This document shows, one piece after another, positions 1 to 64,000 of a DNA stretch of 64,000 nt. The stretch covers positions 32,352 to 96,351 of the forward strand of contig NZ_POSN01000003.1 of assembly GCF_002994005.1 (NCBI RefSeq), given 5' to 3'. Made by a program: the position numbers and the translations under genes. A model generated the notes under the pieces. It worked only from the letters and a program-made list of their open reading frames with translations. It was not told the DNA's origin and searched no databases. The first letter of the stretch is position 1, and every line of letters starts with the position of its first letter. Source of the stretch: Apilactobacillus quenuiae. GTDB taxonomy: Bacteria > Bacillota > Bacilli > Lactobacillales > Lactobacillaceae.

Positions 1-291
1 TTTAATTGATATAAGCGCAAAAATAACGTAAAAAATTATAATACAAATAGGAATCAAAATCTTATGTTGCTTATAAAACATTTTATTATCATTGTTAATT
101 TTCCAAAAATAAAAATTAGGGAATAGTTTAAAAAGTATCAAAATTAATACCATTAAAATAATTGCCACTATTAGCGAAATCATAAAACTAATCTGCCAAG
201 CAGCTAGCATGATTAAAAAGTAAATTATAACTATAGTGTTAGCCAAAAAATTCTGCCATAGTATTTTCAATAAGATGCGCCTACCCTTCAT
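1..291 (-). CDS. Membrane protein, C-terminus beyond window edge
   Basis: An open frame of 97 codons runs off the left edge. It starts at an ATG directly preceded by an in-frame TAG. The N-terminus is basic (MKGRRILLKILWQNF). Two hydrophobic stretches follow at about residues 14-37 and 38-55, then a short polar segment (WKINNDNKMFYKQHK) and a third hydrophobic stretch at about 78-95. This gives at least three membrane segments. No recognisable domain is visible in this part and the Shine-Dalgarno is weak. It diverges from fumC. I do not recognise the family. Confidence 0.5.
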   Translation of the reverse strand, partial: MKGRRILLKILWQNFLANTIVIIYFLIMLAAWQISFMISLIVAIILMVLILILFKLFPNFYFWKINNDNKMFYKQHKILIPICIIIFYVIFALISIK

Positions 292-387
292 CTATCTATG
301 TTATCAAAGTTATAGCTATCTTTTAATAGTTTTTAGAATTATAAAATAATATAATGTAACTAATTCATAACAAAAGGATTTGATTAA

Positions 388-1755
388 ATGGAATATCGAA
401 TTGAAAAAGATTCTCTAGGCAATGTCAAAGTACCAAAAAATGCTCTTTTTGGACCGCAAACGCAACGTAGTCGCATTAATTTTAATTTTGGTCGACTAAT
501 GCCGATTCAAATTATTCATGCCCTTTTACAAATTAAAAAAGCTGCTGCCATTGTAAATGCTAAAGATAAAACTTTAAATCAAGCTAAATCAGAAATGATT
601 GTAAAAACAATTGATCAAATTTTAGATGGTAATTATCGTAATGAATTTCCACTACATGTTTATCAAACTGGTAGCGGTACTCAAACTAATATGAACGTGA
701 ACGAAGTAGTTTCACATTTATCGCAAAAATTAAATTCAGATATTAAAATTCATCCCAACGATGATGTTAACAAATCACAAAGTTCTAATGATACCTTTCC
801 CACTGCCATGATGATTGCGGCTACTGATGCAATTAATAATTTATTGCCAGTATTAAAAGAACTAGTTAACAAGCTAAATGAAAAAGAAATTGCATATCAA
901 ACCGTGATTAAAATTGGGCGGACTCATTTACAAGATGCAACGCCAATTACCTTTGGCCAAGAAATTAGTGGTTGGAAGTCTGCAATTCAACATGACATTG
1001 ATTTCTTAGAATCTAATAAAACTGCCCTGCTTGAATTACCAATTGGTGGAACTGCTGTTGGTACCGGTCTAAATACACCTGAAAGTTTTGACTCAGATAT
1101 GGTAAATCAATTGAATAAACAATTAAATGAAGATTTTAAAGTAGCGCCTAATAAATTTCAGGGACTTGCTAATCATAGTGGAATTACAATGGTACACGGT
1201 ATTTTAAAAACCCTTGCTACTGATCTGATTAAGATTGGTAATGATATTCGATTCTTAGCATCCGGTCCCCGTGCTGGATATAATGAATTAAATATTCCAA
1301 GCAATGAACCAGGTTCATCAATTATGCCAGGTAAAGTTAATCCTACTCAGATTGAAGCATTAACAATGGTCAGTGCTGAAGTCATGGGCAATGATACTAC
1401 CATTAATTTTGCTAATAGTCAGGGTAACTTTGAAATGAATGTCTATAAGCCTTTAATCATTACTAAATTTTTAGAAAGTGCCAACTTACTAAGTGAATCG
1501 GTAGCGTCATTTACTAATAAATTAGTTGACGGAATGACTATTAATAAGGAACGTATGGATGATTTATTGCAAAATTCATTAATGTTAGTAACGGCTTTAA
1601 GCCCTCATATTGGCTATGAACGTAGTGCTAAAATTGCTCAAAAAGCAAAGAAAGAAAACACCACTTTAAAAGCAGCTGCTTTAGCTAGTGGTGTCAGTGA
1701 AGAAGATTTTAACCAATGGGTAGTTGCCCGCGATATGACTAATATTGATAAATAG
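388..1755 (+). CDS. fumC: Class II fumarate hydratase
   Basis: Catalyses reversible hydration of fumarate to malate in the cytoplasm. The 455-residue length matches class II fumarases, which need no iron-sulfur cluster. The family blocks are present in order: TGSGTQTNMNVNEV (94-107), SSNDTFPTAM (132-141), GRTHLQDATPITFGQE (177-192, with the conserved His180) and the signature GSSIMPGKVNP (309-319) with the catalytic-loop serines. An AAAGGA site lies about 10 nt before the ATG. The gene is monocistronic, closed by a strong hairpin. In a lactic acid bacterium it probably serves a partial citrate/malate branch rather than a full TCA cycle. Confidence 0.96.
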   Translation: MEYRIEKDSLGNVKVPKNALFGPQTQRSRINFNFGRLMPIQIIHALLQIKKAAAIVNAKDKTLNQAKSEMIVKTIDQILDGNYRNEFPLHVYQTGSGTQTNMNVNEVVSHLSQKLNSDIKIHPNDDVNKSQSSNDTFPTAMMIAATDAINNLLPVLKELVNKLNEKEIAYQTVIKIGRTHLQDATPITFGQEISGWKSAIQHDIDFLESNKTALLELPIGGTAVGTGLNTPESFDSDMVNQLNKQLNEDFKVAPNKFQGLANHSGITMVHGILKTLATDLIKIGNDIRFLASGPRAGYNELNIPSNEPGSSIMPGKVNPTQIEALTMVSAEVMGNDTTINFANSQGNFEMNVYKPLIITKFLESANLLSESVASFTNKLVDGMTINKERMDDLLQNSLMLVTALSPHIGYERSAKIAQKAKKENTTLKAAALASGVSEEDFNQWVVARDMTNIDK

Positions 1756-1800
1756 AAAAATGGTCTATGAATTCATATTTAAATTTCATAGACCATTTTT
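1756..1800. terminator. Bidirectional intrinsic terminator
   Basis: A 16-bp perfect inverted repeat (AAAAATGGTCTATGAA at 1756-1771, complement at 1785-1800) with flanking A and T runs lies between the convergent fumC and 1803-2141 genes. Confidence 0.9.
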
Positions 1801-1802
1801 AT

Positions 1803-2141
1803 TTATACTAAATTATTAATTGCATATACAATACTCATATCATCAATTCCTAAAACTAACTGATCATATTTTTCATTGTTTAGACGAATTACAACAGGTA
1901 CATCATTTTTTGAAATATTCCAAAAAGATTTTTGACCATCTTTTATAAAAGTGCCATTAATTAGACCATTAATACTTATTCCTAAATTTTTTATTCCTTT
2001 ACTATCTGAAACAATCCCCTTATCAATTGTTGCGCCATTAACATTATTAATTGGAATAGTAAAACTGTTCTTTGTTATTTTACTAAAGCCTCCTAACTTT
2101 ATTAATAATTCATTGTTTAAGATTTTAATACTATTTTTCAA
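1803..2141 (-). CDS. Small PH-domain-like protein, co-transcribed with TetR regulator
   Basis: A 112-residue soluble protein without signal peptide or membrane segment. Alternating beta-strand-like blocks around G-L-INGTFIKDGQKSFW and VVIRLNNEKYDQLVLGIDD resemble the bacterial PH-like proteins of Gram-positive bacteria that carry a GxxxPGxxxxGxF...FW...I.IEL....Y..LVL pattern. That assignment is from remembered family features. The start is a TTG placed 7 nt after GAGGTG, inside the last codons of the TetR gene (11-nt overlap), so translation is probably coupled. Function is unknown. Being paired with a TetR repressor suggests a stress-inducible role. Confidence 0.65.
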   Translation of the reverse strand: MKNSIKILNNELLIKLGGFSKITKNSFTIPINNVNGATIDKGIVSDSKGIKNLGISINGLINGTFIKDGQKSFWNISKNDVPVVIRLNNEKYDQLVLGIDDMSIVYAINNLV

Positions 2142-2517
2142 TATTATTCACCTCATCTTTTAGTTTTGCTCTGGCAAGGATCCTATTAATAAGTAGATTA
2201 TCAATCTTAGCTGGTAGAAAATCTTTATACCAATTAGATATTTTTAATCTTAACTTGTTATTACGGGGACATAATTCCATTAAAGCAATTAGGATTATAT
2301 CTAAATCCATGTCTTTTTCATTCATCTTTAAGCTTGAATCTAAAACTGCTGAAAACATTTTCAATTTACTACCAAATTGAGAATACAAGCTTCCTCTTAA
2401 CAATTCAGTAACATCAACTAAATCATCTATAGAAGTAGCTTCATAACCCTTTTCAACAAAAACTTTCTTCATCTTTTCTGTAACTTCTGATAAATTATAT
2501 TTTTTATTTCTTCCCAT
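2131..2517 (-). CDS. Short TetR/AcrR-family transcriptional regulator
   Basis: A 128-residue protein with an N-terminal TetR-type helix-turn-helix at about residues 8-55 (pattern VFVEKGYEATSIDDLV...LLRGSLYSQFGSK). The ligand-binding half is only about 70 residues, short compared with the usual 180-200 total, so the effector pocket is reduced. It overlaps the downstream PH-like gene. A 16-bp palindrome 19 bp upstream of its start is the obvious autoregulatory operator. The ligand is unknown. Confidence 0.85.
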   Translation of the reverse strand: MGRNKKYNLSEVTEKMKKVFVEKGYEATSIDDLVDVTELLRGSLYSQFGSKLKMFSAVLDSSLKMNEKDMDLDIILIALMELCPRNNKLRLKISNWYKDFLPAKIDNLLINRILARAKLKDEVNNIEK

Positions 2518-2535
2518 ATTTATATATTATCTTTT

Positions 2536-2551
2536 TTGACTGAATAGTCAA
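2536..2551. promoter_or_regulatory. Palindromic operator, probable TetR binding site
   Basis: TTGACTGAATAGTCAA: 6-bp arms around a 4-bp centre, just upstream of the TetR start. On the minus strand the arm also reads as a TTGACT -35 box, so repressor binding would occlude the promoter. Confidence 0.65.
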
Positions 2552-2563
2552 TAATGTTTTAAT

Positions 2564-2595
2564 AAAAAAAGAGTTATTTTTATAACTCTTTTTTT
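2564..2595 (-). terminator. Terminator of the TauE/SafE gene
   Basis: A 14-bp perfect inverted repeat (AAAAAAAGAGTTAT and its complement) overlaps the stop codon of the exporter gene. Confidence 0.85.
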
Positions 2596-3328
2596 AGATT
2601 GAAGTAAAAGCCATAATAATCATAATAATTCCCATAATTGGTCTTAATACTCTAGTTACTTTATTTGGATCATACTTTGATAATAAATAAGGCATAATTG
2701 CTGCCCCGATAATTGCTCCAGTTAATAGCATTGTGCCAGCATACCAAGCAACATGTCCTGTTGAAGCGTGTGATAAGAAGCCAACAATTGAAGTAATAAT
2801 TAAGATATATGAAGATGTTGCTGCTGCTTCTTGCATCGTTAATCCCATTACTAATAATCCACTAACGATGGGGCCACCACCAGACATTCCAGCAATTCCA
2901 ACCATTAATCCAGATAATGTTCCATAAAAATATGCTACCTTTGGATTTAAGTGTTTTTGTTTTTTACTGGGATGAAAAGATTGATATAAAACTTGAATTC
3001 CTAAAATAAAAAATACGATAAAAATTAGCCAAGAATAAACACTTTCAGGAATAAATTTAGATAAAATGCTGCCTATAATTGTGAATGGCACTGCTGTGAT
3101 TAGCATTCGATTTCCATATTTAAACTTCATATTCCCAGTTCGATAATGGCTATATGACCCAATCAATAATGAAGGAATCGAAGTATATAATGAAGTGGCT
3201 GCCGCAGTAACTGGCGATGCTCCAACTAAAGAAGTCAAAATTCCTAAATAAAGCGCGGCTCCACCACCGCCCATGATAATGACAAAGCCACCAATGATAA
3301 AACCCAAAAATAATAGTATAAATGTCAC
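2594..3328 (-). CDS. TauE/SafE-family sulfite/anion exporter
   Basis: A polytopic membrane protein of about 244 residues and 7-8 hydrophobic segments. It has the two glycine-rich family repeats, near the N-terminus (GGFVIIMGGGGAALYLG) and mid-protein (SGLMVGIAGMSGGGPIV). The family exports sulfite, sulfoacetate or related organosulfur anions; the substrate here cannot be told. The start is chosen as GTG at 3328, 9 nt after GGAAGG. The longer TTG at 3337 abuts the Shine-Dalgarno and is unlikely. Monocistronic. Confidence 0.85.
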   Translation of the reverse strand: MTFILLFLGFIIGGFVIIMGGGGAALYLGILTSLVGASPVTAAATSLYTSIPSLLIGSYSHYRTGNMKFKYGNRMLITAVPFTIIGSILSKFIPESVYSWLIFIVFFILGIQVLYQSFHPSKKQKHLNPKVAYFYGTLSGLMVGIAGMSGGGPIVSGLLVMGLTMQEAAATSSYILIITSIVGFLSHASTGHVAWYAGTMLLTGAIIGAAIMPYLLSKYDPNKVTRVLRPIMGIIMIIMAFTSI

Positions 3329-3351
3329 ATAAATCAACCTTCCTAATGAAA

Positions 3352-3381
3352 AAAGATGTTCCCTAAACGAGATACATCTTT
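3352..3381 (-). terminator. Terminator of the CPBP gene
   Basis: Stem AAAGATGT / ACATCTTT with a 14-nt loop, followed in the minus direction by a T run. It overlaps the stop codon of the gene ending at 3380. Confidence 0.75.
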
Positions 3382-4180
3382 ATTTTTTCTCTATCTTTTG
3401 TAGTAATAAATTATTTTCAAAATGGTAATGAACAATCGAAAATGCAATCCAAGCTTGAACAACAAACCAAACTATTTGGAAAACTACTTGAGGAGTAGAA
3501 ATAGCTACATAATGCGTTTCTGGCATTCCCTGTGACAACGTTGCTGCAAAATCATAAACAAAGTGAAAAGCAATTGGAATTAATAAGCTACCAGTTTTAA
3601 TATAAATGGCACCTAAAATAACACCAATACCAATTGCGTTTAATACTTGTAAACTTGTAAACCCAAATGATTGTTGAGCCAAATTAACATAGTGAATAAG
3701 TCCAAAAGCAATTGAAGCAATTGCCAAAGCTAAATAAACATTAAAATAGGTTTGCTTAACACTTGCTAGTTTTTCTAAAATCCATCCCATGATCACACCA
3801 CGAAACATAATTTCTTCCGGTAATGCAGCAATGATTCCAATGTCTAATGCAAGCCAGAAATGTTGACCTTTTACACTAATCGCAATTATCAATAAACAGA
3901 TAAAAATAAATATTTGCCAACCAAACTCAGCAAAATCAGGTTTTAAATATAATTTTTGTCCAATAATATAATGGTTTAAAATTAAAATCACAAAAATAGA
4001 TAATATCTTAAAAATATTTAAAAACAAAATATAATTAGTGTGAACACCTTGATGAAAAATTAATTCATACGTAAAACCATATATTAGTGGCAAAATAATT
4101 TGATCAAAAAGAAACTCTAAAGCCAAGATCAATGGAATCATCGTCCATTGCCACTTTGAATTAATTTTCTTGATTAAAAT
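3380..4180 (-). CDS. CPBP-family intramembrane metalloprotease (Abi), apparent AUU start
   Basis: Membrane protein with about seven hydrophobic segments and the CPBP (Rce1-like) motifs. Counted from the internal ATG at 4141 these are EExxxR at 109-114 (EEIMFRG), FxxxH ending at His150 (FGLIH), and a later histidine in FHFVYDF. Family members are glutamate/histidine proteases, sometimes linked to bacteriocin self-immunity. The first ATG (4141) has no convincing ribosome site. Thirteen codons upstream, in frame, an ATT at 4180 sits 7 nt after AGGAAG and adds a cytosolic leader ending ...KWQWT. I therefore prefer AUU initiation, with ATG 4141 as the alternative. It lies 23 nt downstream of a second CPBP gene. 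Confidence 0.8.
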   Translation of the reverse strand: MLIKKINSKWQWTMIPLILALEFLFDQIILPLIYGFTYELIFHQGVHTNYILFLNIFKILSIFVILILNHYIIGQKLYLKPDFAEFGWQIFIFICLLIIAISVKGQHFWLALDIGIIAALPEEIMFRGVIMGWILEKLASVKQTYFNVYLALAIASIAFGLIHYVNLAQQSFGFTSLQVLNAIGIGVILGAIYIKTGSLLIPIAFHFVYDFAATLSQGMPETHYVAISTPQVVFQIVWFVVQAWIAFSIVHYHFENNLLLQKIEKK

Positions 4181-4203
4181 ATAATCACTTCCTGTATGTA
4201 AAT

Positions 4204-4905
4204 TTAAAATAACATCTTAACCATTATAATAGCAGATATCAGATTATTCAGCATATGCAAAGCAATGGATACTTTTAAATTGTTTGTTTTCTGATAAACA
4301 TATGCTAAAAAGAAACCAATTTGAGCATATACCAAGAAAAAGAAAATATTTAATCCTGTATTATGGGCTAAGCCAAATAGCAATCCACTAATAATAATGG
4401 GTAACCATTTGAACTTAGGAGAAAATAAAGCATCCATTAAATATCCTCTAAAGACCAGTTCTTCTAGAATAGGACTAAAAATAACAATCCCAAATAGCAT
4501 TAAAACTACTGTCAATTTGTTAGACGACAACATATTTTGTAATGCTTGTTGATTACCACTAGTCGTTTCATGGTAAGTAACATTACTTAAAAATGAAAGA
4601 AATCCCTCAATTACATGTGATAACACATAGGCAATAATAACTAATTTCCAATTGGATTTTGTTATTGGCTGTTTAAGATCATTTCGCCCATGTTTTTTAT
4701 AACTAAAATAAGCAGCCCAAATCATTAATAAATAAATTAAAAAATATAATGCTGATAAAATAACTTTCATATAGATAGTATTTTGATTTGATAAAGCAAA
4801 AATTGGTAAGAATTGTGGACCAAATATAATCATTAGAAATAATAAAATGAAGATAATTATTCGATCAAATAATTTATCTCCTGACCAGAAGTTTGATTCG
4901 TTCAT
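4204..4905 (-). CDS. CPBP-family intramembrane metalloprotease (Abi)
   Basis: A 233-residue polytopic membrane protein with EELVFRG (Glu148, Glu149, Arg153), FGLAHN (His181) and a C-terminal HMLNN motif. These are the expected glutamate/histidine active-site set. AGGAGC precedes the ATG by about 8 nt. It is the first gene of a two-gene CPBP unit. Possible roles are processing of small peptides or immunity; no bacteriocin gene is adjacent, so the role is open. Confidence 0.88.
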   Translation of the reverse strand: MNESNFWSGDKLFDRIIIFILLFLMIIFGPQFLPIFALSNQNTIYMKVILSALYFLIYLLMIWAAYFSYKKHGRNDLKQPITKSNWKLVIIAYVLSHVIEGFLSFLSNVTYHETTSGNQQALQNMLSSNKLTVVLMLFGIVIFSPILEELVFRGYLMDALFSPKFKWLPIIISGLLFGLAHNTGLNIFFFLVYAQIGFFLAYVYQKTNNLKVSIALHMLNNLISAIIMVKMLF

Positions 4906-4922
4906 TTATAATTCAGCTCCTA

Positions 4923-4968
4923 AAAAAATAACTTATTATGACAATATTATCATAATAAGTTATTTTTT
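4923..4968 (-). terminator. Terminator of the PadR gene
   Basis: A 19-bp inverted repeat (arms at 4923-4941 and 4950-4968, AAAAAATAACTTATTATGA type) with terminal T run, overlapping the end of the PadR gene. Confidence 0.85.
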
Positions 4969-5497
4969 ATTTATCAGATTTATTTTGAATTGATGATAAC
5001 TCATTTTCTAGCATAGCAACTATAGATTTATATTGAGAAATTCCATATTTTACCGTTATTTCCTGTGTAAAAGAAATTCCTTCCGATTTCCATAATTCAT
5101 AATTATCAACTAAAGTTTTTAATTTTGAATTTTTTCTACCTATTTCTTCTTTTATCAAAGATACAATTTTTTTCTTAGATAAATCGTCTCCAAAAAATAA
5201 TCTCATTAAAAAATCAGATTTATATACATCATTAATAACTGGAGATGATAAATATTTATGAAATTCTTCTATTCCCTCATCTGTTATAGAATATACTTTT
5301 TTATTAGGTCTGTCAGATTGATTAACAACCTTCTTTATTATTTTGTTTTCAGATTCTAATTTTCTTAAAGTAGGATAAATCATTCCATAAGTTCCATCAT
5401 AAAAATATGATAATTGGTTTTGTAAAATGCTATTTATTTCATAACCCGTTTTTTCACCGTTTTTCAAAATACCTAAAATAATGTCTCTACCCTTCAT
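4967..5497 (-). CDS. PadR-family transcriptional regulator
   Basis: A 176-residue protein with the PadR winged helix (ILGILKNGEKTGYEI ... YGMIYPTLRKLESENKII ... KVYSITDEGIEEFHKYL) and a C-terminal dimerisation region of about 80 residues (Vir-type subfamily). ATG at 5497 is chosen because GGGAG lies 5 nt upstream; the longer TTG frame at 5515 includes the Shine-Dalgarno itself. It diverges from a drug exporter across a 47-bp palindrome, the standard layout for an exporter repressor that releases on drug binding. Confidence 0.9.
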   Translation of the reverse strand: MKGRDIILGILKNGEKTGYEINSILQNQLSYFYDGTYGMIYPTLRKLESENKIIKKVVNQSDRPNKKVYSITDEGIEEFHKYLSSPVINDVYKSDFLMRLFFGDDLSKKKIVSLIKEEIGRKNSKLKTLVDNYELWKSEGISFTQEITVKYGISQYKSIVAMLENELSSIQNKSDK

Positions 5498-5570
5498 GAC
5501 TTCTCCCTTTAACAATAATTATTATTGCTATTTTACTACTTAAAATAAAAAACAATCAAATTAATGACAT

Positions 5571-5599
5571 TTGACTTTATTATCCTTTTTGTTTATATT
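5571..5599 (+). promoter_or_regulatory. Promoter of the DHA2 exporter
   Basis: TTGACT (5571-5576), a 17-bp spacer, then TATATT (5594-5599). The -10 box lies inside the left arm of the 47-bp palindrome, so a bound repressor would block RNA polymerase. Confidence 0.7.
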
Positions 5600-5627
5600 A
5601 ACATTGTTAATATAAACAAAAAGGATA
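5581..5627. promoter_or_regulatory. 47-bp near-perfect palindrome, probable PadR operator
   Basis: Two 23-bp arms (core GTTTATATTAACA / TGTTAATATAAAC, outer TATCCTTTTT / AAAAAGGATA) around one central base, with no mismatches. It covers the -10 box of the exporter, and its right arm contains the AAAAGGA Shine-Dalgarno of that gene. It most likely binds PadR dimers. If a transcript started further upstream, it would also hide the ribosome site in a hairpin. Confidence 0.75.
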
Positions 5628-5635
5628 TGATTTAG

Positions 5636-7330
5636 ATGACAATTAATAGAAAAAAACAAGTTGCTATAATATTAGCAACTTGTATTGGTATATTTTTATG
5701 TATGTTAGACACAACAGTCATGAATATAGCTTTACCATCGATACAGAATGATTTAGACATAAACCTAAATAATTTATCTTGGGCTCTAAATATATATACA
5801 ATAACATTTGCTTCATTAACTATACCTTTAAGTAAACTAGCAGATAATTTAGGAAGAAATAAGATATATATATTAGGTATCTTATCATTTATAGTTGGTT
5901 CATTAATTTCTTCTATGAGTAATAATCTAACTTTTTTAATATTAGGAAGAGGAATTCAAAGTATAGGTGCCTCAATAGTGTTCCCATTATCAATGACCAT
6001 TGGGATAAATACTGTCCCCATGGAAAAAAGAAAAAGCATAATATCAATTTTAGGAATAACTCAAGGATTAGCTGCAGCATTAGGTCCTTCAATTGGTGGA
6101 ACATTAACTCAATTTTTAGGTTGGAGATGGATATTTATTATTAATATTCCATTGATGATTGTATCCCTGATAATTTGTTTAATAAAATTTAATTTTAAAG
6201 AGAAAAGTGAAGATAATGGTATTGATTATTTGGGTTCTGTATTAGGAATAATATTCATGATGTCTTTAACTTTAACGTTGGTCCAAGGTAAAAGTTGGGG
6301 ATGGAATAGTAAAATAATAATTTCATTAATAATAACCACTATTATATCAATATTAATATTTATTATTTGGGAACATCGAGCAAATAGCCCAATGATTCCA
6401 CTAAAACTATTCAAAAATAGAGAATTTACTGGATCTTCAATAGCAATAATATTAAGTAACTTATTTTTAGTTGCAGTAACTGTTATTTTACCCACATTTT
6501 TTACAAAGATTCAAAATAAAAATGAATTAACAGCAGCTATTCTTATTACACCAATTACTGGAATGATTTTTATATTCTCGCCAATTGCAGCAATATTAAT
6601 AAATAAAATTGGTCCAAGACTAATTATTAGCACTGGTTTTATTCTAATGACTATTTCTTATATACTATTTGCAAATATAAATATGGATAATATTTATTAT
6701 ATTGTAATATCATGTTTAATATTAGGAACTGGATACGGAATAATAGCTGGACCTATAACTGTACTGGCCGCATCTAATTTTAAAGGATATTTATTAACAT
6801 CTTCTCAAAGTGTTGCGGGAGTTCTTAGACAAGTTGGGATTTCAATTGCCGTAGCAATTTATGTAACAGGTTTATCATCAAACATTGCTGTTGCCAACAA
6901 TAATTCAGTAAATTATATAAAACAAAATGTAATTAAAATGGATATTCCACAGTCAAAAAAGCAAATTATAATTAATAAAGCTACCAAAGAATTATCATCA
7001 AATAAAAGCAATAAAAACGTTACTAATCATTTTTCAAAAGCTGAAAAAGATAAATTAATTAGATTAAACTATAATAAAACTATGAAAAAGTATAATTATA
7101 ATATTCCTCAAAATATAAAGTCCAAAATATATATTGAAGTTCAACAAAAAGTTAACAACAAAATTAAAAAAATAAATAAACAAATCAATCATGTAATATC
7201 AAAAATAAAGAACTATGCATTAAATGAACATAGCAATGCTTTTATTAATTTATATAGATATTCAATAATTTTTGTAGCTTTATCTACACTATCGTTTCTA
7301 TTTTTCCCATCTAAGAACAAAAAAATATAA
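5636..7330 (+). CDS. DHA2-family (14-TM) MFS drug exporter with large K/N-rich loop
   Basis: A 564-residue proton-driven multidrug antiporter of the EmrB/QacA type. The start of TM1 reads LCMLDTTVMNIALPSIQ, a motif A-like region LSKLADNLGRNKIY follows, and motif C lies near GLAAALGPSIGGTL. Between the last two membrane segments there is an outside loop of about 130 residues, rich in Lys and Asn and predicted helical. This is much longer than in typical DHA2 exporters. ATA and AGA codons are more frequent than in neighbouring housekeeping genes, hinting at transfer. Controlled by the divergent PadR. Paralogous to 50108-51853. Confidence 0.93.
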   Translation: MTINRKKQVAIILATCIGIFLCMLDTTVMNIALPSIQNDLDINLNNLSWALNIYTITFASLTIPLSKLADNLGRNKIYILGILSFIVGSLISSMSNNLTFLILGRGIQSIGASIVFPLSMTIGINTVPMEKRKSIISILGITQGLAAALGPSIGGTLTQFLGWRWIFIINIPLMIVSLIICLIKFNFKEKSEDNGIDYLGSVLGIIFMMSLTLTLVQGKSWGWNSKIIISLIITTIISILIFIIWEHRANSPMIPLKLFKNREFTGSSIAIILSNLFLVAVTVILPTFFTKIQNKNELTAAILITPITGMIFIFSPIAAILINKIGPRLIISTGFILMTISYILFANINMDNIYYIVISCLILGTGYGIIAGPITVLAASNFKGYLLTSSQSVAGVLRQVGISIAVAIYVTGLSSNIAVANNNSVNYIKQNVIKMDIPQSKKQIIINKATKELSSNKSNKNVTNHFSKAEKDKLIRLNYNKTMKKYNYNIPQNIKSKIYIEVQQKVNNKIKKINKQINHVISKIKNYALNEHSNAFINLYRYSIIFVALSTLSFLFFPSKNKKI

Positions 7331-7374
7331 TAATAAAAAGATTCCTATATACTATATAGGAATCTTTTTATTAT
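7331..7374. terminator. Bidirectional terminator
   Basis: A 19-bp perfect inverted repeat (TAATAAAAAGATTCCTATA, 5-nt loop) between convergent exporter and DUF3021 genes. Confidence 0.9.
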
Positions 7375-7766
7375 TTTTCATTTCTTTTCTTTATTGCATC
7401 ATTAATTTCAGAAGTCTTTTTTCTAAATATTGCAAAACTAATTATCCAACAAATCACATAAATAATTATAAAGTTAAATAAATAATTTAATAAATATGGC
7501 ATTTCAAAAATTTCAAAATTTTCACTAATAATATTTAATATTGATATTAAAGCAAAAGATACAATAAAGTGTATTATAAAAGCATAAATAGGTTTTAAAT
7601 CATCAATGTTAAATAATTCAGATAACGGACCAATTAATCCACATATTATTAAATAAATGATTCTATAATTGATATCTCCAGAAAAAAGTCCTGTTAAAAC
7701 CCATATCATCGATCCAAATAACATTCCATAAAAGAATTCGATGCATAATCTCTTAAATATTTTCAT
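7371..7766 (-). CDS. DUF3021 family membrane protein
   Basis: 131 residues with four hydrophobic segments (about 10-28, 36-50, 60-82 and 95-118) and a charged C-terminus. It sits 11 nt downstream of a LytTR regulator. LytTR-DUF3021 pairs are a recognised arrangement in Firmicutes, in which the membrane protein is thought to restrain the regulator. GAGGTG precedes the ATG. Last gene of the ABC-LytTR operon. Confidence 0.82.
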   Translation of the reverse strand: MKIFKRLCIEFFYGMLFGSMIWVLTGLFSGDINYRIIYLIICGLIGPLSELFNIDDLKPIYAFIIHFIVSFALISILNIISENFEIFEMPYLLNYLFNFIIIYVICWIISFAIFRKKTSEINDAIKKRNEK

Positions 7767-7777
7767 AAGCGCTCACC

Positions 7778-8239
7778 TCACAACTTCAAACTACGTTTCA
7801 ATTCTGGTAAATATTTACGACTAACATTTAATTTCAAATCATTAGTTAAAAAAGCAGTCATACTACCAGAAAAAGCAGTTTCCATTGATTTTAAATGGTC
7901 AATATTAATGATTGATGAACGACTAATTTGTATAAAATGATATGCACTTAATTTATTCAAAATGTCCTTTAATTTACCAATAGTAGTATAAGTTGATTTT
8001 ACAGAATAAATTGTTAACTTATTACCATATACTTCAACTCCAATAATATCATCAAAAGGAACCATAATAATCCGATCATTAGTCGCAACAGGTAACATTT
8101 GGTTATCATTAAATTCTTCATTCAATTTATTTAAACGTTTCAATAAGTCCATAACTTTGGGTGATAACTTACTAGCACTAACTAAAACTTTAATTTCATC
8201 ATCTGATAAATCATTATCTTGATGAAAATCAATTTCCAT
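7778..8239 (-). CDS. LytTR-domain DNA-binding regulator
   Basis: 153 residues. The C-terminal 100 residues form a LytTR domain (IIGVEVYGNKLTIYS ... TIGKLKDIL ... FIQISRSSIINIDHLKSM ... LNVSRKYLPELKRSL). There is no receiver domain, so control must come from the membrane partner DUF3021. GGAGAG lies upstream of the ATG. It probably activates its own operon through tandem repeats upstream of 10022. Confidence 0.88.
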   Translation of the reverse strand: MEIDFHQDNDLSDDEIKVLVSASKLSPKVMDLLKRLNKLNEEFNDNQMLPVATNDRIIMVPFDDIIGVEVYGNKLTIYSVKSTYTTIGKLKDILNKLSAYHFIQISRSSIINIDHLKSMETAFSGSMTAFLTNDLKLNVSRKYLPELKRSLKL

Positions 8240-8283
8240 AAATTACCACTCTCCTTTTTAAATAATATTAACACAGCATATTC

Positions 8284-9135
8284 TTATACTAATTTTCTTT
8301 TTAATAGAGATACTAAAGCAAAAATTATAGTTAAAATAACTATAAAAATTAATAAGGTAAATGTATGGCCCATAATTGTAGAAACGTCATTAATATTTAA
8401 TCCCATGTTTTTATTAAAAGATGTTATAAATTTAGTTGGAACATTTTTAAAGCTAACATTAATTTGGTTCTTCATCAAAAGATTACGATATAATGCTGAA
8501 TTATACGAAGCAGGAATGAATTCCATAATTTTTTGTCCAATATTAGGTAAAGTTCCCAATGGCATATAGACCCCGGCAAAGAATCCTGAACAAGTACCCA
8601 CAATTGAATTTACGCCAGAAATTGAAGCTTGATTATCAAAGAATAAATCAATAATCATGTTAACCATTGTCCAAACTAAACTGCTTAAAATAGCAATTAA
8701 AACAATGGGTATCAAACTTCCATAACTAACATCCAATTTATCAGCAAACAAAAAGTAAAAAGACATGATAATATAAACAGCTACTTGCATAATAGTTCCA
8801 ATAATAACTGAACTAAAAACATAGCCTGCATTAATGCCTAATTTAGAGGTATCTGTAAGCATTAAGTCATCAATTCGATTATTTTCTTTATCTATTATTT
8901 TCTGATTAAGTGCATTTTGCGTAGTCGTAATTGCAGTAACTGTCATAGTTCCACCAATTAACCATAGATCTAATAATTTGGTCCCTTCATGAATTGATTT
9001 CCAATCAGATTGAATTCCATTCTTTAAAAACAATACATATAATATAAAAGAAATGATAGCTCCCATTAAAGAGAAAAAAACTCTTTGTCGATTGTTAAAA
9101 TACAACATTAAATTTCTTTTTATCAAACTAATCAT
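8284..9135 (-). CDS. ABC-2 type exporter permease
   Basis: 283 residues with six hydrophobic segments in the ABC-2 (DrrB-like) pattern. These include TM1 (about 20-38), central segments (about 105-190) and a last TM near 255-280. The NALNQKIIDKENNRIDDLMLTDTS stretch between TM2 and TM3 is typical of the family. Its ATG overlaps the stop codon of the ATPase gene by one base, so the two are translationally coupled and form one exporter. Substrate unknown; drugs, lipids or peptides are possible. Confidence 0.88.
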   Translation of the reverse strand: MISLIKRNLMLYFNNRQRVFFSLMGAIISFILYVLFLKNGIQSDWKSIHEGTKLLDLWLIGGTMTVTAITTTQNALNQKIIDKENNRIDDLMLTDTSKLGINAGYVFSSVIIGTIMQVAVYIIMSFYFLFADKLDVSYGSLIPIVLIAILSSLVWTMVNMIIDLFFDNQASISGVNSIVGTCSGFFAGVYMPLGTLPNIGQKIMEFIPASYNSALYRNLLMKNQINVSFKNVPTKFITSFNKNMGLNINDVSTIMGHTFTLLIFIVILTIIFALVSLLKRKLV

Positions 9136-10022
9136 TATTCTACCTCTTTTCCAGTTAAAGCAATAAAGATATCATCCATACTGCCACGCTGATATTCAAA
9201 TGTAGTTATTAGCGTTTTAAATTTAGATAAAATGTTAATTGCTTCATTATGATCTTTTGGATTAATTGAAATTGAATTTTTGGTTTCTTCAATAATTTTT
9301 TGATTTAAATTGTCCTTTATATTTTTCAAATGATTAGAATATAGGATAAGAGTATCCTTAGCGTATTTATTTTTCAGATTATTTACTGTATCACCTTCGA
9401 CTAATTTTCCTTTATCTATTACATAAACAAAATCAGCATTTTCTACTTCTTCCAAGTAATGGGTAGTTAAAATAATTGTTAATTTCATCGATTTTCGTAG
9501 TTCATTTAATACACTCCATATTTTATTTCTACTTTGAATATCAAGACCTGTCGATGGCTCATCCAAAAATAATATTTCCGGTTTATTTAACAATGACCTT
9601 GCAATATCAACTCTTCTACGTTGACCACCAGATAATGTTTTATACTTTTGATTTAAGATACTATTTAATTCCAGATCGTTTAATATTTTATTTTTAAATG
9701 ATGAATCTAAGTTTTTATACATATTAGACCTGATATTCATATTTTGTTTAACCGTTAGATCATCATCCAAAACACTGTTTTGAAAAACTACACCTAGTTT
9801 TCGACGATACTTAGATTCATTAACTTTTAATCCTTCAATTTCAATATTTCCACTGGTCGGTTGCATTAAACCAATTAACATTGAAATTGTAGTTGATTTA
9901 CCAGCCCCATTATGACCTAACAATGCGACTAGTTGACCTTTATTAATGTTCAAATTAAGATGATCAACTGCTAAATGACTCTTAAATTTCTTAGTGAGTC
10001 CATTTGTAGACAATAAATTCAT
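9135..10022 (-). CDS. ABC exporter ATP-binding subunit
   Basis: A 295-residue ATPase of the DrrA type. Walker A GHNGAGKST lies near residue 37-45, signature LSGGQ near 134, Walker B ILFLDEPSTGLD near 155-166, and switch His in TTHYLEEV. The C-terminal 80 residues form the extension usual in DrrA subunits (GSMDDIFIALTGKEVE). AAGGGG lies upstream of the ATG. First gene of a four-gene operon (ATPase, permease, LytTR, DUF3021). Confidence 0.92.
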   Translation of the reverse strand: MNLLSTNGLTKKFKSHLAVDHLNLNINKGQLVALLGHNGAGKSTTISMLIGLMQPTSGNIEIEGLKVNESKYRRKLGVVFQNSVLDDDLTVKQNMNIRSNMYKNLDSSFKNKILNDLELNSILNQKYKTLSGGQRRRVDIARSLLNKPEILFLDEPSTGLDIQSRNKIWSVLNELRKSMKLTIILTTHYLEEVENADFVYVIDKGKLVEGDTVNNLKNKYAKDTLILYSNHLKNIKDNLNQKIIEETKNSISINPKDHNEAINILSKFKTLITTFEYQRGSMDDIFIALTGKEVE

Positions 10023-10092
10023 GATTAAGCATCCCCTTTGATAAATTGTTACTATCCTAACAATGAATTTACTTGATGTATCAATAAATTAG

Positions 10093-10122
10093 TTAAGTAG
10101 TATTTAATGTACGATAAGTGGT
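10093..10122 (-). promoter_or_regulatory. Tandem repeats, candidate LytTR binding site
   Basis: On the minus strand two 9-bp direct repeats, ACCACTTAT and ACTACTTAA, start exactly 21 bp (two helical turns) apart, about 70-100 bp upstream of the ABC operon. Pairs of 9-bp repeats with about 12 bp between them are the known LytTR site geometry. A TTGATGTATCAA palindrome (10073-10084) lies between them and the gene. Confidence 0.55.
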
Positions 10123-10136
10123 TAAAAATTGCGTAT

Positions 10137-10172
10137 AAAAAATCCACCCTAAAATTATAGGATGGATTTTTT
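10137..10172 (-). terminator. Terminator downstream of menA
   Basis: Inverted repeat AAAAAATCCACCCT / AGGATGGATTTTTT with one mismatch, 8-nt loop, flanked by T run on the minus strand. Confidence 0.85.
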
Positions 10173-10174
10173 GA

Positions 10175-11083
10175 TTATAAGTATAGAATTGCTGCATAAA
10201 TAAATAACGCAATTGTAGTTAAGGTTAAAAACCAGTTAATATTCTGCACAGTTAAACCAAAAGTTTCTTCTTTAACTTGTTTTTTAAAGAATAACTTTGT
10301 ATTATTCCAAATTTTTGGAATGCTAATTAAAACTAACAACATTGTCCATGGTAACCACTGAAAAATCACTGAAATTACGATACTTGCATACATCAAAAAG
10401 TAGTAAGTGGCATAAAGCTTTAAAGCATTGTCTTTCCCAATTCTTGCCACAATCGTAATCCGATGCAGATCAATATCATCTTTCTCATCACAAATATTAT
10501 TAGCTAGCACCATATTAGTAATTGAAAAAATTGTTAGTCCTGATGCAACGATTGCCGTTAATAATAATTCAATATTGATTTCATTTAATGGCACGTTAAT
10601 CAAAATACAAGCAAAGGTAATACCAATTCCCATCGTGACACCAGAAGCAAGATCACCAAATCGAGTTGTGGATAATGAATTTTTCCCAGCTGAATAGAAA
10701 AAAGCCACTAAGAAGCCCCAAAGCCCAATCAATAATAACCAATATGTAGTAATAAACACTAAATAGATGCCCAAAATAGCAATTAAAATTGCTAAAGCAA
10801 TGTCTAAGCGAGTGGCCTTAGTAATTGATAAGCCCTTAACTCGTGTGTTTTCAATAAAGCCATGAGCACTATGTTTTACTGCTTTTTTATAATCTTCTAA
10901 GTTATCAGTAACATTAGTAAACATATGCATAAGCAATGCCACAATCAAAAATAATAATGAATGCCAAATATTAATGGAGCCAAAATTACCTAGTACAAAA
11001 ATTATACCTAATAAAAATGCGAAAATAGTTGTTAACAGCGGTCCCAATACTATTAAATTTAAATATTCCTTAATATGAATCAT
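10175..11083 (-). CDS. menA: UbiA-family prenyltransferase, probable 1,4-dihydroxy-2-naphthoate polyprenyltransferase
   Basis: A 302-residue integral membrane enzyme with about eight hydrophobic segments. The first Asp-rich motif is NVTDNLEDY (57-65) and the second NNICDEKDD (195-203). Both bind the Mg-diphosphate of the isoprenoid donor. It would attach a polyprenyl chain to DHNA to make demethylmenaquinone. Its position, divergent from a type II NADH dehydrogenase and cydABDC and near a polyprenyl diphosphate synthase, makes a menaquinone role much more likely than another UbiA function. Confidence 0.88.
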   Translation of the reverse strand: MIHIKEYLNLIVLGPLLTTIFAFLLGIIFVLGNFGSINIWHSLLFLIVALLMHMFTNVTDNLEDYKKAVKHSAHGFIENTRVKGLSITKATRLDIALAILIAILGIYLVFITTYWLLLIGLWGFLVAFFYSAGKNSLSTTRFGDLASGVTMGIGITFACILINVPLNEINIELLLTAIVASGLTIFSITNMVLANNICDEKDDIDLHRITIVARIGKDNALKLYATYYFLMYASIVISVIFQWLPWTMLLVLISIPKIWNNTKLFFKKQVKEETFGLTVQNINWFLTLTTIALFIYAAILYL

Positions 11084-11200
11084 CTCCTATATAAAATTTC
11101 AAATAATATTATAAATTATACAACAATTGTTATACAAAAGCTGTTGATTTATCATATAATGTATTGATGTAGATAATTATAATATAAAGAAGGGGATAAC

Positions 11201-12382
11201 ATGAAAGAAGTCGTTGTATTAGGTGGTGGATTTGCTGGTCTTCGTGCCTGCAGATTACTAGCTAAAAGCAAATTAGATATTAATATTACTTTAGTTAATA
11301 ATAATGATTATCATTATGACTCAACAGCATTACATACTGTTTCCGCTGGTACTAGTGCACCAGAGCAAATCACAATGAAAATTGAAAACTGTATTAGCTC
11401 TAAAGTTCATTTTATAAAAGATACAGTTAATAATATTGATCATGATAATAAAGTTGTTTCATTGAAAGACAATGGTCAAATTAAATTTGACTATCTATTT
11501 AATGCACTAGGCTTTGAATCAGAAACATTTGGCACCCCTGGTGTTGATGAAAATGGATTACAAATTTGGAATATGAAGAGTGGTATTCAAAATATTCAAA
11601 AGATTGAAGATAATCTGAAAGAATACCGTAAATCAAAAGATAAAAGTTATCTTTCATTTGCAGTCATTGGTGGTGGTTTCACCGGTATCGAATTATTAGG
11701 TGAACTTGCATATCAATTACCAAAATGGGCAAAAGAATGTGATTGTGATACTAATGATTTCACTATTACTTGTATTGCTCCAGGCTGCATTCCAATGTTC
11801 GATAAAAAATTAGTCGACTTTGCTTTAGATTACTTACATTCTAAAGGTGTAACCTTTATTATCGATAAAGGTGCTAAAGCTAAGAAGGTTACCGCTGATG
11901 GTGTTTATTATGGTGAAGATAATAAATTTGTACCTGCTAAAACAACCTTCTGGACTACCGGAGTTAAAGGTAGCGATGTAATTAAAGAAGCTGGGTACGA
12001 TCAAAAACGTAATCGAGTAGTTGTTAACGACACTATGGCATTAGATAAATATCCCGATGAATATCTTATCGGTGATGTTTCAGCAGTTATGGATAAAGAA
12101 ACTAATCGTCCATACCCAACTACTGGTCAAATTTCGATTCAAGAAGCTTCAATTGCAGTTGCTAATTTAAAGGCTCGTTTAAATAATACAAAGAAAGTTC
12201 CATTTAGTTATAAATCACTAGGAACTGTTTGTTCATTAGGTCCTACAACTGGAATTGCTGAATTACCTTTAGGTAAGAAAACAATAAAATTAAAAGGACA
12301 CAAAGTAGCGTTATTAAAACATTTAGTTAGAATGAACACTGCTTTTGAAATTGCTGGCGCTAAGTCCGCAATTCAAAATTAA
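11201..12382 (+). CDS. ndh: Type II NADH:quinone oxidoreductase
   Basis: A 393-residue FAD protein. The N-terminal FAD-binding motif is VVVLGGGFAGLRA (4-16), a second nucleotide-binding motif is AVIGGGFTGIELLGEL (about 154-169), and the FAD-contact region is YLIGDVSAV (about 289). It passes electrons from NADH to quinone without pumping protons, and is peripheral on the membrane face. GAAGGGG precedes the ATG. It is first in the run ndh-cydA-cydB-cydD-cydC, a complete NADH oxidase chain. Confidence 0.92.
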   Translation: MKEVVVLGGGFAGLRACRLLAKSKLDINITLVNNNDYHYDSTALHTVSAGTSAPEQITMKIENCISSKVHFIKDTVNNIDHDNKVVSLKDNGQIKFDYLFNALGFESETFGTPGVDENGLQIWNMKSGIQNIQKIEDNLKEYRKSKDKSYLSFAVIGGGFTGIELLGELAYQLPKWAKECDCDTNDFTITCIAPGCIPMFDKKLVDFALDYLHSKGVTFIIDKGAKAKKVTADGVYYGEDNKFVPAKTTFWTTGVKGSDVIKEAGYDQKRNRVVVNDTMALDKYPDEYLIGDVSAVMDKETNRPYPTTGQISIQEASIAVANLKARLNNTKKVPFSYKSLGTVCSLGPTTGIAELPLGKKTIKLKGHKVALLKHLVRMNTAFEIAGAKSAIQN

Positions 12383-12399
12383 GGGGGAAAATATAAATA

Positions 12400-13836
12400 A
12401 TGTTTGATTTCGCATTAAACGTTCTACCGTTTGCACGTTTTCAATTTGCAATGACAACTATTTTCCATTATTTCTTTATTCCAATGTCTATTGGAATTGG
12501 TTTGTCAGTATGTATTATGGAAACAATGTATGCAATCACTAAAAACAAAATTTATCAAACTATGACGAAATTTTGGGGAAGAATTTTTCTACTTGCTTTC
12601 GCTGTAGGTGTTGTTACTGGATTAATTCAAGAATTCCAATTTGGGATGAATTGGTCACAATATGCAAGGTTTATGGGTGACATTTTTGGTGCACCACTTG
12701 CAATTGAAGCCCTATTAGCATTCTTCCTAGAATCAACATTCCTAGGAGTATGGATGTTCACATGGGACAAATTCAAACCTGCATGGCATGCATTAATGAT
12801 TTGGTTAGTTTTCCTAGCTTCAACCGCATCTGCTTTATGGATTCTAACCGCTAACTCATTTATGCAACATCCTGTTGGCTATAAATTAGCCTCTTCTGGG
12901 CATGTAGAAATGACTAGTTTTAAAGCTTTGCTTACTAATCAACAATTATGGTATGAATTTCCTCACGTTATCTCAAGTTGTATTGTTACTGGTTCATTCA
13001 TTGTTGCTGGTACTTCTGCTTGGATGATTTTCCGTAAAAAGTCAGTTGGATTTTTCAGAAAGTCGATGCGTCTTGGCTTAGTCCTTGGAATTGTGGGTTG
13101 TTTAGGTGCCGTTACTTCTGGTGACTTACAATCAGGTTATCTAATTAAAGATCAACCAATGAAGTTTGCTGCATCTGAAGGTATTTATAATCATACCGAA
13201 AATCCTGCTCCTTGGTCTGTGTTCCAATTAACTAATACCAAGGAACATAAAGCATATGGAAAAATTGAAGTTCCATACATGTTAAGTTTCCTTTCTTATC
13301 ATAAATTTAGCGGATCTGTTGCTGGGATGGATGAAGCTAACCGAGCTTTACACAAGCAATATGATGGTAAATTTGGTAAAAATATGGACTATTCACTTAA
13401 TGTAAATGTGCTATTCTTTGCATTTAGATTAATGGCTGCTGGCTTTGGTGGTCTAACATTTATTGCACTACTAGGACTATGGTTCTCAAGAAGAAGAAAG
13501 AATACGATTATAAAACAAAAGTGGTTAACATTTATCTTATTCTTAGCTACTTTTGCTCCATTCGTTATTAATACTGGTGGTTGGTTATTTACCGAACTTG
13601 GTCGTGATCCTTGGGTTGTTTATGGTTTACTACCAATCGCAAAAGCGGTCTCACCAAGTACAAGTACTGCTTCAGTCATCTTTACGATTATTGTTTACTT
13701 CTTACTATTCGTAACGCTCGCTAGTTGCATGGTATTCTATGCCAAAAAATCCTTATACAAAGGACCAGAAAGTATCGATAAAACCATCGATTACGATAAT
13801 GATGATCCATTTTCTAAGGAGGCCTTTAACAAATGA
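12400..13836 (+). CDS. cydA: Cytochrome bd quinol oxidase subunit I
   Basis: 478 residues. Haem ligands can be placed by family alignment: His23 in TTIFHYFFIP, His189 in WYEFPHVISS and Met345 in AFRLMAAGFG. The conserved acidic pair is Glu103/Glu111 in IEALLAFFLES. The quinol-binding loop begins YLIKDQPMKFAASEG and is of the short Gram-positive form. GRDPW near residue 405 replaces the common GRQPW. The subunit oxidises quinol and reduces oxygen to water. It overlaps cydB by 4 nt. Confidence 0.97.
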   Translation: MFDFALNVLPFARFQFAMTTIFHYFFIPMSIGIGLSVCIMETMYAITKNKIYQTMTKFWGRIFLLAFAVGVVTGLIQEFQFGMNWSQYARFMGDIFGAPLAIEALLAFFLESTFLGVWMFTWDKFKPAWHALMIWLVFLASTASALWILTANSFMQHPVGYKLASSGHVEMTSFKALLTNQQLWYEFPHVISSCIVTGSFIVAGTSAWMIFRKKSVGFFRKSMRLGLVLGIVGCLGAVTSGDLQSGYLIKDQPMKFAASEGIYNHTENPAPWSVFQLTNTKEHKAYGKIEVPYMLSFLSYHKFSGSVAGMDEANRALHKQYDGKFGKNMDYSLNVNVLFFAFRLMAAGFGGLTFIALLGLWFSRRRKNTIIKQKWLTFILFLATFAPFVINTGGWLFTELGRDPWVVYGLLPIAKAVSPSTSTASVIFTIIVYFLLFVTLASCMVFYAKKSLYKGPESIDKTIDYDNDDPFSKEAFNK

Positions 13837-14861
13837 GTTTCTTACAATTTTTATGGTATGCAGTAATTTGTTTCCTATTTATTATGTTTTTAGTCCTCGA
13901 TGGAGCTGATTTTGGTGCTGGGATGGCAGCTAAGTTATTAGCATTTCGTCCTGCTGAAAGTAATATGATTGTTAGATCAATTAGTCCCCATTGGGATGGA
14001 AACGAAGTATTTCTAGTTGCAGCTGGTGGATCAATGTTTGCTACAATGCCATTTTGGTATGCTAGTCTATTCTCTGGATTCTATCTATTATTATTCTTAG
14101 TGCTAGTATCATTAATCTTTAGAGGAGTAGCATTTGAATTCAACAATGTTGCTGAAACTCCTAAGGGTAAAAATGCATGGATGTGGGCAACCGCTATTAG
14201 TAGTACTACTGCTCCATTCTTACTTGGAATGTTATTTACAGCGATGATTCAACCCGTTCCAATGGATAATCACGGAAATATTTTCGTAGGCTTATTCAAC
14301 GTTATTAATCCCCTTTCAATTTTAGGTGGCATTGCAGTTACTGCATTATGCTTATATCAAGGACTACATTTCTTTACCCTACATGCAAATGGAATTATGA
14401 GATACCGCGCTGCTAGTTTAGCAGGTAACTTATATTGGGCTGCTTATCCTGTCGAAGTATTATTCGCAATTGCATTGTTCTTTGAAACTAATTTCTTCGA
14501 AGACCATTTATTAGGAACATTATTATTATTAGTACTAATCGTCTTAACAACTGCTTGGGGACATTTATCAACTGGATTACACAAGGAAGTCCAAGCATAC
14601 ATTGCGAACTCATTAACCATTACGTTTGTAGTTATGTTAATATTTGTTGGCTTATTCCCACATGTATTAATTGCACAAAATCCGGTTAACTCACTATTAA
14701 TTAAAAACGTTTCTTCTTCTCCACTTACTTTAACTGTAGTTACCATTGTTTTATGTATTTTACTACCAATTCTAACTGCATACTTCATCTGGAGTTATGT
14801 AATTCAATGGAAGCGTCATGATTTATCAGAATTCGAAAACACTGACAAAGGTGCCTACTAG
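13833..14861 (+). CDS. cydB: Cytochrome bd quinol oxidase subunit II
   Basis: 342 residues with eight or nine membrane segments. The family N-terminus FLVLDGADFGAGM is followed by SISPHWDGNEVFLVAAGG (about 51-68). The ATGA overlap with cydA and the AGGAGG site inside the end of cydA imply coupled translation. It scaffolds the haem-bearing CydA. No break or missing block is visible. Confidence 0.96.
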   Translation: MSFLQFLWYAVICFLFIMFLVLDGADFGAGMAAKLLAFRPAESNMIVRSISPHWDGNEVFLVAAGGSMFATMPFWYASLFSGFYLLLFLVLVSLIFRGVAFEFNNVAETPKGKNAWMWATAISSTTAPFLLGMLFTAMIQPVPMDNHGNIFVGLFNVINPLSILGGIAVTALCLYQGLHFFTLHANGIMRYRAASLAGNLYWAAYPVEVLFAIALFFETNFFEDHLLGTLLLLVLIVLTTAWGHLSTGLHKEVQAYIANSLTITFVVMLIFVGLFPHVLIAQNPVNSLLIKNVSSSPLTLTVVTIVLCILLPILTAYFIWSYVIQWKRHDLSEFENTDKGAY

Positions 14862-14887
14862 AATTCCATATCGGGAGGAATCTTCAT

Positions 14888-16627
14888 ATGTTTAATAAAA
14901 AATTAATGACAATTCCCGGTATCAAAAAACTAATTATTAAAATTAGCATATTAGCAGTCATTCAAGCATTATCAATTATTGCTGAAGCATGGTTTTTATC
15001 AAGAGCTTTAGTTAATGCATGGATGCTTAAAAAAGTAACAGCATCGATTTATCCAATGCTGTTCTTTTTTATTGCTTTCATAATTAGATATTTGATTACT
15101 AGAATTGAAAATCAAATCACTGATAATTTTTCAGACAAAGCTAGTAATGATTTAAAAAGAGCTTTATTAGAAAAGACCTTTGAGTTAGGTCCACAATCGG
15201 TTGCTAAATTAGGTTCTGGTCAAATCATTACCATTGCACTTGAGGGAATTGATCAAATCAAGAATTATTTAAATCTAATTATTTTGAAAACATTAAATTT
15301 GGCAATTATTCCATGGATCATTTTAGTAGCTGTATTCTTCGTAAATGCTTTGTCTGGATTGGTTCTTTTATTAGTATTCCCTATTATAATTTACTTTATG
15401 ATTATTTTAGGTATCGCTGCTCGTAAAAAATCAGATCAACAATATTTAAACTTTTCTAAAATGTCGAATAACTTTATCAATACGCTTCGTGGCCTAAAAA
15501 CCTTAAAGTTGTTTGGATTAAGTAAAATTTATGGTAAAAACATTTTTCGGGTTTCTGAAAATTATCGTAAATCTACAATGGAAGTTCTAAAGATAGCCTT
15601 ATTATCTACTTTTACATTAGACTTTATGACTACCATTTCAATTGCGATTGTAGCTGTAATATTGGGAGTTAGATTAATTAACGGTTCAGTACTACTATTC
15701 CCTGCTTTATTCGCATTAATTACTGCTCCTGATTATTTCTTACCATTAAGAGATTATGGTAATGATTATCATGCCACCTTAGATGGTAAAAATGCCCTAG
15801 ATCATCTAACCAGCATTTTAAATACTACTTCACCAGCAGCTCAAAAACAATTGAATAATTTCAATAGTTGGAATCAACAATCGACGTTAAAAGCTGATCA
15901 TTTGTCTTTTAAATATGATAAGGAAAATAATCAAGGGGTAAAAGACGTCTCATTTAATCTTACTGGTAATTTAAAAGTTGGGATTGTCGGACAATCTGGT
16001 TCCGGTAAGTCTACCATGTTGAACTTGTTAGGTGGCTGGCTACAACCAGAAGATAAAGATAACTTCAAGATTAATGGTGAAAAAACTGATAGTTTAGCAC
16101 AATTTGCTTGGCAAAAACATCTTAGTTATATTCCACAAAATCCATATTTGTTTTCTGGAACAATTGCTGAAAACATTGCTTTTTACACCCCTAATGCCAG
16201 CAAAGATGATATTAAAAAAGCTGCTGAAAGTGCTGGATTATCAGAATTTATTAATTCATTAAAAGATGGTCTTGATACTATTATTGGCCGTGGTGGTCGT
16301 GGAGTTTCTGGAGGACAAGCGCAAAGAATTGCATTAGCCAGAGTCCTATTAGATGATAAACGTGAAATTATACTGCTAGATGAGCCTACTGCGCATTTAG
16401 ATATTGAAACGGAATACGAGTTAAAACAAACGATGTTACCAATTTTTAAAAATCATTTAGTAATCTTCGCTACTCATCGTCTCCACTGGATGAACGAAAT
16501 GGATTATATTTTAGTAATGGAAAATGGTAAATTAGTTGAACAAGGTAAGCCTAAAGACTTATTGAAACAATCAGGTAAATATCGCCAATTAGTTGATGAA
16601 ATCGGAGGTGAAAATAATAATGCGTAA
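14888..16627 (+). CDS. cydD: ABC transporter subunit CydD (cytochrome bd assembly)
   Basis: A 579-residue half-transporter with an N-terminal six-TM domain (about 1-310) and a C-terminal ATPase. Walker A is VGQSGSGKST (near 367), signature SGGQAQR (near 474), Walker B IILLDEPTAHLD. With CydC it exports or reduces thiols (glutathione/cysteine in E. coli studies) and haem, needed for bd oxidase assembly. It follows cydB by 26 nt with GGGAGG upstream. The order cydA-B-D-C supports this naming; Bacillus nomenclature would call it CydC. Confidence 0.92.
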   Translation: MFNKKLMTIPGIKKLIIKISILAVIQALSIIAEAWFLSRALVNAWMLKKVTASIYPMLFFFIAFIIRYLITRIENQITDNFSDKASNDLKRALLEKTFELGPQSVAKLGSGQIITIALEGIDQIKNYLNLIILKTLNLAIIPWIILVAVFFVNALSGLVLLLVFPIIIYFMIILGIAARKKSDQQYLNFSKMSNNFINTLRGLKTLKLFGLSKIYGKNIFRVSENYRKSTMEVLKIALLSTFTLDFMTTISIAIVAVILGVRLINGSVLLFPALFALITAPDYFLPLRDYGNDYHATLDGKNALDHLTSILNTTSPAAQKQLNNFNSWNQQSTLKADHLSFKYDKENNQGVKDVSFNLTGNLKVGIVGQSGSGKSTMLNLLGGWLQPEDKDNFKINGEKTDSLAQFAWQKHLSYIPQNPYLFSGTIAENIAFYTPNASKDDIKKAAESAGLSEFINSLKDGLDTIIGRGGRGVSGGQAQRIALARVLLDDKREIILLDEPTAHLDIETEYELKQTMLPIFKNHLVIFATHRLHWMNEMDYILVMENGKLVEQGKPKDLLKQSGKYRQLVDEIGGENNNA

Positions 16628-18365
16628 TTTTTTTAATAAGGATACATGGATTAAACCATATTTAAAAAAGGACAAAAAATTATTGTTCACTGCTTTTAGT
16701 CTTGGAATTGTTACAATTATTTGTTCAATTGGACTAATGTTTGTGGCTGGCTATTTAATCAGTCGTTCGGCTACTAGGCCATACAATATTTTAATTGTTT
16801 ATATTCCAGTCATTTTAGCGCAAGCATTTGGAACTGGTCGTCCAGTATTTCAATATTTAGAACAACTTACATCCCATAACTGGGTGTTAGGAGTAGTTTC
16901 TAAACTACGTCAGCGTTTATATATAACTTTAGAAAAAGGGGCTGACTTTGTTGGTGAGCGTTTTAAATTAGGAAATTTACTGGGTGTCTTATCAGATGAC
17001 TTAGAACATCTAGAAGATCTATATTTAAAAACTATTTTCCCCATTATCACTTCATATGTAACTGGAATTATTATCATTATTTTATTAGGGATTGTTAGTA
17101 TTCCATACGCATTATTTATGTTTGTTTGCTTTGCAGTCATCCTCTTAGTAATGCCAATCATTTCAGTCATTATTTTTGGTAAAGCTAAAAAATATGAAAA
17201 AAATTTAGTCGCTAATAATTATCAAAATTTAACTGATGCTACCTTAGGGGTTACCGATTGGATGATTTCAGGACGTAAAACTGATTTTATTGGCGAAGGC
17301 ACTAAGAATGATCAAAAATTAGCTAAATCTAGAAATAAGGTTGATCATTTTGAATGGAATCGTGACTTTGCGTTACGTGGCATGATTGGAATTATCATTG
17401 TTGGATCGATTATTTGGGGTAATCTTTATCTAAATGATTCTCAATCGATTTCTAATTACATTGCTGCCTTTGTTTTAGGAGTTTTCCCATTATTAGATAC
17501 ATTTATTCCTGTATCACAGGCTATGGAAAACTGGCCGATTTATAAAGAATCAGTCAATCGTTTAAATGGTTTATCTAATAAATTGGATAAAGCAGAAAAT
17601 AATGATAACGAAGCCAATTTTGATAATAATATTAACAGCATTAGCATGAATGACGTTTCATTTAAATATGCTGATGATAATTCAGCCATTTTAAATAACA
17701 TTTCTCTGAATGTTAAACAGGGGCAAAAATTAGCAATTATTGGTCCTAGTGGGGTTGGTAAAACAACATTGCTTCAATTATTGCTAGGTAGTATTAATCC
17801 AACCAAAGGTGAAGTAAAGTTAAATAATGTTAAGGTCACTACTCTCAAAAATAATCGTTCTAATATTTTTAGTGTTTTAGATCAGAAACCTTTCTTATTC
17901 GATACCACCATCATTAATAATGTAATGATTGGTAACGAACAAGCTACTTTTGCAGAAGCTAAGCAAGCATTAGCTGAAGTTGGATTGGCAGATTATATTG
18001 AAACTCTGCCAAAACAATATGATACCGATATTGATGAAAGTGGTATTAAATTGTCCGGTGGTCAACGTCAACGTTTAGCCATTGCTAGGATCTTGCTACA
18101 AGACAATCCGATTGTTTTGTTAGACGAACCCACTGTTGGATTAGATCCAATCACTGAAAATAATTTGATTAATACTTTGAATCGAGTGTTAAAAAATAAA
18201 ACCATTATTTGGGTAACTCATCATTTACAAGGATTATCAACCATGGATGAAGTTATTTTCTTACAAAAAGGAACCATCCAAATGGATGGCTCCCCTGATG
18301 AGTTATATAAGAATAATGAAAAATACCGTAAACTTTATCAAATGGATCAAGGCATTGAAAATTAA
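16620..18365 (+). CDS. cydC: ABC transporter subunit CydC (cytochrome bd assembly)
   Basis: A 581-residue half-transporter partnering the preceding gene. TM region about 1-320 (VAGYLISRSATRP is typical for CydC), Walker A GPSGVGKTT, signature LSGGQRQR, Walker B IVLLDEPTVGLD. The ATG at 16620 is preferred: it lies 8 nt after GGAGGTG and overlaps the end of cydD by 8 nt. An upstream TTG frame (16593) contains the ribosome site. The stop overlaps the convergent prenyl synthase gene by 4 nt. Confidence 0.92.
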   Translation: MRNFFNKDTWIKPYLKKDKKLLFTAFSLGIVTIICSIGLMFVAGYLISRSATRPYNILIVYIPVILAQAFGTGRPVFQYLEQLTSHNWVLGVVSKLRQRLYITLEKGADFVGERFKLGNLLGVLSDDLEHLEDLYLKTIFPIITSYVTGIIIIILLGIVSIPYALFMFVCFAVILLVMPIISVIIFGKAKKYEKNLVANNYQNLTDATLGVTDWMISGRKTDFIGEGTKNDQKLAKSRNKVDHFEWNRDFALRGMIGIIIVGSIIWGNLYLNDSQSISNYIAAFVLGVFPLLDTFIPVSQAMENWPIYKESVNRLNGLSNKLDKAENNDNEANFDNNINSISMNDVSFKYADDNSAILNNISLNVKQGQKLAIIGPSGVGKTTLLQLLLGSINPTKGEVKLNNVKVTTLKNNRSNIFSVLDQKPFLFDTTIINNVMIGNEQATFAEAKQALAEVGLADYIETLPKQYDTDIDESGIKLSGGQRQRLAIARILLQDNPIVLLDEPTVGLDPITENNLINTLNRVLKNKTIIWVTHHLQGLSTMDEVIFLQKGTIQMDGSPDELYKNNEKYRKLYQMDQGIEN

Positions 18366-19336
18366 TTGAACAACTTATTAACCAATTTTAATAATACTTT
18401 TCTAGCATTGTTATTTGGTAATTGATTAATCATTTTTTCAATCGACCGATGATACTCATCCATCTTGGCATGTGTTTTATTCAAAGATCCACTTTCTTTT
18501 ACAATAACTTTAACTTGAATTAGATCAGCTCTTTTGAGTTGGTCTTTTTTATTTAGAATTGCAAAAAGTTCATCATGATAAACCGTTTGCATTGCATAAA
18601 TCACCGGTAAAGTATAAACACCATCTAAGATATCATTTAAAATTGGTTTACCGGCTTCTTCTTCAGTGTCTTCAAAGTCAATTAAATCATCACGCAATTG
18701 AAAGGCAATCCCAAATTCTGAACCGATTTGTTCAGATAACTGAATAATTTTTTTATCTGCTTTTGAAATAATTGCTCCATTACCAGCTGCTATTTTAAAT
18801 AAATCTGCAGTTTTGCCTTGCACAGCTGCCAAATATTGTTCTTCAGTTCTTTTAGGATTAAATTTAGTTTCATTCTGACGCAACTCACCATCAATAATTC
18901 CTTCAATCCCACTAACATTATATTTAATGTCGCTTTTACTAGGTAGCGTGTCTAATACCAAATGAAAATATTTAACGAATAAATAATCACCTAAATAAAT
19001 GGAAGTGCGTTCACCAAATTTGTAATTCAAACTAGTAACCCCACGGCGCAAGTCAGACTTATCAATAACATCATCATGAACTAGTGATGCTAAATGAATT
19101 AATTCTACTGATGCAGCAACTTTTTCGAAGTAATCATCTTCATCTTTTTGAGTGCCAAATTCAGTAAATAACATCAAAAAAGCAGCTCGCAACATTTTAC
19201 CACTACCATTAATTAATTCATTAATGCTTTTCTTGAAATCATCGTCATCAATTTGAACTTGCTGTTTCATGATTCTTTCTATATTTTTTAACCTTTTTTC
19301 TAATTCAGGCCTTTGCTTCCATAATCGCAGATCCAT
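18362..19336 (-). CDS. Polyprenyl (probably heptaprenyl) diphosphate synthase catalytic subunit
   Basis: 324 residues with both prenyltransferase Asp-rich motifs: DDVID (88-92) in LIHLASLVHDDVIDKSD and DDLID (216-220) in FQLRDDLIDFED. It condenses IPP onto an allylic diphosphate to give the menaquinone side chain, the donor for MenA. The chain length cannot be read safely from sequence. The gene is convergent with cydC, inside the respiratory block. A separate small subunit (HepS-like) is not seen here. Confidence 0.9.
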   Translation of the reverse strand: MDLRLWKQRPELEKRLKNIERIMKQQVQIDDDDFKKSINELINGSGKMLRAAFLMLFTEFGTQKDEDDYFEKVAASVELIHLASLVHDDVIDKSDLRRGVTSLNYKFGERTSIYLGDYLFVKYFHLVLDTLPSKSDIKYNVSGIEGIIDGELRQNETKFNPKRTEEQYLAAVQGKTADLFKIAAGNGAIISKADKKIIQLSEQIGSEFGIAFQLRDDLIDFEDTEEEAGKPILNDILDGVYTLPVIYAMQTVYHDELFAILNKKDQLKRADLIQVKVIVKESGSLNKTHAKMDEYHRSIEKMINQLPNNNARKVLLKLVNKLFN

Positions 19337-19543
19337 AAAATACCCCTATTTCAAACTCGTTTATTATATTTCACAATTTTACAACTTTTACAAATTCATA
19401 TCCAGTAATCATTTATTAAGAATCTAAATTTTAAAGAAATAATAAAGCATTAAGCTAATTGACTATACCTTTATCTAAAAAATAGTTAGAATGTGTATTG
19501 TACGATGTATTTTTATACAAAAAATCGAAAAGGAATGATTTAA

Positions 19544-20272
19544 ATGCGAATCGGAGTTACCGCAGATATTATTTTAAGTCAAAATCAAACCTTCAGACAA
19601 CGTGAAGGCCATTTTGCACAACGCACATTAATGAATTGCCTTTTGGCTAATAATATCACTCCCGTTATTTTGCCAGTTGCTAAACCAGAAATGGCAGCCG
19701 ACTTATTAGAAACTGTTGACGGAGTGATCTTAACGGGCGGTCCAGATGTATTACCAGCCTTCTATGGTGAAGAACCAATTAAAGAAATTGGCACTACATA
19801 TGAACCTCGTGATCAATTTGAATTAGCTTTAGTAAAACAGGCTGTTCAAATGAAGAAACCCATTTTGGCTATTTGTCGTGGACTACAAATTGTTAATGTT
19901 GCCTTGGGTGGAACTTTATATCAAGATATTGATACACAATTTACACCCAAAGATAATATGAGAATTTTACAACATTCCCAAAAAGCAATTGGATATGCTC
20001 CTATTCATCATATTAACATTGATAATGATTCATCATTAGAAAAAACTTTTGGTAAGCGTGCATTTGTTAATTCATTCCATCATGAAGCAGCTAAAGACGT
20101 TGCTCCTAGTTTAAAAGTTGTAGCTAGAGCTGATGATGGTATGATTGAAGGCCTTGAAAATGATGATAAATCTATTCAATGTGTTCAATGGCATCCAGAA
20201 AATATGTGGGACCACTATAAAGATGAAAATCAATTATTTATAGATTTCTTTAATCGTATTCATACAAAATAA
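19544..20272 (+). CDS. Gamma-glutamyl-gamma-aminobutyrate hydrolase family (class I glutamine amidotransferase, peptidase C26)
   Basis: A 242-residue cytosolic protein. Nucleophile Cys111 lies in AICRGLQIVNVALGGTL, the catalytic His/Glu pair in QWHPENMW near the C-terminus, and the oxyanion strand in GVILTGGPDVLP. The family cleaves gamma-glutamyl amides (PuuD-like). AAAGGA lies before the ATG. Fourteen bases separate it from an amino-acid permease, suggesting uptake and cleavage of a gamma-glutamyl compound or amino-acid supply. Confidence 0.85.
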   Translation: MRIGVTADIILSQNQTFRQREGHFAQRTLMNCLLANNITPVILPVAKPEMAADLLETVDGVILTGGPDVLPAFYGEEPIKEIGTTYEPRDQFELALVKQAVQMKKPILAICRGLQIVNVALGGTLYQDIDTQFTPKDNMRILQHSQKAIGYAPIHHINIDNDSSLEKTFGKRAFVNSFHHEAAKDVAPSLKVVARADDGMIEGLENDDKSIQCVQWHPENMWDHYKDENQLFIDFFNRIHTK

Positions 20273-20285
20273 GGAGTGATATTTA

Positions 20286-21578
20286 ATGCCTCACACGAAA
20301 AAGAAACTTAGTTTCTTTAGTATTGTACTTTTAGGAATCAATGCAATTATTGGTTCTGGAATATTTTTATTACCTACAGCTGGAATGAAAATATTTGGTC
20401 CAGCTAGTATTTTAGTTTTAGTTTTTGATGCATTCTTAGCATTCATGATTGGCCTTTGTTTTGCTGAATGTTCCGGGTTATTTGATGAATCCGGTGGTGC
20501 ATATATTTATGCTAAACATGCTTTTGGTAATTTTATTGGTTATGAAGTGGGAATTGCTGCTTGGGCCGTTAGAATTATTGCTGAAGCAACTATGTATGTC
20601 GCATTTGCAACTGCTTTGGGCGGTTTCTTTCCTGCCTTAAATACATCATTAGCTAAAAATATTATTGTTACAATCATGGCAATTGGCTTAATGATTTTAA
20701 ACTTATCAGGAATTGAAGCTGCATCAGTTTTCAGTAATATTATTACTGTCGGAAAATTATTACCAATCTTTTTAATAATCATTATTGGTCTCTTCTTTAT
20801 TCATCCTAGTAATTTTACCCCATTTTTTGTGCCATCATTAACCCATGTATCAAATTTTTCTGATGCTACATTAACAATGTTTTATATTTTTACTGGAGTT
20901 GAAGGACTAGTGGTAACTGCTGGTGAAATGAGTAATGTTAAGAAAAATTTACCACGTGCAATTATGGTCGTATTATCAGTGGTAACTATTATTTATATCT
21001 TAATTATGGCTGTATGTATTGGTGTGTTAGGAACTAAACTAACACAAACATCAGTTCCATTACAGGCTGCTTTAACTGCTATGATTGGTAAAGTTGGTAG
21101 TTACATCGTAGTTGCAGGCTCAGTACTATCAATTGGCGGAATTTGTATTGCATCATCATTCATCACACCACGCTCAACTGAAGCCCTTGCAGATAATGGA
21201 ATTTTGCCAAAAGCATTCAGTAAGAAAAATAGAAAAAATGCTCCTTATATTTCAATTATTGTAAATGCTATTTTAATTTTAGCTTTATCATATTCAGGAA
21301 CATTTACTTACTTAGCACAAATTAGTGCCATTTCAAGATTTGCTCAATTTATTCCTACTATTATTGCTGTTATGGTATTTAGAAAGACAATGAAAAATCA
21401 GCCTAGAGCCTTTAAATTACCTTTAGGTTACACCATTCCAATCATTGCTTTAGCAATCTCATTATGGTTAATCTTTAATACTAAGGTTAACTTATTAATA
21501 TTTGGTTTTGGTGCTCTAGTCATTGCATTGCCATTCTACTTCTTAACTCGTGGCTTTCGCAAAAGAAAAATGAATTAA
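20286..21578 (+). CDS. APC-superfamily amino acid permease
   Basis: 430 residues with twelve hydrophobic segments. The family TM1 signature INAIIGSGIFLLPTAG is near residue 20, and TM6 reads FYIFTGVEGLVVTAGEMSN. It exchanges or symports amino acids; the substrate is not readable. AAGGAG precedes the ATG. Second gene of an operon with the C26 hydrolase, closed by a strong terminator. Confidence 0.9.
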   Translation: MPHTKKKLSFFSIVLLGINAIIGSGIFLLPTAGMKIFGPASILVLVFDAFLAFMIGLCFAECSGLFDESGGAYIYAKHAFGNFIGYEVGIAAWAVRIIAEATMYVAFATALGGFFPALNTSLAKNIIVTIMAIGLMILNLSGIEAASVFSNIITVGKLLPIFLIIIIGLFFIHPSNFTPFFVPSLTHVSNFSDATLTMFYIFTGVEGLVVTAGEMSNVKKNLPRAIMVVLSVVTIIYILIMAVCIGVLGTKLTQTSVPLQAALTAMIGKVGSYIVVAGSVLSIGGICIASSFITPRSTEALADNGILPKAFSKKNRKNAPYISIIVNAILILALSYSGTFTYLAQISAISRFAQFIPTIIAVMVFRKTMKNQPRAFKLPLGYTIPIIALAISLWLIFNTKVNLLIFGFGALVIALPFYFLTRGFRKRKMN

Positions 21579-21584
21579 AATAAT

Positions 21585-21617
21585 AAAAAACTCGAACTTT
21601 AACAGTTCGAGTTTTTT
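21585..21617. terminator. Bidirectional terminator
   Basis: AAAAAACTCGAACT / AGTTCGAGTTTTTT, 14-bp perfect stem and 4-nt loop between convergent genes. Confidence 0.92.
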
Positions 21618-22321
21618 TATTTAACAGTGATAACAATTGCTCTTACATTAAAGAACAATTCAAATCTCCGGTGCATATATTTAACGGATGCACCCTTTGC
21701 TTCAAATTCTTTTTTAAAACGTCTAATCATTCCCGGAGTATTTAACATAAAAATAACTCCACCTGATTTAACAACGCGATTAAGCTCTTCAGATATTGGT
21801 TGATAAACTGATTTTTTGCGATCGCTTAATTGATCATCACGCCCATGAATCGCAGTTGCTACATCAAAACTATTATCATCATATGGAATGGCAGTAATAT
21901 CATGATCTTTCAATTGGACCTTTTCTTTTACATTTTCCAATGTAGAATTCTTTTCTAATCGTTGAATACTATATTGGTAGATGTCTTCAATTCCATACAC
22001 CTCTTTTAAATGATTATCTTTAGCCATTTTAACTAACGCATAACCAGTTCCAGTTCCTAAATCTAGTCCTTTTTTTGCAGTAGACAAATCATGATTATCC
22101 ACAAACTGATTAATATAGTTTTTCTTAAAAGTAACCGTTCTAAATAATGTCCAAAGTCCTAATAAGATTAATACTAAAACATATATCATTAATTTATTTT
22201 TGTGATCCAAATAAATAGAACCATATAAGCAGAATGCTGCAATAAAAGATAACGCAATTATATATGGTTCATCGGTTTTATAACGATACCAATGTCTTAT
22301 CCAATTTATAATTTTATTCAT
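21617..22321 (-). CDS. Membrane-anchored class I SAM-dependent methyltransferase
   Basis: About 234 residues. Two hydrophobic segments near the N-terminus (about 22-36 and 44-60) are followed by a Rossmann methyltransferase. Motif I is LDLGTGTGYALVKMA, the acidic end of strand 2 is YGIEDIYQ, and a post-I block is ...DHDITAIPYDDNSFDVA. The substrate is unknown. ATG at 22321 is chosen (AAAGGA about 12 nt upstream); the longer TTG frame has no ribosome site. Confidence 0.8.
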   Translation of the reverse strand: MNKIINWIRHWYRYKTDEPYIIALSFIAAFCLYGSIYLDHKNKLMIYVLVLILLGLWTLFRTVTFKKNYINQFVDNHDLSTAKKGLDLGTGTGYALVKMAKDNHLKEVYGIEDIYQYSIQRLEKNSTLENVKEKVQLKDHDITAIPYDDNSFDVATAIHGRDDQLSDRKKSVYQPISEELNRVVKSGGVIFMLNTPGMIRRFKKEFEAKGASVKYMHRRFELFFNVRAIVITVK

Positions 22322-22425
22322 TATAATTATGTATCCTTTCGAATCTATTTTATAACCTAATGATAACAAATATAGACCTTTTTGCTAAAAATTTAAATAC
22401 ATTTGCATAATTTCATTGTAAAACA

Positions 22426-22457
22426 AAAAGAAGTTTATATTAATATAAACTTCTTTT
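22426..22457 (-). terminator. Terminator of the YdhK-like gene
   Basis: Perfect inverted repeat AAAAGAAGTTTATA / TATAAACTTCTTTT with a 4-nt loop. Confidence 0.88.
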
Positions 22458-22467
22458 GAAATATCTT

Positions 22468-23073
22468 TTATTCAGCTTCTAATTCCGATTGAACCAACCA
22501 TTTATGATTTTTAATGTTCATTCCAGTTTGTTTATCTTTAAAGTTTACAGTGTAAGCAGGTCCCTTATTTGTAGAAACAATCTTACCTTTGGCACCTTTC
22601 ATCCCATACATATGGTCAGCTTTGACAGTCACTGATTCGCCAGCTTTTAATGCGCCCTTAGCACTTAATTCACTAGCAACTACCCATTTATGATTTTTAA
22701 CTTCTTTACCACCATTAGTAGGCTTAAAATCTATTTTATATAATTTAGTCTTATAAACACCCGCTACCGTTGCTTTAGCATTCTTCATGCCCTTCATATG
22801 ATCAGCTTTTAAGATAACCTTTTCACCTACATGAAATTTAGCATGTGTATCTTTTTTAAGTCCTTTAGGCATAGCTGAATTCATATTCATAACTAATCCA
22901 TCCATTTTCATCATGTGCATAGATTTATTTTTACCTTTATTATGCATCATTTTCATTGATGATTTATCAGCGTGATGCATATTATTCATTGATGCATTAG
23001 CACTTACTCCGCCAAATAAAGATAATGACAATGCTGCCATTGAAGTTGTAGCCAATAATTTTGATGCTTTCAT
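22468..23073 (-). CDS. Secreted YdhK-like protein with two DUF1541 repeats
   Basis: 201 residues with a Sec signal peptide (cleavage near SANA-S). A Met/His-rich segment follows (about 30-65, MNNMHHADKSSMKMM-like), then two tandem DUF1541 units of about 60 residues. Each unit has the pattern G..V.LKADHM.GMK.AKA..., ending in NHKWVVASEL or NHKWLVQSEL. The Met/His-rich stretch suggests copper or other metal binding at the cell surface; this is inference. Palindromes upstream could be its operator. Confidence 0.85.
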   Translation of the reverse strand: MKASKLLATTSMAALSLSLFGGVSANASMNNMHHADKSSMKMMHNKGKNKSMHMMKMDGLVMNMNSAMPKGLKKDTHAKFHVGEKVILKADHMKGMKNAKATVAGVYKTKLYKIDFKPTNGGKEVKNHKWVVASELSAKGALKAGESVTVKADHMYGMKGAKGKIVSTNKGPAYTVNFKDKQTGMNIKNHKWLVQSELEAE

Positions 23074-23100
23074 TATAAAGACTCCCTAAAAATATATTTG

Positions 23101-23127
23101 GTAAGATATAGTCTTACTTGATATCAA
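23101..23127. promoter_or_regulatory. Adjacent palindromes upstream of the DUF1541 gene
   Basis: GTAAGATATAGTCTTAC (6-bp arms, 23101-23117) is followed at once by TTGATATCAA (23118-23127). Both lie 30-55 bp before the gene start, where a promoter is expected. A third element, TTACAATGTAA (23215-23225, within GTTTAC...GTAAAC), lies nearer the divergent gene. The binding proteins are unknown. Confidence 0.4.
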
Positions 23128-23255
23128 ACTGTAGCATATAAATTTCAAATTTACTTAATATTTGCTTAACAATCATTTGAAATGTTTATTAATAGAAATC
23201 ATTAATGGTTTACGTTACAATGTAAACAAAATAATAAGAAAAAAGGAGCTTTTTG

Positions 23256-24548
23256 ATGAACATTAAAAAAGGTATGGTAACCATGCTAGCTGGTTTAACA
23301 TTAGCTTCACTTCCATTAACTACTGCTAGTGCTAGTGGTTTACCTAATAAAAATGCTAATTATTGGAATCAAACAAGATATGTAAAAGTTACTAAAAAGA
23401 TTGCTGCTACTGAAAGACAAGTAAAGAATAACTCAATTCAACCAAAAGCAGTTAAAAAAATGAATGTCAAAAAAGGTACTGTTCTAGCTGTTAGTCGTAT
23501 TAAAAATAACCATGGTGAATGGATTTTACAAGGTCTAAAGAGCAGTAAAAATGCTATCTGGACTACAAATCAAAAGAATACTAGTTGGATGGGTAAATAT
23601 ACTCAACCTAAAGCTATGAATCCTAAGAATGATCAATCTAAATTAGTAACTCTAACTAAAAAAATAAATATTACTGAAAAAGCAACTAAGAATCATCAAA
23701 TTCAAAATAAAACATTGAAAAAAGCGACACTGAAGAAGGGATCAATTGTTTACGTAAAAAGTTTTGGTGGTAATGAATGGCTAGTTTATGGACGTTACAT
23801 GCCTAAAACTAGTAAAAATGGTGCTTGGATAACTAACAATAAAGGTACTAAATGGATGAAAAACTATGTTCCTAAACAAGCACAAAGTAAGTTAGTTAAT
23901 TTAACTAAAAATATTAACATTGTTGAAAAAGGTGTTAAAAACAATACCATTCAAAACAATATCATTAGTAAAAATAAACTTAAATCTGGCATGTTAGTAT
24001 CAGTAAAGCCATTAAGTATTTATAATGATGAATGGTTAGTTTACGGAAATAATATGCCTAAGGGTAAAGATAACGGTGTTTGGGTAACTTATACCAAAGG
24101 TCAAAAATGGATGCAAGAACCAAAAACTGTTAAGTCTAATTACCAAACTGTAAATAGTAGTGAAATTGGTAACGATTATACTGATGCATATCTATCTAGT
24201 TCTTTATCTGGTAATGATCAACAAGTAATTGCTCAAGCTGGACAAAAGATTCAAGCTAAAAAAATCGACGATAATACTGAAGCAATCAAAGTTAATGATA
24301 AAGAATATTCACTTAAAGTAAAAGATAATCAATTTGCTACTCAAAATAATGTATACACGTTCCAAAATGGTAATGTTGGTTCATTTTATGCACCAGATGA
24401 CTCTAATGCCGTGGTTACAAAGGATTATCAACCTAAGGACAATAGTCAATGGCGTCAAATCCTACCAAATAATCAAATGAAGATTTTCTCATACTCAGCT
24501 CAAAAGAACGGTTGGATTGATATGGGAACATTTAATACTAAACAATAA
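23256..24548 (+). CDS. Secreted protein with three tandem surface-type repeats
   Basis: 430 residues with a signal peptide (cleavage near ASA-S). Three imperfect repeats of about 75 residues start near residues 40, 130 and 212. Each has R/K-x-V-[KNT]-[VL]-TK...KKG..V.V.......EW[IL][LV]....A-W-[IV]T...KG..WM. A unique C-terminal domain of about 150 residues follows. There is no LPXTG or membrane anchor. The repeat looks like a small beta-rich wall-binding unit (SLAP/SH3-like by appearance); a one-repeat version is at 31563-31913. ATG 23256 follows AAAGGAG. Confidence 0.72.
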   Translation: MNIKKGMVTMLAGLTLASLPLTTASASGLPNKNANYWNQTRYVKVTKKIAATERQVKNNSIQPKAVKKMNVKKGTVLAVSRIKNNHGEWILQGLKSSKNAIWTTNQKNTSWMGKYTQPKAMNPKNDQSKLVTLTKKINITEKATKNHQIQNKTLKKATLKKGSIVYVKSFGGNEWLVYGRYMPKTSKNGAWITNNKGTKWMKNYVPKQAQSKLVNLTKNINIVEKGVKNNTIQNNIISKNKLKSGMLVSVKPLSIYNDEWLVYGNNMPKGKDNGVWVTYTKGQKWMQEPKTVKSNYQTVNSSEIGNDYTDAYLSSSLSGNDQQVIAQAGQKIQAKKIDDNTEAIKVNDKEYSLKVKDNQFATQNNVYTFQNGNVGSFYAPDDSNAVVTKDYQPKDNSQWRQILPNNQMKIFSYSAQKNGWIDMGTFNTKQ

Positions 24549-24564
24549 TTATAAAAAAAATTAT

Positions 24565-24604
24565 AAAAAATAAGGACCTGCAATTATGCAGGTCCTTATT
24601 TTTT
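24565..24604. terminator. Bidirectional terminator
   Basis: An 18-bp perfect inverted repeat (AAAAAATAAGGACCTGCA) with a 4-nt loop between convergent genes. Confidence 0.93.
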
Positions 24605-25317
24605 TATTCAGCTTCACCAATAGCTCCAGCAATATCATCTTTAGAAAAATCATGTTTCATAAATGCTTCATTATTAACTGGTAATTGTTGTTCTAATTGA
24701 TCCAACACTTGTGCTGAAACTTCACCATTATTAGTGGAAAAGTCTAATAAATGACCACCCATCGATAAATCATCAGCAATAAAATGTAGATGAAAACCAC
24801 CTACTGCTGAACCGTTAAATAATTGTGGTGAATAGTATCCCATAACTGTTCCAGTCACATTTTGATCACTAAATTCATGTTGTTTATGAGCACAACTCAC
24901 TAAATTAGGATATGGTTTTGCTTGTCTATTAATTGATCTAGTTTTAATCTCATCAAAAGTTCCATGAAGCTTAATTGAGAAAAAAGTATTTTGCCAATCT
25001 TTCATCTCCATAACCTTTTCTTCCAACTTTTCAGGCGTCATTGTAGATTCAATATCAAATAACTTTTTATAATCAGCAAAATGCACATCAGCAAATGGAA
25101 CCGTAAAATCACCATCTAATTGATTAACGTTTCCGTCCCCGTCAATTTGATATGGTACACCTTCTTTAACAACTAATTCGCCATCGAGACCATCTCCTGT
25201 CCCAATTCCAGTATCTCCATGTTTTAAAAGTTCACTTAATTTTAAAGTTCCGTCAAATAATCCAGGAACTAATAATGCTAAAGTTCCATATTGGTATAGT
25301 GTATTTTTTTTAGCCAT
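24604..25317 (-). CDS. budA: Alpha-acetolactate decarboxylase
   Basis: 237 residues, normal length. It converts alpha-acetolactate to acetoin, relieving pyruvate load and limiting branched-chain amino-acid overflow. Metal ligands are His176, His178 (GGFHLHF) and His189 (GGHLLDF); the family block GDTGIGTGDGLDGELVV is at 34-50. AGGAAG lies upstream. Acetolactate synthase is not in this window, so the gene is detached from its usual partner. Also named aldB or aldC in lactic acid bacteria. Confidence 0.94.
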   Translation of the reverse strand: MAKKNTLYQYGTLALLVPGLFDGTLKLSELLKHGDTGIGTGDGLDGELVVKEGVPYQIDGDGNVNQLDGDFTVPFADVHFADYKKLFDIESTMTPEKLEEKVMEMKDWQNTFFSIKLHGTFDEIKTRSINRQAKPYPNLVSCAHKQHEFSDQNVTGTVMGYYSPQLFNGSAVGGFHLHFIADDLSMGGHLLDFSTNNGEVSAQVLDQLEQQLPVNNEAFMKHDFSKDDIAGAIGEAE

Positions 25318-25371
25318 ATTAAAAACTTCTTCCTATAATTACATTATTAATAAGTTGTATTAAATATGATA

Positions 25372-25403
25372 ATAAAAAAGACTCCACCACTTTGGGTGGA
25401 ATC
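25372..25403 (-). terminator. Terminator of the PfpI-like gene
   Basis: GATTCCACC / GGTGGAGTC stem (9 bp) followed by a run of T on the minus strand. Confidence 0.82.
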
Positions 25404-25413
25404 TCTTAAAATA

Positions 25414-25926
25414 TTATTTTAATAGCTTTAAGCTTTCACGATTGAAATCTTCCAAGTCATCAGGAGTACGACTTGTAACTAATTTATGCTTGCTATCAAC
25501 AACAACTGGTGCATTCAAGACTTCAGCTCCAGCATAGAATAAATCATATCTGATAGTTGTGTAAGCTGTTAACTTCAATTCATTAGTTAATCCTGTTTGA
25601 ATAAAGAATTGAGGTCCATGACAAATAGCAAATACTGGTTTATTTGCCATTAAGAATTCTTTAACAAAATTAACATAACGAGTATCCACACGCAAAGCAT
25701 CAGGAGATCCACCACCTGGTAGTAATAGAGCATCATACTTGTCAAAATCAGCATCATCAATTGAAACATCAACAGTTTGAACATCACCATGTTCACCGTG
25801 AATTTCATTGCCAGCTTTTGCTTCAACGATGTCTACATCGTGACCGGCATCTTCCAAAGCCTTTTTAGGTGAAGTTAATTCTGAATCTTCATATCCACTT
25901 GTAACAACAGCAGCAATCTTACTCAT
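25414..25926 (-). CDS. DJ-1/PfpI-family protein (YfkM/general stress type)
   Basis: A 170-residue cytosolic protein with the nucleophile elbow AICHGPQF (Cys102, His103) and the glycine-rich LLLPGGGSPD. Members act as deglycases, chaperones or peptidases; the actual activity is debated and cannot be read here. GGAGG precedes the ATG. Monocistronic with its own terminator, typical of stress genes. Confidence 0.88.
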   Translation of the reverse strand: MSKIAAVVTSGYEDSELTSPKKALEDAGHDVDIVEAKAGNEIHGEHGDVQTVDVSIDDADFDKYDALLLPGGGSPDALRVDTRYVNFVKEFLMANKPVFAICHGPQFFIQTGLTNELKLTAYTTIRYDLFYAGAEVLNAPVVVDSKHKLVTSRTPDDLEDFNRESLKLLK

Positions 25927-26017
25927 ATTAAAATTCCTCCTATATTCCTGTAATCATCTACATGCTACATAATAATTCATGATGAGACAAGTAAAAGAAC
26001 TTATTCAAAGTAAATAA

Positions 26018-26047
26018 TTGATATCAGCTTAGAAAGTCTACTATAAT
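26018..26047 (+). promoter_or_regulatory. Promoter of the lipoprotein gene
   Basis: TTGATA (26018-26023), 18-bp spacer, perfect TATAAT (26042-26047), 33 bp before the ATG with GGAGG between. Confidence 0.65.
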
Positions 26048-26079
26048 AATGTTATAAAATATACGGAGGATCTTAAATA

Positions 26080-26676
26080 ATGAAAAAATTATTAAAAATT
26101 ATATTGGCAACTTTTGCTTGTCTACTTATTTTAAGTGCATGTGGTAAACAACAGCAATCAGATGAAAATAAAAAACCACTTAAAGTACCATCATTATCTA
26201 GTGCTTTTGATACAAGTGGTATTTCACTCCAAAAATATGACAATATAAAAGTATCTACCAATCAATTAAAGGGTGGCAGTTCTAAAGATAATCTTATGAA
26301 GAGTTTAGGAAAGCCTTATCATACTTCAGATACTAAATTAACTAATAACCAAAATGCTAAAGAATACACTTGGCACTTAGGGAATGATGCAAAAATAAAA
26401 TATATTTTTGCAATTGTTTATAAAGATAAGATATTAAGCAAAGGTTATCAACAAAATACATCATCTAAATTAGTTAAAAAACAAACTATTAACGATTTAA
26501 AGAAGGGAACTTCATATAATGAGGTTATAAATAAATTAGGCAGCCCTCTTGCTGAACAAATATCAGATGGGGTTCAATTCTTAACTTATCAAAATGACCA
26601 AAATGGAAATGCCGTGAACTTAACCTTTAAAAATAATAATTTAGATAATAAGAAATTTACAAAACTAAATGGATAA
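26080..26676 (+). CDS. Secreted lipoprotein with two SmpA/DUF3862-like modules
   Basis: 198 residues. A lipobox LILSAC (Cys about 21) predicts lipid anchoring on the outer face of the membrane. After a Ser/Gln/Asn linker come two related modules, at about 65-125 and 140-197. Each starts with G.S...[LV]...LG.P and contains a later Y-x-[FN] strand, the pattern of small SmpA/DUF3862 folds. The function is unknown; such domains often hold or regulate cell-envelope partners. Confidence 0.75.
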   Translation: MKKLLKIILATFACLLILSACGKQQQSDENKKPLKVPSLSSAFDTSGISLQKYDNIKVSTNQLKGGSSKDNLMKSLGKPYHTSDTKLTNNQNAKEYTWHLGNDAKIKYIFAIVYKDKILSKGYQQNTSSKLVKKQTINDLKKGTSYNEVINKLGSPLAEQISDGVQFLTYQNDQNGNAVNLTFKNNNLDNKKFTKLNG

Positions 26677-26681
26677 TAAGC

Positions 26682-26710
26682 AAAAAGCCACTTTTATAAA
26701 GTGGCTTTTT
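26682..26710. terminator. Bidirectional terminator
   Basis: AAAAAGCCACTTT / AAAGTGGCTTTTT, 13-bp perfect stem with 3-nt loop. Confidence 0.92.
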
Positions 26711-26987
26711 AAATATCAATATATTTATCAAGTTGTAGCGATTGAAGCTCTTCAAATAACTCATCAGTACTCATTTTATTCAAAGTTGTCATAAATTCAT
26801 CATCATAATTATCCATTAAGTCATCAAAATATTTTTTGACTTGTTTAGGATCCATATTACGATATAGTCTAACTTTATCTTCTGGTTTTCTTAAATCATA
26901 ATGATAATTAGTGTAAAATTTTTTTATGTACCATGCACCTTTGATTTTAGCTTGATATGTTTTAATTCTTTCGTCTGTCCAATACAT
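26709..26987 (-). CDS. Small hypothetical cytosolic protein
   Basis: 92 residues, charged and predicted mostly helical, with many Tyr, Lys and Asp (YIKKFYTNYHYDLRKPEDK, MDNYDDEFMTTLNKM). No signal or membrane segment. ATG 26987 is chosen because AAGGTG lies 6 nt upstream; a longer frame to 27011 contains that site. I do not recognise the family. Confidence 0.7.
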   Translation of the reverse strand: MYWTDERIKTYQAKIKGAWYIKKFYTNYHYDLRKPEDKVRLYRNMDPKQVKKYFDDLMDNYDDEFMTTLNKMSTDELFEELQSLQLDKYIDI

Positions 26988-27049
26988 GAAATTCACCTTC
27001 TTTGAATACATTATATATAAAAATACTCAGAAAGTGAAAGATAAAACAA

Positions 27050-27086
27050 AAAGGGAACCTAAAATTTATTATTCTAGGTTCCCTTT
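27050..27086 (-). terminator. Terminator of the old yellow enzyme gene
   Basis: AAAGGGAACCTA / TAGGTTCCCTTT, 12-bp perfect stem, 13-nt loop, T-rich tail on the minus strand. Confidence 0.88.
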
Positions 27087-27088
27087 GA

Positions 27089-28123
27089 TTATTTTTGTCC
27101 ACGACTATAAGAATCATTAAACGCCTTAAAGTTTTTATCATGTAAATACTTAGCAGCATCTGATAACCAGTTAGTATTACGTAACAATGCGCGCCCTTCC
27201 ATGATTAAGTCAGCTTGATTATTTTGTAAAATATATTCACATAAACCAGGATTATCTAAAAGTCCCACTGTAGAAACTGGAATTTTAACAGCCTGCTTCA
27301 TCTCAGTTGCAAATTTAGTCTGATATCCATCATGAACTGAAAAATCAGGACTAGCATCAGTTAACCCACCAGTTGATGCATCAATTAAGTCAATTCCTGA
27401 TGACTCTAACCAACGACCAATTTGTTGCCAATCAGACATTTCGTTTTGAGTACCTGTTGTATCATAATCACTCAATGACAATCTAATCCAAATTGGTCCA
27501 TTATAATTAGCTTTAACAGCTTCAACAACTTCGCGAACAATGCGGTAACGTTTTTCTAAACTGCCACCATATTCATCATTACGTTTATTTGAAACAGCCG
27601 ATAAGAACTGATGTAATAGATATCCATGCGCTCCATGAATTTCAACCATATCAGCATCTGCGTTGGCTGCTCTTTTAGCTGCTTTGCCAAAATTATCAAC
27701 AATTTGTTTAATTTGATCAATTGTTAATGCGTTCGGTGTTCGATAGTTACTACTAAATTCAAATGAACTAGGTGCAACTGGCATATCAGCATCGCTAGCT
27801 TTACGCCCCGCATGATTCAATTGCACCCCAATTTTACTACCTAAATAGTGAATCGAATCAACTAATGATTTAAGTTTATCCGCTTGTTGATCATTCCATA
27901 ATCCCAAATCATTTTTAGTAATACGTCCGTCAGGCTCTACCGCTGTGGATTCTGTAATAATTAAGCCCACTTGGCTAATGGCACGCATCCCATAATGGGA
28001 AAAATGAAATGGGGTTAAAATCCCATCTTCATTCTTAACCTCATACATACACATTGGTGACATAACAACTTTATTTTTTAAATCTAAGCCACCAATATTA
28101 GCTTTCGATAATAATAAAGACAT
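27089..28123 (-). CDS. namA: Old yellow enzyme, NADPH dehydrogenase NamA/YqjM type
   Basis: A 344-residue FMN oxidoreductase. The YqjM-type N-terminal MSPMCMYE includes the redox-tuning Cys25 and Tyr27. HGAHGYLLHQFLSAVSNKR is the active-site/FMN block, and the C-terminal FMN phosphate site is in LIMEGRALLRN. It reduces activated C=C bonds (enals, enones, quinones) and probably detoxifies electrophiles. AAGGAG precedes the ATG. Monocistronic. Confidence 0.9.
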   Translation of the reverse strand: MSLLLSKANIGGLDLKNKVVMSPMCMYEVKNEDGILTPFHFSHYGMRAISQVGLIITESTAVEPDGRITKNDLGLWNDQQADKLKSLVDSIHYLGSKIGVQLNHAGRKASDADMPVAPSSFEFSSNYRTPNALTIDQIKQIVDNFGKAAKRAANADADMVEIHGAHGYLLHQFLSAVSNKRNDEYGGSLEKRYRIVREVVEAVKANYNGPIWIRLSLSDYDTTGTQNEMSDWQQIGRWLESSGIDLIDASTGGLTDASPDFSVHDGYQTKFATEMKQAVKIPVSTVGLLDNPGLCEYILQNNQADLIMEGRALLRNTNWLSDAAKYLHDKNFKAFNDSYSRGQK

Positions 28124-28189
28124 ATTAGTTTTGCTCCTTCTTATTGCTTACTTAATGTTAGTAACATTAGCATGTTAATTTTTAGATGT

Positions 28190-28216
28190 AAAATAAAAAC
28201 ACTCAGTAAATGAGTG
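28190..28216 (-). terminator. Short terminator after the 82-residue gene
   Basis: CACTC / GAGTG stem with 7-nt loop followed by TTTTTATTTT on the minus strand, directly after the stop codon. Confidence 0.6.
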
Positions 28217-28465
28217 CTAAGATAATGCGTTCATCGCATTAGTAAAACAATGCATTGAACAATTAATTTCGCCTTTAATGATTTTAATTTTATAATCAAC
28301 ATATTCTTGATCAACATCATTTTCAGCTTGTTTTAAATAATTGGTCAAGTTATCAATATCTGAAATAACATTACTTCGTTCATTCTTATTATCAAAAGCA
28401 TTTAATAAATGCGAACGTGTCCTTTTTAGGTTTAATAATGTTTGATTAATCTTATTATTTTCCAT
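28217..28465 (-). CDS. Small helical hypothetical protein
   Basis: 82 residues, predicted all-helical. Charged heptad-like stretches (LLNLKRTRSHLLNAF, DNLTNYLKQAENDV) are followed by a C-terminal C-S-M-H-C motif. It superficially resembles CsoR-type metal sensors in size and helix content, but lacks the conserved first cysteine and His pattern, so that name is not applied. AGGAG lies 7 nt before the ATG. It is 14 nt downstream of an MFS exporter and probably co-transcribed with it. Confidence 0.65.
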   Translation of the reverse strand: MENNKINQTLLNLKRTRSHLLNAFDNKNERSNVISDIDNLTNYLKQAENDVDQEYVDYKIKIIKGEINCSMHCFTNAMNALS

Positions 28466-28479
28466 GAAAATACTCCTAT

Positions 28480-29700
28480 TTAATCTCCATCATTCTTAAT
28501 TGACTTTAAATTTTTTCTAACCAGAAATAAATTAATTGCTGCTAAAACTGTTGTTGCAATAAACACGCCTCGATAACCACCAATTAAAACTACTGCTGAT
28601 CCAATCATCGGGCCTGAAACATTGCCTGCAGCTTGAAAACTTTGATTCCAGCTAAAAACCTGACTGATTCTTTCTTTTGGACTATATTTAGCTAACATCG
28701 CCTGAACTGTTGGTAATAATGCTGCATCTGAAATTCCTATTAAGAACCTAGTAATTCCTAATTGCCAAACATTTTGCACAAAACTGGTTAAAAAGAAAAT
28801 TAAAATAGAAAATAAGATTCCAAATTTTAGGATTTGATGAGAACCAATTCGATCACCTAGTTTACCAAAGAATGGCGCAATCGATATCATTGCCACCCCA
28901 TTTAAAGCTTGAATGATACCAGCTACCAGCGCAATATTTGTTGAGTTAGGATCCAGCTGTTTTACATATAGACTAAGAATTGGTGAAATCGAATTATTAG
29001 TTGCCTGAATAAATAATGTCGTTAAAAACATCCCAAACAAAATTTGAGCTGTGGGAATACCCGTTAAGAAATGTGGTTGCTTTTCACCTTTTTCATGAAC
29101 AACTGGCATAAAGTTTTCATGTACAAAAAAGATACTTAGGAAAAATGCAATCAACATTGCAATTCCCGTGATTAAAAAGGTATAACGATACCCAAATAAA
29201 TCAGCTATCAAACCACCTACCATTGGACCAATCAATGTCCCGGATACATTTCCAGTCGATAATTTACCAGAGGCATGCCCAATTTTATTTTTTGGAGTTT
29301 CAGCAGCTACTAACGCATTAGCATTACTAATAAATCCAGAGAAAACTCCTTGTAGTAACCGCAAGATAATCAATTGCCAAGCACTTGTTACTAAGCTCAT
29401 GCTACCAATCACAACTGCCATCCCAAATGAAGCCCTTAATAGCATTGGCTTTCTTCCATATTTATCAGCTAGATATCCCCAAAGTGGTGATACAATCATT
29501 TTAATAATAAATGGTGCAGCAAATGCTAAGCCACTATAGATTGAAGTTTCGGTGGCGTTATAGTGACCTAATTGGCCAATAAATAATGCAATAAAAGGAC
29601 TAATACAACTAAATCCAATTCCGGCTATAAAGGTTCCAAACCATAAAACATTTAAGTTTTGTTTCCAATTAACAGTTTTCGAACCCAATGTGACACTCAT
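28480..29700 (-). CDS. DHA1-type MFS multidrug exporter
   Basis: About 406 residues, 12 membrane segments, resembling PmrA-type exporters. Motif A is GYLADKYGRKPML (about residue 70-82); the motif C region is in NVSGTLIGPMVGGLIADLFG. The second half repeats motif A as FGKLGDRIGSHQIL. ATG 29700 directly abuts AAAGGAG, which is tight. A TTG 12 nt on (29688) or an upstream ATG are alternatives, so the first residues are uncertain. Substrates unknown. Confidence 0.88.
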   Translation of the reverse strand: MSVTLGSKTVNWKQNLNVLWFGTFIAGIGFSCISPFIALFIGQLGHYNATETSIYSGLAFAAPFIIKMIVSPLWGYLADKYGRKPMLLRASFGMAVVIGSMSLVTSAWQLIILRLLQGVFSGFISNANALVAAETPKNKIGHASGKLSTGNVSGTLIGPMVGGLIADLFGYRYTFLITGIAMLIAFFLSIFFVHENFMPVVHEKGEKQPHFLTGIPTAQILFGMFLTTLFIQATNNSISPILSLYVKQLDPNSTNIALVAGIIQALNGVAMISIAPFFGKLGDRIGSHQILKFGILFSILIFFLTSFVQNVWQLGITRFLIGISDAALLPTVQAMLAKYSPKERISQVFSWNQSFQAAGNVSGPMIGSAVVLIGGYRGVFIATTVLAAINLFLVRKNLKSIKNDGD

Positions 29701-29812
29701 CTCCTTTATTTTTATCATACTCATAAATAAAGAATTATAACACCAACAAATTAGATGCAAAAGTTATTGGTATCAAAGAATATAGGGTAAAATGATAAAT
29801 GGGAGGTTATAT

Positions 29813-30838
29813 ATGATTTACATATTATTATTAACCTTATTTTTATCAATTGGGTTATCTATTATTTCATATAAATTAAACAAAACTAGTATTATAAATG
29901 GACTACTGATTTTATTATCTATTTTTGCTATTATTGCTAACTTAGGATATTTAGCATTTAATATACATATTAAAATAATCAATATTCCAGTAATGATTTT
30001 GTTCACGATAACAAGTTCATTACTTTTATTAGTTTATTTAATCTATACAATTATCTTAGTGACTGATGGCATTGTTGTCTGGTATTATGAAAAACATCAT
30101 TTGGCAAATAACTTAAGTCTAATCATGGGTCTAATAATGATTATTTATCCTATTGTTAATCATCTTGGCTTTAATATCTTACCAAATCCCTTTAGTTTAG
30201 TTATCGAAAGAATTATTGAATTTGGATTATTATATATGGTTAGTGTTTTTATTGCTTTTTGCATTTCAGTAATTATATGTAATTTAAACAAACCTACATT
30301 AAATCAAGACTATATAATTATTTTAGGAGCTGGCTTAATACACGGAAATAAAGTTGGCCCGATTCTAGCGGCCAGAATTAATAAAGCTATTAATATTTAT
30401 TGGCAACAAATTGAAAAAACAAATAAGCATCCTTTCATAATTTGTTCAGGTGGGCAAGGTCCTGATGAAACTGTTTCTGAAGGATTTGCCATGTGCGAAT
30501 ATGCAAATCAACATGGTGTAAATGAAGCTGATGTTACAGCAGAAGAACATTCAATTAATACAATGACTAATTTTGAAAGATCTAGCAAAATAATTGCTCG
30601 AAAACATTTGAAAATTGATAAAGGAATTTTTGTTTCAAGTAATTATCACATCTATCGAGCTAATCAATATGCTAAAATTGCTGGTCTACCAATTAATGGA
30701 ATTGGCTCAAAGACTAAAATAACCGCGTTATCTAATAGTATTCTACGTGAATATTTTGCGATTATGTTGAATCATAAGCTATTAAATTTATTAATCGGAA
30801 TATTGATTATAATAACTACAACAATTTTATACATCTAA
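29813..30838 (+). CDS. YdcF/DUF218-family membrane protein
   Basis: 341 residues. Four or five N-terminal membrane segments (about 1-165) are followed by a DUF218 domain (YIIILGAGL ... ICSGGQGPDE ... SINTMTNFERS ... GIFVSSNYHIYRA) and a C-terminal hydrophobic tail. SanA/YdcF proteins are linked to cell-envelope permeability and may bind nucleotide or sugar ligands. ATG 29813 lies 6 nt after GGGAGG; the upstream ATG at 29792 includes that site. Confidence 0.85.
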   Translation: MIYILLLTLFLSIGLSIISYKLNKTSIINGLLILLSIFAIIANLGYLAFNIHIKIINIPVMILFTITSSLLLLVYLIYTIILVTDGIVVWYYEKHHLANNLSLIMGLIMIIYPIVNHLGFNILPNPFSLVIERIIEFGLLYMVSVFIAFCISVIICNLNKPTLNQDYIIILGAGLIHGNKVGPILAARINKAINIYWQQIEKTNKHPFIICSGGQGPDETVSEGFAMCEYANQHGVNEADVTAEEHSINTMTNFERSSKIIARKHLKIDKGIFVSSNYHIYRANQYAKIAGLPINGIGSKTKITALSNSILREYFAIMLNHKLLNLLIGILIIITTTILYI

Positions 30839-30873
30839 AAAAAGGATTCCATCATTAAGATAGAACCCTTTTA
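30839..30873. terminator. Imperfect bidirectional terminator
   Basis: AAAGGATTCCATC / GATAGAACCCTTT with two G-U-type mismatches and a 5-nt loop. Confidence 0.65.
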
Positions 30874-30875
30874 AT

Positions 30876-31541
30876 TTATTGATTAATATAGTCCAATAAT
30901 TGATACATAACTCGCTTATTTTCTTTAGGAACAGGATGGTTAATAATATCAGAAGCACTCTGATTTAAAGCATTATCACAAGCATAATTCCCATCATTAA
31001 CAACAATTTCTCTTAAATCTGTCTGCATTGGTTCAAAGTGAAATTGCAATCCGATAATACGATGATTAATTACAAAACCCTGATTTTTCATCAAATCACT
31101 AGAAAACAACAATTTAGCTTGATTAGGTACTTCAAACATTTCACCATGCCAATGTAAAGCTGTTAATTTTTTAGGTAGATTATCTATTATATTAGTTTGT
31201 AAATATACGGGTGCCCAACCTACTTCCTTTACTGGAGAAGCAGAAATTCGATATCCCAAAGCTTTAGCTATTTGTTGTGATCCAAAGCACGCACCATAAA
31301 TTGGAATAGCTTTTTCAATCGCTTCATGAATCAATGCGCGTTCTGCTTTAATCCAATCGTCCCCATCATTAGCACTCATTGGTCCACCTAATATTACTAA
31401 CATATCAGTTTCATTAATATCAGGTAATTTGTGAAATTCATTAGGATGGTAAATATACATATCGTATCCATGATCTTCTGCCCATGAGCGAATTGATCCA
31501 GGGCCTTCATTAGATGCATGTTGTAAAACATTAATGCGCAT
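30876..31541 (-). CDS. Type 1 glutamine amidotransferase (GMP synthase-like)
   Basis: 221 residues with oxyanion strand VILGGPMSAND (49-59), nucleophile Cys85 in YGACFGSQQIAKALG and catalytic His/Glu in LQFHFEP (about 165-171). A stand-alone domain like this usually acts on free glutamine or gamma-glutamyl compounds, with no synthase partner; the substrate is unknown. AAGGT precedes the ATG. It follows the small secreted gene by 21 nt on the same strand. Confidence 0.87.
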   Translation of the reverse strand: MRINVLQHASNEGPGSIRSWAEDHGYDMYIYHPNEFHKLPDINETDMLVILGGPMSANDGDDWIKAERALIHEAIEKAIPIYGACFGSQQIAKALGYRISASPVKEVGWAPVYLQTNIIDNLPKKLTALHWHGEMFEVPNQAKLLFSSDLMKNQGFVINHRIIGLQFHFEPMQTDLREIVVNDGNYACDNALNQSASDIINHPVPKENKRVMYQLLDYINQ

Positions 31542-31562
31542 ATCAATTACCTTCTTTTAACT

Positions 31563-31913
31563 TTATTTAATAATTTTTAACCAACGAGTATTCTCTGGTT
31601 TAAACATAACCCATAATTGTTTAGCAGTTTTATGATTTAATTTTAATACCCAGGTAAAATTACTACCAGCACTAGTTAATTTAACAATTTGTCCTTTATG
31701 CAAGGTAATTTTTTTATCGACTTTAATGTGGTTATATTCAGGAGTACCAGTAATTTTAATACGGTCGACTTTTACTGGTTTAGTAACCCTAACCGTTCTA
31801 AAATGATACCAATACTTGGACATTTGACTAGGATTAGATTTTGCTGAGGCAGTAGTTCCAACGAAAATTAATAAAAATAATGACAATACAAATGATAGAA
31901 ATAGCTTTTTCAT
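31563..31913 (-). CDS. Small secreted single-repeat protein
   Basis: 116 residues with signal peptide (cleavage near ASA-K). The mature part is one copy of the repeat seen three times in the protein at 23256-24548: YW..FRTVRVTK ... LHKGQIVKL ... FTWVLKL ... LWVMF...TRWL. ATG 31913 lies 9 nt after GAGGAGG; the longer TTG frame includes the ribosome site. Probably a wall- or polymer-binding secreted factor; function unproven. Confidence 0.7.
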   Translation of the reverse strand: MKKLFLSFVLSLFLLIFVGTTASAKSNPSQMSKYWYHFRTVRVTKPVKVDRIKITGTPEYNHIKVDKKITLHKGQIVKLTSAGSNFTWVLKLNHKTAKQLWVMFKPENTRWLKIIK

Positions 31914-32012
31914 TATAAATATCCTCCTCAAAAATATTTAATATACTTTTATTTTAGCACGATTTTAAAATGGTATATAATAAAGAAAACTCTTTTTTAA
32001 AGAAGGTTTATT

Positions 32013-32741
32013 ATGAAAAAGAAATTATTATTATTATTAGTGGTATTACCTACATTAATAGTGTTTTTTCAAAATACTAATACAGCAAAAGCTAATTCTA
32101 ACCCTAACATTTACAAAATTACCAAAACCAATAGTGGTTCTATCGCTAATATAAATAATCCTAATAAGATTGATATTTATAATAAAGATTTTAATGGTAA
32201 AAATAGGATAAGTTTACTAAAAAAAGTTGTGACGGGTAAACAATATCATGTAACAGTTAACGGCGTTAATAAAATATATCAAGCAATATACCAAAAAAGA
32301 AAATTATTAGGTTACGTTTGGCACGGATTCTTAAATATCGATTATAATCTAACTTTTTCATATCAAGCTTCTAAAAATTTTAGAAAATTAGTTAATACTT
32401 ATCGTGATGCAAATCAAATTGATAAATTAAAAGTCAGTCATAAATTAAGCCATGAAGCCAATTTAATCGCTAAAAATATTGATAAGAACTTTTTACCAAA
32501 AAATACCAATAATCAAATGGTATATTATACAAAGTATCATGAGACATATATGCCTACTTCATTTAGTTATCTAGCATTTAAAAAATTTGTTTACTTTGAT
32601 CAAAATGAAAATAATCAAAGTTATAATGCTTTGAAAAATATTAATAATAAATATATTGGTGTCTCAGCAATTAAAAGCCCATTACATTTAGGCAACCATA
32701 ACGAAATGAATAATTATTATTTAGTTGTTTTAATAAAATAA
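32013..32741 (+). CDS. Secreted protein with degenerate CAP/SCP-like domain
   Basis: 242 residues with signal peptide (cleavage near AKA-N). The C-terminal half resembles a CAP (SCP/PR1-like) domain: FRKLVNTYRDANQIDKLKV followed by L...A...AKNI, and a closing N.YYLVVLI strand. The usual HxxxE and GEN blocks are not evident, so it is degenerate or a distant relative. Asn/Lys-rich throughout. It may bind lipid or wall components. Confidence 0.55.
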   Translation: MKKKLLLLLVVLPTLIVFFQNTNTAKANSNPNIYKITKTNSGSIANINNPNKIDIYNKDFNGKNRISLLKKVVTGKQYHVTVNGVNKIYQAIYQKRKLLGYVWHGFLNIDYNLTFSYQASKNFRKLVNTYRDANQIDKLKVSHKLSHEANLIAKNIDKNFLPKNTNNQMVYYTKYHETYMPTSFSYLAFKKFVYFDQNENNQSYNALKNINNKYIGVSAIKSPLHLGNHNEMNNYYLVVLIK

Positions 32742-32744
32742 TAT

Positions 32745-32778
32745 AAAAAAGGTAGCGATAATTTTCGTTACCTTTTTT
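32745..32778. terminator. Bidirectional terminator
   Basis: AAAAAAGGTAGCGA / TCGTTACCTTTTTT with one mismatch. Confidence 0.85.
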
Positions 32779-32784
32779 AGTACT

Positions 32785-33942
32785 CTATTTCAAATACTTT
32801 TTAGCCACTTCTTCATACAAATTTATGAACTGAAGATAGGATCCGATATCAATAAACTCATTAGTTTGATGAGCTGTATTATTTCCAGGTCCTAATATAA
32901 TCACATCTAAGTCATTGTTACGTGTATATTGAGAGGCATCAGTCCCCATCGACATTGCTTTTAATGGAAAATGCGTATCTTCTTCTATTAGATTATTAGC
33001 AATTTTTTTAGTTAATTTTACAATTCTTGCGTTAGGATTGCTTTTAACTGGTTGTCCACTAAAGTTAACTTTTAATTTCAAATTAAAATTTTCTTGCATA
33101 TTTAATTTATCAATCAAATTTTCTAATTTATCGATAATTTCATCGTTTGGCAAACTAGGAATTGTTCGAACCATAACCTTTTCATATGCAAAATCTGGAA
33201 TTGAATTAACCTGCTTTCCACCATGAAAAACGTCAGGGGTATAAATTGTTCTGCCTAATGTATCATCACTAACTGTAAAAGATGCAAATAGTTGCTTTTC
33301 TAGACTTCGATATTCAATTAAATTATCAATTGCATCAATCCCTAATTCTGGAGTAGAACTATGCGCAGCTTTACCAATACTTTCTACTGTATAAATCAAA
33401 GCACCTTTATGTGAATATACAATTGAATGATTATTCACTTCATCTCCGGTAGGTTCACCTATTATCATTGAATCTAAATCATCCGCATAGCCTAATTTGG
33501 TTAGCTTATGGGCACCACCCTGGGTTAATTCTTCAGAAATTGTGGCTAACAATCGTAATGAACCATTTAAATGAACCTTTTGTTCTTTTAATTCAATCAT
33601 TGCAATTATCATTGCTGCTAAGCCTGACTTCATATCAGTAGCTCCACGGCCAAACAACTTATCACCAATAACTTTAGCTGAAAAAGGATTTGAGTCCCAA
33701 ACATTAATGTTGCCTTCACTAACTGTATCCTCATGACCTTCAAAAGCTAATTTAGGTCCGTTACCATTACCAATTTCAGCTACTAAGTTACTTCGGTTAT
33801 TTTCCTGTTCAATAATTTGGCTATTAATTCCATAATGATTCAAAAGTTGATTGATATATCTAGCAACGTCAGCTTCATTTTCATCAACTGTTTTAATATT
33901 AATTAAATCAGATAAAATTTTTAACTTATTTTCTTTATTCAT
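32785..33942 (-). CDS. M20-family ArgE/DapE-type deacylase or peptidase
   Basis: 385 residues. Metal-site blocks are LAFEGHEDTVSEG (first His/Asp), GRGATDMKSGLAAM (bridging Asp), EELTQGGA (catalytic Glu pair) and a C-terminal AHQTNEFID His. The dimerisation domain is in the middle. It hydrolyses an N-acyl amino acid or succinyl-DAP-like substrate. As the last gene of the methionine T-box operon, it could release methionine from N-acyl-Met or Met peptides (inference). The second ATG (33942) lies 9 nt after AAAGGA; the first abuts the ribosome site. Confidence 0.85.
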   Translation of the reverse strand: MNKENKLKILSDLINIKTVDENEADVARYINQLLNHYGINSQIIEQENNRSNLVAEIGNGNGPKLAFEGHEDTVSEGNINVWDSNPFSAKVIGDKLFGRGATDMKSGLAAMIIAMIELKEQKVHLNGSLRLLATISEELTQGGAHKLTKLGYADDLDSMIIGEPTGDEVNNHSIVYSHKGALIYTVESIGKAAHSSTPELGIDAIDNLIEYRSLEKQLFASFTVSDDTLGRTIYTPDVFHGGKQVNSIPDFAYEKVMVRTIPSLPNDEIIDKLENLIDKLNMQENFNLKLKVNFSGQPVKSNPNARIVKLTKKIANNLIEEDTHFPLKAMSMGTDASQYTRNNDLDVIILGPGNNTAHQTNEFIDIGSYLQFINLYEEVAKKYLK

Positions 33943-33962
33943 AAAAGACATTCCTTTGCATA

Positions 33963-34649
33963 CTAATTTTCATGATCAGTCCATTTAGCTAATAAGTCGC
34001 CAATAATTTGAATGATAAAAATCAAAAGCAAAATTAAAATTAATGAGACAATGGTAACGTCATTTTCAAATCTTTGATAACCAACAATTACTGCTAGGTT
34101 ACCTAATCCGCCTCCACCAACGGTTCCTGCCATTGCAGTTAAACTAATTAAACTAATTAATGTAACAACTGAAGATCTAATGATTTTAGGCAAGCCTTCT
34201 TTTAAATAAACTCTAAAAATAATTGATAGATTAGAAGAACCCATTGCTTTAGCTGCTTCAATAATTCCATAATCTACATCTAACAATGCATTTTGAACTT
34301 GTCTGGCATAAAAGGGAATTACTGCCACTACCAATGGAACAATAGCTGCAGTGGTTCCAATACTGGTCCCAACTATAATTCTTGTAAATGGTGAAATAAC
34401 TGCTAACAAAATAATAAAAGGAATCGATCTAAATAAGTTAACAATCTTATCGAGAACATTGTAGAAAGTTTTGCTTTCTACGATGCCGCCACTTTCTGTA
34501 ATTACTAAAAGTACTCCCACAATTAAGCCTAAAATACCACCAATTAAGGCTGTTATTCCTGTCATATAAATTGTTTCGAGGGTAGCTTGAATAAAATCAG
34601 GAACCATCTGAGAAACATTGGGCAAATATTGAGTTAAAAAACTACTCAT
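33963..34649 (-). CDS. metI: Methionine ABC transporter permease
   Basis: A 228-residue MetI-type permease with five membrane segments and the EAA loop EAAKAMGSSNLSIIFRVYL (about 133-151) that docks to MetN. It is separated by 11 nt from metN and from the downstream peptidase gene. Methionine, its sulfoxide or D-isomers are family substrates. Confidence 0.93.
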   Translation of the reverse strand: MSSFLTQYLPNVSQMVPDFIQATLETIYMTGITALIGGILGLIVGVLLVITESGGIVESKTFYNVLDKIVNLFRSIPFIILLAVISPFTRIIVGTSIGTTAAIVPLVVAVIPFYARQVQNALLDVDYGIIEAAKAMGSSNLSIIFRVYLKEGLPKIIRSSVVTLISLISLTAMAGTVGGGGLGNLAVIVGYQRFENDVTIVSLILILLLIFIIQIIGDLLAKWTDHEN

Positions 34650-34660
34650 CTAATCACGAC

Positions 34661-35701
34661 CTATTCTAATTTTATATCCGTCAATGCAATTTTTTTATTT
34701 AATAAGTATTGTTTAATTTCTTTAATAACATCTTGATTGGCATCAATTTCAATTATCAAATTACCAAGTGGAATGTCCTGAATAAATTCAATATTTCCAT
34801 AAATAATATTGGAAATAACGCCAAATTTTTGATAAAGATTAATAATGATTGGTTGCTCTGTTGAATAACCTACATATTTTAAATGAAATAATTGGTTATT
34901 TTTTGCTACATCTAGAAAATAATCTTGTTGTTTTAAAGTTTCTGTCGCCTCTTTAAAATTATTTGTAGTATTAATAAACTCTTTTGTCATTGGATGTTTG
35001 GGGGCACTAAAGATACTTAAAATATCACCTTTTTCTACTAATCTACCTGAATCCATGACCGCCACTTTATTACATACAGTTTTTACTACATCCATTTCAT
35101 GAGTAATTAAAACAATGGTTACTCCTAAATCTTGATTAATTCTTTTTAGCAAAGTCAGGATATCTTTAGTTGTCTTTGGATCTAGCGCACTTGTTGCTTC
35201 ATCACTAATTAGGATTTCTGGATTATTAGCTAAAGCTCTAGCAATGGCAACTCTTTGTTTTTGTCCACCTGATAATTGAGCTGGATAGGAATTTTCTTTG
35301 CCTTGCAAATCAACCAACTCAATTAAATGTTGAATACGTTTTTCTCTTTCCTCATGGCTTTTATTATCACCTAACATTGGATATAAAATATTTTCTTTAA
35401 TAGTTTTAGAATTCATCAAATTAAAATGTTGAAAAATAATCCCAATTGAATGACGTAAATTTCGCAATTTTGAACTATTAAACTTTAATATATCTTGATT
35501 ATCAATAAAGACTTCTCCCTTAGTTGGTTCCTGAAGTCGATTAATAACCCGAACTAAAGTACTTTTACCAGCTCCAGAATATCCAACAATTCCATAGGTA
35601 TCACCTTTATCAATTGATAATGAAACATTTTGCACCGCTTTAGAAATTTTATTTTTTTGCTTAAAAGTAACACTGATATTTTTTAAATCAATTTGAGCCA
35701 T
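34661..35701 (-). CDS. metN: Methionine ABC transporter ATP-binding protein
   Basis: 346 residues. Walker A is VGYSGAGKST (near 38), signature LSGGQKQRVAIARAL (near 143) and Walker B ILISDEATSALD. The C-terminal 80-90 residues are an ACT-like NIL domain, the site for allosteric inhibition by internal methionine. Ribosome site AAGGTG, 7 nt spacing. Confidence 0.95.
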   Translation of the reverse strand: MAQIDLKNISVTFKQKNKISKAVQNVSLSIDKGDTYGIVGYSGAGKSTLVRVINRLQEPTKGEVFIDNQDILKFNSSKLRNLRHSIGIIFQHFNLMNSKTIKENILYPMLGDNKSHEEREKRIQHLIELVDLQGKENSYPAQLSGGQKQRVAIARALANNPEILISDEATSALDPKTTKDILTLLKRINQDLGVTIVLITHEMDVVKTVCNKVAVMDSGRLVEKGDILSIFSAPKHPMTKEFINTTNNFKEATETLKQQDYFLDVAKNNQLFHLKYVGYSTEQPIIINLYQKFGVISNIIYGNIEFIQDIPLGNLIIEIDANQDVIKEIKQYLLNKKIALTDIKLE

Positions 35702-35712
35702 TTTACATCACC

Positions 35713-36528
35713 TTATTTAAAATCAATATCCCAAGCTGGAATGTTTTTACCTTTGTATAGTTTGTTTAATAATTTCTTAGTAGCGTCAGATTGATATTCT
35801 TTAACAACTGCCTTGTAATACTTATTGTTTTTATCAGACTTATTAGCAGAAATTATATTAATGTATGGAATTGCACCTTTATTTGTTTTTTCTGTAAATA
35901 ATTCATCTTTGTTTGGTAATTTAGCATCTAAAGCAAAGTTACCATTAACAACTGCAGCGTCTTCATCTGATAAGGATCTTGGTGTTTGAGATGCATCAAT
36001 TGGAACTATCTTTAAATGTTTCTTATTTTCTTTGATATTCTTAGTTGATGGTAATGCACTGTTATCTAGTTTGATTAGGCCTGCACTATCCAATAGTTTC
36101 AAGCCTCTAGCTTCATTCGTTACATCATTTGCAACTGCAATACTTGCACCATCTTTTAAATCACCTAAGCTTTTAACTTTTTGTGAATATAAAGTTAAAG
36201 GTGAAAAAACGGTCTTTCCAATAGAAACAATGTTACTTTTATGAGCAGCATTCCAATTATCTTGAAAAGCAAAATTTTGAAAAGCGTTAATGTCTACTTC
36301 ATGATTTTGTAATGCTCCATTTGGTTGTGAATAATCTGTAAATGAAACTAATTGTAGATTAATACCCTTTTTCTTTAAACGATCAGCGATTGGATTCCAT
36401 ACTCTTTTATCGCCACCCATAATTCCTAGCTTTACTGTATGCCCGGAATTACCACAAGCAGTTAATAAAAATAATGGCAATAGTAATAATAGTGAAGCTC
36501 CAATAAAAATCTTTCTAAATTTCTTCAT
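35713..36528 (-). CDS. metQ: Methionine-binding lipoprotein (NlpA family)
   Basis: 271 residues. The lipobox LLTAC (Cys about 25) anchors it outside the membrane. The NlpA fold markers are present (KLGIMGGDKRVWNPIADRL ... VDINAFQNFAFQDNWN ... ASQTPRSLSDEDAAVVNG). First gene of metQ-metN-metI-peptidase, directly below a methionine T-box. AGGAGGG precedes the ATG. Confidence 0.94.
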   Translation of the reverse strand: MKKFRKIFIGASLLLLLPLFLLTACGNSGHTVKLGIMGGDKRVWNPIADRLKKKGINLQLVSFTDYSQPNGALQNHEVDINAFQNFAFQDNWNAAHKSNIVSIGKTVFSPLTLYSQKVKSLGDLKDGASIAVANDVTNEARGLKLLDSAGLIKLDNSALPSTKNIKENKKHLKIVPIDASQTPRSLSDEDAAVVNGNFALDAKLPNKDELFTEKTNKGAIPYINIISANKSDKNNKYYKAVVKEYQSDATKKLLNKLYKGKNIPAWDIDFK

Positions 36529-36566
36529 AATAAACCCTCCTAAAAGTATGTATGAAATACAAAATA

Positions 36567-36847
36567 AAAAAACTCCGTTCCTAGATAAAATCTAGAAACG
36601 GAGTTCCGTGGTACCATTCTAATTTAATTAAAGCTTACACTTTAATCCTTACTAACGTCTAAATAAACGCGTGCAATTAGTAATGGTTGCCACCCCATCA
36701 TCGCTTAAATATCAGCGATGCCAAATTACAGGCCATTTTCATTGTTAAAGAATCGATCTACTCGCAGTAAAACATAGATTTCCTGAACCATCTTTGCAAA
36801 CAATTACTTTCCTGATCATCTTGTTTAAATTTGTATTTGATAACTTG
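36567..36847 (-). ncRNA. T-box riboswitch, methionine specifier, controlling metQNI
   Basis: Minus-strand leader. Stem I is closed by CAGG (36814-36811) with CCTG (36732-36729) and ATTGTT with AACAAT. AGTA faces a bulge GAAAATGG whose ATG (36736-36734) is the methionine specifier. The conserved T-box AGAATGGTACCACGG is at 36620-36606; its UGGU matches an ACCA acceptor end. The terminator hairpin AACTCCGTTTCTAG / CTAGGAACGGAGTT plus T run occupies 36605-36567. Uncharged tRNA-Met would favour antitermination. Confidence 0.92.
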
Positions 36848-36853
36848 TAAATA

Positions 36854-36881
36854 ATAATACATCTTATTTTAATAAAATCAA
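36854..36881 (-). promoter_or_regulatory. Promoter of the T-box/met operon
   Basis: TTGATT (36881-36876), 16-bp spacer, TATTAT (36859-36854), just upstream of the T-box leader. Confidence 0.55.
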
Positions 36882-36991
36882 GTATTTTTTAATTTTATTT
36901 TAATCCTTTTATAATTAAAGATAGATAATAATTGTTTTATCAGCAATTCTTACTTAAAATTAAATTATATTATGATTTAGGAGGACTAATC

Positions 36992-37495
36992 ATGTCATTT
37001 AAGATTCGTGCTTTAGAAAGAACCGACTTAACTAATGTTCATCAATTAATGAACGATCCATTTAATATGCAATTTTGGTTTAAAGAACCTTACCTACAAA
37101 AGGAAAAACTAGACGAAAAATTTGATAAGTTAATAAATGATCATGCTGTCCGTAGTTTTGCCATTACTTATAATGATAATTTTGCAGGCATTGTTGAATT
37201 AGTAGATGTGGATTTAAGACATCGGCATGCTGAAATTCAAATTATAGTAGATGATGAATTTAGAGGATTAAAATTAGCACAAAAATCATTTAAGGCATGT
37301 TTAGATTATGCATTTAGTACTCTAAATTTACACAAAGTTTATTTATATGTAGATGTGGATAATGCACCCGCTGTAAATGTATATAAAAAAATTGGCTTTC
37401 AAATTGAAGGTAAACTCAAGGAACAATATTTTGAAAATAATAAATATCATGATTGTTATTTCATGAGTATTTTTAAAAATAATTATTTTAAATAA
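36992..37495 (+). CDS. speG: Spermidine/polyamine N-acetyltransferase (GNAT, SpeG-like)
   Basis: 167 residues, very close in pattern to SpeG: RALERTDLTNVHQL, a WFKEPY segment, VELVDVDLRHRHAEIQIIV, then the acetyl-CoA P-loop region EFRGLKLAQKSF and LNLHKVYLYVDVDNAPAVNVYKKIGF in consecutive blocks. It acetylates spermidine/spermine to limit polyamine toxicity. ATG 36992 lies after AGGAGG; the long upstream frame (36932) has no ribosome site. Monocistronic. Confidence 0.88.
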   Translation: MSFKIRALERTDLTNVHQLMNDPFNMQFWFKEPYLQKEKLDEKFDKLINDHAVRSFAITYNDNFAGIVELVDVDLRHRHAEIQIIVDDEFRGLKLAQKSFKACLDYAFSTLNLHKVYLYVDVDNAPAVNVYKKIGFQIEGKLKEQYFENNKYHDCYFMSIFKNNYFK

Positions 37496-37527
37496 AGAGG
37501 TGAGTTCTTATAGAACTCACCTCTTTA
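37493..37527. terminator. Bidirectional terminator
   Basis: A 16-bp perfect inverted repeat (TAAAGAGGTGAGTTCT) with 3-nt loop between convergent genes. Confidence 0.92.
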
Positions 37528-37541
37528 TAAATATAATTTAG

Positions 37542-37934
37542 TTATTTATTAACTGATTTTTTAGTTGGTTTAGTTAAAATCCAAAGATTAATTAGGTGAA
37601 CTAATTTACCAACATAATGTAATTTAGTATTAGGAAATACCATTAAAATGATTGATCCGATTAATAGGATAAACAAATAATATATTGGAATACCAACATC
37701 ACGATAACGTCTAATCATCATGAAGATAGTTGGAACTAAAACTATTGCGATATATATAATAATGACTGTATTAAATAATACGAATAATTTATTACCTTTA
37801 TTAAAATAATCCATAATAAGAAATATCAATATCAATAAAATATGAAATAACTGCGGAATCCAAAAATCTTTTAAATTAGTATGATCTTTATAATTAAAAG
37901 CGTTTTTCCAAAATTTTAAATATGAATTAAAAAT
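37542..37934 (-). CDS. DUF805 membrane protein, apparent AUU start
   Basis: 130 residues if started at ATT 37934, giving a DUF805-like N-terminus (NSYLKFWKNAFNYKDHTNL) before three or four membrane segments and the family motif IRRYRDVG. No ATG, GTG or TTG exists between the in-frame TAA just upstream and the first hydrophobic segment. GGGGGG sits 6 nt before the ATT. A start at the internal TTG 37835 would delete the conserved front. It lies 17 nt after another DUF805 gene. Either AUU initiates or the start codon has been lost. Confidence 0.7.
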   Translation of the reverse strand: MFNSYLKFWKNAFNYKDHTNLKDFWIPQLFHILLILIFLIMDYFNKGNKLFVLFNTVIIIYIAIVLVPTIFMMIRRYRDVGIPIYYLFILLIGSIILMVFPNTKLHYVGKLVHLINLWILTKPTKKSVNK

Positions 37935-37951
37935 TTAATACCCCCCTATGA

Positions 37952-38371
37952 CTATTGTTTACTAGGTAAAATAGTAATAACTAAACTGATTAATGAAAGG
38001 ATGATTGCAATATAGTACAAAATACCAGTTTCTTTAGAAACAATAGTTAAAATATATGGAAGTAAAGCAGTTACAATTAACCACCATGGAGAAACTCCGG
38101 CGTCACGATAACGTCTAAAAATTAAAGCAATACTAGGAATTAAAATGACCAGTCCATAAATAGAAAATATAATTACACCTAAGATGATACCAAATATAAT
38201 TCCCTTGCCTGACATCATAATGCCAAAAAGAACTGCAAATAAAAACAATACTACGATAGAAATAATAAAATTAATTAATTGTACCCACCAATATTCTGCA
38301 CGACTACTTTTGCCGCCAAAATTAATATAATTTGTAAATAATAACTTGTATGCTTCCCACATTCCGACCAT
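37952..38371 (-). CDS. DUF805 family membrane protein
   Basis: 139 residues. N-terminus WEAYKLLFTNYINFGGKSSRAEYWW is typical of DUF805, followed by four membrane segments and LIFRRYRDAGVSPWW. AAGGAGGG precedes the ATG by 6 nt. The function of the family is unknown. It forms a tandem pair with the gene ending at 37542. Confidence 0.85.
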   Translation of the reverse strand: MVGMWEAYKLLFTNYINFGGKSSRAEYWWVQLINFIISIVVLFLFAVLFGIMMSGKGIIFGIILGVIIFSIYGLVILIPSIALIFRRYRDAGVSPWWLIVTALLPYILTIVSKETGILYYIAIILSLISLVITILPSKQ

Positions 38372-38487
38372 AAAAGGCCCTCCTTAAAAATAAATATGTA
38401 TTGATTGTTATATTAATAGATTATCATAACAAAAGCAACTTGCTAAAAATATGCTATAATTATTTCATGTTAACTAGGAGGTTTCAT

Positions 38488-38889
38488 ATGGAAGATTTAG
38501 ATCAACTAGAAGCTGAAATATTAAAAGAAGAACAAAGACTTTCGCCTGAACAACAAAATATGGTAGAAAATAGTGCCAATGCCAATAAGGCAAATCCTAT
38601 TATTGCATGGTTATTATGGTGGTTTTTAGGAGAATTTGGTGGACACAGATTTTATTTACATCGCAACAATGCATTAGCTATGCTAATAATTGATGCCATT
38701 GGTTGGATTTTAACACCTATCTTAATAGGACTACCTATTATATTATTCATAAGAATTTGGTGGGTAATAGATGCTTTTTCTATTCAATTATGGTTACGAA
38801 AAGATTATTTATTAAAAAAGCAACAAGCTATTGATATAATTAATAGCAATGATAATTCCACATTTGACGGTCAATTTAGTGCTAAATAA
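38488..38889 (+). CDS. TM2-domain membrane protein
   Basis: 133 residues. A charged N-terminal stretch (LEAEILKEEQRLSPEQQ) is followed by a TM2 domain: hydrophobic segment, GEFGGHRFYLHRNN, second hydrophobic segment, and a WWVIDAF end. ATG 38488 lies after AGGAGG. The role is unknown; TM2 proteins often accompany DUF805 proteins, as here on the opposite strand. Confidence 0.85.
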   Translation: MEDLDQLEAEILKEEQRLSPEQQNMVENSANANKANPIIAWLLWWFLGEFGGHRFYLHRNNALAMLIIDAIGWILTPILIGLPIILFIRIWWVIDAFSIQLWLRKDYLLKKQQAIDIINSNDNSTFDGQFSAK

Positions 38890-38891
38890 TT

Positions 38892-38921
38892 AGAATGCAA
38901 TTAATTTTGCATTCTTTTTTA
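38892..38921 (+). terminator. Intrinsic terminator
   Basis: AGAATGCAA / TTGCATTCT stem, 6-nt loop, then TTTTTT. Confidence 0.85.
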
Positions 38922-38982
38922 TTGCAAAAATTTATTTAACCTGTTACTTTATAAATAACATATTAAAAAGGAGTTTTTAATT

Positions 38983-39834
38983 ATGAAATACGCAATTACA
39001 ATGGTTACTGGAAAATTTGGTAAAGCCGTTATTAATTATTTAATGGATTTAGTAAATCACAATGATATTATTGCTTTAGCTAGAAACGTCAACAAAGCTA
39101 AACAAGAACTACCCGATGATATTGAAGTTCGTCCTGGAGATTATACTAATAAAGATGAAATCGTTGAATCACTAAATGGTGTGGACAAGTTATTATTCAT
39201 TTCATCTCAGCCAGGTGGTGACGTATCGCGTTTACAACAACATAAAAATGTAGTTGATGCTGCTAAAAAAGCTGGGGTAAAATACATTGCATACACAAGT
39301 TTTCCTCACGCAGACAAAGCTGATAACTTCCTATCAAAAGACCACACTGCAACTGAACTATATATCAAAGAAATGGGCATCGACCGTTCATTCTTAAGAA
39401 ATAACTGGTACTTAGAAAATGAATTAGCTACTTTAAAAGCTGCTAATGACGGTGGTACTTTTGTATATGCTGCTGACAATGGTAAAGTTGGTTGGGCATT
39501 AGAAAAGGAATACGCTGAAGGTGCCGTTAAAGTATTAACCATGGAAAAACCAAAAGAAATATATGAATTCGCCGGTAAAAGTAGAAACTATGATGAATTA
39601 GCCAATGCTTTAAAACCAGTTGCTGCTAATGATTTTGCAATTAAAGACGTAAGCTTAGATGAATACAAAGATGGTATGCAAAAGGCTGGTTTACCTGATG
39701 CAGTTGCTAAAGTTGTTACCGATATTCAAGCATTAATTAAAGATGGTGAATTACAAGAAGAAACTGATGACTTGGAAAATGTTCTTGGGCATCCCCTAAC
39801 ACCAATTGAAGAAGCTTTAAAAGAAATATTGTAA
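38983..39834 (+). CDS. NmrA-like SDR, probable NAD(P)H:quinone oxidoreductase type
   Basis: 283 residues with an N-terminal Rossmann site (TMVTGKFGKAVINYL) that is atypical in having GKFG rather than GATG. The mid-protein block KYIAYTSFPHADKADNFL resembles the QOR2/YtfG and azoreductase-like group. AAAGGAG lies upstream. It is co-transcribed with an Rrf2 regulator 24 nt downstream, suggesting induction by quinones, aldehydes or oxidants (inference). Confidence 0.82.
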   Translation: MKYAITMVTGKFGKAVINYLMDLVNHNDIIALARNVNKAKQELPDDIEVRPGDYTNKDEIVESLNGVDKLLFISSQPGGDVSRLQQHKNVVDAAKKAGVKYIAYTSFPHADKADNFLSKDHTATELYIKEMGIDRSFLRNNWYLENELATLKAANDGGTFVYAADNGKVGWALEKEYAEGAVKVLTMEKPKEIYEFAGKSRNYDELANALKPVAANDFAIKDVSLDEYKDGMQKAGLPDAVAKVVTDIQALIKDGELQEETDDLENVLGHPLTPIEEALKEIL

Positions 39835-39858
39835 TAAAAAATAGGCGGTGATGTTGCC

Positions 39859-40287
39859 ATGAAATACTCACATCGACTAAGTGATGCCATTCATGTTTTA
39901 ACTTATATTGGTGTATCGGATAGTAATACCGATCTATCTAGTCGTGCTATCGCTGGCAGTATTGATTCTAATCCCAGCTTGGTAAGGCGTTTAATGGCTG
40001 CTTTAAGTAATGCTGGTTTAATAAATAGTAATCAAGGAAAAATAAGCCTAGAATTAAGCCGACCAGCTAAAGATATTAGTTTACTAGATGTATATCAGGC
40101 AATCAAAGAACCTGAATTGCTACATGTAGATCCTAAAACTAATTTAAAATGTATTGTAGGTGCCAATATTCAAAAAACATTAGCTAGTGCTTACTCCAAA
40201 ATACAGCACAAGGCTGAACAAGAAATGGATCATATTAGTATTCAAGAAATTGTTGATGGTATTTTAACAGAAAATAAAAATAGTTAA
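39859..40287 (+). CDS. Rrf2-family redox/stress regulator (YwnA/HypR-like)
   Basis: 142 residues with a winged helix in the Rrf2 pattern (YSHRLSDAIHVLTYI ... SSRAIAGSIDSNPSLVRRLMAAL ... AGLINSNQGK). There is a single cysteine in LKCIVG (about 95), not the three-Cys cluster of Fe-S Rrf2 proteins. This fits thiol-sensing HypR/YwnA members. It probably controls its own operon with the upstream oxidoreductase. Confidence 0.85.
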   Translation: MKYSHRLSDAIHVLTYIGVSDSNTDLSSRAIAGSIDSNPSLVRRLMAALSNAGLINSNQGKISLELSRPAKDISLLDVYQAIKEPELLHVDPKTNLKCIVGANIQKTLASAYSKIQHKAEQEMDHISIQEIVDGILTENKNS

Positions 40288-40288
40288 C

Positions 40289-40328
40289 AAAAAAGATTCC
40301 TGTACTCTAAAGTACAAGAATCTTTTTT
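40289..40328. terminator. Bidirectional terminator
   Basis: AAAAAAGATTC...GTAC / GTAC...GAATCTTTTTT, one bulge, between convergent genes. Confidence 0.85.
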
Positions 40329-41776
40329 TAGGCATTAATACCAATATTAGCTAATTTATTTACGGTTAAATTAGCTAAATTATTAAATTTAAGTTTTAAA
40401 TGTTTACCGTCATGAAAGAAAGTTCCAGTCATTGTTCTTTGACCATCATTAATATAGATTTCAAAGACGGTATTATCAAAATAAATCGAACAATTGTGGA
40501 AACTAGATGAACCTAGTAAAATACTACGACTTGTTTCATCTTCACCAATATTTTTACGATTTAATTTTAAGTTATGTGACTCTTTATCAAAAGATAGTTT
40601 TAGATAACTGTCATCTGAATCAATTAACATTTCATTATCTTTGTCAGCTTCAACGTTGAACTTAATTAAACTTTGTTTATCTAATTGCATATCATTTTCA
40701 ACACTAACTTCATCACCAATTAATGTATCATTTTCTCTAACTGGTGTTTGAATCAATCGACCATCTTTGATGTGTAGTTCACGAACCATCGTCAATGAAC
40801 CTTCCCAGCCTTCATCATCTGAAAGATATTCAGTGTCTGGTAAACCAATCCATGCTGATTCTAATAGCCTACCATCAGGAGCATTAAATAATTGAGTAGC
40901 ATAAAAGTCAAATCCATCATCAACTTGATGCATTGCTGATGGGTTAATTAATTTCATGTTTTCCCAATCAAAATCATCAGCAGTGATATAAGCGTTCGGA
41001 TGAACGTTATCATAACTAAACTTAGTATCATCAGCACCTTGGGGACAGAAAATCAATACAACTTTACCATCAATAAAGCCTAGGTTAGGACATTCAGCCA
41101 TATAGCCAAGATTATCATGACCCACATCCATTTTCTTATAAAATTTCCAGCCTTTATCAACATGCTTAGAACGATAAGTTAAAATTTTACCTTCATTATC
41201 AATATTTTGCGCACCCAAAATAGCATAGTAGTAATCACCATGTTTTAAGATTTGTGGGTCTCTAAAATGACCGGTGATTCCAGATGGTGCGTCATCAATT
41301 AATGGTTCTGATAATTTTTCAATATTATTATCTTTATCCATCCAAGCACCATCTTGATATGGATGACGACGATATTCATCATCATCTTCAAAAACATTTC
41401 CAGTGTACATTAAGAATAATTTATCATCGATATTAATAGCGCTTCCTGAATAACAGCCATGACGATCATAGTAGCGATCTGGAATCATTGGCTTATTAAC
41501 ATTTTTCCAATTTACTAAATCAGAAGAAACCATATGAGTCCAACTTTTTAAACCATGCACACCACCGTATGGAAATGCTTGGAAAAATAAATGCCATTGA
41601 TTATTAAAATATGAAAAGCCATTAGGATCATTTAACAAACCAGTTTCAGTTTGAATATGATAACCTAAGCGCCAATTTGATTTTTCAATTTTAGCCTTCA
41701 AATCAGTTAATACCTTAGGATCCCAATCTTTATACAAGCGATCCAATCTTTCCAGTGTCCAATACTTTTTATCCAT
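40328..41776 (-). CDS. scrB: GH32 sucrose-6-phosphate hydrolase / invertase
   Basis: 482 residues. The nucleophile Asp50 is in the LLNDPNG motif, RDP is at 172-174 (HFRDPQ), and the acid/base Glu228 in AECPN, all of clan GH-J. A beta-sandwich C-terminal domain starts near residue 340. No signal peptide, so it acts on internal sucrose or sucrose-6-phosphate, releasing fructose for the fructokinase at 54360. No sucrose PTS gene lies nearby. Its GAGGTC ribosome site lies within one arm of a 13-bp inverted repeat. Confidence 0.92.
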   Translation of the reverse strand: MDKKYWTLERLDRLYKDWDPKVLTDLKAKIEKSNWRLGYHIQTETGLLNDPNGFSYFNNQWHLFFQAFPYGGVHGLKSWTHMVSSDLVNWKNVNKPMIPDRYYDRHGCYSGSAINIDDKLFLMYTGNVFEDDDEYRRHPYQDGAWMDKDNNIEKLSEPLIDDAPSGITGHFRDPQILKHGDYYYAILGAQNIDNEGKILTYRSKHVDKGWKFYKKMDVGHDNLGYMAECPNLGFIDGKVVLIFCPQGADDTKFSYDNVHPNAYITADDFDWENMKLINPSAMHQVDDGFDFYATQLFNAPDGRLLESAWIGLPDTEYLSDDEGWEGSLTMVRELHIKDGRLIQTPVRENDTLIGDEVSVENDMQLDKQSLIKFNVEADKDNEMLIDSDDSYLKLSFDKESHNLKLNRKNIGEDETSRSILLGSSSFHNCSIYFDNTVFEIYINDGQRTMTGTFFHDGKHLKLKFNNLANLTVNKLANIGINA

Positions 41777-41780
41777 AATA

Positions 41781-41847
41781 ATGACCTCACTTTATTAAAA
41801 ATGAATCTAAAATATTTACTACCTAAAGTTTAACAAAGTGAGGTCAT
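41781..41847. promoter_or_regulatory. 13-bp inverted repeat flanking the scrB promoter/leader
   Basis: ATGACCTCACTTT (41781-41793) and AAAGTGAGGTCAT (41835-41847), perfect, 41 bp apart. On the minus strand a promoter TTGCTA-18-TAATAT (41875-41846) leads into the far arm, and a second candidate TTGTTA-16-TATTTT lies between the arms. The near arm contains the scrB Shine-Dalgarno. It may be paired operators or an RNA hairpin that masks the ribosome site. Confidence 0.6.
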
Positions 41848-41877
41848 ATTAGCTTTTATTTTGACTAAATAGCAATT

Positions 41878-42864
41878 TTATTGAATAGTTACATCACCAT
41901 TTTCATTAGTAAACTTATATTTTTTTGGAGAGTTAGAGTGACTCAATCCTGGCATAACAGTACTATCACCATTTTCTGAAGAAGTATGAATGTTTGCATT
42001 GTCTTTAGAATTAATTTCACCCTCAATATCACCATTTTCAGAATCAGCATTAAATATGTGCTTAATATCTTGATGTCCAAATGTGATATCGCCATTTTCA
42101 TTTGATAGTTCTAATGAATACCAACTATTATTTCCAAGATCAATATCGCCATTTTCATTTTCTAATTTACTAAATCCTCTAACAGATTTGTTATTTCTGA
42201 TTGACATATCGCCATTTTCACTTTCAATATTAAGCTTTTGAAATGTATTGCTATATATATAAGAATCTCCATTATCCGCTTCAATATAGCTATTATCATC
42301 ATTAAAAGAACTATGTTCAATACTCATATCATTATTTGATGATTCAACATCTATACTTGGAGCTTTAACATTATAAATACTATTAACTGAATTAAGTTTT
42401 AATGGCTTTTCAACTGTTATATCTGAAATATTGATTCTAGAATGTTTTTCACTTTGATTTATATATTTTAAAGATTCTTTGTCAGGTACATATAAAGTAA
42501 TGTTAGTTGAATTTTTACGATTAAAATTATTTAGGAAACCTATTCTAAAGAAATTATGATACCATTCATTACCATTTCCATTAATTTTTAACACACCATC
42601 ATCAACGTTATAGTTAACATCTTGTGTTTTATTTAGTTCTACAGAAATTTTGGGATTCGAACTTTGTTTTATATTAATTGGTATATTACTATTAATATCA
42701 ATTGCATTAAATTTGTCCAAATTTTTGGTATATCTTTGGGTAATTTTTCCGTTTACTGTTTCATTTGATTTAGGCATTGAAAATCCATTGGTTGTAAATC
42801 CGATAAGGAATAATACTAATCCAGAAGTTAGTAAAATTATTGCTATTTTAATATATTTTTTCAT
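41878..42864 (-). CDS. DUF4097 beta-helix protein, membrane anchored
   Basis: 328 residues. One N-terminal membrane anchor (about 6-24) precedes an external right-handed beta-helix-like body. The last 130 residues carry six ENGD motifs plus one DNGD, one per rung of about 20-25 residues, as in LiaG/DUF4097 proteins. Its ATG shares one base with the stop of the DUF1700 gene. Last gene of a PadR-DUF1700-DUF4097 operon, a layout associated with envelope stress control. Confidence 0.85.
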   Translation of the reverse strand: MKKYIKIAIILLTSGLVLFLIGFTTNGFSMPKSNETVNGKITQRYTKNLDKFNAIDINSNIPINIKQSSNPKISVELNKTQDVNYNVDDGVLKINGNGNEWYHNFFRIGFLNNFNRKNSTNITLYVPDKESLKYINQSEKHSRINISDITVEKPLKLNSVNSIYNVKAPSIDVESSNNDMSIEHSSFNDDNSYIEADNGDSYIYSNTFQKLNIESENGDMSIRNNKSVRGFSKLENENGDIDLGNNSWYSLELSNENGDITFGHQDIKHIFNADSENGDIEGEINSKDNANIHTSSENGDSTVMPGLSHSNSPKKYKFTNENGDVTIQ

Positions 42865-43436
42865 TATGCAACCTCCTTATTATAACTTTTATGAAAAATA
42901 CTATTAAATAAAGAAATACAACATTTAACAGTTAATTTATAAATTCCTATGCAAAGTTTATAACAAGATGGAGTCAAAATAACTGCTAATCCAATTGAAA
43001 AAATTGATATACCAATTTGCATTAAAGCGATTTGCATACTATCAAAAATATATATAATTCCTGATATAACTCCAATAATTCCACCGAAAAACAGACCGAA
43101 CAATAAACTAAAAATAGTAATTAAAATAGAGAATACAATGCTAATAACAATAATGACAAAGCTTAATAGAAATGGAGATGCTAAAATCATTAATAATATA
43201 ACCCACCAATCAATGTGACGAGATTCTTGATTTATATCTTTGTTAGTATCTAATCCAAAACCATTTAAAATATTTTTCGATAAGTTTTTTGGAGATCCAA
43301 GTTCTCTAACACAGTCTTCATATTTAGAAAAACCTCCATCTTCCAAAAATTCACTATAATATTTTATTACATTTGAATATTCATCCTCATTAAGAGAAGA
43401 TAAATATTGTTTTAATTCATCAATATATTTAATCAT
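42864..43436 (-). CDS. DUF1700/HAAS-domain membrane protein
   Basis: 190 residues. An N-terminal cytosolic HAAS-type helical domain (YIDELKQYLSSLNEDEY ... ECVRELG-like segment DCVRELGSPKNLSKNIL) is followed by three membrane segments (about 75-95, 100-128 and 132-165). HAAS proteins are known partners of PadR-like regulators. It overlaps the PadR gene by 8 nt and DUF4097 by 1 nt, so all three are translationally linked. Confidence 0.87.
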   Translation of the reverse strand: MIKYIDELKQYLSSLNEDEYSNVIKYYSEFLEDGGFSKYEDCVRELGSPKNLSKNILNGFGLDTNKDINQESRHIDWWVILLMILASPFLLSFVIIVISIVFSILITIFSLLFGLFFGGIIGVISGIIYIFDSMQIALMQIGISIFSIGLAVILTPSCYKLCIGIYKLTVKCCISLFNSIFHKSYNKEVA

Positions 43437-43746
43437 TATTATTTTCCCCCATTAGATAATCAATATTTATTTTAAAATTTTCCCAATTCTCTTTTAATAT
43501 AGATAATTCTCTGTTGCCATCACTAGTAATTCTATAATATCTACGATTTCTACCCTGATAAGGAGAATCATAAACAGTTACTAATCCTTGCTTTTTCAGT
43601 CTCCGCATAACTGGATAAATAGTAGAACTTGATACTGAGATGCTCTCTTGAATTTTTTGAGTTAAAGCATAACCATAATAATCATCTTTACTTAAAACAC
43701 CCAGTACACACCCATCTAATAATTCAGTTGTAACTTTAAGTGCCAT
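43429..43746 (-). CDS. PadR-family regulator (short, envelope operon)
   Basis: A 105-residue PadR winged helix of the short subfamily: LLDGCVLGVLSKDDYYGYALTQ, SSSTIYPVMRRLKKQGLV, GRNRRYYRITSDGNREL. GAGGTG precedes the ATG. The operator is probably the 21-bp palindrome at 43777-43797. First gene of the three-gene operon. Confidence 0.92.
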   Translation of the reverse strand: MALKVTTELLDGCVLGVLSKDDYYGYALTQKIQESISVSSSTIYPVMRRLKKQGLVTVYDSPYQGRNRRYYRITSDGNRELSILKENWENFKINIDYLMGENNND

Positions 43747-43776
43747 TAATTAACACCTCTTTTTATGTATTTTTTA

Positions 43777-43797
43777 ATATTATATTTAATATAATAT
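43777..43797. promoter_or_regulatory. 21-bp perfect palindrome, candidate PadR operator
   Basis: ATATTATATT-T-AATATAATAT: 10-bp arms around one base, about 30 bp upstream of the PadR start in the expected promoter zone. AT-only composition lowers its significance. Confidence 0.5.
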
Positions 43798-43845
43798 ATT
43801 ATACATCATGATATGTTATTTTCAATAAATCTGTTTATTCCAAAT

Positions 43846-43886
43846 AAAAATGGTGCTATTCGTATATCACGAACAACACCATTTTT
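43846..43886 (-). terminator. Terminator of the small-peptide cluster
   Basis: An 18-bp stem AAAAATGGTGCTATTCGT / ACGAACAACACCATTTTT with two G-U-compatible mismatches and a 5-nt loop. It sits right after the stop of the fifth mini-gene. Confidence 0.85.
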
Positions 43887-43889
43887 AAT

Positions 43890-44030
43890 TTAAGTTGGGG
43901 GTAATTCTACTTTAATAGAATTAGTAATGTAATTATTAAATGAATTGATAAATACATTACCCTTTCCATCTTTATATACACCAATTGGTAAAGCATGTTT
44001 ACTTGAATTTAAGTTTAAATTTTTAATCAT
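43890..44030 (-). CDS. Small peptide 5 of RLKR cluster (46 aa)
   Basis: ATG with AGGGAGATG 6-10 nt upstream; 46 codons. It begins MIKNLNLNSS and contains LPIGVYKDG (14-22), matching LPTGIYKDD in peptide 1 at six of nine positions. It lacks the RLKR tail and ends VELPPT. Net charge about +3. No signal peptide or membrane segment. Family unknown. Confidence 0.6.
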   Translation of the reverse strand: MIKNLNLNSSKHALPIGVYKDGKGNVFINSFNNYITNSIKVELPPT

Positions 44031-44066
44031 GATACCATCTCCCTTACTGATTAAATATATTTATAA

Positions 44067-44156
44067 TCAGTGCTTTAAACGAGCTAAGTGTTCAGAAAAT
44101 GTATCATTTTTAATTTTAAATGATTTATATTTGAATTGATTTAAACATCTTTCCAT
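44067..44156 (-). CDS. Small peptide 4 of RLKR cluster (29 aa)
   Basis: 29 codons starting 8 nt after AGGAGATG. It begins MERCLNQFKYKSFK, carries one Cys, and ends HLARLKH, a variant of the RLKR tail. Net charge about +4 without histidines. Family unknown. Confidence 0.6.
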   Translation of the reverse strand: MERCLNQFKYKSFKIKNDTFSEHLARLKH

Positions 44157-44195
44157 ATTAATCATCTCCTAATAACGTAACTCACCATAATTAAG

Positions 44196-44291
44196 TTAAC
44201 GCTTTAGACGATCACGTCTTTTCAGAGCTTCTTTTGAAATAATTGATAAACTTCTAATGTTAGATTTAAAATTCAGATTTTTTCTAGTCAT
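44196..44291 (-). CDS. Small peptide 3 of RLKR cluster (31 aa)
   Basis: 31 codons starting 8 nt after AGGAGATG. It begins MTRKNLNFKSNIRSL and ends LKRRDRLKR. Strongly cationic (about +9). It shares the NLN front with peptides 2 and 5. Family unknown. Confidence 0.62.
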   Translation of the reverse strand: MTRKNLNFKSNIRSLSIISKEALKRRDRLKR

Positions 44292-44323
44292 ATTAACCAT
44301 CTCCTAAATGATTTTATATAAAA

Positions 44324-44398
44324 CTAACGCTTTAAGCGATCCAAACGTTTACCAGAAATTTCAATGTTAATATACAAATTTAAATTTTTATTCTTCAT
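44324..44398 (-). CDS. Small peptide 2 of RLKR cluster (24 aa)
   Basis: 24 codons starting after AAAGGGGATG. It begins MKNKNLNLYINIEIS and ends GKRLDRLKR directly at the stop codon. Net charge about +5. Family unknown. Confidence 0.62.
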   Translation of the reverse strand: MKNKNLNLYINIEISGKRLDRLKR

Positions 44399-44428
44399 AG
44401 TAACATCCCCTTTAATAATTAAAGAAAT

Positions 44429-44587
44429 TTAATTAAAGGAACGCTTCAACTTATCCAATCGAGTAGTCGAGACGTCAATATAATTAAAAATACTTCTCAT
44501 ATCATCTTTGTAAATACCCGTAGGTAATTTAATTTTTTGCATTACCAAGTGCAACAACTTTAAGCGATTTTTATTATTCTTAATCAT
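44429..44587 (-). CDS. Small peptide 1 of RLKR cluster (52 aa)
   Basis: 52 codons, first of the cluster, starting 6 nt after GGAGGAGA. A basic helical front (KNRLKLLHLVMQKIK) is followed by LPTGIYKDD (21-29) and a C-terminal TTRLDKLKRSFN, the RLKR-like motif plus three residues. Net charge about +8. No signal peptide. Family unknown. Confidence 0.65.
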   Translation of the reverse strand: MIKNNKNRLKLLHLVMQKIKLPTGIYKDDMRSIFNYIDVSTTRLDKLKRSFN

Positions 44588-44620
44588 ATTTATCTCCTCC
44601 TATCGATTAAGATTATCCTC

Positions 44621-44648
44621 ATAATACTCTCATTATTTTTTAATGCAA
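44621..44648 (-). promoter_or_regulatory. Promoter of the small-peptide cluster
   Basis: TTGCAT (44648-44643), 16-bp spacer, TATTAT (44626-44621), about 34 bp before the first mini-gene ATG. Confidence 0.6.
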
Positions 44649-44669
44649 TAGTTATGCTCAATTTTTTAT

Positions 44670-44700
44670 AAAAAAAGAGCTGATAAATTATCAGCTCTTA
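44670..44700 (-). terminator. Terminator of the D,D-carboxypeptidase gene
   Basis: AGAGCTGATAA / TTATCAGCTCT stem with T run on the minus strand, separating dacA from the mini-gene cluster. Confidence 0.85.
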
Positions 44701-44709
44701 ATTATAGAT

Positions 44710-45696
44710 TTATTGTGCCATTGCAGGCGTGCTATCATTTGTTCTTTGTCTATTTGTATCAGTTTGATTAAAATATGGTGAATACTTATAAATAGCCTTA
44801 TACATCTTCGATTGACTATAAGCACTAAAACGATCATTTAAAGTAACAATAATTACTCGATCTTTGCCCGGCAACTGACTAGTACTTACTAAAGTATTAC
44901 CAGCTAAAGGTGTATAACCTGTCTTTAAACCATCAACATGTAGTTCAGGATAGTATCTTAATCCACCCTTCAATAATTCATTTGTATTGTGCATCCATTG
45001 ACCATTTTGTTTAGCTCTATAAAGCTTAGATGTATTTACAATATCTGGATATATTTTTAATACATTAGAAGCAATAATTCCTAAAGCTTTAGCACTAAGT
45101 TTATTGTAGGAATAATATCCACCATATCTAATTCCATATCCATATAAATCTGAGTTTTCAAGACCAGAAGCCGAAACAAAAGTTGCTTGACGACCTAATC
45201 CCCAGTCTCTAGCTTGTTGATTCATCTTCTTAATAAAGTTGGTATTAGAACCAGCAACCCATTGTCCTAAAGCAATCGCTGCACTGTTAGATGAAGCAAT
45301 AACCGTCGCACGGTACAAGTTATTCACAGTGTATTGTTTGCCTGCAACTAATTTATAACTGCCCAAAGAACGATTATGACTCATATTAGCAAGATTCTTG
45401 GGCATGGTAATCTTTTGATTCCAACCATTTCTCATACTTTGTGCTTTTTGAATTGCTAAATATAAAGTCATTAATTTAGCAGTTGAAGCTACTGGAAGTT
45501 TACTATAAGCATTTTTACGATAAAAAACATGTCCATCATTCATATCAAATGCATAAGCAGCCTTTGCAGTTTTAGCATTATTATTCATTTGAGTATTATA
45601 AGAACTAGCACTAGCAGTAATCCCATTAGCAGTAGCTCCTAAGGTCACTAAACTCAATGTAACTAATAATGTTTTTTTCATCCATTTAAAATTCAT
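44710..45696 (-). CDS. dacA: D-alanyl-D-alanine carboxypeptidase (PBP5-like)
   Basis: 328 residues with signal peptide. The serine-peptidase S11 motifs are complete: SxxK at Ser71-Lys74 (STAK), SxN at Ser135-Asn137 and KTG at 258-260. It trims pentapeptide stems of peptidoglycan. The chain ends about 50 residues after KTG (TPAMAQ), so the usual C-terminal beta domain and amphipathic membrane anchor are missing. It may be released or held by other means. Confidence 0.92.
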   Translation of the reverse strand: MNFKWMKKTLLVTLSLVTLGATANGITASASSYNTQMNNNAKTAKAAYAFDMNDGHVFYRKNAYSKLPVASTAKLMTLYLAIQKAQSMRNGWNQKITMPKNLANMSHNRSLGSYKLVAGKQYTVNNLYRATVIASSNSAAIALGQWVAGSNTNFIKKMNQQARDWGLGRQATFVSASGLENSDLYGYGIRYGGYYSYNKLSAKALGIIASNVLKIYPDIVNTSKLYRAKQNGQWMHNTNELLKGGLRYYPELHVDGLKTGYTPLAGNTLVSTSQLPGKDRVIIVTLNDRFSAYSQSKMYKAIYKYSPYFNQTDTNRQRTNDSTPAMAQ

Positions 45697-45793
45697 TACT
45701 ATGACACCTCTCTAAATATCAATACTAACTATATAGTACTATTTTTCAAGAGGTAGTGCGTTTACAAATTGTTACATTTAGGTTATTAAATAT

Positions 45794-45827
45794 TAAAAAA
45801 AGTACTGATAAATATATCAGTACTTTT
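45794..45827 (-). terminator. Terminator of pepN
   Basis: AAAAGTACTGATA / TATCAGTACTTTT perfect 13-bp stem with T-rich tail. Confidence 0.88.
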
Positions 45828-45832
45828 AGTTA

Positions 45833-48358
45833 TTATTCAGATAATTTATCATTAACTGCTTGTTGTTCTGCTTCAACTAAATCAACTCGAGTATCAATAG
45901 ATTTAGTATCCATCTTAATTTCACGAGTTAGTCCTGGATTATCAACTTTAGGACCAAAGAATTCAGTAAATTCATCAAAACGAGCACGTGTGTGGAAAAT
46001 ACCAGCAGTGACAGTAATAAATGATGCGAATTCCATATCACCACCAACTGTATCTTCTAACCATTGCCATTCGTTACGAATCCAATCCCAAGCAAATTGT
46101 TGGCCATCATTATTAGCAAGAACTCCTCTAAACCATGAACGTAAATCTTGAGGTTTAATTGTATTACTGTCTTCAAAGTTAGCAACAATGATTGCCAGTA
46201 ACTTAGGATCTTTGGTTGAAGTTAACGATGCAGCAATATCAGACTTGTAACTTGGATCAGCGGTATGACGATAATCATCTAATAAATCTTCAAACAAGTC
46301 CATATCGTTAAAGTTTCTAATCTCATTAGATAGTATCAATACACGGGTATCAGCTGGTAAACCAATTAAATCATCCTTATTAGCTTCAAAGATTGTATGG
46401 GCTTTATCCATTGTGTCTTCATTTTCAGCATATAGTGATGCATGAAGGATCAACGGACGAGTTAATTGGTCATCATTAGATTCACCATCTTTACTATCCC
46501 ATCCTAAACGTTGAACTTGATCAACACTTAATTGGTTCATAAAGTGTTTTAAGTTCTTTTCTTCTTTAGATGCTGGCTTAACAAATTTTCTTAAATTAAA
46601 TGCTAAACGGTATAATGCATCATTGACCACATTAGAATGACTATCAGCAAACTTAGATAATACTGGAATGACAGATGCATATGAAATATAACGACTTTCA
46701 GCTAATAAACGTAAGTCTTGTAAAATTTGCATTTTATCAATTGAATTTAATTCATCTGCATGTTCTAAAATATCATTCAATAATGATTCATCATATTTCA
46801 CAATAAAATGAGAGTTGTTACCGACATTAATACGGAAAGGTTTACCATTCTTTTGACGTAATTCATCATAATTACCTAAATCAACATGATTATCTTTGAA
46901 GATTTCAGGCGCTTCATCATAATTACTATTTAATGGGATTTGCCAGATACGTTCTTTATCATTACCATCACCAATAAAGAATTGTTTTTGTGTTAATTTC
47001 AAATGCCCTTCATCAACAATTGCTGAAACAACTGGATAACCAGGTTGTTCTAGCCATGATTGCATGATGTTGGCTAAATCAATTCCTGAAGCAGCACCTA
47101 ATGCATCCCACAAATCGTTACCAGTAGCATTATTATATTTATGCGCAGCAAAATAATTCTTTAATCCTGTTCTTAATGCATCATCACCGATTAAAGCTCT
47201 CACCATAACTAACATCCGAGCACCTTTAGCATAAACAATCGCTGGATCAAACAATGCATCAATTTCTGCTGGATGATTAACTTGAACATGGACTGATTGA
47301 ACCCCATCAATTGCATCTCGTTGCAAGGCTGCGGGAGCTTCTGAAGTTTGGAAAGTTTCCCAGATATGCCAATCAGGTTCTAATGCATCAACTGATACAT
47401 ATTCCATCATGTTAGCAAAACTTTCATTTAACCATAAATCATCCCACCATCTCATCGTTACTAAATCACCAAACCATTGATGAGCTAATTCATGGGTAAT
47501 AACAGTAGCCACTAATTGTTTAGTTGATAATGATGTATTATCAGGATCAATTAATAATAAGGCTTCACGATAAGTTACTAAGCCCCAGTTTTCCATTGCA
47601 CCAGCTGAAAAGTCAGGTAGTGCTAATTGCCAAGAATGTGGTAGTGGATATGGAGTTTGATAAAAGTCTTCATAAAATTCGATTGCACGTTTTGCAATAT
47701 CTAAAGCAAAATCTAATTCATTTGATTTATGGGCTTTAGTTGCAAAAACACCAACTTTAACCCCACTTTTAGTTTCAGTCATTTTACTTTGCATATCACC
47801 AAAAGCAAATGCAACTAAGTAAGTTGACATGCGAACTGTTTCGTCAAAGTAATGAACGCCATCTTCAACATTAATTTCAGGCATATTAGAAATTGCCATT
47901 TCACCTGGTTTTTCATCAAATTTAATGGCCAAATTAAATTTAGCTTTAGCTTCTGGTTCATCAACACAAGGGAATGCTTGACGTGCAAAATTAGTTTCAA
48001 ATTGAGTTCCCACTAATTCTTTAGTTTCACCATTAACTTCATAGTATGATGGATAAATGCCCATCATTGAATCAGTTAAAGTAGCAGTATATTCAATGGA
48101 AAATTCAACTGCTCCTGCGCCGGGTAACTGAATATTAATCATTTCATTATCATCATCAACATCATAAGCTAAGTCATCAGCATCTGCTTTAACGGCATTT
48201 ACTTTTAACCCTTTTTGATGAACAGAAATTTTTTGATCAGAGGCATTACCTTGAATTGTAGTTTTACCAGAAATAGTCTTTTCTTCACGATTAACATATA
48301 AATAAACATCGTAATGTTCTGGTTGGAATCGACTATATAACCTTTTAATTTGTTCCAT
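45833..48358 (-). CDS. pepN: Aminopeptidase N (M1 family, lysyl aminopeptidase)
   Basis: An 841-residue cytosolic zinc peptidase. The substrate motif GAMEN is at 253-257, the zinc site HELAH at 289-293 and a distal Glu in NESFANMMEY about 19 residues on. The ERAP1-like C-terminal domain is complete. It removes N-terminal residues from imported peptides, a main nitrogen source for lactobacilli. GGGAGG precedes the ATG. Monocistronic. Confidence 0.97.
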   Translation of the reverse strand: MEQIKRLYSRFQPEHYDVYLYVNREEKTISGKTTIQGNASDQKISVHQKGLKVNAVKADADDLAYDVDDDNEMINIQLPGAGAVEFSIEYTATLTDSMMGIYPSYYEVNGETKELVGTQFETNFARQAFPCVDEPEAKAKFNLAIKFDEKPGEMAISNMPEINVEDGVHYFDETVRMSTYLVAFAFGDMQSKMTETKSGVKVGVFATKAHKSNELDFALDIAKRAIEFYEDFYQTPYPLPHSWQLALPDFSAGAMENWGLVTYREALLLIDPDNTSLSTKQLVATVITHELAHQWFGDLVTMRWWDDLWLNESFANMMEYVSVDALEPDWHIWETFQTSEAPAALQRDAIDGVQSVHVQVNHPAEIDALFDPAIVYAKGARMLVMVRALIGDDALRTGLKNYFAAHKYNNATGNDLWDALGAASGIDLANIMQSWLEQPGYPVVSAIVDEGHLKLTQKQFFIGDGNDKERIWQIPLNSNYDEAPEIFKDNHVDLGNYDELRQKNGKPFRINVGNNSHFIVKYDESLLNDILEHADELNSIDKMQILQDLRLLAESRYISYASVIPVLSKFADSHSNVVNDALYRLAFNLRKFVKPASKEEKNLKHFMNQLSVDQVQRLGWDSKDGESNDDQLTRPLILHASLYAENEDTMDKAHTIFEANKDDLIGLPADTRVLILSNEIRNFNDMDLFEDLLDDYRHTADPSYKSDIAASLTSTKDPKLLAIIVANFEDSNTIKPQDLRSWFRGVLANNDGQQFAWDWIRNEWQWLEDTVGGDMEFASFITVTAGIFHTRARFDEFTEFFGPKVDNPGLTREIKMDTKSIDTRVDLVEAEQQAVNDKLSE

Positions 48359-48570
48359 AAAATCCTCCCGCTTTTAATCTTATTTTAATTTATTTTTAAT
48401 TATATACTATTTTATAGCACTAAGCCATTATTTATATTGTATAAGATGTATTTATCAAATGCTATTAATAACTACTAAAAAGCAATCCAAATAAATTCAG
48501 ATTGCTTTTTCCATGTATCACATAAAGATTAATATAATATCTTAATCATAGATACCTTTATTCAAGTTTA
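48359..48570. other. Intergenic region with one terminator
   Basis: This 212-nt gap holds the pepN promoter zone and the terminator at 48477-48510. No small ORF with a ribosome site was found. Confidence 0.6.
48477..48510 (-). terminator. Intrinsic terminator
   Basis: AAAAAGCAATC / GATTGCTTTTT with a 12-nt loop, downstream of the 48571 gene. Confidence 0.8.
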
Positions 48571-48876
48571 CTACATACACCCAGGAGAACCCACCATTGC
48601 CATCAAAACTAAATATGAAAATAGCATCGTAATACCTTGTCCTGCTAGAAATATACGAGAAGAAGGTGTTTTAGTATTTTTATCTAAAGCATCATGCACA
48701 ATATAGAATCCTATTAAATACATATTTGCAATCAACCAAACAATCGACATTGTGGTCCCCAATAATTCGCTAGTTTCATATAAAAGTTCTAGTTGAACTA
48801 ATAGGCCAATAATAAAAGACCAAGAAATTAATGTACATATCAGGATTTCCAAATTTTTATTCTTAATTCTATACAT
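48571..48876 (-). CDS. Hypothetical four-TM membrane protein
   Basis: 101 residues with hydrophobic segments at about 9-27, 38-60 and 75-96, perhaps one more. It ends VGSPGCM. GAGATG precedes the ATG. It lies 12 nt downstream of the next hypothetical membrane gene and probably shares its transcript. Family not recognised. Confidence 0.65.
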   Translation of the reverse strand: MYRIKNKNLEILICTLISWSFIIGLLVQLELLYETSELLGTTMSIVWLIANMYLIGFYIVHDALDKNTKTPSSRIFLAGQGITMLFSYLVLMAMVGSPGCM

Positions 48877-48888
48877 AAAAATTCATCT

Positions 48889-49314
48889 CTAATTTTTCTT
48901 ATAAATTTTCATTTTATCAATATGAAGGCTACCATTAATTGATTTAACTGTAATATCAGCAGCATTATTATTAACAAGAAAAGCCCCAGCAAAAACTTTA
49001 TTATAATAATCAACTTCACCGTTGATTTTAGCTTTAAATGTTTTATGATTAGCTAAATATTTTCTAGTGTATGTATTATTTAATGCATGTCTGTTTACAC
49101 CATCAGAATTAAGTTCTTGATTAACAGTTGATTCGGCTTGATATTGTACAATTTGAAATGATCCGACAATATACATTACGTAAGATGCAAATAAAGTACA
49201 AATTAAAAGTAACGTTCCTAAAGCAAAGTGATGACCTTTATACAAAAAACACACCATGAAAAAAAGAAACAATAATACAATTGTTACACATGAAACAAAA
49301 ATAATATAATCAAT
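48889..49314 (-). CDS. Hypothetical membrane protein with external domain, apparent AUU start
   Basis: 141 residues if started at ATT 49314. Two N-terminal membrane segments (about 2-25 and 30-52) are followed by an external domain of about 85 residues ending in beta-like strands (ADITVKSINGSLHIDKMKIY). AAAGGAGAG lies 7-9 nt before the ATT, while the in-frame TTG 49272 and ATG 49257 have no ribosome site and would cut into TM1. An out-of-frame TTG beside the ATT would make only a nine-residue leader. Family not recognised. Confidence 0.6.
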   Translation of the reverse strand: MDYIIFVSCVTIVLLFLFFMVCFLYKGHHFALGTLLLICTLFASYVMYIVGSFQIVQYQAESTVNQELNSDGVNRHALNNTYTRKYLANHKTFKAKINGEVDYYNKVFAGAFLVNNNAADITVKSINGSLHIDKMKIYKKN

Positions 49315-49368
49315 ATTTTATCTCTCCTTTAGAAATTACATTAGTTTAAATATAAATATTGGTCAAAC

Positions 49369-49923
49369 TTACATTTTCTTAATAGCATCGTAAACTATTT
49401 TACTAATTTCTTTTGAACTTTCTGGTTCTTTCTTCATTAACCAACGACTAATAATATTCATATAGCCACCAATAAAGAAGTTAAGTACATATTGTATTTT
49501 TTCATCATCATTGTTAATATGCCAAGGCATATCAACATTTTTATAAATACTTTTAAGATTAGCTGATGATTTTAGAAATAGATTAAAAAATAAGCCTTGC
49601 TTGATTAAAGTTCTAGTTTCATCCCTTTTATTCCAAAAAAATTCAAAAAATGTTTGTAAAACCATATCGAATGATATTTTCTTATTACTAGTTATCAAAT
49701 TATTTAACTCAGCAAAATATTCATTGATTGTCTCATTATAGTAATAATCTAATAAATCATTTTTATTTTTAAAATATCGGTAAAAAGTTCTGCGAGCTAA
49801 ATCAGCTTTATCAGAAATATTGGTAACTGTAATGTCATCATAATCCCCTTCATTCATTAGTTGAAATAAAGATTTTATTAACCATGTTTTAGACATTTCT
49901 GAAACTTTTTCTTTTCCATTCAT
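49369..49923 (-). CDS. TetR-family regulator of the divergent exporter
   Basis: 184 residues. The N-terminal TetR helix-turn-helix is at about 10-58 (MNEGDYDDITVTNISDKA, RRTFYRYFKNKNDLLDYYY). The C-terminal ligand domain resembles the TetR_C_33-type regulators of lactobacilli. AAGGAG precedes the ATG. It diverges from a DHA2 exporter with an inverted repeat between, so it is most likely a drug-responsive repressor. Confidence 0.88.
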   Translation of the reverse strand: MNGKEKVSEMSKTWLIKSLFQLMNEGDYDDITVTNISDKADLARRTFYRYFKNKNDLLDYYYNETINEYFAELNNLITSNKKISFDMVLQTFFEFFWNKRDETRTLIKQGLFFNLFLKSSANLKSIYKNVDMPWHINNDDEKIQYVLNFFIGGYMNIISRWLMKKEPESSKEISKIVYDAIKKM

Positions 49924-49941
49924 ATATTTTTTCTCCTTATT

Positions 49942-50043
49942 ATGTCACACAAGTCACTAAATTGTGGCACTTATGCTGATTATATTGACTTAATTTATTA
50001 ACGACATTATAGTTAAAAATGAATTGATACACAAGTGTGACAT
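49942..50043. promoter_or_regulatory. Exporter promoter and candidate TetR half-sites
   Basis: Promoter TTGACT (49985-49990), 17-bp spacer, TATAGT (50008-50013) for the exporter. ATGTCACAC (49942-49950) and GTGTGACAT (50035-50043) form a perfect 9-bp inverted repeat flanking it. Spacing of 84 bp suggests two separate sites or looping. Confidence 0.55.
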
Positions 50044-50107
50044 TGATGCGCATCTGAGTTTTTACACATGTATAAATTCAAAATGAATTAAAAAAGAGGT
50101 TATCAAT

Positions 50108-51853
50108 ATGATAAAGAAAAAATTCATTTTGCCAGTTTTAATGTTAGCCACCATATTGTGTATGATGGATGTTTCAATAATGACTATTTTGTTACCAGAT
50201 ATTCAAACAGCTTTTAATCAAAGTTTAGAAAATTTATCATGGACCATCAATGTATATACCATTGTCTTTGCAACATTAATCATTCCTTTTGGTAGATTAG
50301 CAGAAAAAATCGGACAAAATAAATTTGTATTTATTGGTTTAATTGTATTTGGAACTGGATCTTTTCTATCAGGTTTTTCATCAAATTTACCAATCATGTT
50401 ATGTGCTAGAATCATTCAAAGTGTTGGTGCTGCAGCTATTATTCCGACTAGCATGGTCATTGGTATTTCACATTTTAGTGTTAAAAATAGAAATAAAGTG
50501 GTTGCTGCACTTGCCGGTTCCCAAGGACTAGCAGTAGCAATTGGACCAAGTTTTGGTGGTACTATTGCTCAATATTTAAGTTGGCGTTGGGCATTTTACA
50601 TCAATGTACCACTAGTAATAATTGCTTTAATTATTTTTGCATGCATCTTACCAATGCATAATGAAAAAACCAATAATGCAAAAATTGATTATATTGGTTC
50701 CATTTTAAGTATGATAACTCTATTTGCATTGTCACTTGGCTTAGTGCAAGGCAACAACTGGGGTTGGTCGTCTTTATTAACTATTTCTCTATTCATAGGA
50801 TCAGCTGGAGCATTTATTTTGTTTCTTATTGTTGAACTAAAGAGTTCCCATCCTATGATTGATATGTATTTGTTTAAAAGTAGAAACTTTAACGGTGCAA
50901 GTTTAGCTTTAATTTTAGCTAACTTCTTATTAGGTGGCTTTGCCGCACTAATTCCAACTTTTTTAACTAGAATTCATGGTCAAAGTGAACTAAACGCCGC
51001 TTTACTGATTACTCCATATTCAATTGCTGTAATGTTTGCTACCATTATTTCATCACTATTAGTTAAAAAATTAAATAAAAAGTTATTTATCGGTGCTGGA
51101 TTTATAATGATTGCCATTGGATACTACTTTCTATCTATAATGAATGTAAGCAAAAACTACCATCAATTATTAATTGGTGCGATCGTCTTAGGTATAGGTT
51201 ATGGAATGGTTGCTGCAACCGCAAATATTTTGGCAGTTGCAGATTTTAAAGGCAGCTTATTGACTAGTTCACAAAGTGTAGCTAATGTTTTAAGACAAGT
51301 CGGAATCGTCCTAGCCATAGCTACATTTATGACAGTATTATCAGGAAACGTTAGAAATGCTAAACAAAACACACTTAACTACGCTAAAAGCCAAGTTACT
51401 AATCTAAATTTGTCCACCGCTATTCAAAAAAAAATTAATCATAAGTTAGAACATAAACTAAATCCTAATAGTAATAATGTCACTAACGTTAAAAATTCAG
51501 TATCTTTTAATGGCGAAAGAATATCACAAAAACAACGTGAAGCAAAAATTAACGATGTTTATAACGAAAAACTTGTATTAATTGCATTCAAAAATAACAT
51601 TCCAGAAAGTAAAATTCCTCAAGCGATGAAAACAAAGTTAAAGGGAATAATTGCACAAAAAGTTAATCAAAAAATTAATGAGACCTTACGAAAGGATAAT
51701 CATAAAATAAATAACTTATTGCACAAAATTAAGCATCATGCAAAGCATCAATTGAATAAATCCTTCTTAGATGTTTATAAGGTTATGCTATCAATCCCTA
51801 TTATTTCATTGTTAGTTGTTCCAATATTCAAATTTAATAAGAAAAAATATTAA
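50108..51853 (+). CDS. DHA2-family MFS drug exporter, paralogue with large loop
   Basis: 581 residues, 14 membrane segments. TM1 CMMDVSIMTILLPDIQ, motif A GRLAEKIGQNKFV, motif C near GLAVAIGPSFGGTIA. As in 5636-7330, an external loop of about 140 residues rich in Lys, Asn and His separates TM13 and TM14 (from SGNVRNAKQ to KSFLDVYKVM). Regulated by the divergent TetR. Probably exports cationic or amphipathic toxins; substrate unknown. Confidence 0.93.
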   Translation: MIKKKFILPVLMLATILCMMDVSIMTILLPDIQTAFNQSLENLSWTINVYTIVFATLIIPFGRLAEKIGQNKFVFIGLIVFGTGSFLSGFSSNLPIMLCARIIQSVGAAAIIPTSMVIGISHFSVKNRNKVVAALAGSQGLAVAIGPSFGGTIAQYLSWRWAFYINVPLVIIALIIFACILPMHNEKTNNAKIDYIGSILSMITLFALSLGLVQGNNWGWSSLLTISLFIGSAGAFILFLIVELKSSHPMIDMYLFKSRNFNGASLALILANFLLGGFAALIPTFLTRIHGQSELNAALLITPYSIAVMFATIISSLLVKKLNKKLFIGAGFIMIAIGYYFLSIMNVSKNYHQLLIGAIVLGIGYGMVAATANILAVADFKGSLLTSSQSVANVLRQVGIVLAIATFMTVLSGNVRNAKQNTLNYAKSQVTNLNLSTAIQKKINHKLEHKLNPNSNNVTNVKNSVSFNGERISQKQREAKINDVYNEKLVLIAFKNNIPESKIPQAMKTKLKGIIAQKVNQKINETLRKDNHKINNLLHKIKHHAKHQLNKSFLDVYKVMLSIPIISLLVVPIFKFNKKKY

Positions 51854-51862
51854 ATAAATATT

Positions 51863-52030
51863 TTAGTTATTGATTAACAATTGCCTCACTAAAAATAATC
51901 CTAAGGAAAGTGATATAAAGCTTCTAAAATAAGCATTCCAATCAACGCTCATGCATCCTAATAATTGATAGCTAATGAATGTTACTATCAAAAAAACAAA
52001 GAATTTAAATAATTTTGTTTTTATTTTCAT
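51863..52030 (-). CDS. 55-residue single-pass or two-pass membrane peptide
   Basis: ATG at 52030 with GAGGAGAT 7-10 nt upstream; 55 codons. The basic start MKIKTKLFKFF leads into a hydrophobic segment (about 9-25) and a C-terminal hydrophobic stretch (FRSFISLSLGLFLVRQLL), with a short C-M-S-V-D-W-N turn between. The gene ends just after the exporter stop on the other strand. Family unknown. Confidence 0.6.
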   Translation of the reverse strand: MKIKTKLFKFFVFLIVTFISYQLLGCMSVDWNAYFRSFISLSLGLFLVRQLLINN

Positions 52031-52149
52031 CTAATATCTCCTCAAATTATATATATTTCTTATATTTTATAATTAAATGCAAAGCCGTAAAATATTATAT
52101 AAGTTGAGAAATATACCAAAAACATTTTGAAAAAAGCATATAATATAGT

Positions 52150-52187
52150 AAAAAGGTGAAAAGAATTATATTCTTTCCACCTTTTTT
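52150..52187 (-). terminator. Terminator of the matrixin gene
   Basis: AAAAAGGTGAAAAGAA / TTCTTTCCACCTTTTT with one mismatch and 5-nt loop. Confidence 0.85.
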
Positions 52188-52188
52188 A

Positions 52189-52827
52189 TTAGTTTAATTG
52201 ATCTTTATAGTAATGTTGTAAAGTGCGTTTTTCATAATTACCTAGTTTAAATTCATGGGTACGAATACTATCAGCATGCATAATAAAGTAGCGATGATGA
52301 ATTTGACGACTGTCATGATCAAAGCCTAATGCATGTCCCATTTCATGAGTAGCAATTTGTGAATTAGTCTTTGATGAATTAAAGAAAGTAGTTCCAGTAA
52401 GATAACATGTAACGTTACGTCCGTCATTATCAAAATGACTAATTGTCATTCCTTCTACTTGTTGACTATCAGATTCTGGTAAATCATCATTTGCATCATC
52501 ATAAGGATTATCAACATGTAGATTAATCACTGTAGCTTTACCATCATGTTTATTAGGAACAATCTTAATAACACCTAAACGGTTCCAATTTTTAATTGCA
52601 TTTTGCCAAATCTTTTTTTGTGCTGCATATTGATAACCTGAATATTGATAATAAACTTCATGATTACTATTTAGTCGTAATTGAGTTGGCTGGGCAGCAG
52701 TATCAGCTGATACTTGTTGTTGTGACCAAGGTGCTAACTTAGCAGATGCTTCTGTTTTGTTGCTATTATAAGCAAAAACAGATGCAGTGCCCACTGCGAT
52801 AAATAAAGCTATAATGATTTTCTTCAT
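52189..52827 (-). CDS. Secreted matrixin-type zinc metalloprotease
   Basis: 212 residues with an N-terminal signal/anchor segment (2-20). The metzincin zinc site HEMGHALGFDH supplies His161, His165 and His171 with Glu162, and the Met-turn is IMHAD (Met183). The propeptide is short and there is no haemopexin domain. It would cleave external proteins or surface proteins. The ribosome site GGGAGA is about 12 nt from the ATG. Confidence 0.88.
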   Translation of the reverse strand: MKKIIIALFIAVGTASVFAYNSNKTEASAKLAPWSQQQVSADTAAQPTQLRLNSNHEVYYQYSGYQYAAQKKIWQNAIKNWNRLGVIKIVPNKHDGKATVINLHVDNPYDDANDDLPESDSQQVEGMTISHFDNDGRNVTCYLTGTTFFNSSKTNSQIATHEMGHALGFDHDSRQIHHRYFIMHADSIRTHEFKLGNYEKRTLQHYYKDQLN

Positions 52828-52956
52828 GGTATGATTTTTTCTCCCTATTTTAATATAAATAAATAATTAACATTTTATTATATTAAGATTATTTGTATAA
52901 CAATAATCATAATACCACAAGTGCAATTGCTTGACAATCAGATATAAATATGAATA

Positions 52957-52988
52957 TAAAAAGACACTTACAAAATAAGTTCCTTTTC
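52957..52988 (-). terminator. Weak terminator after pgi
   Basis: Imperfect hairpin AAAGGAACTTA / TAAGTGTCTTT with T-rich tail on the minus strand. Confidence 0.55.
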
Positions 52989-52995
52989 AAAAATA

Positions 52996-54345
52996 TCAAT
53001 TATTATCATTTTCAATTTTATTTTTTAAATTCTCATATCCAGGTTTACCTAACAACGCAAACATATTTTGCTTATAATCTTCAACACCTGGTTGATTAAA
53101 TGGATTAATGCCGTTCAAATACCCAGATACAGCAATCGCAAATTCAAAGAAATAAATTAAAGTTCCCAAACTATATTCACTTTGATCTTTTAAATTAATA
53201 ATCATGTTGGGAACACCACCATTAGTATGTGCAATAATTACACTTTGAAAAGCTTTATCATTAACATAATTCATAGATTTGCCTTCCAGATATTGAATTC
53301 CATCATTATTATTGCCTATGATTGGAATATCCACATCTGACTTAGGATGATCAATCTTAACTACTGTTTCCATTAAATTACGCATACCTTGTTGGATATA
53401 TTGACCTAGTGAATGTAAGTCAGTTGAAAAGTTAGCAGAACTAGGATAAATTCCTTTATTATCTTTGCCCTCAGTTTCACCAGCTAATTGCTTCCACCAT
53501 TCAGCTAAGAAACGTAAATTGGGCTCATAATTTTCTAAAATTTCATTAGTATAGCCCTTACGATACAAGATATTGCGATAAGCAGCATATTGTAGAGCAG
53601 AATTATCTTCTAGTGAAGAATTAGAATAATTTTCTTGGGCCTCAGCAGCACCTTGCATAAGTTCATCAATATCAGCACCAGATACAGCAATTGGTAATAG
53701 CCCCACTGCAGAAAGAACTGAATAACGACCACCAATTCCATCGGGAATAACAAATGATTCATAACCATTTTCACTAACTTCCTGCCTTAACGCCCCATTG
53801 TTAGCATCCGTTGTAACATAGATACGACTATTAGCTTCACTTTTTCCATATTTATCAATTAATAGTTTTCTAAAAATTCTAAAAGCAATGGATGGTTCCG
53901 TAGTAGTTCCAGACTTAGAAATTACATTTACAGAAAAGTCTTTGTCACCAATTAATTTAATCAGGTCTTTAACATATGAACCACTAATTGAATTACCTGC
54001 AAAAATAACATGTGGATATTCACGTTGATCAGCTGATAATGATTCGTAGAAATTATCATGCAGAAAATCTAGCGCCATTTTAGCACCTAAATATGATCCA
54101 CCAATCCCAATTACAATTAAGTATTTAGAATTTGCTTTGATCTTTTTAGCAGCTGTTTTGATTCTTGAAAACTCTTCTCTATCATAATCTTTAGGTAGTG
54201 TCATCCATTGACGCATTTTCGATTCAACACCCGTGCCATCTAACAACTCGTCGCGAGCAGTATTTAACATGGGTTTAATTTCATTTAATTCATTTTCATT
54301 AACAAAATTTCTTAATGCAGAAGTATCAAATTTTATATTTGTCAT
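52996..54345 (-). CDS. pgi: Glucose-6-phosphate isomerase
   Basis: 449 residues, a normal Gram-positive size. Sugar-phosphate site [14 protein letters not shown] (about 146-159), signature block [14 protein letters not shown]-like (120-133) and catalytic His/Lys region near the C-terminus. It interconverts fructose-6-P and glucose-6-P. In a heterofermenter it sends fructose-6-P into the phosphoketolase path. ATG 54345 lies 6 nt after GGGGTG. It follows the fructokinase by 14 nt, giving a two-step fructose-to-G6P operon. Confidence 0.96.
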
Positions 54346-54359
54346 TATTTTCACCCCAA

Positions 54360-55253
54360 TTAAATTTTAACAATATTTTCTTTATAATACTGTTTTAAAG
54401 CAAGCGAAAAGTTTCCTACTGTTGCTGAACCATTATGTGGAACTTGGGGCATTTGAATATACTCATTTAAATCATCAATTGCTAAATAGTTATTAAAAAT
54501 CTTCTTAAAATGTTTTCTAACCATATCCAAAAATGGTTCGCTAACAACCCCACCGCCTAAGATAATTCGCTCAGGTCTTACAAAAAGTGTTGCTTGCACT
54601 ACTGCTTGCGCAACATAATATGCTACATAGTCCCATGATGGATCGGTTAATGGTACATCTTTACCATTTTTACCAGTGCGCGCATTAAAAGTCGGTCCTG
54701 AAGCCAAACCTTCTAAACAGTCACCATGATATGGGCAAACACCCTTAAAATCTTCATCGCCCTTAGCTCTTTTTAATCTAACATGTCCAGCTTCGGGATG
54801 TCCGACATATCCTAAAAAGTGTCCATTATCAACAATTCCAGCTCCTACACCAGTTCCAATTGTGTAATAAACCAATGAATGGATTGGCTTGTGATTTTTA
54901 ATCGAGGTAATGTATTCACCATAGGCAGATCCATTAACATCAGTTGTCCAATACATTGGAATATCAAAATACTTTTTCATTGTGCCTAAAAAGTTAGTAT
55001 TAGACCAATGTTTCTTAGGTGTATCTGTAATATAACCATATTTAGGATTATCAACCCTTACTTCAATCGGTCCAAATGAAGCAATTCCAATCGCTTTAAT
55101 ATCAATAAACTTTTGAAAATATTCTACACATTTTCCAAGTGTTTCTTCAGGAGTTGTTGTTGGAATATGGATACTATCTTTAATGTTGTAATTTTCATCA
55201 CCAATTGCACACACAAATTTAGTGCCCCCAGCTTCAATACTGCCAAATAACAT
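54360..55253 (-). CDS. scrK: ROK-family fructokinase
   Basis: 297 residues. ATP phosphate loop [15 protein letters not shown] (2-16), catalytic Asp in [12 protein letters not shown], glycine-rich [12 protein letters not shown] and zinc motif GH...[10 protein letters not shown]. It phosphorylates free fructose to fructose-6-P. ATG 55253 lies 6 nt after GAGGTG; the longer frame to 55262 starts inside that site. First gene of the scrK-pgi operon, likely under CcpA control via the cre sites upstream. Confidence 0.93.
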
Positions 55254-55345
55254 TAAAATCACCTCGTATAATCACAATATATAATTTCATTGTAATATCT
55301 TTATCATTTTTGTAGTTTAGGCTACAAGATAAAGATAGCACTTTC

Positions 55346-55359
55346 TGTAATCGCTTACA
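55346..55359. promoter_or_regulatory. cre site (CcpA operator)
   Basis: TGTAATCGCTTACA matches the consensus TGWAANCGNTNWCA at every fixed position. It is about 90 bp upstream of scrK in the divergent gap. Confidence 0.8.
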
Positions 55360-55380
55360 ACAAATATTAACCAAAACTGT

Positions 55381-55394
55381 TGTAAACGGTTTCA
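55381..55394. promoter_or_regulatory. Second cre site (CcpA operator)
   Basis: TGTAAACGGTTTCA also fits TGWAANCGNTNWCA exactly. It is 22 bp past the first site and 60 bp before the ROK paralogue. Confidence 0.78.
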
Positions 55395-55453
55395 TAAAGT
55401 GGTATTTTTTAATTGTCTACAAGTTTCATGTAAAAATGAAAAGAGGGATTACT

Positions 55454-56359
55454 ATGCTATTAGGAAGCATTGAATTACGCGATCACGATGTAACATGTGC
55501 CATTAGTGATAATCAAATGAATATTAAGGATAAAGTTGATTTCCCGTTAAACACACCTAATGAAACGCTCAGTAACGTTATTAAATATTTTAAAAATGTC
55601 ACTGAAGTAAAAGCAATCGGAATATCTTCATTTGGTCCATTAGAATTAAGAAACTATGCACCTAACTATGGTTACATTACTGATTCATCAAGGCCAAATT
55701 GGTCTAATATCAATTTATTAGGTACTTTAAAAAAGCACTTAAAAGTTCCAATGTCATTTACAACTGATGTTAATAGTACTGCTTATGGTGAATATATCTT
55801 TTCAGTATTGCAGAACAATCCCGTTATGTCATTGGTATATATGACCATCAGTAAGGGCGTTGGTGCTGGCATCGTTAATGCTGGTGAATTAGTTGGGTAT
55901 AAAGGTAGCCCTGAAATTGGTCATATCTATCCAAAGAGGCATCCTAAGGATCAAGTCTTTAAGGGGACTTGCCCATACCAAGGTGACTGTTTAGAAGGAT
56001 TAGTTTCTGAGTCAGCATTTCAAGCTCGCTTCAATAAAAGCTATAAAGAAATTTCAATGTTTAATCCTATTTGGGATATTGTTGCATACTATATTGCACA
56101 ATCAGCAATACAATCTACTCTTTTAATTAGGCCACAAAAAATCATTATTGGTGGCGATATTATTAATAAAATCGAAATACAAAAAATAAAAGAACAATTT
56201 CAAAAACTATTTAATGGATATTTAAGTGTTGGCGATAATAATAATTTAAACAATTATATTACTACACCTTCAAACTCAAGCACAAAACTATCTATCATTG
56301 GTAATACTGCATTAGCAAAAAAGATTTACTATTCTGATGCAAATATATATGCAAAGTGA
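55454..56359 (+). CDS. Degenerate ROK-family fructokinase paralogue, probable pseudo-kinase
   Basis: 301 residues, alignable along its whole length with scrK. The ATP phosphate loop EAGGTK has become ELRDHD, GTGVGAG has become SKGVGAG, and the zinc-motif histidine in CPYHGDC is Gln (CPYQGDC). The catalytic Asp (TTDVNSTAYGEY) remains. The frame is intact with no DNA-binding domain, so it is kept as a protein but is unlikely to be an active kinase. ATG 55454 lies 6 nt after AAGAGGG. Divergent from scrK, sharing two cre sites. Confidence 0.82.
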   Translation: MLLGSIELRDHDVTCAISDNQMNIKDKVDFPLNTPNETLSNVIKYFKNVTEVKAIGISSFGPLELRNYAPNYGYITDSSRPNWSNINLLGTLKKHLKVPMSFTTDVNSTAYGEYIFSVLQNNPVMSLVYMTISKGVGAGIVNAGELVGYKGSPEIGHIYPKRHPKDQVFKGTCPYQGDCLEGLVSESAFQARFNKSYKEISMFNPIWDIVAYYIAQSAIQSTLLIRPQKIIIGGDIINKIEIQKIKEQFQKLFNGYLSVGDNNNLNNYITTPSNSSTKLSIIGNTALAKKIYYSDANIYAK

Positions 56360-56681
56360 TTAATTATTTATATATTTAATCTTGTGCTATGCTAATATAT
56401 TAAAAAATATAATAAGAAATTTATAATAAATAAAGTGAGGAGACAACTAAGAAAATAGTTGTCTTTCTTTTTAAGCAAAAATAAATCTTCTACCATTTTA
56501 TCTAGTACAATTCAAGCAATGAATACTAAATTTTTGTTGAAACAATTTTCAAAATAATTCAAAAACAATATGCTTTTCTTAAAATATGAGCGTGGTATTA
56601 TTATTTATGGCTAAAAAATGTAATTTCTAATACAAATGTTTTTGAAATTATTATTTAGCGAGTTATGAAAGGTGTTATTTT
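56360..56681. other. Intergenic region
   Basis: A 322-nt gap. It contains the terminator of the ROK paralogue (56441-56472) and the upstream region of the XRE-TetR regulator. No ORF with a convincing ribosome site was seen. Confidence 0.55.
56441..56472 (+). terminator. Intrinsic terminator
   Basis: AGACAACTA / TAGTTGTCT, 6-nt loop, then TTTCTTTTT, about 80 nt after the ROK paralogue. Confidence 0.8.
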
Positions 56682-57425
56682 ATGAAACTGGGTAAACAAT
56701 TAAAAAAGATAAGACAACAAAATGGTCTAACACAAGAGGAGCTAGCTGAAAGAATCTATTCCTCCTACCAATCGGTATCTAATTGGGAACGTGATAAAAG
56801 TTCCCCTAATATTGAAACATTAATTATTATTGCAAAAGAATTTAACATTTCAATTGATGATATCTTAGCGTTAGATAAAGATAATAATCAATATGATGAT
56901 ATTATTATCGATGCATTTTTAAAAATATTAAAAGATGGCAAAGAACCTACTTTAAAATATATTGTTGAATACTCTTCATTAACTACTAGTCAAGTTCATT
57001 CTAAATTCGATAAAGACAAAGATTTAATTTATTTTATTTTTAAAACCGTTGATGAAAAAATAAAAAAAGAAATTTATGAACAAAGAAGAGTGAATAAAGA
57101 AGAAGATATCATAGAATTTTTCATGTATATTATTGTGGATGTTTTATATAAGCGAAAAGACTTACTACATTTCCTATATACCAAGGAAAATATCAGTGGT
57201 ATCTGGACACAATATTTAAAAAAGGAATATCTAAGATTGTTTACCCCTTTTTTTGCTGGATATGAACAAAACACAATTGCTATTGAGATTACCATTAATA
57301 TTGGCGTTGACTTAATATCTGTTTGGTTATCCAATAATAAAATTGATAGTCCTGATATATTACGTCAAAAAGCAAAGACTTTATTCAATACTAACATTAA
57401 GGACATTTACAAAAAGAATATATAA
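56682..57425 (+). CDS. XRE helix-turn-helix fused to TetR-like domain
   Basis: 247 residues with two DNA-binding-type domains. Residues 1-62 form an XRE/Cro HTH (LKKIRQQNGLTQEELAERI, YQSVSNWERDKSSPN). Residues about 72-125 have the TetR HTH pattern (IIIDAFLKILKDG, LKYIVEYSSLTTSQVHSKF, DKDLIYFIF), followed by a TetR-like helical C-terminus. The glycosyltransferase gene starts 11 nt downstream, so it probably regulates the surface locus. Stop codon and domains are intact. Confidence 0.85.
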   Translation: MKLGKQLKKIRQQNGLTQEELAERIYSSYQSVSNWERDKSSPNIETLIIIAKEFNISIDDILALDKDNNQYDDIIIDAFLKILKDGKEPTLKYIVEYSSLTTSQVHSKFDKDKDLIYFIFKTVDEKIKKEIYEQRRVNKEEDIIEFFMYIIVDVLYKRKDLLHFLYTKENISGIWTQYLKKEYLRLFTPFFAGYEQNTIAIEITINIGVDLISVWLSNNKIDSPDILRQKAKTLFNTNIKDIYKKNI

Positions 57426-57436
57426 AAATATAAATT

Positions 57437-58687
57437 ATGATAGTTATAATACTTAAGTTTTCCGTTTTATTTTATATAGTGTATATATTTAACATTATTT
57501 ACTTGTTGCTAAATAAGTTTCATGTAAATAAGGAAACATTAAAAGTTGATAACAAAATAGACGGTAAATATACGCTCTGGATTATTATTCCAGCTCTAAA
57601 TGAGGCTGCAGTTATTAAAAATACCGTTATTAGGCTGCAAAATGAATTACATAAATTATGTAAGATTGGTAATATTAACGCACAAATTGTAGTTATTGAT
57701 GATTGTTCCAATGATCAGACCTTGAATGAAGCAAAAAGAACATCAGCTTATGTGATTCAGACTTCTAATAAGGATAAACATTGTGGCAAAGGTGCAGTGC
57801 TGAATTGTGGTGTAAATTTTATTAATGCTATTTGTGATCATCGAAGGAATAATATTATTGGTGTAATTGATGCTGACGGAATCATGCAATTTAAGGATTT
57901 TCATCATATTATCAAATTATATGATGATAAATCTAATAGATATGACATGATTCAAAGTGCGGTTCAAATGCTCAATACCAATAATATGGTAGAAAAAGCA
58001 CAAGATTTTGAATTTGGTGGTCTAAACCGAAAAGCACAAATTGCTCGTAACAATTATGGTGATGGAATTGCATCTGGCAATGGACAATTTGTAACCCTTA
58101 AAATGGCATTAGATGTGCAATGGGGAAATTCATTGTTAGAAGATATGGAATTCACATTAAGAGGACTACTAAAGGGATATCACTGTTACTTTACTGAAAA
58201 AGCTGTAGTTAAACAGCAAGCAGTGACAAGTATTAAAAAGTATATAAAGCAACGGGTAAGATGGTGTACTGGTGGTATTCAATGTTCACATTTTTTATTA
58301 GCAGTCTATAAATCGCATAACGTGAAAAGATTGCAAAAATTTGCTTTAACTATTAATGCCATTACCCCATTTGCTTATATTTTCATTAACTTTTTTAATC
58401 TTTTATCTTTAATAATACAAATTAGATTATTAATTATATTTCCTCAATCTAATCACTCTTTTTTTACATTAATTTTAATATGGTTCATCTTAAATATTGG
58501 GATTGCTAATTCATATCGCATTTTCATTATTCATACTGATCAAAAAAAGATTTCATTAACAGAGACTTTATATTTTTCGATCAGCTTTTCAATTGTAAAT
58601 TTAATAACCTTTTTCATTCCAATTATAAGTATTAAAAATATTTTAACCAATAATCTTAAGTGGGATAAAACAGATCATCCAAATTAA
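57437..58687 (+). CDS. Membrane processive glycosyltransferase (GT2)
   Basis: 416 residues. One N-terminal membrane segment, then a GT2 domain: IIPALNEAAVI, VIDDCSNDQT, nucleotide-sugar DADG, acceptor LLEDMEF and QRVRW (QxxRW). Three or four C-terminal membrane segments follow. This is the arrangement of polysaccharide synthases such as poly-N-acetylglucosamine synthase. The sugar is unknown. The ATG has no clear Shine-Dalgarno, so translation may be coupled to the regulator upstream. Role in exopolysaccharide or surface-protein glycosylation is inference. Confidence 0.87.
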   Translation: MIVIILKFSVLFYIVYIFNIIYLLLNKFHVNKETLKVDNKIDGKYTLWIIIPALNEAAVIKNTVIRLQNELHKLCKIGNINAQIVVIDDCSNDQTLNEAKRTSAYVIQTSNKDKHCGKGAVLNCGVNFINAICDHRRNNIIGVIDADGIMQFKDFHHIIKLYDDKSNRYDMIQSAVQMLNTNNMVEKAQDFEFGGLNRKAQIARNNYGDGIASGNGQFVTLKMALDVQWGNSLLEDMEFTLRGLLKGYHCYFTEKAVVKQQAVTSIKKYIKQRVRWCTGGIQCSHFLLAVYKSHNVKRLQKFALTINAITPFAYIFINFFNLLSLIIQIRLLIIFPQSNHSFFTLILIWFILNIGIANSYRIFIIHTDQKKISLTETLYFSISFSIVNLITFFIPIISIKNILTNNLKWDKTDHPN

Positions 58688-58727
58688 AAAAATACGCTTC
58701 CAATATAATTTGGAGGCGTATTTTTAA
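58685..58727 (+). terminator. Intrinsic terminator
   Basis: AAATACGCTTCCA / TGGAGGCGTATTT with one mismatch and 8-nt loop, then T run. Confidence 0.8.
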
Positions 58728-58742
58728 ATAAATCAGTAAACT

Positions 58743-58817
58743 AATATGAATTAATATATATTATTATAAGAGGAAAAAAGGCATAAAAAAGTATAACTTA
58801 AATATGAATTAATATAT
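58743..58817 (+). repeat. 17-bp direct repeat upstream of sortase
   Basis: AATATGAATTAATATAT occurs at 58743-58759 and again at 58801-58817, start-to-start 58 bp. The second copy ends just before the AAAGGA of the sortase gene. Possible regulator binding sites; the AT-rich sequence makes chance less excludable. Confidence 0.5.
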
Positions 58818-58832
58818 GAAAGGACTGAACAC

Positions 58833-59471
58833 ATGAAGAAAAAATTAGGATATACCTTTATTATCATAACTGCGGTAGTTGGAATGTTGCTATTATTTAA
58901 TCAAAGTATTGCAAATCATATGATTATTACCATGACTACTAATAGTCTAAAGCAAAATATACATAAGAATAAACAAAAAGCTGTATATAATTTTGACAAT
59001 GTTAAAAATGTGGATACAACCAGTGTTTTTAAAGCAGTGATTAATAAGGACAATGAAAATACACCGATTGGAAAAATATCTATTCCATCTGTAAATATTA
59101 AATTGCCCATATATTTAGGATTGGCAAATAATAATTTACTATCTGGCGTCGGAACTATGATCAAGGGCCAAAAAATGGGATTAAATAATTATACTTTAGC
59201 TGGCCATCATATGAAAGATAACAACTTATTATTTGGACCGTTATCAAAGGTGAACGTTAATCATTCAATTTACATCACTAATGGAATTCATATTTATCGA
59301 TACAAAATCAAGCTTAAAAAAATTATTAATGAATACCAAACTAAATGGATTAATGAGAATAGTAAAAAGCCTGTTATTACATTAATAACTTGTGCAACTG
59401 GTAATCCTGGTGAAACTAATCGAATTATGATTAGAGGAAATTTGGATAAAATATATGACTACAAAAAATGA
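58833..59471 (+). CDS. srtA: Class A sortase
   Basis: 212 residues. An N-terminal membrane anchor (5-25) is followed by a sortase barrel with catalytic His125 or His126 (TLAGHHM), Cys187 (TLITCATG) and Arg197 (TNRIMIRG). It joins LPXTG proteins to peptidoglycan. The LPXTG adhesin is the next gene, on the other strand, so this is probably a dedicated or housekeeping pair. AAAGGA lies 8 nt upstream. Confidence 0.94.
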   Translation: MKKKLGYTFIIITAVVGMLLLFNQSIANHMIITMTTNSLKQNIHKNKQKAVYNFDNVKNVDTTSVFKAVINKDNENTPIGKISIPSVNIKLPIYLGLANNNLLSGVGTMIKGQKMGLNNYTLAGHHMKDNNLLFGPLSKVNVNHSIYITNGIHIYRYKIKLKKIINEYQTKWINENSKKPVITLITCATGNPGETNRIMIRGNLDKIYDYKK

Positions 59472-59499
59472 TTCTATATTTATAATATAGAATCATTTT
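59465..59499. terminator. Bidirectional terminator
   Basis: AAAATGATTCTATATT and its exact complement (16 bp) with 3-nt loop between srtA and the LPXTG gene. Confidence 0.92.
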
Positions 59500-59501
59500 A
59501 A

Positions 59502-61043
59502 TTAATAGCGCTTCTTAAAAATAGCAAAAGCAATTGAAGAAATAGCGATCATTAAAGCTCCAAGTATTGATAATTTACTATTATCACTTGCACCAGTTTG
59601 TGGTAATTTATTTGATTGTTTATTAACAAATAAATTTGGCTCGTGATGTTGTTCAATGGGTTTAGCCTTAGGATGGTTATCAACATTCTTTTTATATGTC
59701 CATTCTTGTTTAACAGTATCTTTTCCATCATTACTTGGTGTTGGATTACTATTGGTATTATTTTTTAATAGATTATTAGGTGTCTTTAAAACATCAGTAA
59801 TGTGGTTTTTAGGTAATTGGCTGTTGTTAGTTTTATTTTTTAATAGGTTATCAGGTTTCTTTAAAGTATTAGTAATATGTTCATCAGGTGATTGATTATT
59901 GTTATTTAATTGAACCGTATTCTGGTTAGAATTAACTGGAGGATTAACGTTACTATTATTTTGATTATTATCGTTATTTGATGATGGTACTAATGTATTA
60001 GAACTATTGTTAGTGTCTGGTTGATTATTATTTTTAGGAACCGTAGTCCCCTTATTGTCATCATTTGGTTGTGAATTTTGATTAGTTTGATTGTTATTAT
60101 TACCGTTCGCAGTTCCATATCCACCTGCTAAAATACGTGCATTAGATGATTGGCTTATGAAACTAGGATTACCATTATCACTTGCATTACCATTATTATA
60201 TTGTGCAGAAATAGTGGCATTATTAGTAGCATCGCTTAAATTATTTTCACTAGATTGATTCATCTTAGTTTCATAAACTAAGCTAACATCCTTGTTAATT
60301 GATCCACCATTATTAATACTAAACTGAAGTTTACCATTATTATTACTTACATTAACTGGAACATTTTGATTATCAGAAATAAATTGGTTGTCATTACTTG
60401 TATCTACGTGGCCTAAAGTAGCACTAACATTTCCTAAATAGGTTTGATTAGAACTTAAAGTATCTGATATTTGTACATTACTAATGGTCTTATTGGATGG
60501 ATTAAAGTTGATATTCCAAATAATTTTGTTGGGATCATCATGAGAAATCCATCCGTATTTGTTAATCATCCAACTATTGTCAGTGATGGAATTATCTTTC
60601 ATCCCTTTAACTGATTCAACGATATTAATTGATTTATTTTTTAAATCATTATAATTTTGGTCAGTAAATGTTAACTTTCCTACTCTTTGACCGGCTTCGG
60701 CAGTGAAATTTCCAATGACTGCTCCACTAGTATTCTTAACAGAAAAACTATTATTCCTAGTAGAATTAACATTATCCGGTAAGCTTATATATACATAATC
60801 ACCATTTTTGATCGATATACTATCGCTAATTGAAAAAGATCGACTAATTGTATAGTCAGAATATTTATCTAATGAATTGCTTTGAGTAACATCATTATTT
60901 GAACTATCCTTTATATTATAGGTATAGTTAGTTAAACTATTACTATTAATTTCATCTGCATGTGCATTACCACTCATCATGAAAAATGACCCTGCAAATG
61001 TAATTGGTAATGATGCAGCAGCAATTTTAATAACTTTTTTCAA
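59502..61043 (-). CDS. LPXTG-anchored adhesin-like surface protein
   Basis: 513 residues from a TTG start 8 nt after GAAAGGA. Signal peptide (cleavage near AHA-D). An adhesin-type region of about 280 residues resembles Ig-like SdrG/collagen-binding folds (ISDSISIKNGDYVYISLPD, KTISNVQISDTL, VSLVYETKM). An Asn/Pro-rich stalk has repeated HIT-[ND]-x-LK-x-P-[DN]-NLLKN units, and LPQTG, hydrophobic segment and KKRY end the chain. Substrate of the adjacent sortase. Confidence 0.88.
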   Translation of the reverse strand: MKKVIKIAAASLPITFAGSFFMMSGNAHADEINSNSLTNYTYNIKDSSNNDVTQSNSLDKYSDYTISRSFSISDSISIKNGDYVYISLPDNVNSTRNNSFSVKNTSGAVIGNFTAEAGQRVGKLTFTDQNYNDLKNKSINIVESVKGMKDNSITDNSWMINKYGWISHDDPNKIIWNINFNPSNKTISNVQISDTLSSNQTYLGNVSATLGHVDTSNDNQFISDNQNVPVNVSNNNGKLQFSINNGGSINKDVSLVYETKMNQSSENNLSDATNNATISAQYNNGNASDNGNPSFISQSSNARILAGGYGTANGNNNNQTNQNSQPNDDNKGTTVPKNNNQPDTNNSSNTLVPSSNNDNNQNNSNVNPPVNSNQNTVQLNNNNQSPDEHITNTLKKPDNLLKNKTNNSQLPKNHITDVLKTPNNLLKNNTNSNPTPSNDGKDTVKQEWTYKKNVDNHPKAKPIEQHHEPNLFVNKQSNKLPQTGASDNSKLSILGALMIAISSIAFAIFKKRY

Positions 61044-61333
61044 AAAATCATTCCTTTCAAAATATATTTTGTACAAATAAAGTATATATTTTTATTGAAT
61101 GTGTTACTTTGTATACTTTTTGAAATAAAATCAAAATTAATAGATAAACAAAGATTCTTATTTTTTAAAATTATAATAATGGCTAATTATAGAATAGATA
61201 TATTTAATAAATAAAATATTAGGAAAACATAGGTCTATACAAAAAGCACTTTCAAATTATATTATTAAAATAATAATATATCGAAAGTGCTTTTATTTAT
61301 CTTTTCAAAATTATAGATAGTTTAATGTTAAAT
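61044..61333. other. Intergenic region between the two surface-protein genes
   Basis: About 290 nt, very AT-rich. It holds the upstream region of the LPXTG gene and the terminator of the large surface protein (61241-61294). No ORF or clear operator was seen. Confidence 0.55.
61241..61294 (-). terminator. Terminator of the large surface-protein gene
   Basis: AAAAGCACTTTC / GAAAGTGCTTTT outer stem with an inner AT stem (TATTATT / AATAATA). Confidence 0.85.
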
Positions 61334-64000
61334 TTATTTATTAATGATTTTAACATAACGTTTATTAGCAGTTATATAATCATTATTATATATTTTAAGT
61401 CTATAAATAGTGCCCATTTTACGAACAGACTTAACTTTTAAAATTGTATTTTTCTTATAGCCACGAACTTTTTTAGTTAGATTTAAATGTTTGTATTCAT
61501 TTATACCTTTAGCAATAATTTTGATTTTTCTAACTTTTTTTTCATAATAAAGCTTAGTGACATAGTTTCTTCTAGCTGTAATATAGCCAATGCTATTGCG
61601 TCCATGCATAATTCTATTTGTATAAGGACTAATTCTAATAACCTTATATCTTAAGTTTCCCTTAGATGATCTAGCATAATCAATTACTTTAAACATAGGT
61701 CTATTTATTCTGATATGTTTATTGAATCCATGTATTTTATATTTATAAATAAAATAATTTTTTCTATACATATTTAAACCCTTAATAGCATAAATCCTTT
61801 TGCCGATTATACCATGATACTTTTTATGTGAGTCATGTTTATTTGGATTTGAATGATCAGGCTTAATATGATTATTAGGACTTTGTGGATTAGAATTGTC
61901 ATCATTTGCATTTGGTATCTGAGAATTAGAACCATTATTATCATTTGTATTAGGTGTTGATGGTGAAACATCACTACCATTATTCACTAAACGATAAGTA
62001 ACGTAATTTACAATATTAGAAGAATCACCACTTATGTTAGGAATTGATGCAATAACTGTTTTATCTGGGCTATAGTTAACAATCTGAGGTGAAGTAACTT
62101 GGTTAAAAATATTATTGTTGGGATTCCATTGACCATAAGTATCTGTATTATTTACTGGATCATGTGCAACATCTCTACTAAATGATAATTTTTGTTCATC
62201 GTTAGGAGCAATTTCTTTTCCATCTACAGTTAGATATTTTACAGTAGCTGTAACATCTTTTTGTTCTAAAGAATGACTGATATTATGAGCAAAATGTAAT
62301 GTGTATCTATCATTTTCTTTATTTAAGGTGATTGAACTACTACTCAAAGGACTACTAGTCAATTTATTAAACTTATATCTTGAATCATTCAAAATTGAGC
62401 TATCAGGAACATAGTTGATTGAGCTTCCCTGACTTCCAGTTAATGTATCAGTCTTAATCAATTTATTTGATGTATCATCATAATAATTAACGTAATTATT
62501 AATAGTTTTTATAACAGTGATTGTTTGTGTTACCTTAGGATTTTGATTATTAATATTTGCTGTACCACCACCTTCTATATATCCTCTTCCATCAGGAGCA
62601 GTTTGTATACTATAAGTAACAGTATAAACACCAGGTTTATCAAATACTCCATTTTTAGGAAGATTACTAGAAGGTTCATTAAATTGGAGACTGCTAAATC
62701 TAGGTTCAGCAATATTTTTATTGTATACTCTTGCAGTTACAATTCCACTGCTAATATCGTTTTTTGGACTCCAGCTATAAGTTGGTTGATTAGTAGTTAA
62801 ATCGATTGTTTTATCTGCAACTCCAGAGATAAAGGGATATCCATTAGTATAATTTTCTGGAACATTAACAAATCTACCAGATTCGCTAAGTGAATGATTA
62901 CCACCATCATAAGTTGCGCTTGATTGTACTTCAACATTTGCTTTTAATGCGTCTGTCTCATTATGAGCATCAACTAAAACATGATTTATCAAATAATAAA
63001 TTGAGCCATATGAATTAGCACGGCTAATATTCACTTGATGATCATTAACTATATCCCAATTAATTAGAGGCTTTTCATTATTAATATTCTTATTACTAGA
63101 CAATTCTTCATTACTAACCTTGCTACCGTCTGTATTATAAATAGTAATATTATTTTGAGGATCAATAACATAATTATACTTACCATCATTACTTCGAATA
63201 ATCGCTCTTGTTGAGGAGGTATCAATTTTATAATTATCAGAAGAAAATTCTAGAGAGTTTGGTTTTGAATTATTAACAGCTTCAAAGGTCTGATAGTAAT
63301 CCCCATCAACTTTAGATGAATTTAAATCATAGAACAAATGAATGTTACTACTATCAGCTCCAAGTGCAGCGGTATTAGCATTAGCATATTTAGGATTAGC
63401 ATTAGTATATTCAAATTCATCACCCTGAACTAAATAATTAGGATATCCTACGCCACCTTGTGAAGCTCCTTTAGGAATGTTGTGAACATAATATACCTGA
63501 TCAGGTATAGCATTATTTGAACTACCCTCATAACTATAATTCCCATCAATGGTTACGGGTTGAACATTATCATTATCCTCTTGTGATCTAGTAGTCAATT
63601 TAAAAACAATATTAGATTGTACAGGTGGATATTGGCTTGCTGTAAATGTATAATTACCACCACTTTTATATTCATGAAAAATATTAGAATCATATTGAAC
63701 ATCTGAAACTTGATTAGGATCTGAAATATTAACATTAACCTTTAAGTTATTGATATTATTTTGATTATTATTAGACAAAGTTAATCCATAAGTTTGTTTA
63801 ACATTATTAGGTGACAAGGATTTATCTTTAGAAGATGGAATTGATAATGAAGTTGCAGAACTAACATTTTTATTATCTTGCAATTCTGTTGTAGCATTTT
63901 TTTGACTTAATACACTACCAAGTGAACTGTTTGCACTTAGTTTATTTGGCGTACCTTGAACATCTAATGTGCTTGATGTTCCTTGACCATTTGCTGCACC
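61334..64000 (-). CDS. Large MucBP/DUF5776 surface protein, N-terminus beyond window edge
   Basis: 889 codons are visible, open to the right edge in frame, so signal peptide and start are missing. A Ser/Asn-rich front and beta-rich modules are followed by two MucBP-like repeats (INNYVNYYDDTSNKLIKTD and VTATVKYLTVDGKEIAPND areas). A Pro/Asn linker then leads to two C-terminal DUF5776 repeats, basic and Tyr-rich (GLNMYRKNYFIYKY... and ...YKKNTILKVKSV). There is no LPXTG; the basic DUF5776 end probably binds the wall by charge. Typical of insect-associated lactobacilli. Confidence 0.87.
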   Translation of the reverse strand, partial: GAANGQGTSSTLDVQGTPNKLSANSSLGSVLSQKNATTELQDNKNVSSATSLSIPSSKDKSLSPNNVKQTYGLTLSNNNQNNINNLKVNVNISDPNQVSDVQYDSNIFHEYKSGGNYTFTASQYPPVQSNIVFKLTTRSQEDNDNVQPVTIDGNYSYEGSSNNAIPDQVYYVHNIPKGASQGGVGYPNYLVQGDEFEYTNANPKYANANTAALGADSSNIHLFYDLNSSKVDGDYYQTFEAVNNSKPNSLEFSSDNYKIDTSSTRAIIRSNDGKYNYVIDPQNNITIYNTDGSKVSNEELSSNKNINNEKPLINWDIVNDHQVNISRANSYGSIYYLINHVLVDAHNETDALKANVEVQSSATYDGGNHSLSESGRFVNVPENYTNGYPFISGVADKTIDLTTNQPTYSWSPKNDISSGIVTARVYNKNIAEPRFSSLQFNEPSSNLPKNGVFDKPGVYTVTYSIQTAPDGRGYIEGGGTANINNQNPKVTQTITVIKTINNYVNYYDDTSNKLIKTDTLTGSQGSSINYVPDSSILNDSRYKFNKLTSSPLSSSSITLNKENDRYTLHFAHNISHSLEQKDVTATVKYLTVDGKEIAPNDEQKLSFSRDVAHDPVNNTDTYGQWNPNNNIFNQVTSPQIVNYSPDKTVIASIPNISGDSSNIVNYVTYRLVNNGSDVSPSTPNTNDNNGSNSQIPNANDDNSNPQSPNNHIKPDHSNPNKHDSHKKYHGIIGKRIYAIKGLNMYRKNYFIYKYKIHGFNKHIRINRPMFKVIDYARSSKGNLRYKVIRISPYTNRIMHGRNSIGYITARRNYVTKLYYEKKVRKIKIIAKGINEYKHLNLTKKVRGYKKNTILKVKSVRKMGTIYRLKIYNNDYITANKRYVKIINK

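What the first reader, a model, noticed from the sequence alone, without database searches (positions are those of the whole stretch)
43846..44648. Operon of five unannotated small cationic peptides with shared RLKR tails
Seen: between a promoter (TTGCAT-16-TATTAT) and a strong terminator there are five consecutive mini-genes of 52, 24, 31, 29 and 46 codons, each with its own strong Shine-Dalgarno. Four end in related tails: RLDKLKRSFN, RLDRLKR, RRDRLKR and HLARLKH. Peptides 1 and 5 share LPxG[IV]YKD, and peptides 2, 3 and 5 share an N-terminal NLN. All are cationic, without signal peptides. Repeated structure with diverged bodies suggests a peptide family (toxin, signalling, antimicrobial or RNA/membrane binding). 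No modification enzyme or dedicated transporter is adjacent. I know of no named family with this pattern.
Basis: partly seen in the sequence, partly recalled or inferred. Interest (0 to 1): 0.92.

Follow-up and report, generated by a model that had tools for sequence, protein, structure and literature searches.

The report
Swappable mini-peptide operon in bee lactobacilli
Some lactic acid bacteria of a bee- and flower-associated genus carry a real, fast-changing operon of tiny, mostly positively charged peptides that matched no known family in our searches and appear to be swapped between species as whole units, but what the peptides do is not known.

Summary
On the MINUS strand, between dacA and a PadR gene, five short ORFs (52, 24, 31, 29, 46 codons) each have a Shine-Dalgarno, behind one conserved promoter/leader and before a strong terminator. 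Homologous loci with 1 to 6 such ORFs (7 loci, 29 peptides) were found in 6 of 16 genomes of the genus and convincingly nowhere else searched. The leader 25-mer matches exactly only at these 7 loci in 397 family genomes. Between close species A5 has dN/dS 0.11-0.14 and A1 0.31-0.52; middle peptides evolve faster but keep a tail. One relative lacks exactly ORF4 plus a spacer; two distant species share a near-identical middle block. Nine relatives lack the array at this site. No family, PDB, phage or plasmid match beyond marginal scores. I saw no modification enzyme, immunity gene or constant partner; one relative has phosphonate-type ABC genes downstream. The window's five are hydrophilic and not clearly amphipathic. 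Function is not shown. I favour intracellular binding peptides in a conflict-type role (0.35) over leaderless bacteriocins (0.2).

The parts
44621..44648 (-). promoter: TTGCAT (44648-44643), 16-nt spacer, TATTAT (44626-44621)
   Evidence: Sequence. TATWAT in 7 of 7 loci, TTGCAT in 5 of 7 (TTGAAT in G007, TTTCAT in G012). Not listed by the consensus scan.
44592..44616 (-). conserved leader ATAATCTTAATYGWTRGGAGGAGAT, including the SD of ORF A1
   Evidence: 7 exact matches in 397 family genomes, all at the 7 loci; 2 other sites, at 3 mismatches, precede full-size genes.
44429..44587 (-). ORF A1, 52 aa, LPTGIYKD motif, tail RLDKLKR then SFN
   Evidence: Homologues in G010 (two loci), G009, G007, G012, G014; dN/dS 0.31-0.52 for the three closest pairs, 0.20 for G009-G007.
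44324..44398 (-). ORF A2, 24 aa, tail RLDRLKR at the C-terminus
   Evidence: Orthologue in G010 with one in-frame 3-nt length difference; dN/dS 0.33 from few changes.
44196..44291 (-). ORF A3, 31 aa, tail RRDRLKR; start taken at ATG 44291, not the ATG at 44300 inside the SD region
   Evidence: Orthologues in G010 and G009; fast-evolving body, dN 0.19-0.25.
44067..44156 (-). ORF A4, 29 aa, tail HLARLKH; start taken at ATG 44156
   Evidence: Absent in G010 together with exactly one spacer; possible relative of G007 ORF5 (by eye). Weakest of the five as a gene.
43890..44030 (-). ORF A5, 46 aa, LPIGVYKDGKGNVF, ends VELPPT
   Evidence: Orthologues in G010, G009, G007; dN/dS 0.11-0.14 among the three closest, 0.27 for G000-G007.
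43842..43890 (-). intrinsic terminator hairpin at the A5 stop codon
   Evidence: Inverted repeat I4, 22-nt arms, 86%; -25.3 kcal/mol, z -7.8.
44675..44699 (-). terminator of upstream dacA, separating it from the array
   Evidence: Inverted repeat I9 and terminator scan.

Best explanation
A self-contained operon makes one mRNA of about 0.75 kb and from it five leaderless, hydrophilic, basic peptides. Shown by sequence: one conserved promoter/leader, separate SDs, terminator, homologous loci with the same leader, constrained first and last peptides, faster-changing middle peptides that keep a common C-terminal tail, and unit-wise differences between species that fit loss and exchange. Inferred: the single mRNA and its translation; that the peptides stay in the cytoplasm; that the shared tail and the GIYKD..[SN]VF core dock to one common acidic or protein partner while the variable bodies set specificity; and that variety is favoured because the role is one of conflict (phage, mobile element or competitor) rather than housekeeping. 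Partner and phenotype are unknown.
For: Family and frames. Leader specific to the loci. Selection: A5 dN/dS 0.11-0.14, A1 0.31-0.52, A3 0.99-3.63; A3's nonsynonymous rate is above dacA's between G000 and G010 (12 of 73 against 27 of 776 sites, Fisher p 4e-5). Unit loss: G010 lacks exactly ORF4 plus one spacer. Exchange: G009 and G007 share ORF2 at 96% DNA identity with 0 synonymous changes in 25.8 sites where dacA has 117.8 in 210, while ORF1 and ORF5 beside the shared ORF2-4 block are at 68% and 57%. Cytoplasmic: GRAVY -0.25 to -1.05 for the five, no signal peptide seen by eye (no predictor was run), hydrophobic moment generally not above residue shuffles. No gene other than the peptides and leader is common to the loci in the flanks read.
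Against: No binding partner, expression or phenotype data. The array's synonymous divergence is lower than dacA's (about 18 of 91 against 87 of 208 sites, p 2e-4), so its dN/dS values may be inflated by exchange or by synonymous constraint; synonymous constraint could also mimic exchange in ORF2. A3's excess of nonsynonymous over synonymous change is not significant (Fisher p 0.29), nor is that of the G009/G007 block (p 0.66), so relaxed selection on the middle ORFs is possible. The G012 and G014 peptides lack the RLKR tail, and one G014 copy is not cationic (-0.5). At the dacA site a PadR gene is next to the array in three genomes and about 5 kb away in G007, so a link to PadR is not excluded there.
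Confidence: 0.35

Rival explanations
1. Leaderless multi-peptide bacteriocin or PSM-like set, exported by a transporter encoded elsewhere, killing relatives; unit exchange reflects competition.
For: Several short leaderless cationic peptides each with its own SD behind one promoter; mosaic, fast-evolving, accessory. G007 has ABC-transporter genes downstream of its array.
Against: Hydrophilic (GRAVY -0.25 to -1.05 for the window five) and no amphipathic helix clearly beyond shuffles. No exporter of leaderless peptides, PH-domain or immunity gene recognised in the flanks read; the G007 ABC genes are of phosphonate type. No match to Pfam or NCBIfam models for the peptides scanned beyond marginal scores.
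Confidence: 0.2
2. Signalling peptides: exported without a Sec signal, cut, and sensed by an intracellular receptor that reads the C-terminal tail.
For: Conserved C-terminal tails on variable bodies in 19 of 29 peptides.
Against: No receptor or regulator gene is common to the loci: a PadR gene is beside the array in three genomes and about 5 kb off in G007, but it is on other contigs than the peptide genes in G012 and G014 and is also present in seven array-free genomes (13 of 16 in all). The tail is internal by 3 residues in A1.
Confidence: 0.1
3. Expressed but weakly constrained young ORFs: middle units drift neutrally, only A1 and A5 have a function.
For: dN/dS near 1 for A3 and for G009/G007 ORF3-4, no significant excess; A4 clearly seen in one genome only.
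Against: The compared orthologues are open, A2 differs by an in-frame triplet, SDs and tails are kept, and five of the seven loci hold 4 to 6 ORFs. I did not search systematically for broken copies.
Confidence: 0.2
4. A1-type peptides imitate the XerC recombinase segment KxxLPxFFYxxEMxxLF and interfere with Xer recombination.
For: The profile hits XerC (TIGR02224) in 3 genomes of one other genus at E 4e-5 to 2e-4 per genome, and the XerC-like genes of G012 and G014 at E 0.6-0.7.
Against: hhalign probability 3.5%; 1 of 200 column shuffles scores as high, which is not significant over a whole proteome. The three genomes are of one genus and 395 were searched. The paralogues' GIYKDGKGNVF looks less like XerC.
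Confidence: 0.04
5. A structured or regulatory RNA, not peptides.
For: The whole stretch folds better than shuffles, z -5.55, 20 shuffles.
Against: That stretch includes two terminators; the gaps between ORFs have z of +0.9 to -3.8. Amino-acid constraint in A1 and A5. No Rfam match at gathering score in the window.
Confidence: 0.05

Closest known systems
Multi-peptide leaderless bacteriocins (aureocin A70, garvicin KS, enterocin DD14)
   Same: Several short leaderless cationic peptides in tandem from one promoter (aureocin A70 and garvicin KS recalled; DD14, two peptides in a 10-gene cluster, from the abstract of PMC8657885).
   Different: No export gene of that type recognised beside the array (DD14 has ABC and PH-domain genes in its cluster); peptides hydrophilic; conserved C-terminal tail; array size varies by single units.
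Phenol-soluble modulin alpha operon of staphylococci (recalled)
   Same: Tandem tiny leaderless peptides, exporter encoded elsewhere.
   Different: PSMs are amphipathic helices; these are not clearly above shuffles. No direct sequence comparison was made.
DUF1127-type small basic proteins (recalled)
   Same: Short, basic, conserved arginine-rich C-terminus, thought to bind RNA.
   Different: No match to any Pfam model at a meaningful score; known from other phyla (recalled); not arranged as variable arrays (recalled).

Membership tests
Multi-peptide leaderless bacteriocin | short peptide without leader or signal | tested here: met
   Sequences, (read by eye; no signal predictor run).
Multi-peptide leaderless bacteriocin | export or immunity genes in the cluster | tested here: not met
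   None recognised beside the window array or in the fetched flanks of the others, read by eye except for the genes given to Pfam. G007 has phosphonate-type ABC genes downstream (PF12974, PF00005). Genes elsewhere in the genome were not searched.
Multi-peptide leaderless bacteriocin | amphipathic or hydrophobic membrane-active peptide | tested here: not met
   GRAVY negative in 28 of 29 peptides; hydrophobic moments not above residue shuffles in general, lowest p 0.04 among many tests.
Multi-peptide leaderless bacteriocin | antibacterial activity | not testable with these tools
   Needs synthetic peptides.
RiPP precursor | modification enzyme nearby | tested here: not met
   None recognised by eye in the ORFs of 80 aa or more near the loci.
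Intracellularly sensed (RRNPPA-type) signal | cognate receptor gene beside the peptide gene | tested here: not met
   No regulator common to the loci; PadR is in 13 of 16 genomes, near the dacA-site arrays but not near the peptide genes of G012 and G014.
Type I toxin peptide | single hydrophobic membrane helix | tested here: not met
   No hydrophobic helix by sequence and GRAVY; antisense RNA was not tested.
XerC-derived fragment | significant profile similarity to XerC | tested here: inconclusive
   Best E 4e-5 per genome with 395 searched, but hhalign 3.5% and 1 of 200 shuffles as good.
Phage or plasmid gene family | homologue in phage or plasmid records | tested here: not met
   No match in phages or plasmids with A1, A5 and the G012 peptide, none in viral contigs with A1. 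The other peptides were not searched there.

The most novel reading that the evidence does not exclude
A modular arsenal of intracellular mini-peptides: a fixed leader and constrained first and last peptides frame interchangeable middle units, each a variable body on a shared C-terminal docking tail, and bacteria of one genus swap these units between species as others swap spacers, toxins or serotype genes. The bodies would be specificity cartridges against phages, mobile elements or rivals.
Probability: 0.15. Interest if true: 0.85.

Novelty: categorically new. Interest (0 to 1): 0.58.

Why it matters
It is a small-protein family unmatched in the libraries searched, with good genomic evidence of being real, and it differs between species by gain, loss and apparent exchange of units of about 20 to 55 codons behind an invariant leader. 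If the bodies give specificity, it would be among the smallest modular diversity systems in bacteria. The novelty label is provisional: it rests on sequence family and evolution, since the activity is unknown and the layout (tandem leaderless peptides) has known analogues.

Tried and rejected
Rejected or weak: (1) Homologues outside the genus. Profile A2 in 397 family genomes matched 25 non-genus genomes up to E 0.1 (best 9.6e-4); 11 of these loci were read and judged chance by eye, as they lacked the LPxGIY core with an SD start; the rest were not read. In 395 order genomes only XerC in three genomes and the same weak G019 hit passed E 0.001 outside the genus. (2) DNA hits in G001-G005, G011 and G013 at query 7-54 are the dacA-type terminator hairpin at other genes. 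Of the further weak hits, one locus (G023) was read; those in G033, G035, G041, G045 and a second one in G003 were not. (3) Tail-codon pattern in 16 genomes: 30 sites (27 for the reversed control), 7 in the known arrays; the other 23 were read and are not array genes by eye. (4) Regulon of the leader: at 0 mismatches only the 7 loci; sites at 1-2 mismatches (43) are no commoner than in the reversed control (57). (5) Structure: AlphaFold of A1 with 8 rows gave two helices (3-18, 26-51) at mean pLDDT 65.8, pTM 0.31, too low to use, so no fold search was made. (6) PDB sequence search: best E 2.2. (7) The 70-80-aa genes beside the G012/G014 peptides are in 10 of 16 genomes, mostly at other places. 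(8) SD sequestration by leader hairpins: the 7 leaders fold with the SD wholly or partly in a loop, but by different pairings; left open. (9) Marginal family hits: NF053829 E 0.017 (14 bits, cut-off 570), phrog_21016 E 0.13, phrog_9697 E 0.21, DUF4467 E 0.093; taken as chance. (10) Papers: 8 searches seen as listings with abstract starts; passages of PMC6685495 and PMC9648514; outline and abstract of PMC8657885. Nothing seen there mentions this family, and an exact-motif text search found 0 papers. Only open-licence papers are held.

Full report
Observation. The array lies on the minus strand between dacA (44710-45696, Peptidase_S11) and a PadR gene (43429-43746). Five ORFs of 52, 24, 31, 29 and 46 codons follow one another with gaps of 30 to 39 bases, each with its own SD. 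Upstream is the dacA terminator, then TTGCAT-16-TATTAT; the last stop codon abuts a strong hairpin terminator. The one named match is Apilactobacillus timberlakei HV_12, 85% identical over A1; its contig length equals that of G010's contig, so G010 is taken to be that genome.

More than chance. Under a strict SD rule that misses A2, the window array has 4 SD-ORFs and a chain of 3; 0 of 1000 dinucleotide shuffles gave a chain of 2 or more. G009 and G007 give chains of 5 and 6. The other loci are weaker by this test: G010 locus B and G014 give 2, G010 locus A and G012 give 1. Over the 29 peptides, the loose tail motif occurs in 19, the strict one in 14, LPxGIY-like in 13 and SVF-like in 16; no residue shuffle of 2000 reached any of these. 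The motifs were defined after looking, and the peptides are related.

Relatives. Seven loci were found in 6 of 16 genus genomes: G000 (5 ORFs), G010 locus A (4), G010 locus B next to rlmH (5; rlmH by NCBIfam), G009 (6), G007 (6), G012 (1) and G014 (2, near-identical, beside nrdD). The other ten genomes have no match better than E 0.2. In nine of them the dacA relative (61-64% identical) is followed directly by purE (AIR carboxylase by Pfam for G006; by eye for the rest), so the site is empty; the tenth, G015, gave no dacA match at 1e-100. The array sits after dacA in G000, G007, G009 and G010. In 397 family and 395 order genomes no convincing homologue was found outside the genus; both sets are samples, and not every weak hit was read.

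Leader. From the -10 box to the first SD the sequence is nearly identical at all seven loci although their ORFs differ. The pattern ATAATCTTAATYGWTRGGAGGAGAT has 7 exact matches in 397 genomes, all at these loci; two sites with 3 mismatches precede full-size genes. A longer pattern with the -10 box likewise has 7 exact sites in 16 genomes, all at these loci.

Selection. dN/dS for A5 is 0.11-0.14 in three close pairs and 0.27 for G000-G007; for A1 0.31-0.52 in three close pairs and 0.20 for G009-G007; A2 0.33 (one pair, few changes); A3 3.63, 1.17 and 0.99; G009/G007 ORF3 1.37 and ORF4 0.78; the two G014 copies 0.08. Some wider A1 pairs were saturated at synonymous sites. dacA has 0.04-0.06 among G000, G009, G010 and 0.09-0.11 against G007. 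A3's excess is not significant by itself (p 0.29), but its nonsynonymous rate exceeds dacA's (p 4e-5); A1's is moderately higher (p 0.014); A5's is not different (p 0.58). Array synonymous divergence is below dacA's (p 2e-4), which points to exchange or to constraint on the DNA.

Mosaic. G010 lacks exactly ORF4 and its following spacer. G009 and G010 are sisters by dacA (dS 0.29) and PadR (0 nonsynonymous changes). Yet after A1, G010 carries A2 as G000 does (89% DNA identity), while G009 carries there the block ORF2-4 that G007 has, at 96, 85 and 79% DNA identity with ORF1 at 68% and ORF5 at 57% around it; A3 and A5 types are shared by G000, G009 and G010. G009/G007 ORF2 has 0 synonymous changes in 25.8 sites; at dacA's rate the chance is about 6e-10. 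Exchange between species is the simplest reading; whether selection or drift changes the middle bodies is not settled.

Nature of the peptides. Those scanned match nothing in Pfam, NCBIfam, PHROGs or PADLOC beyond marginal hits and nothing in the PDB by sequence; A1, A5 and the G012 peptide match nothing in phage or plasmid records. The window five are basic and hydrophilic, with no clear amphipathic signal. AlphaFold gives two helices at low confidence. No gene is common to all loci in the flanks read. The PadR gene occurs in 13 of 16 genomes; it adjoins the array in G000, G009 and G010, lies about 5 kb from it in G007, and is on other contigs than the peptide genes in G012 and G014. G007's array is followed by phosphonate-type ABC genes.

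Mechanism. Shown by sequence: one transcription unit by its signals, separate translation starts, shared tails, unit-wise differences between species. Inferred: cytoplasmic location, a common partner reached by the tail, variable bodies as the specific part, a conflict-type role. The hydrophilic character and the lack of recognised exporter or immunity genes beside the loci speak against the leaderless-bacteriocin reading, though an exporter elsewhere in the genome is not excluded. A local resemblance of A1 to XerC was followed and does not reach significance.

Verdict. Real, restricted to one genus as far as searched, unusual in evolution, unknown in function. Interest 0.58; it would rise sharply if a tail-dependent partner or a phage or competition phenotype were found.

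Noticed in passing
L034 2848-3803 and L035 310-1017: Tandem 70-80-aa genes of a family without a meaningful Pfam match (and none in NCBIfam for the two tried) lie divergently beside the G012 and G014 peptide genes; a relative is in 10 of 16 genus genomes, mostly at other places.
   Followed up: partly
window 41878-43746: PadR, HAAS-domain and DUF4097 (toastrack) genes lie just downstream in what looks like one operon; by eye the HAAS protein differs markedly between the window and G009/G010.
   Followed up: partly
window 5636-7330 and 50108-51853: By eye, two related MFS-type transporters with a similar lysine/asparagine-rich segment near the C-terminus, each near a regulator-like gene.
   Followed up: no
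window 59502-61076: By eye, a surface protein ending in an LPQTG sortase-type signal, next to a long asparagine-rich protein at 61334-63883.
   Followed up: no
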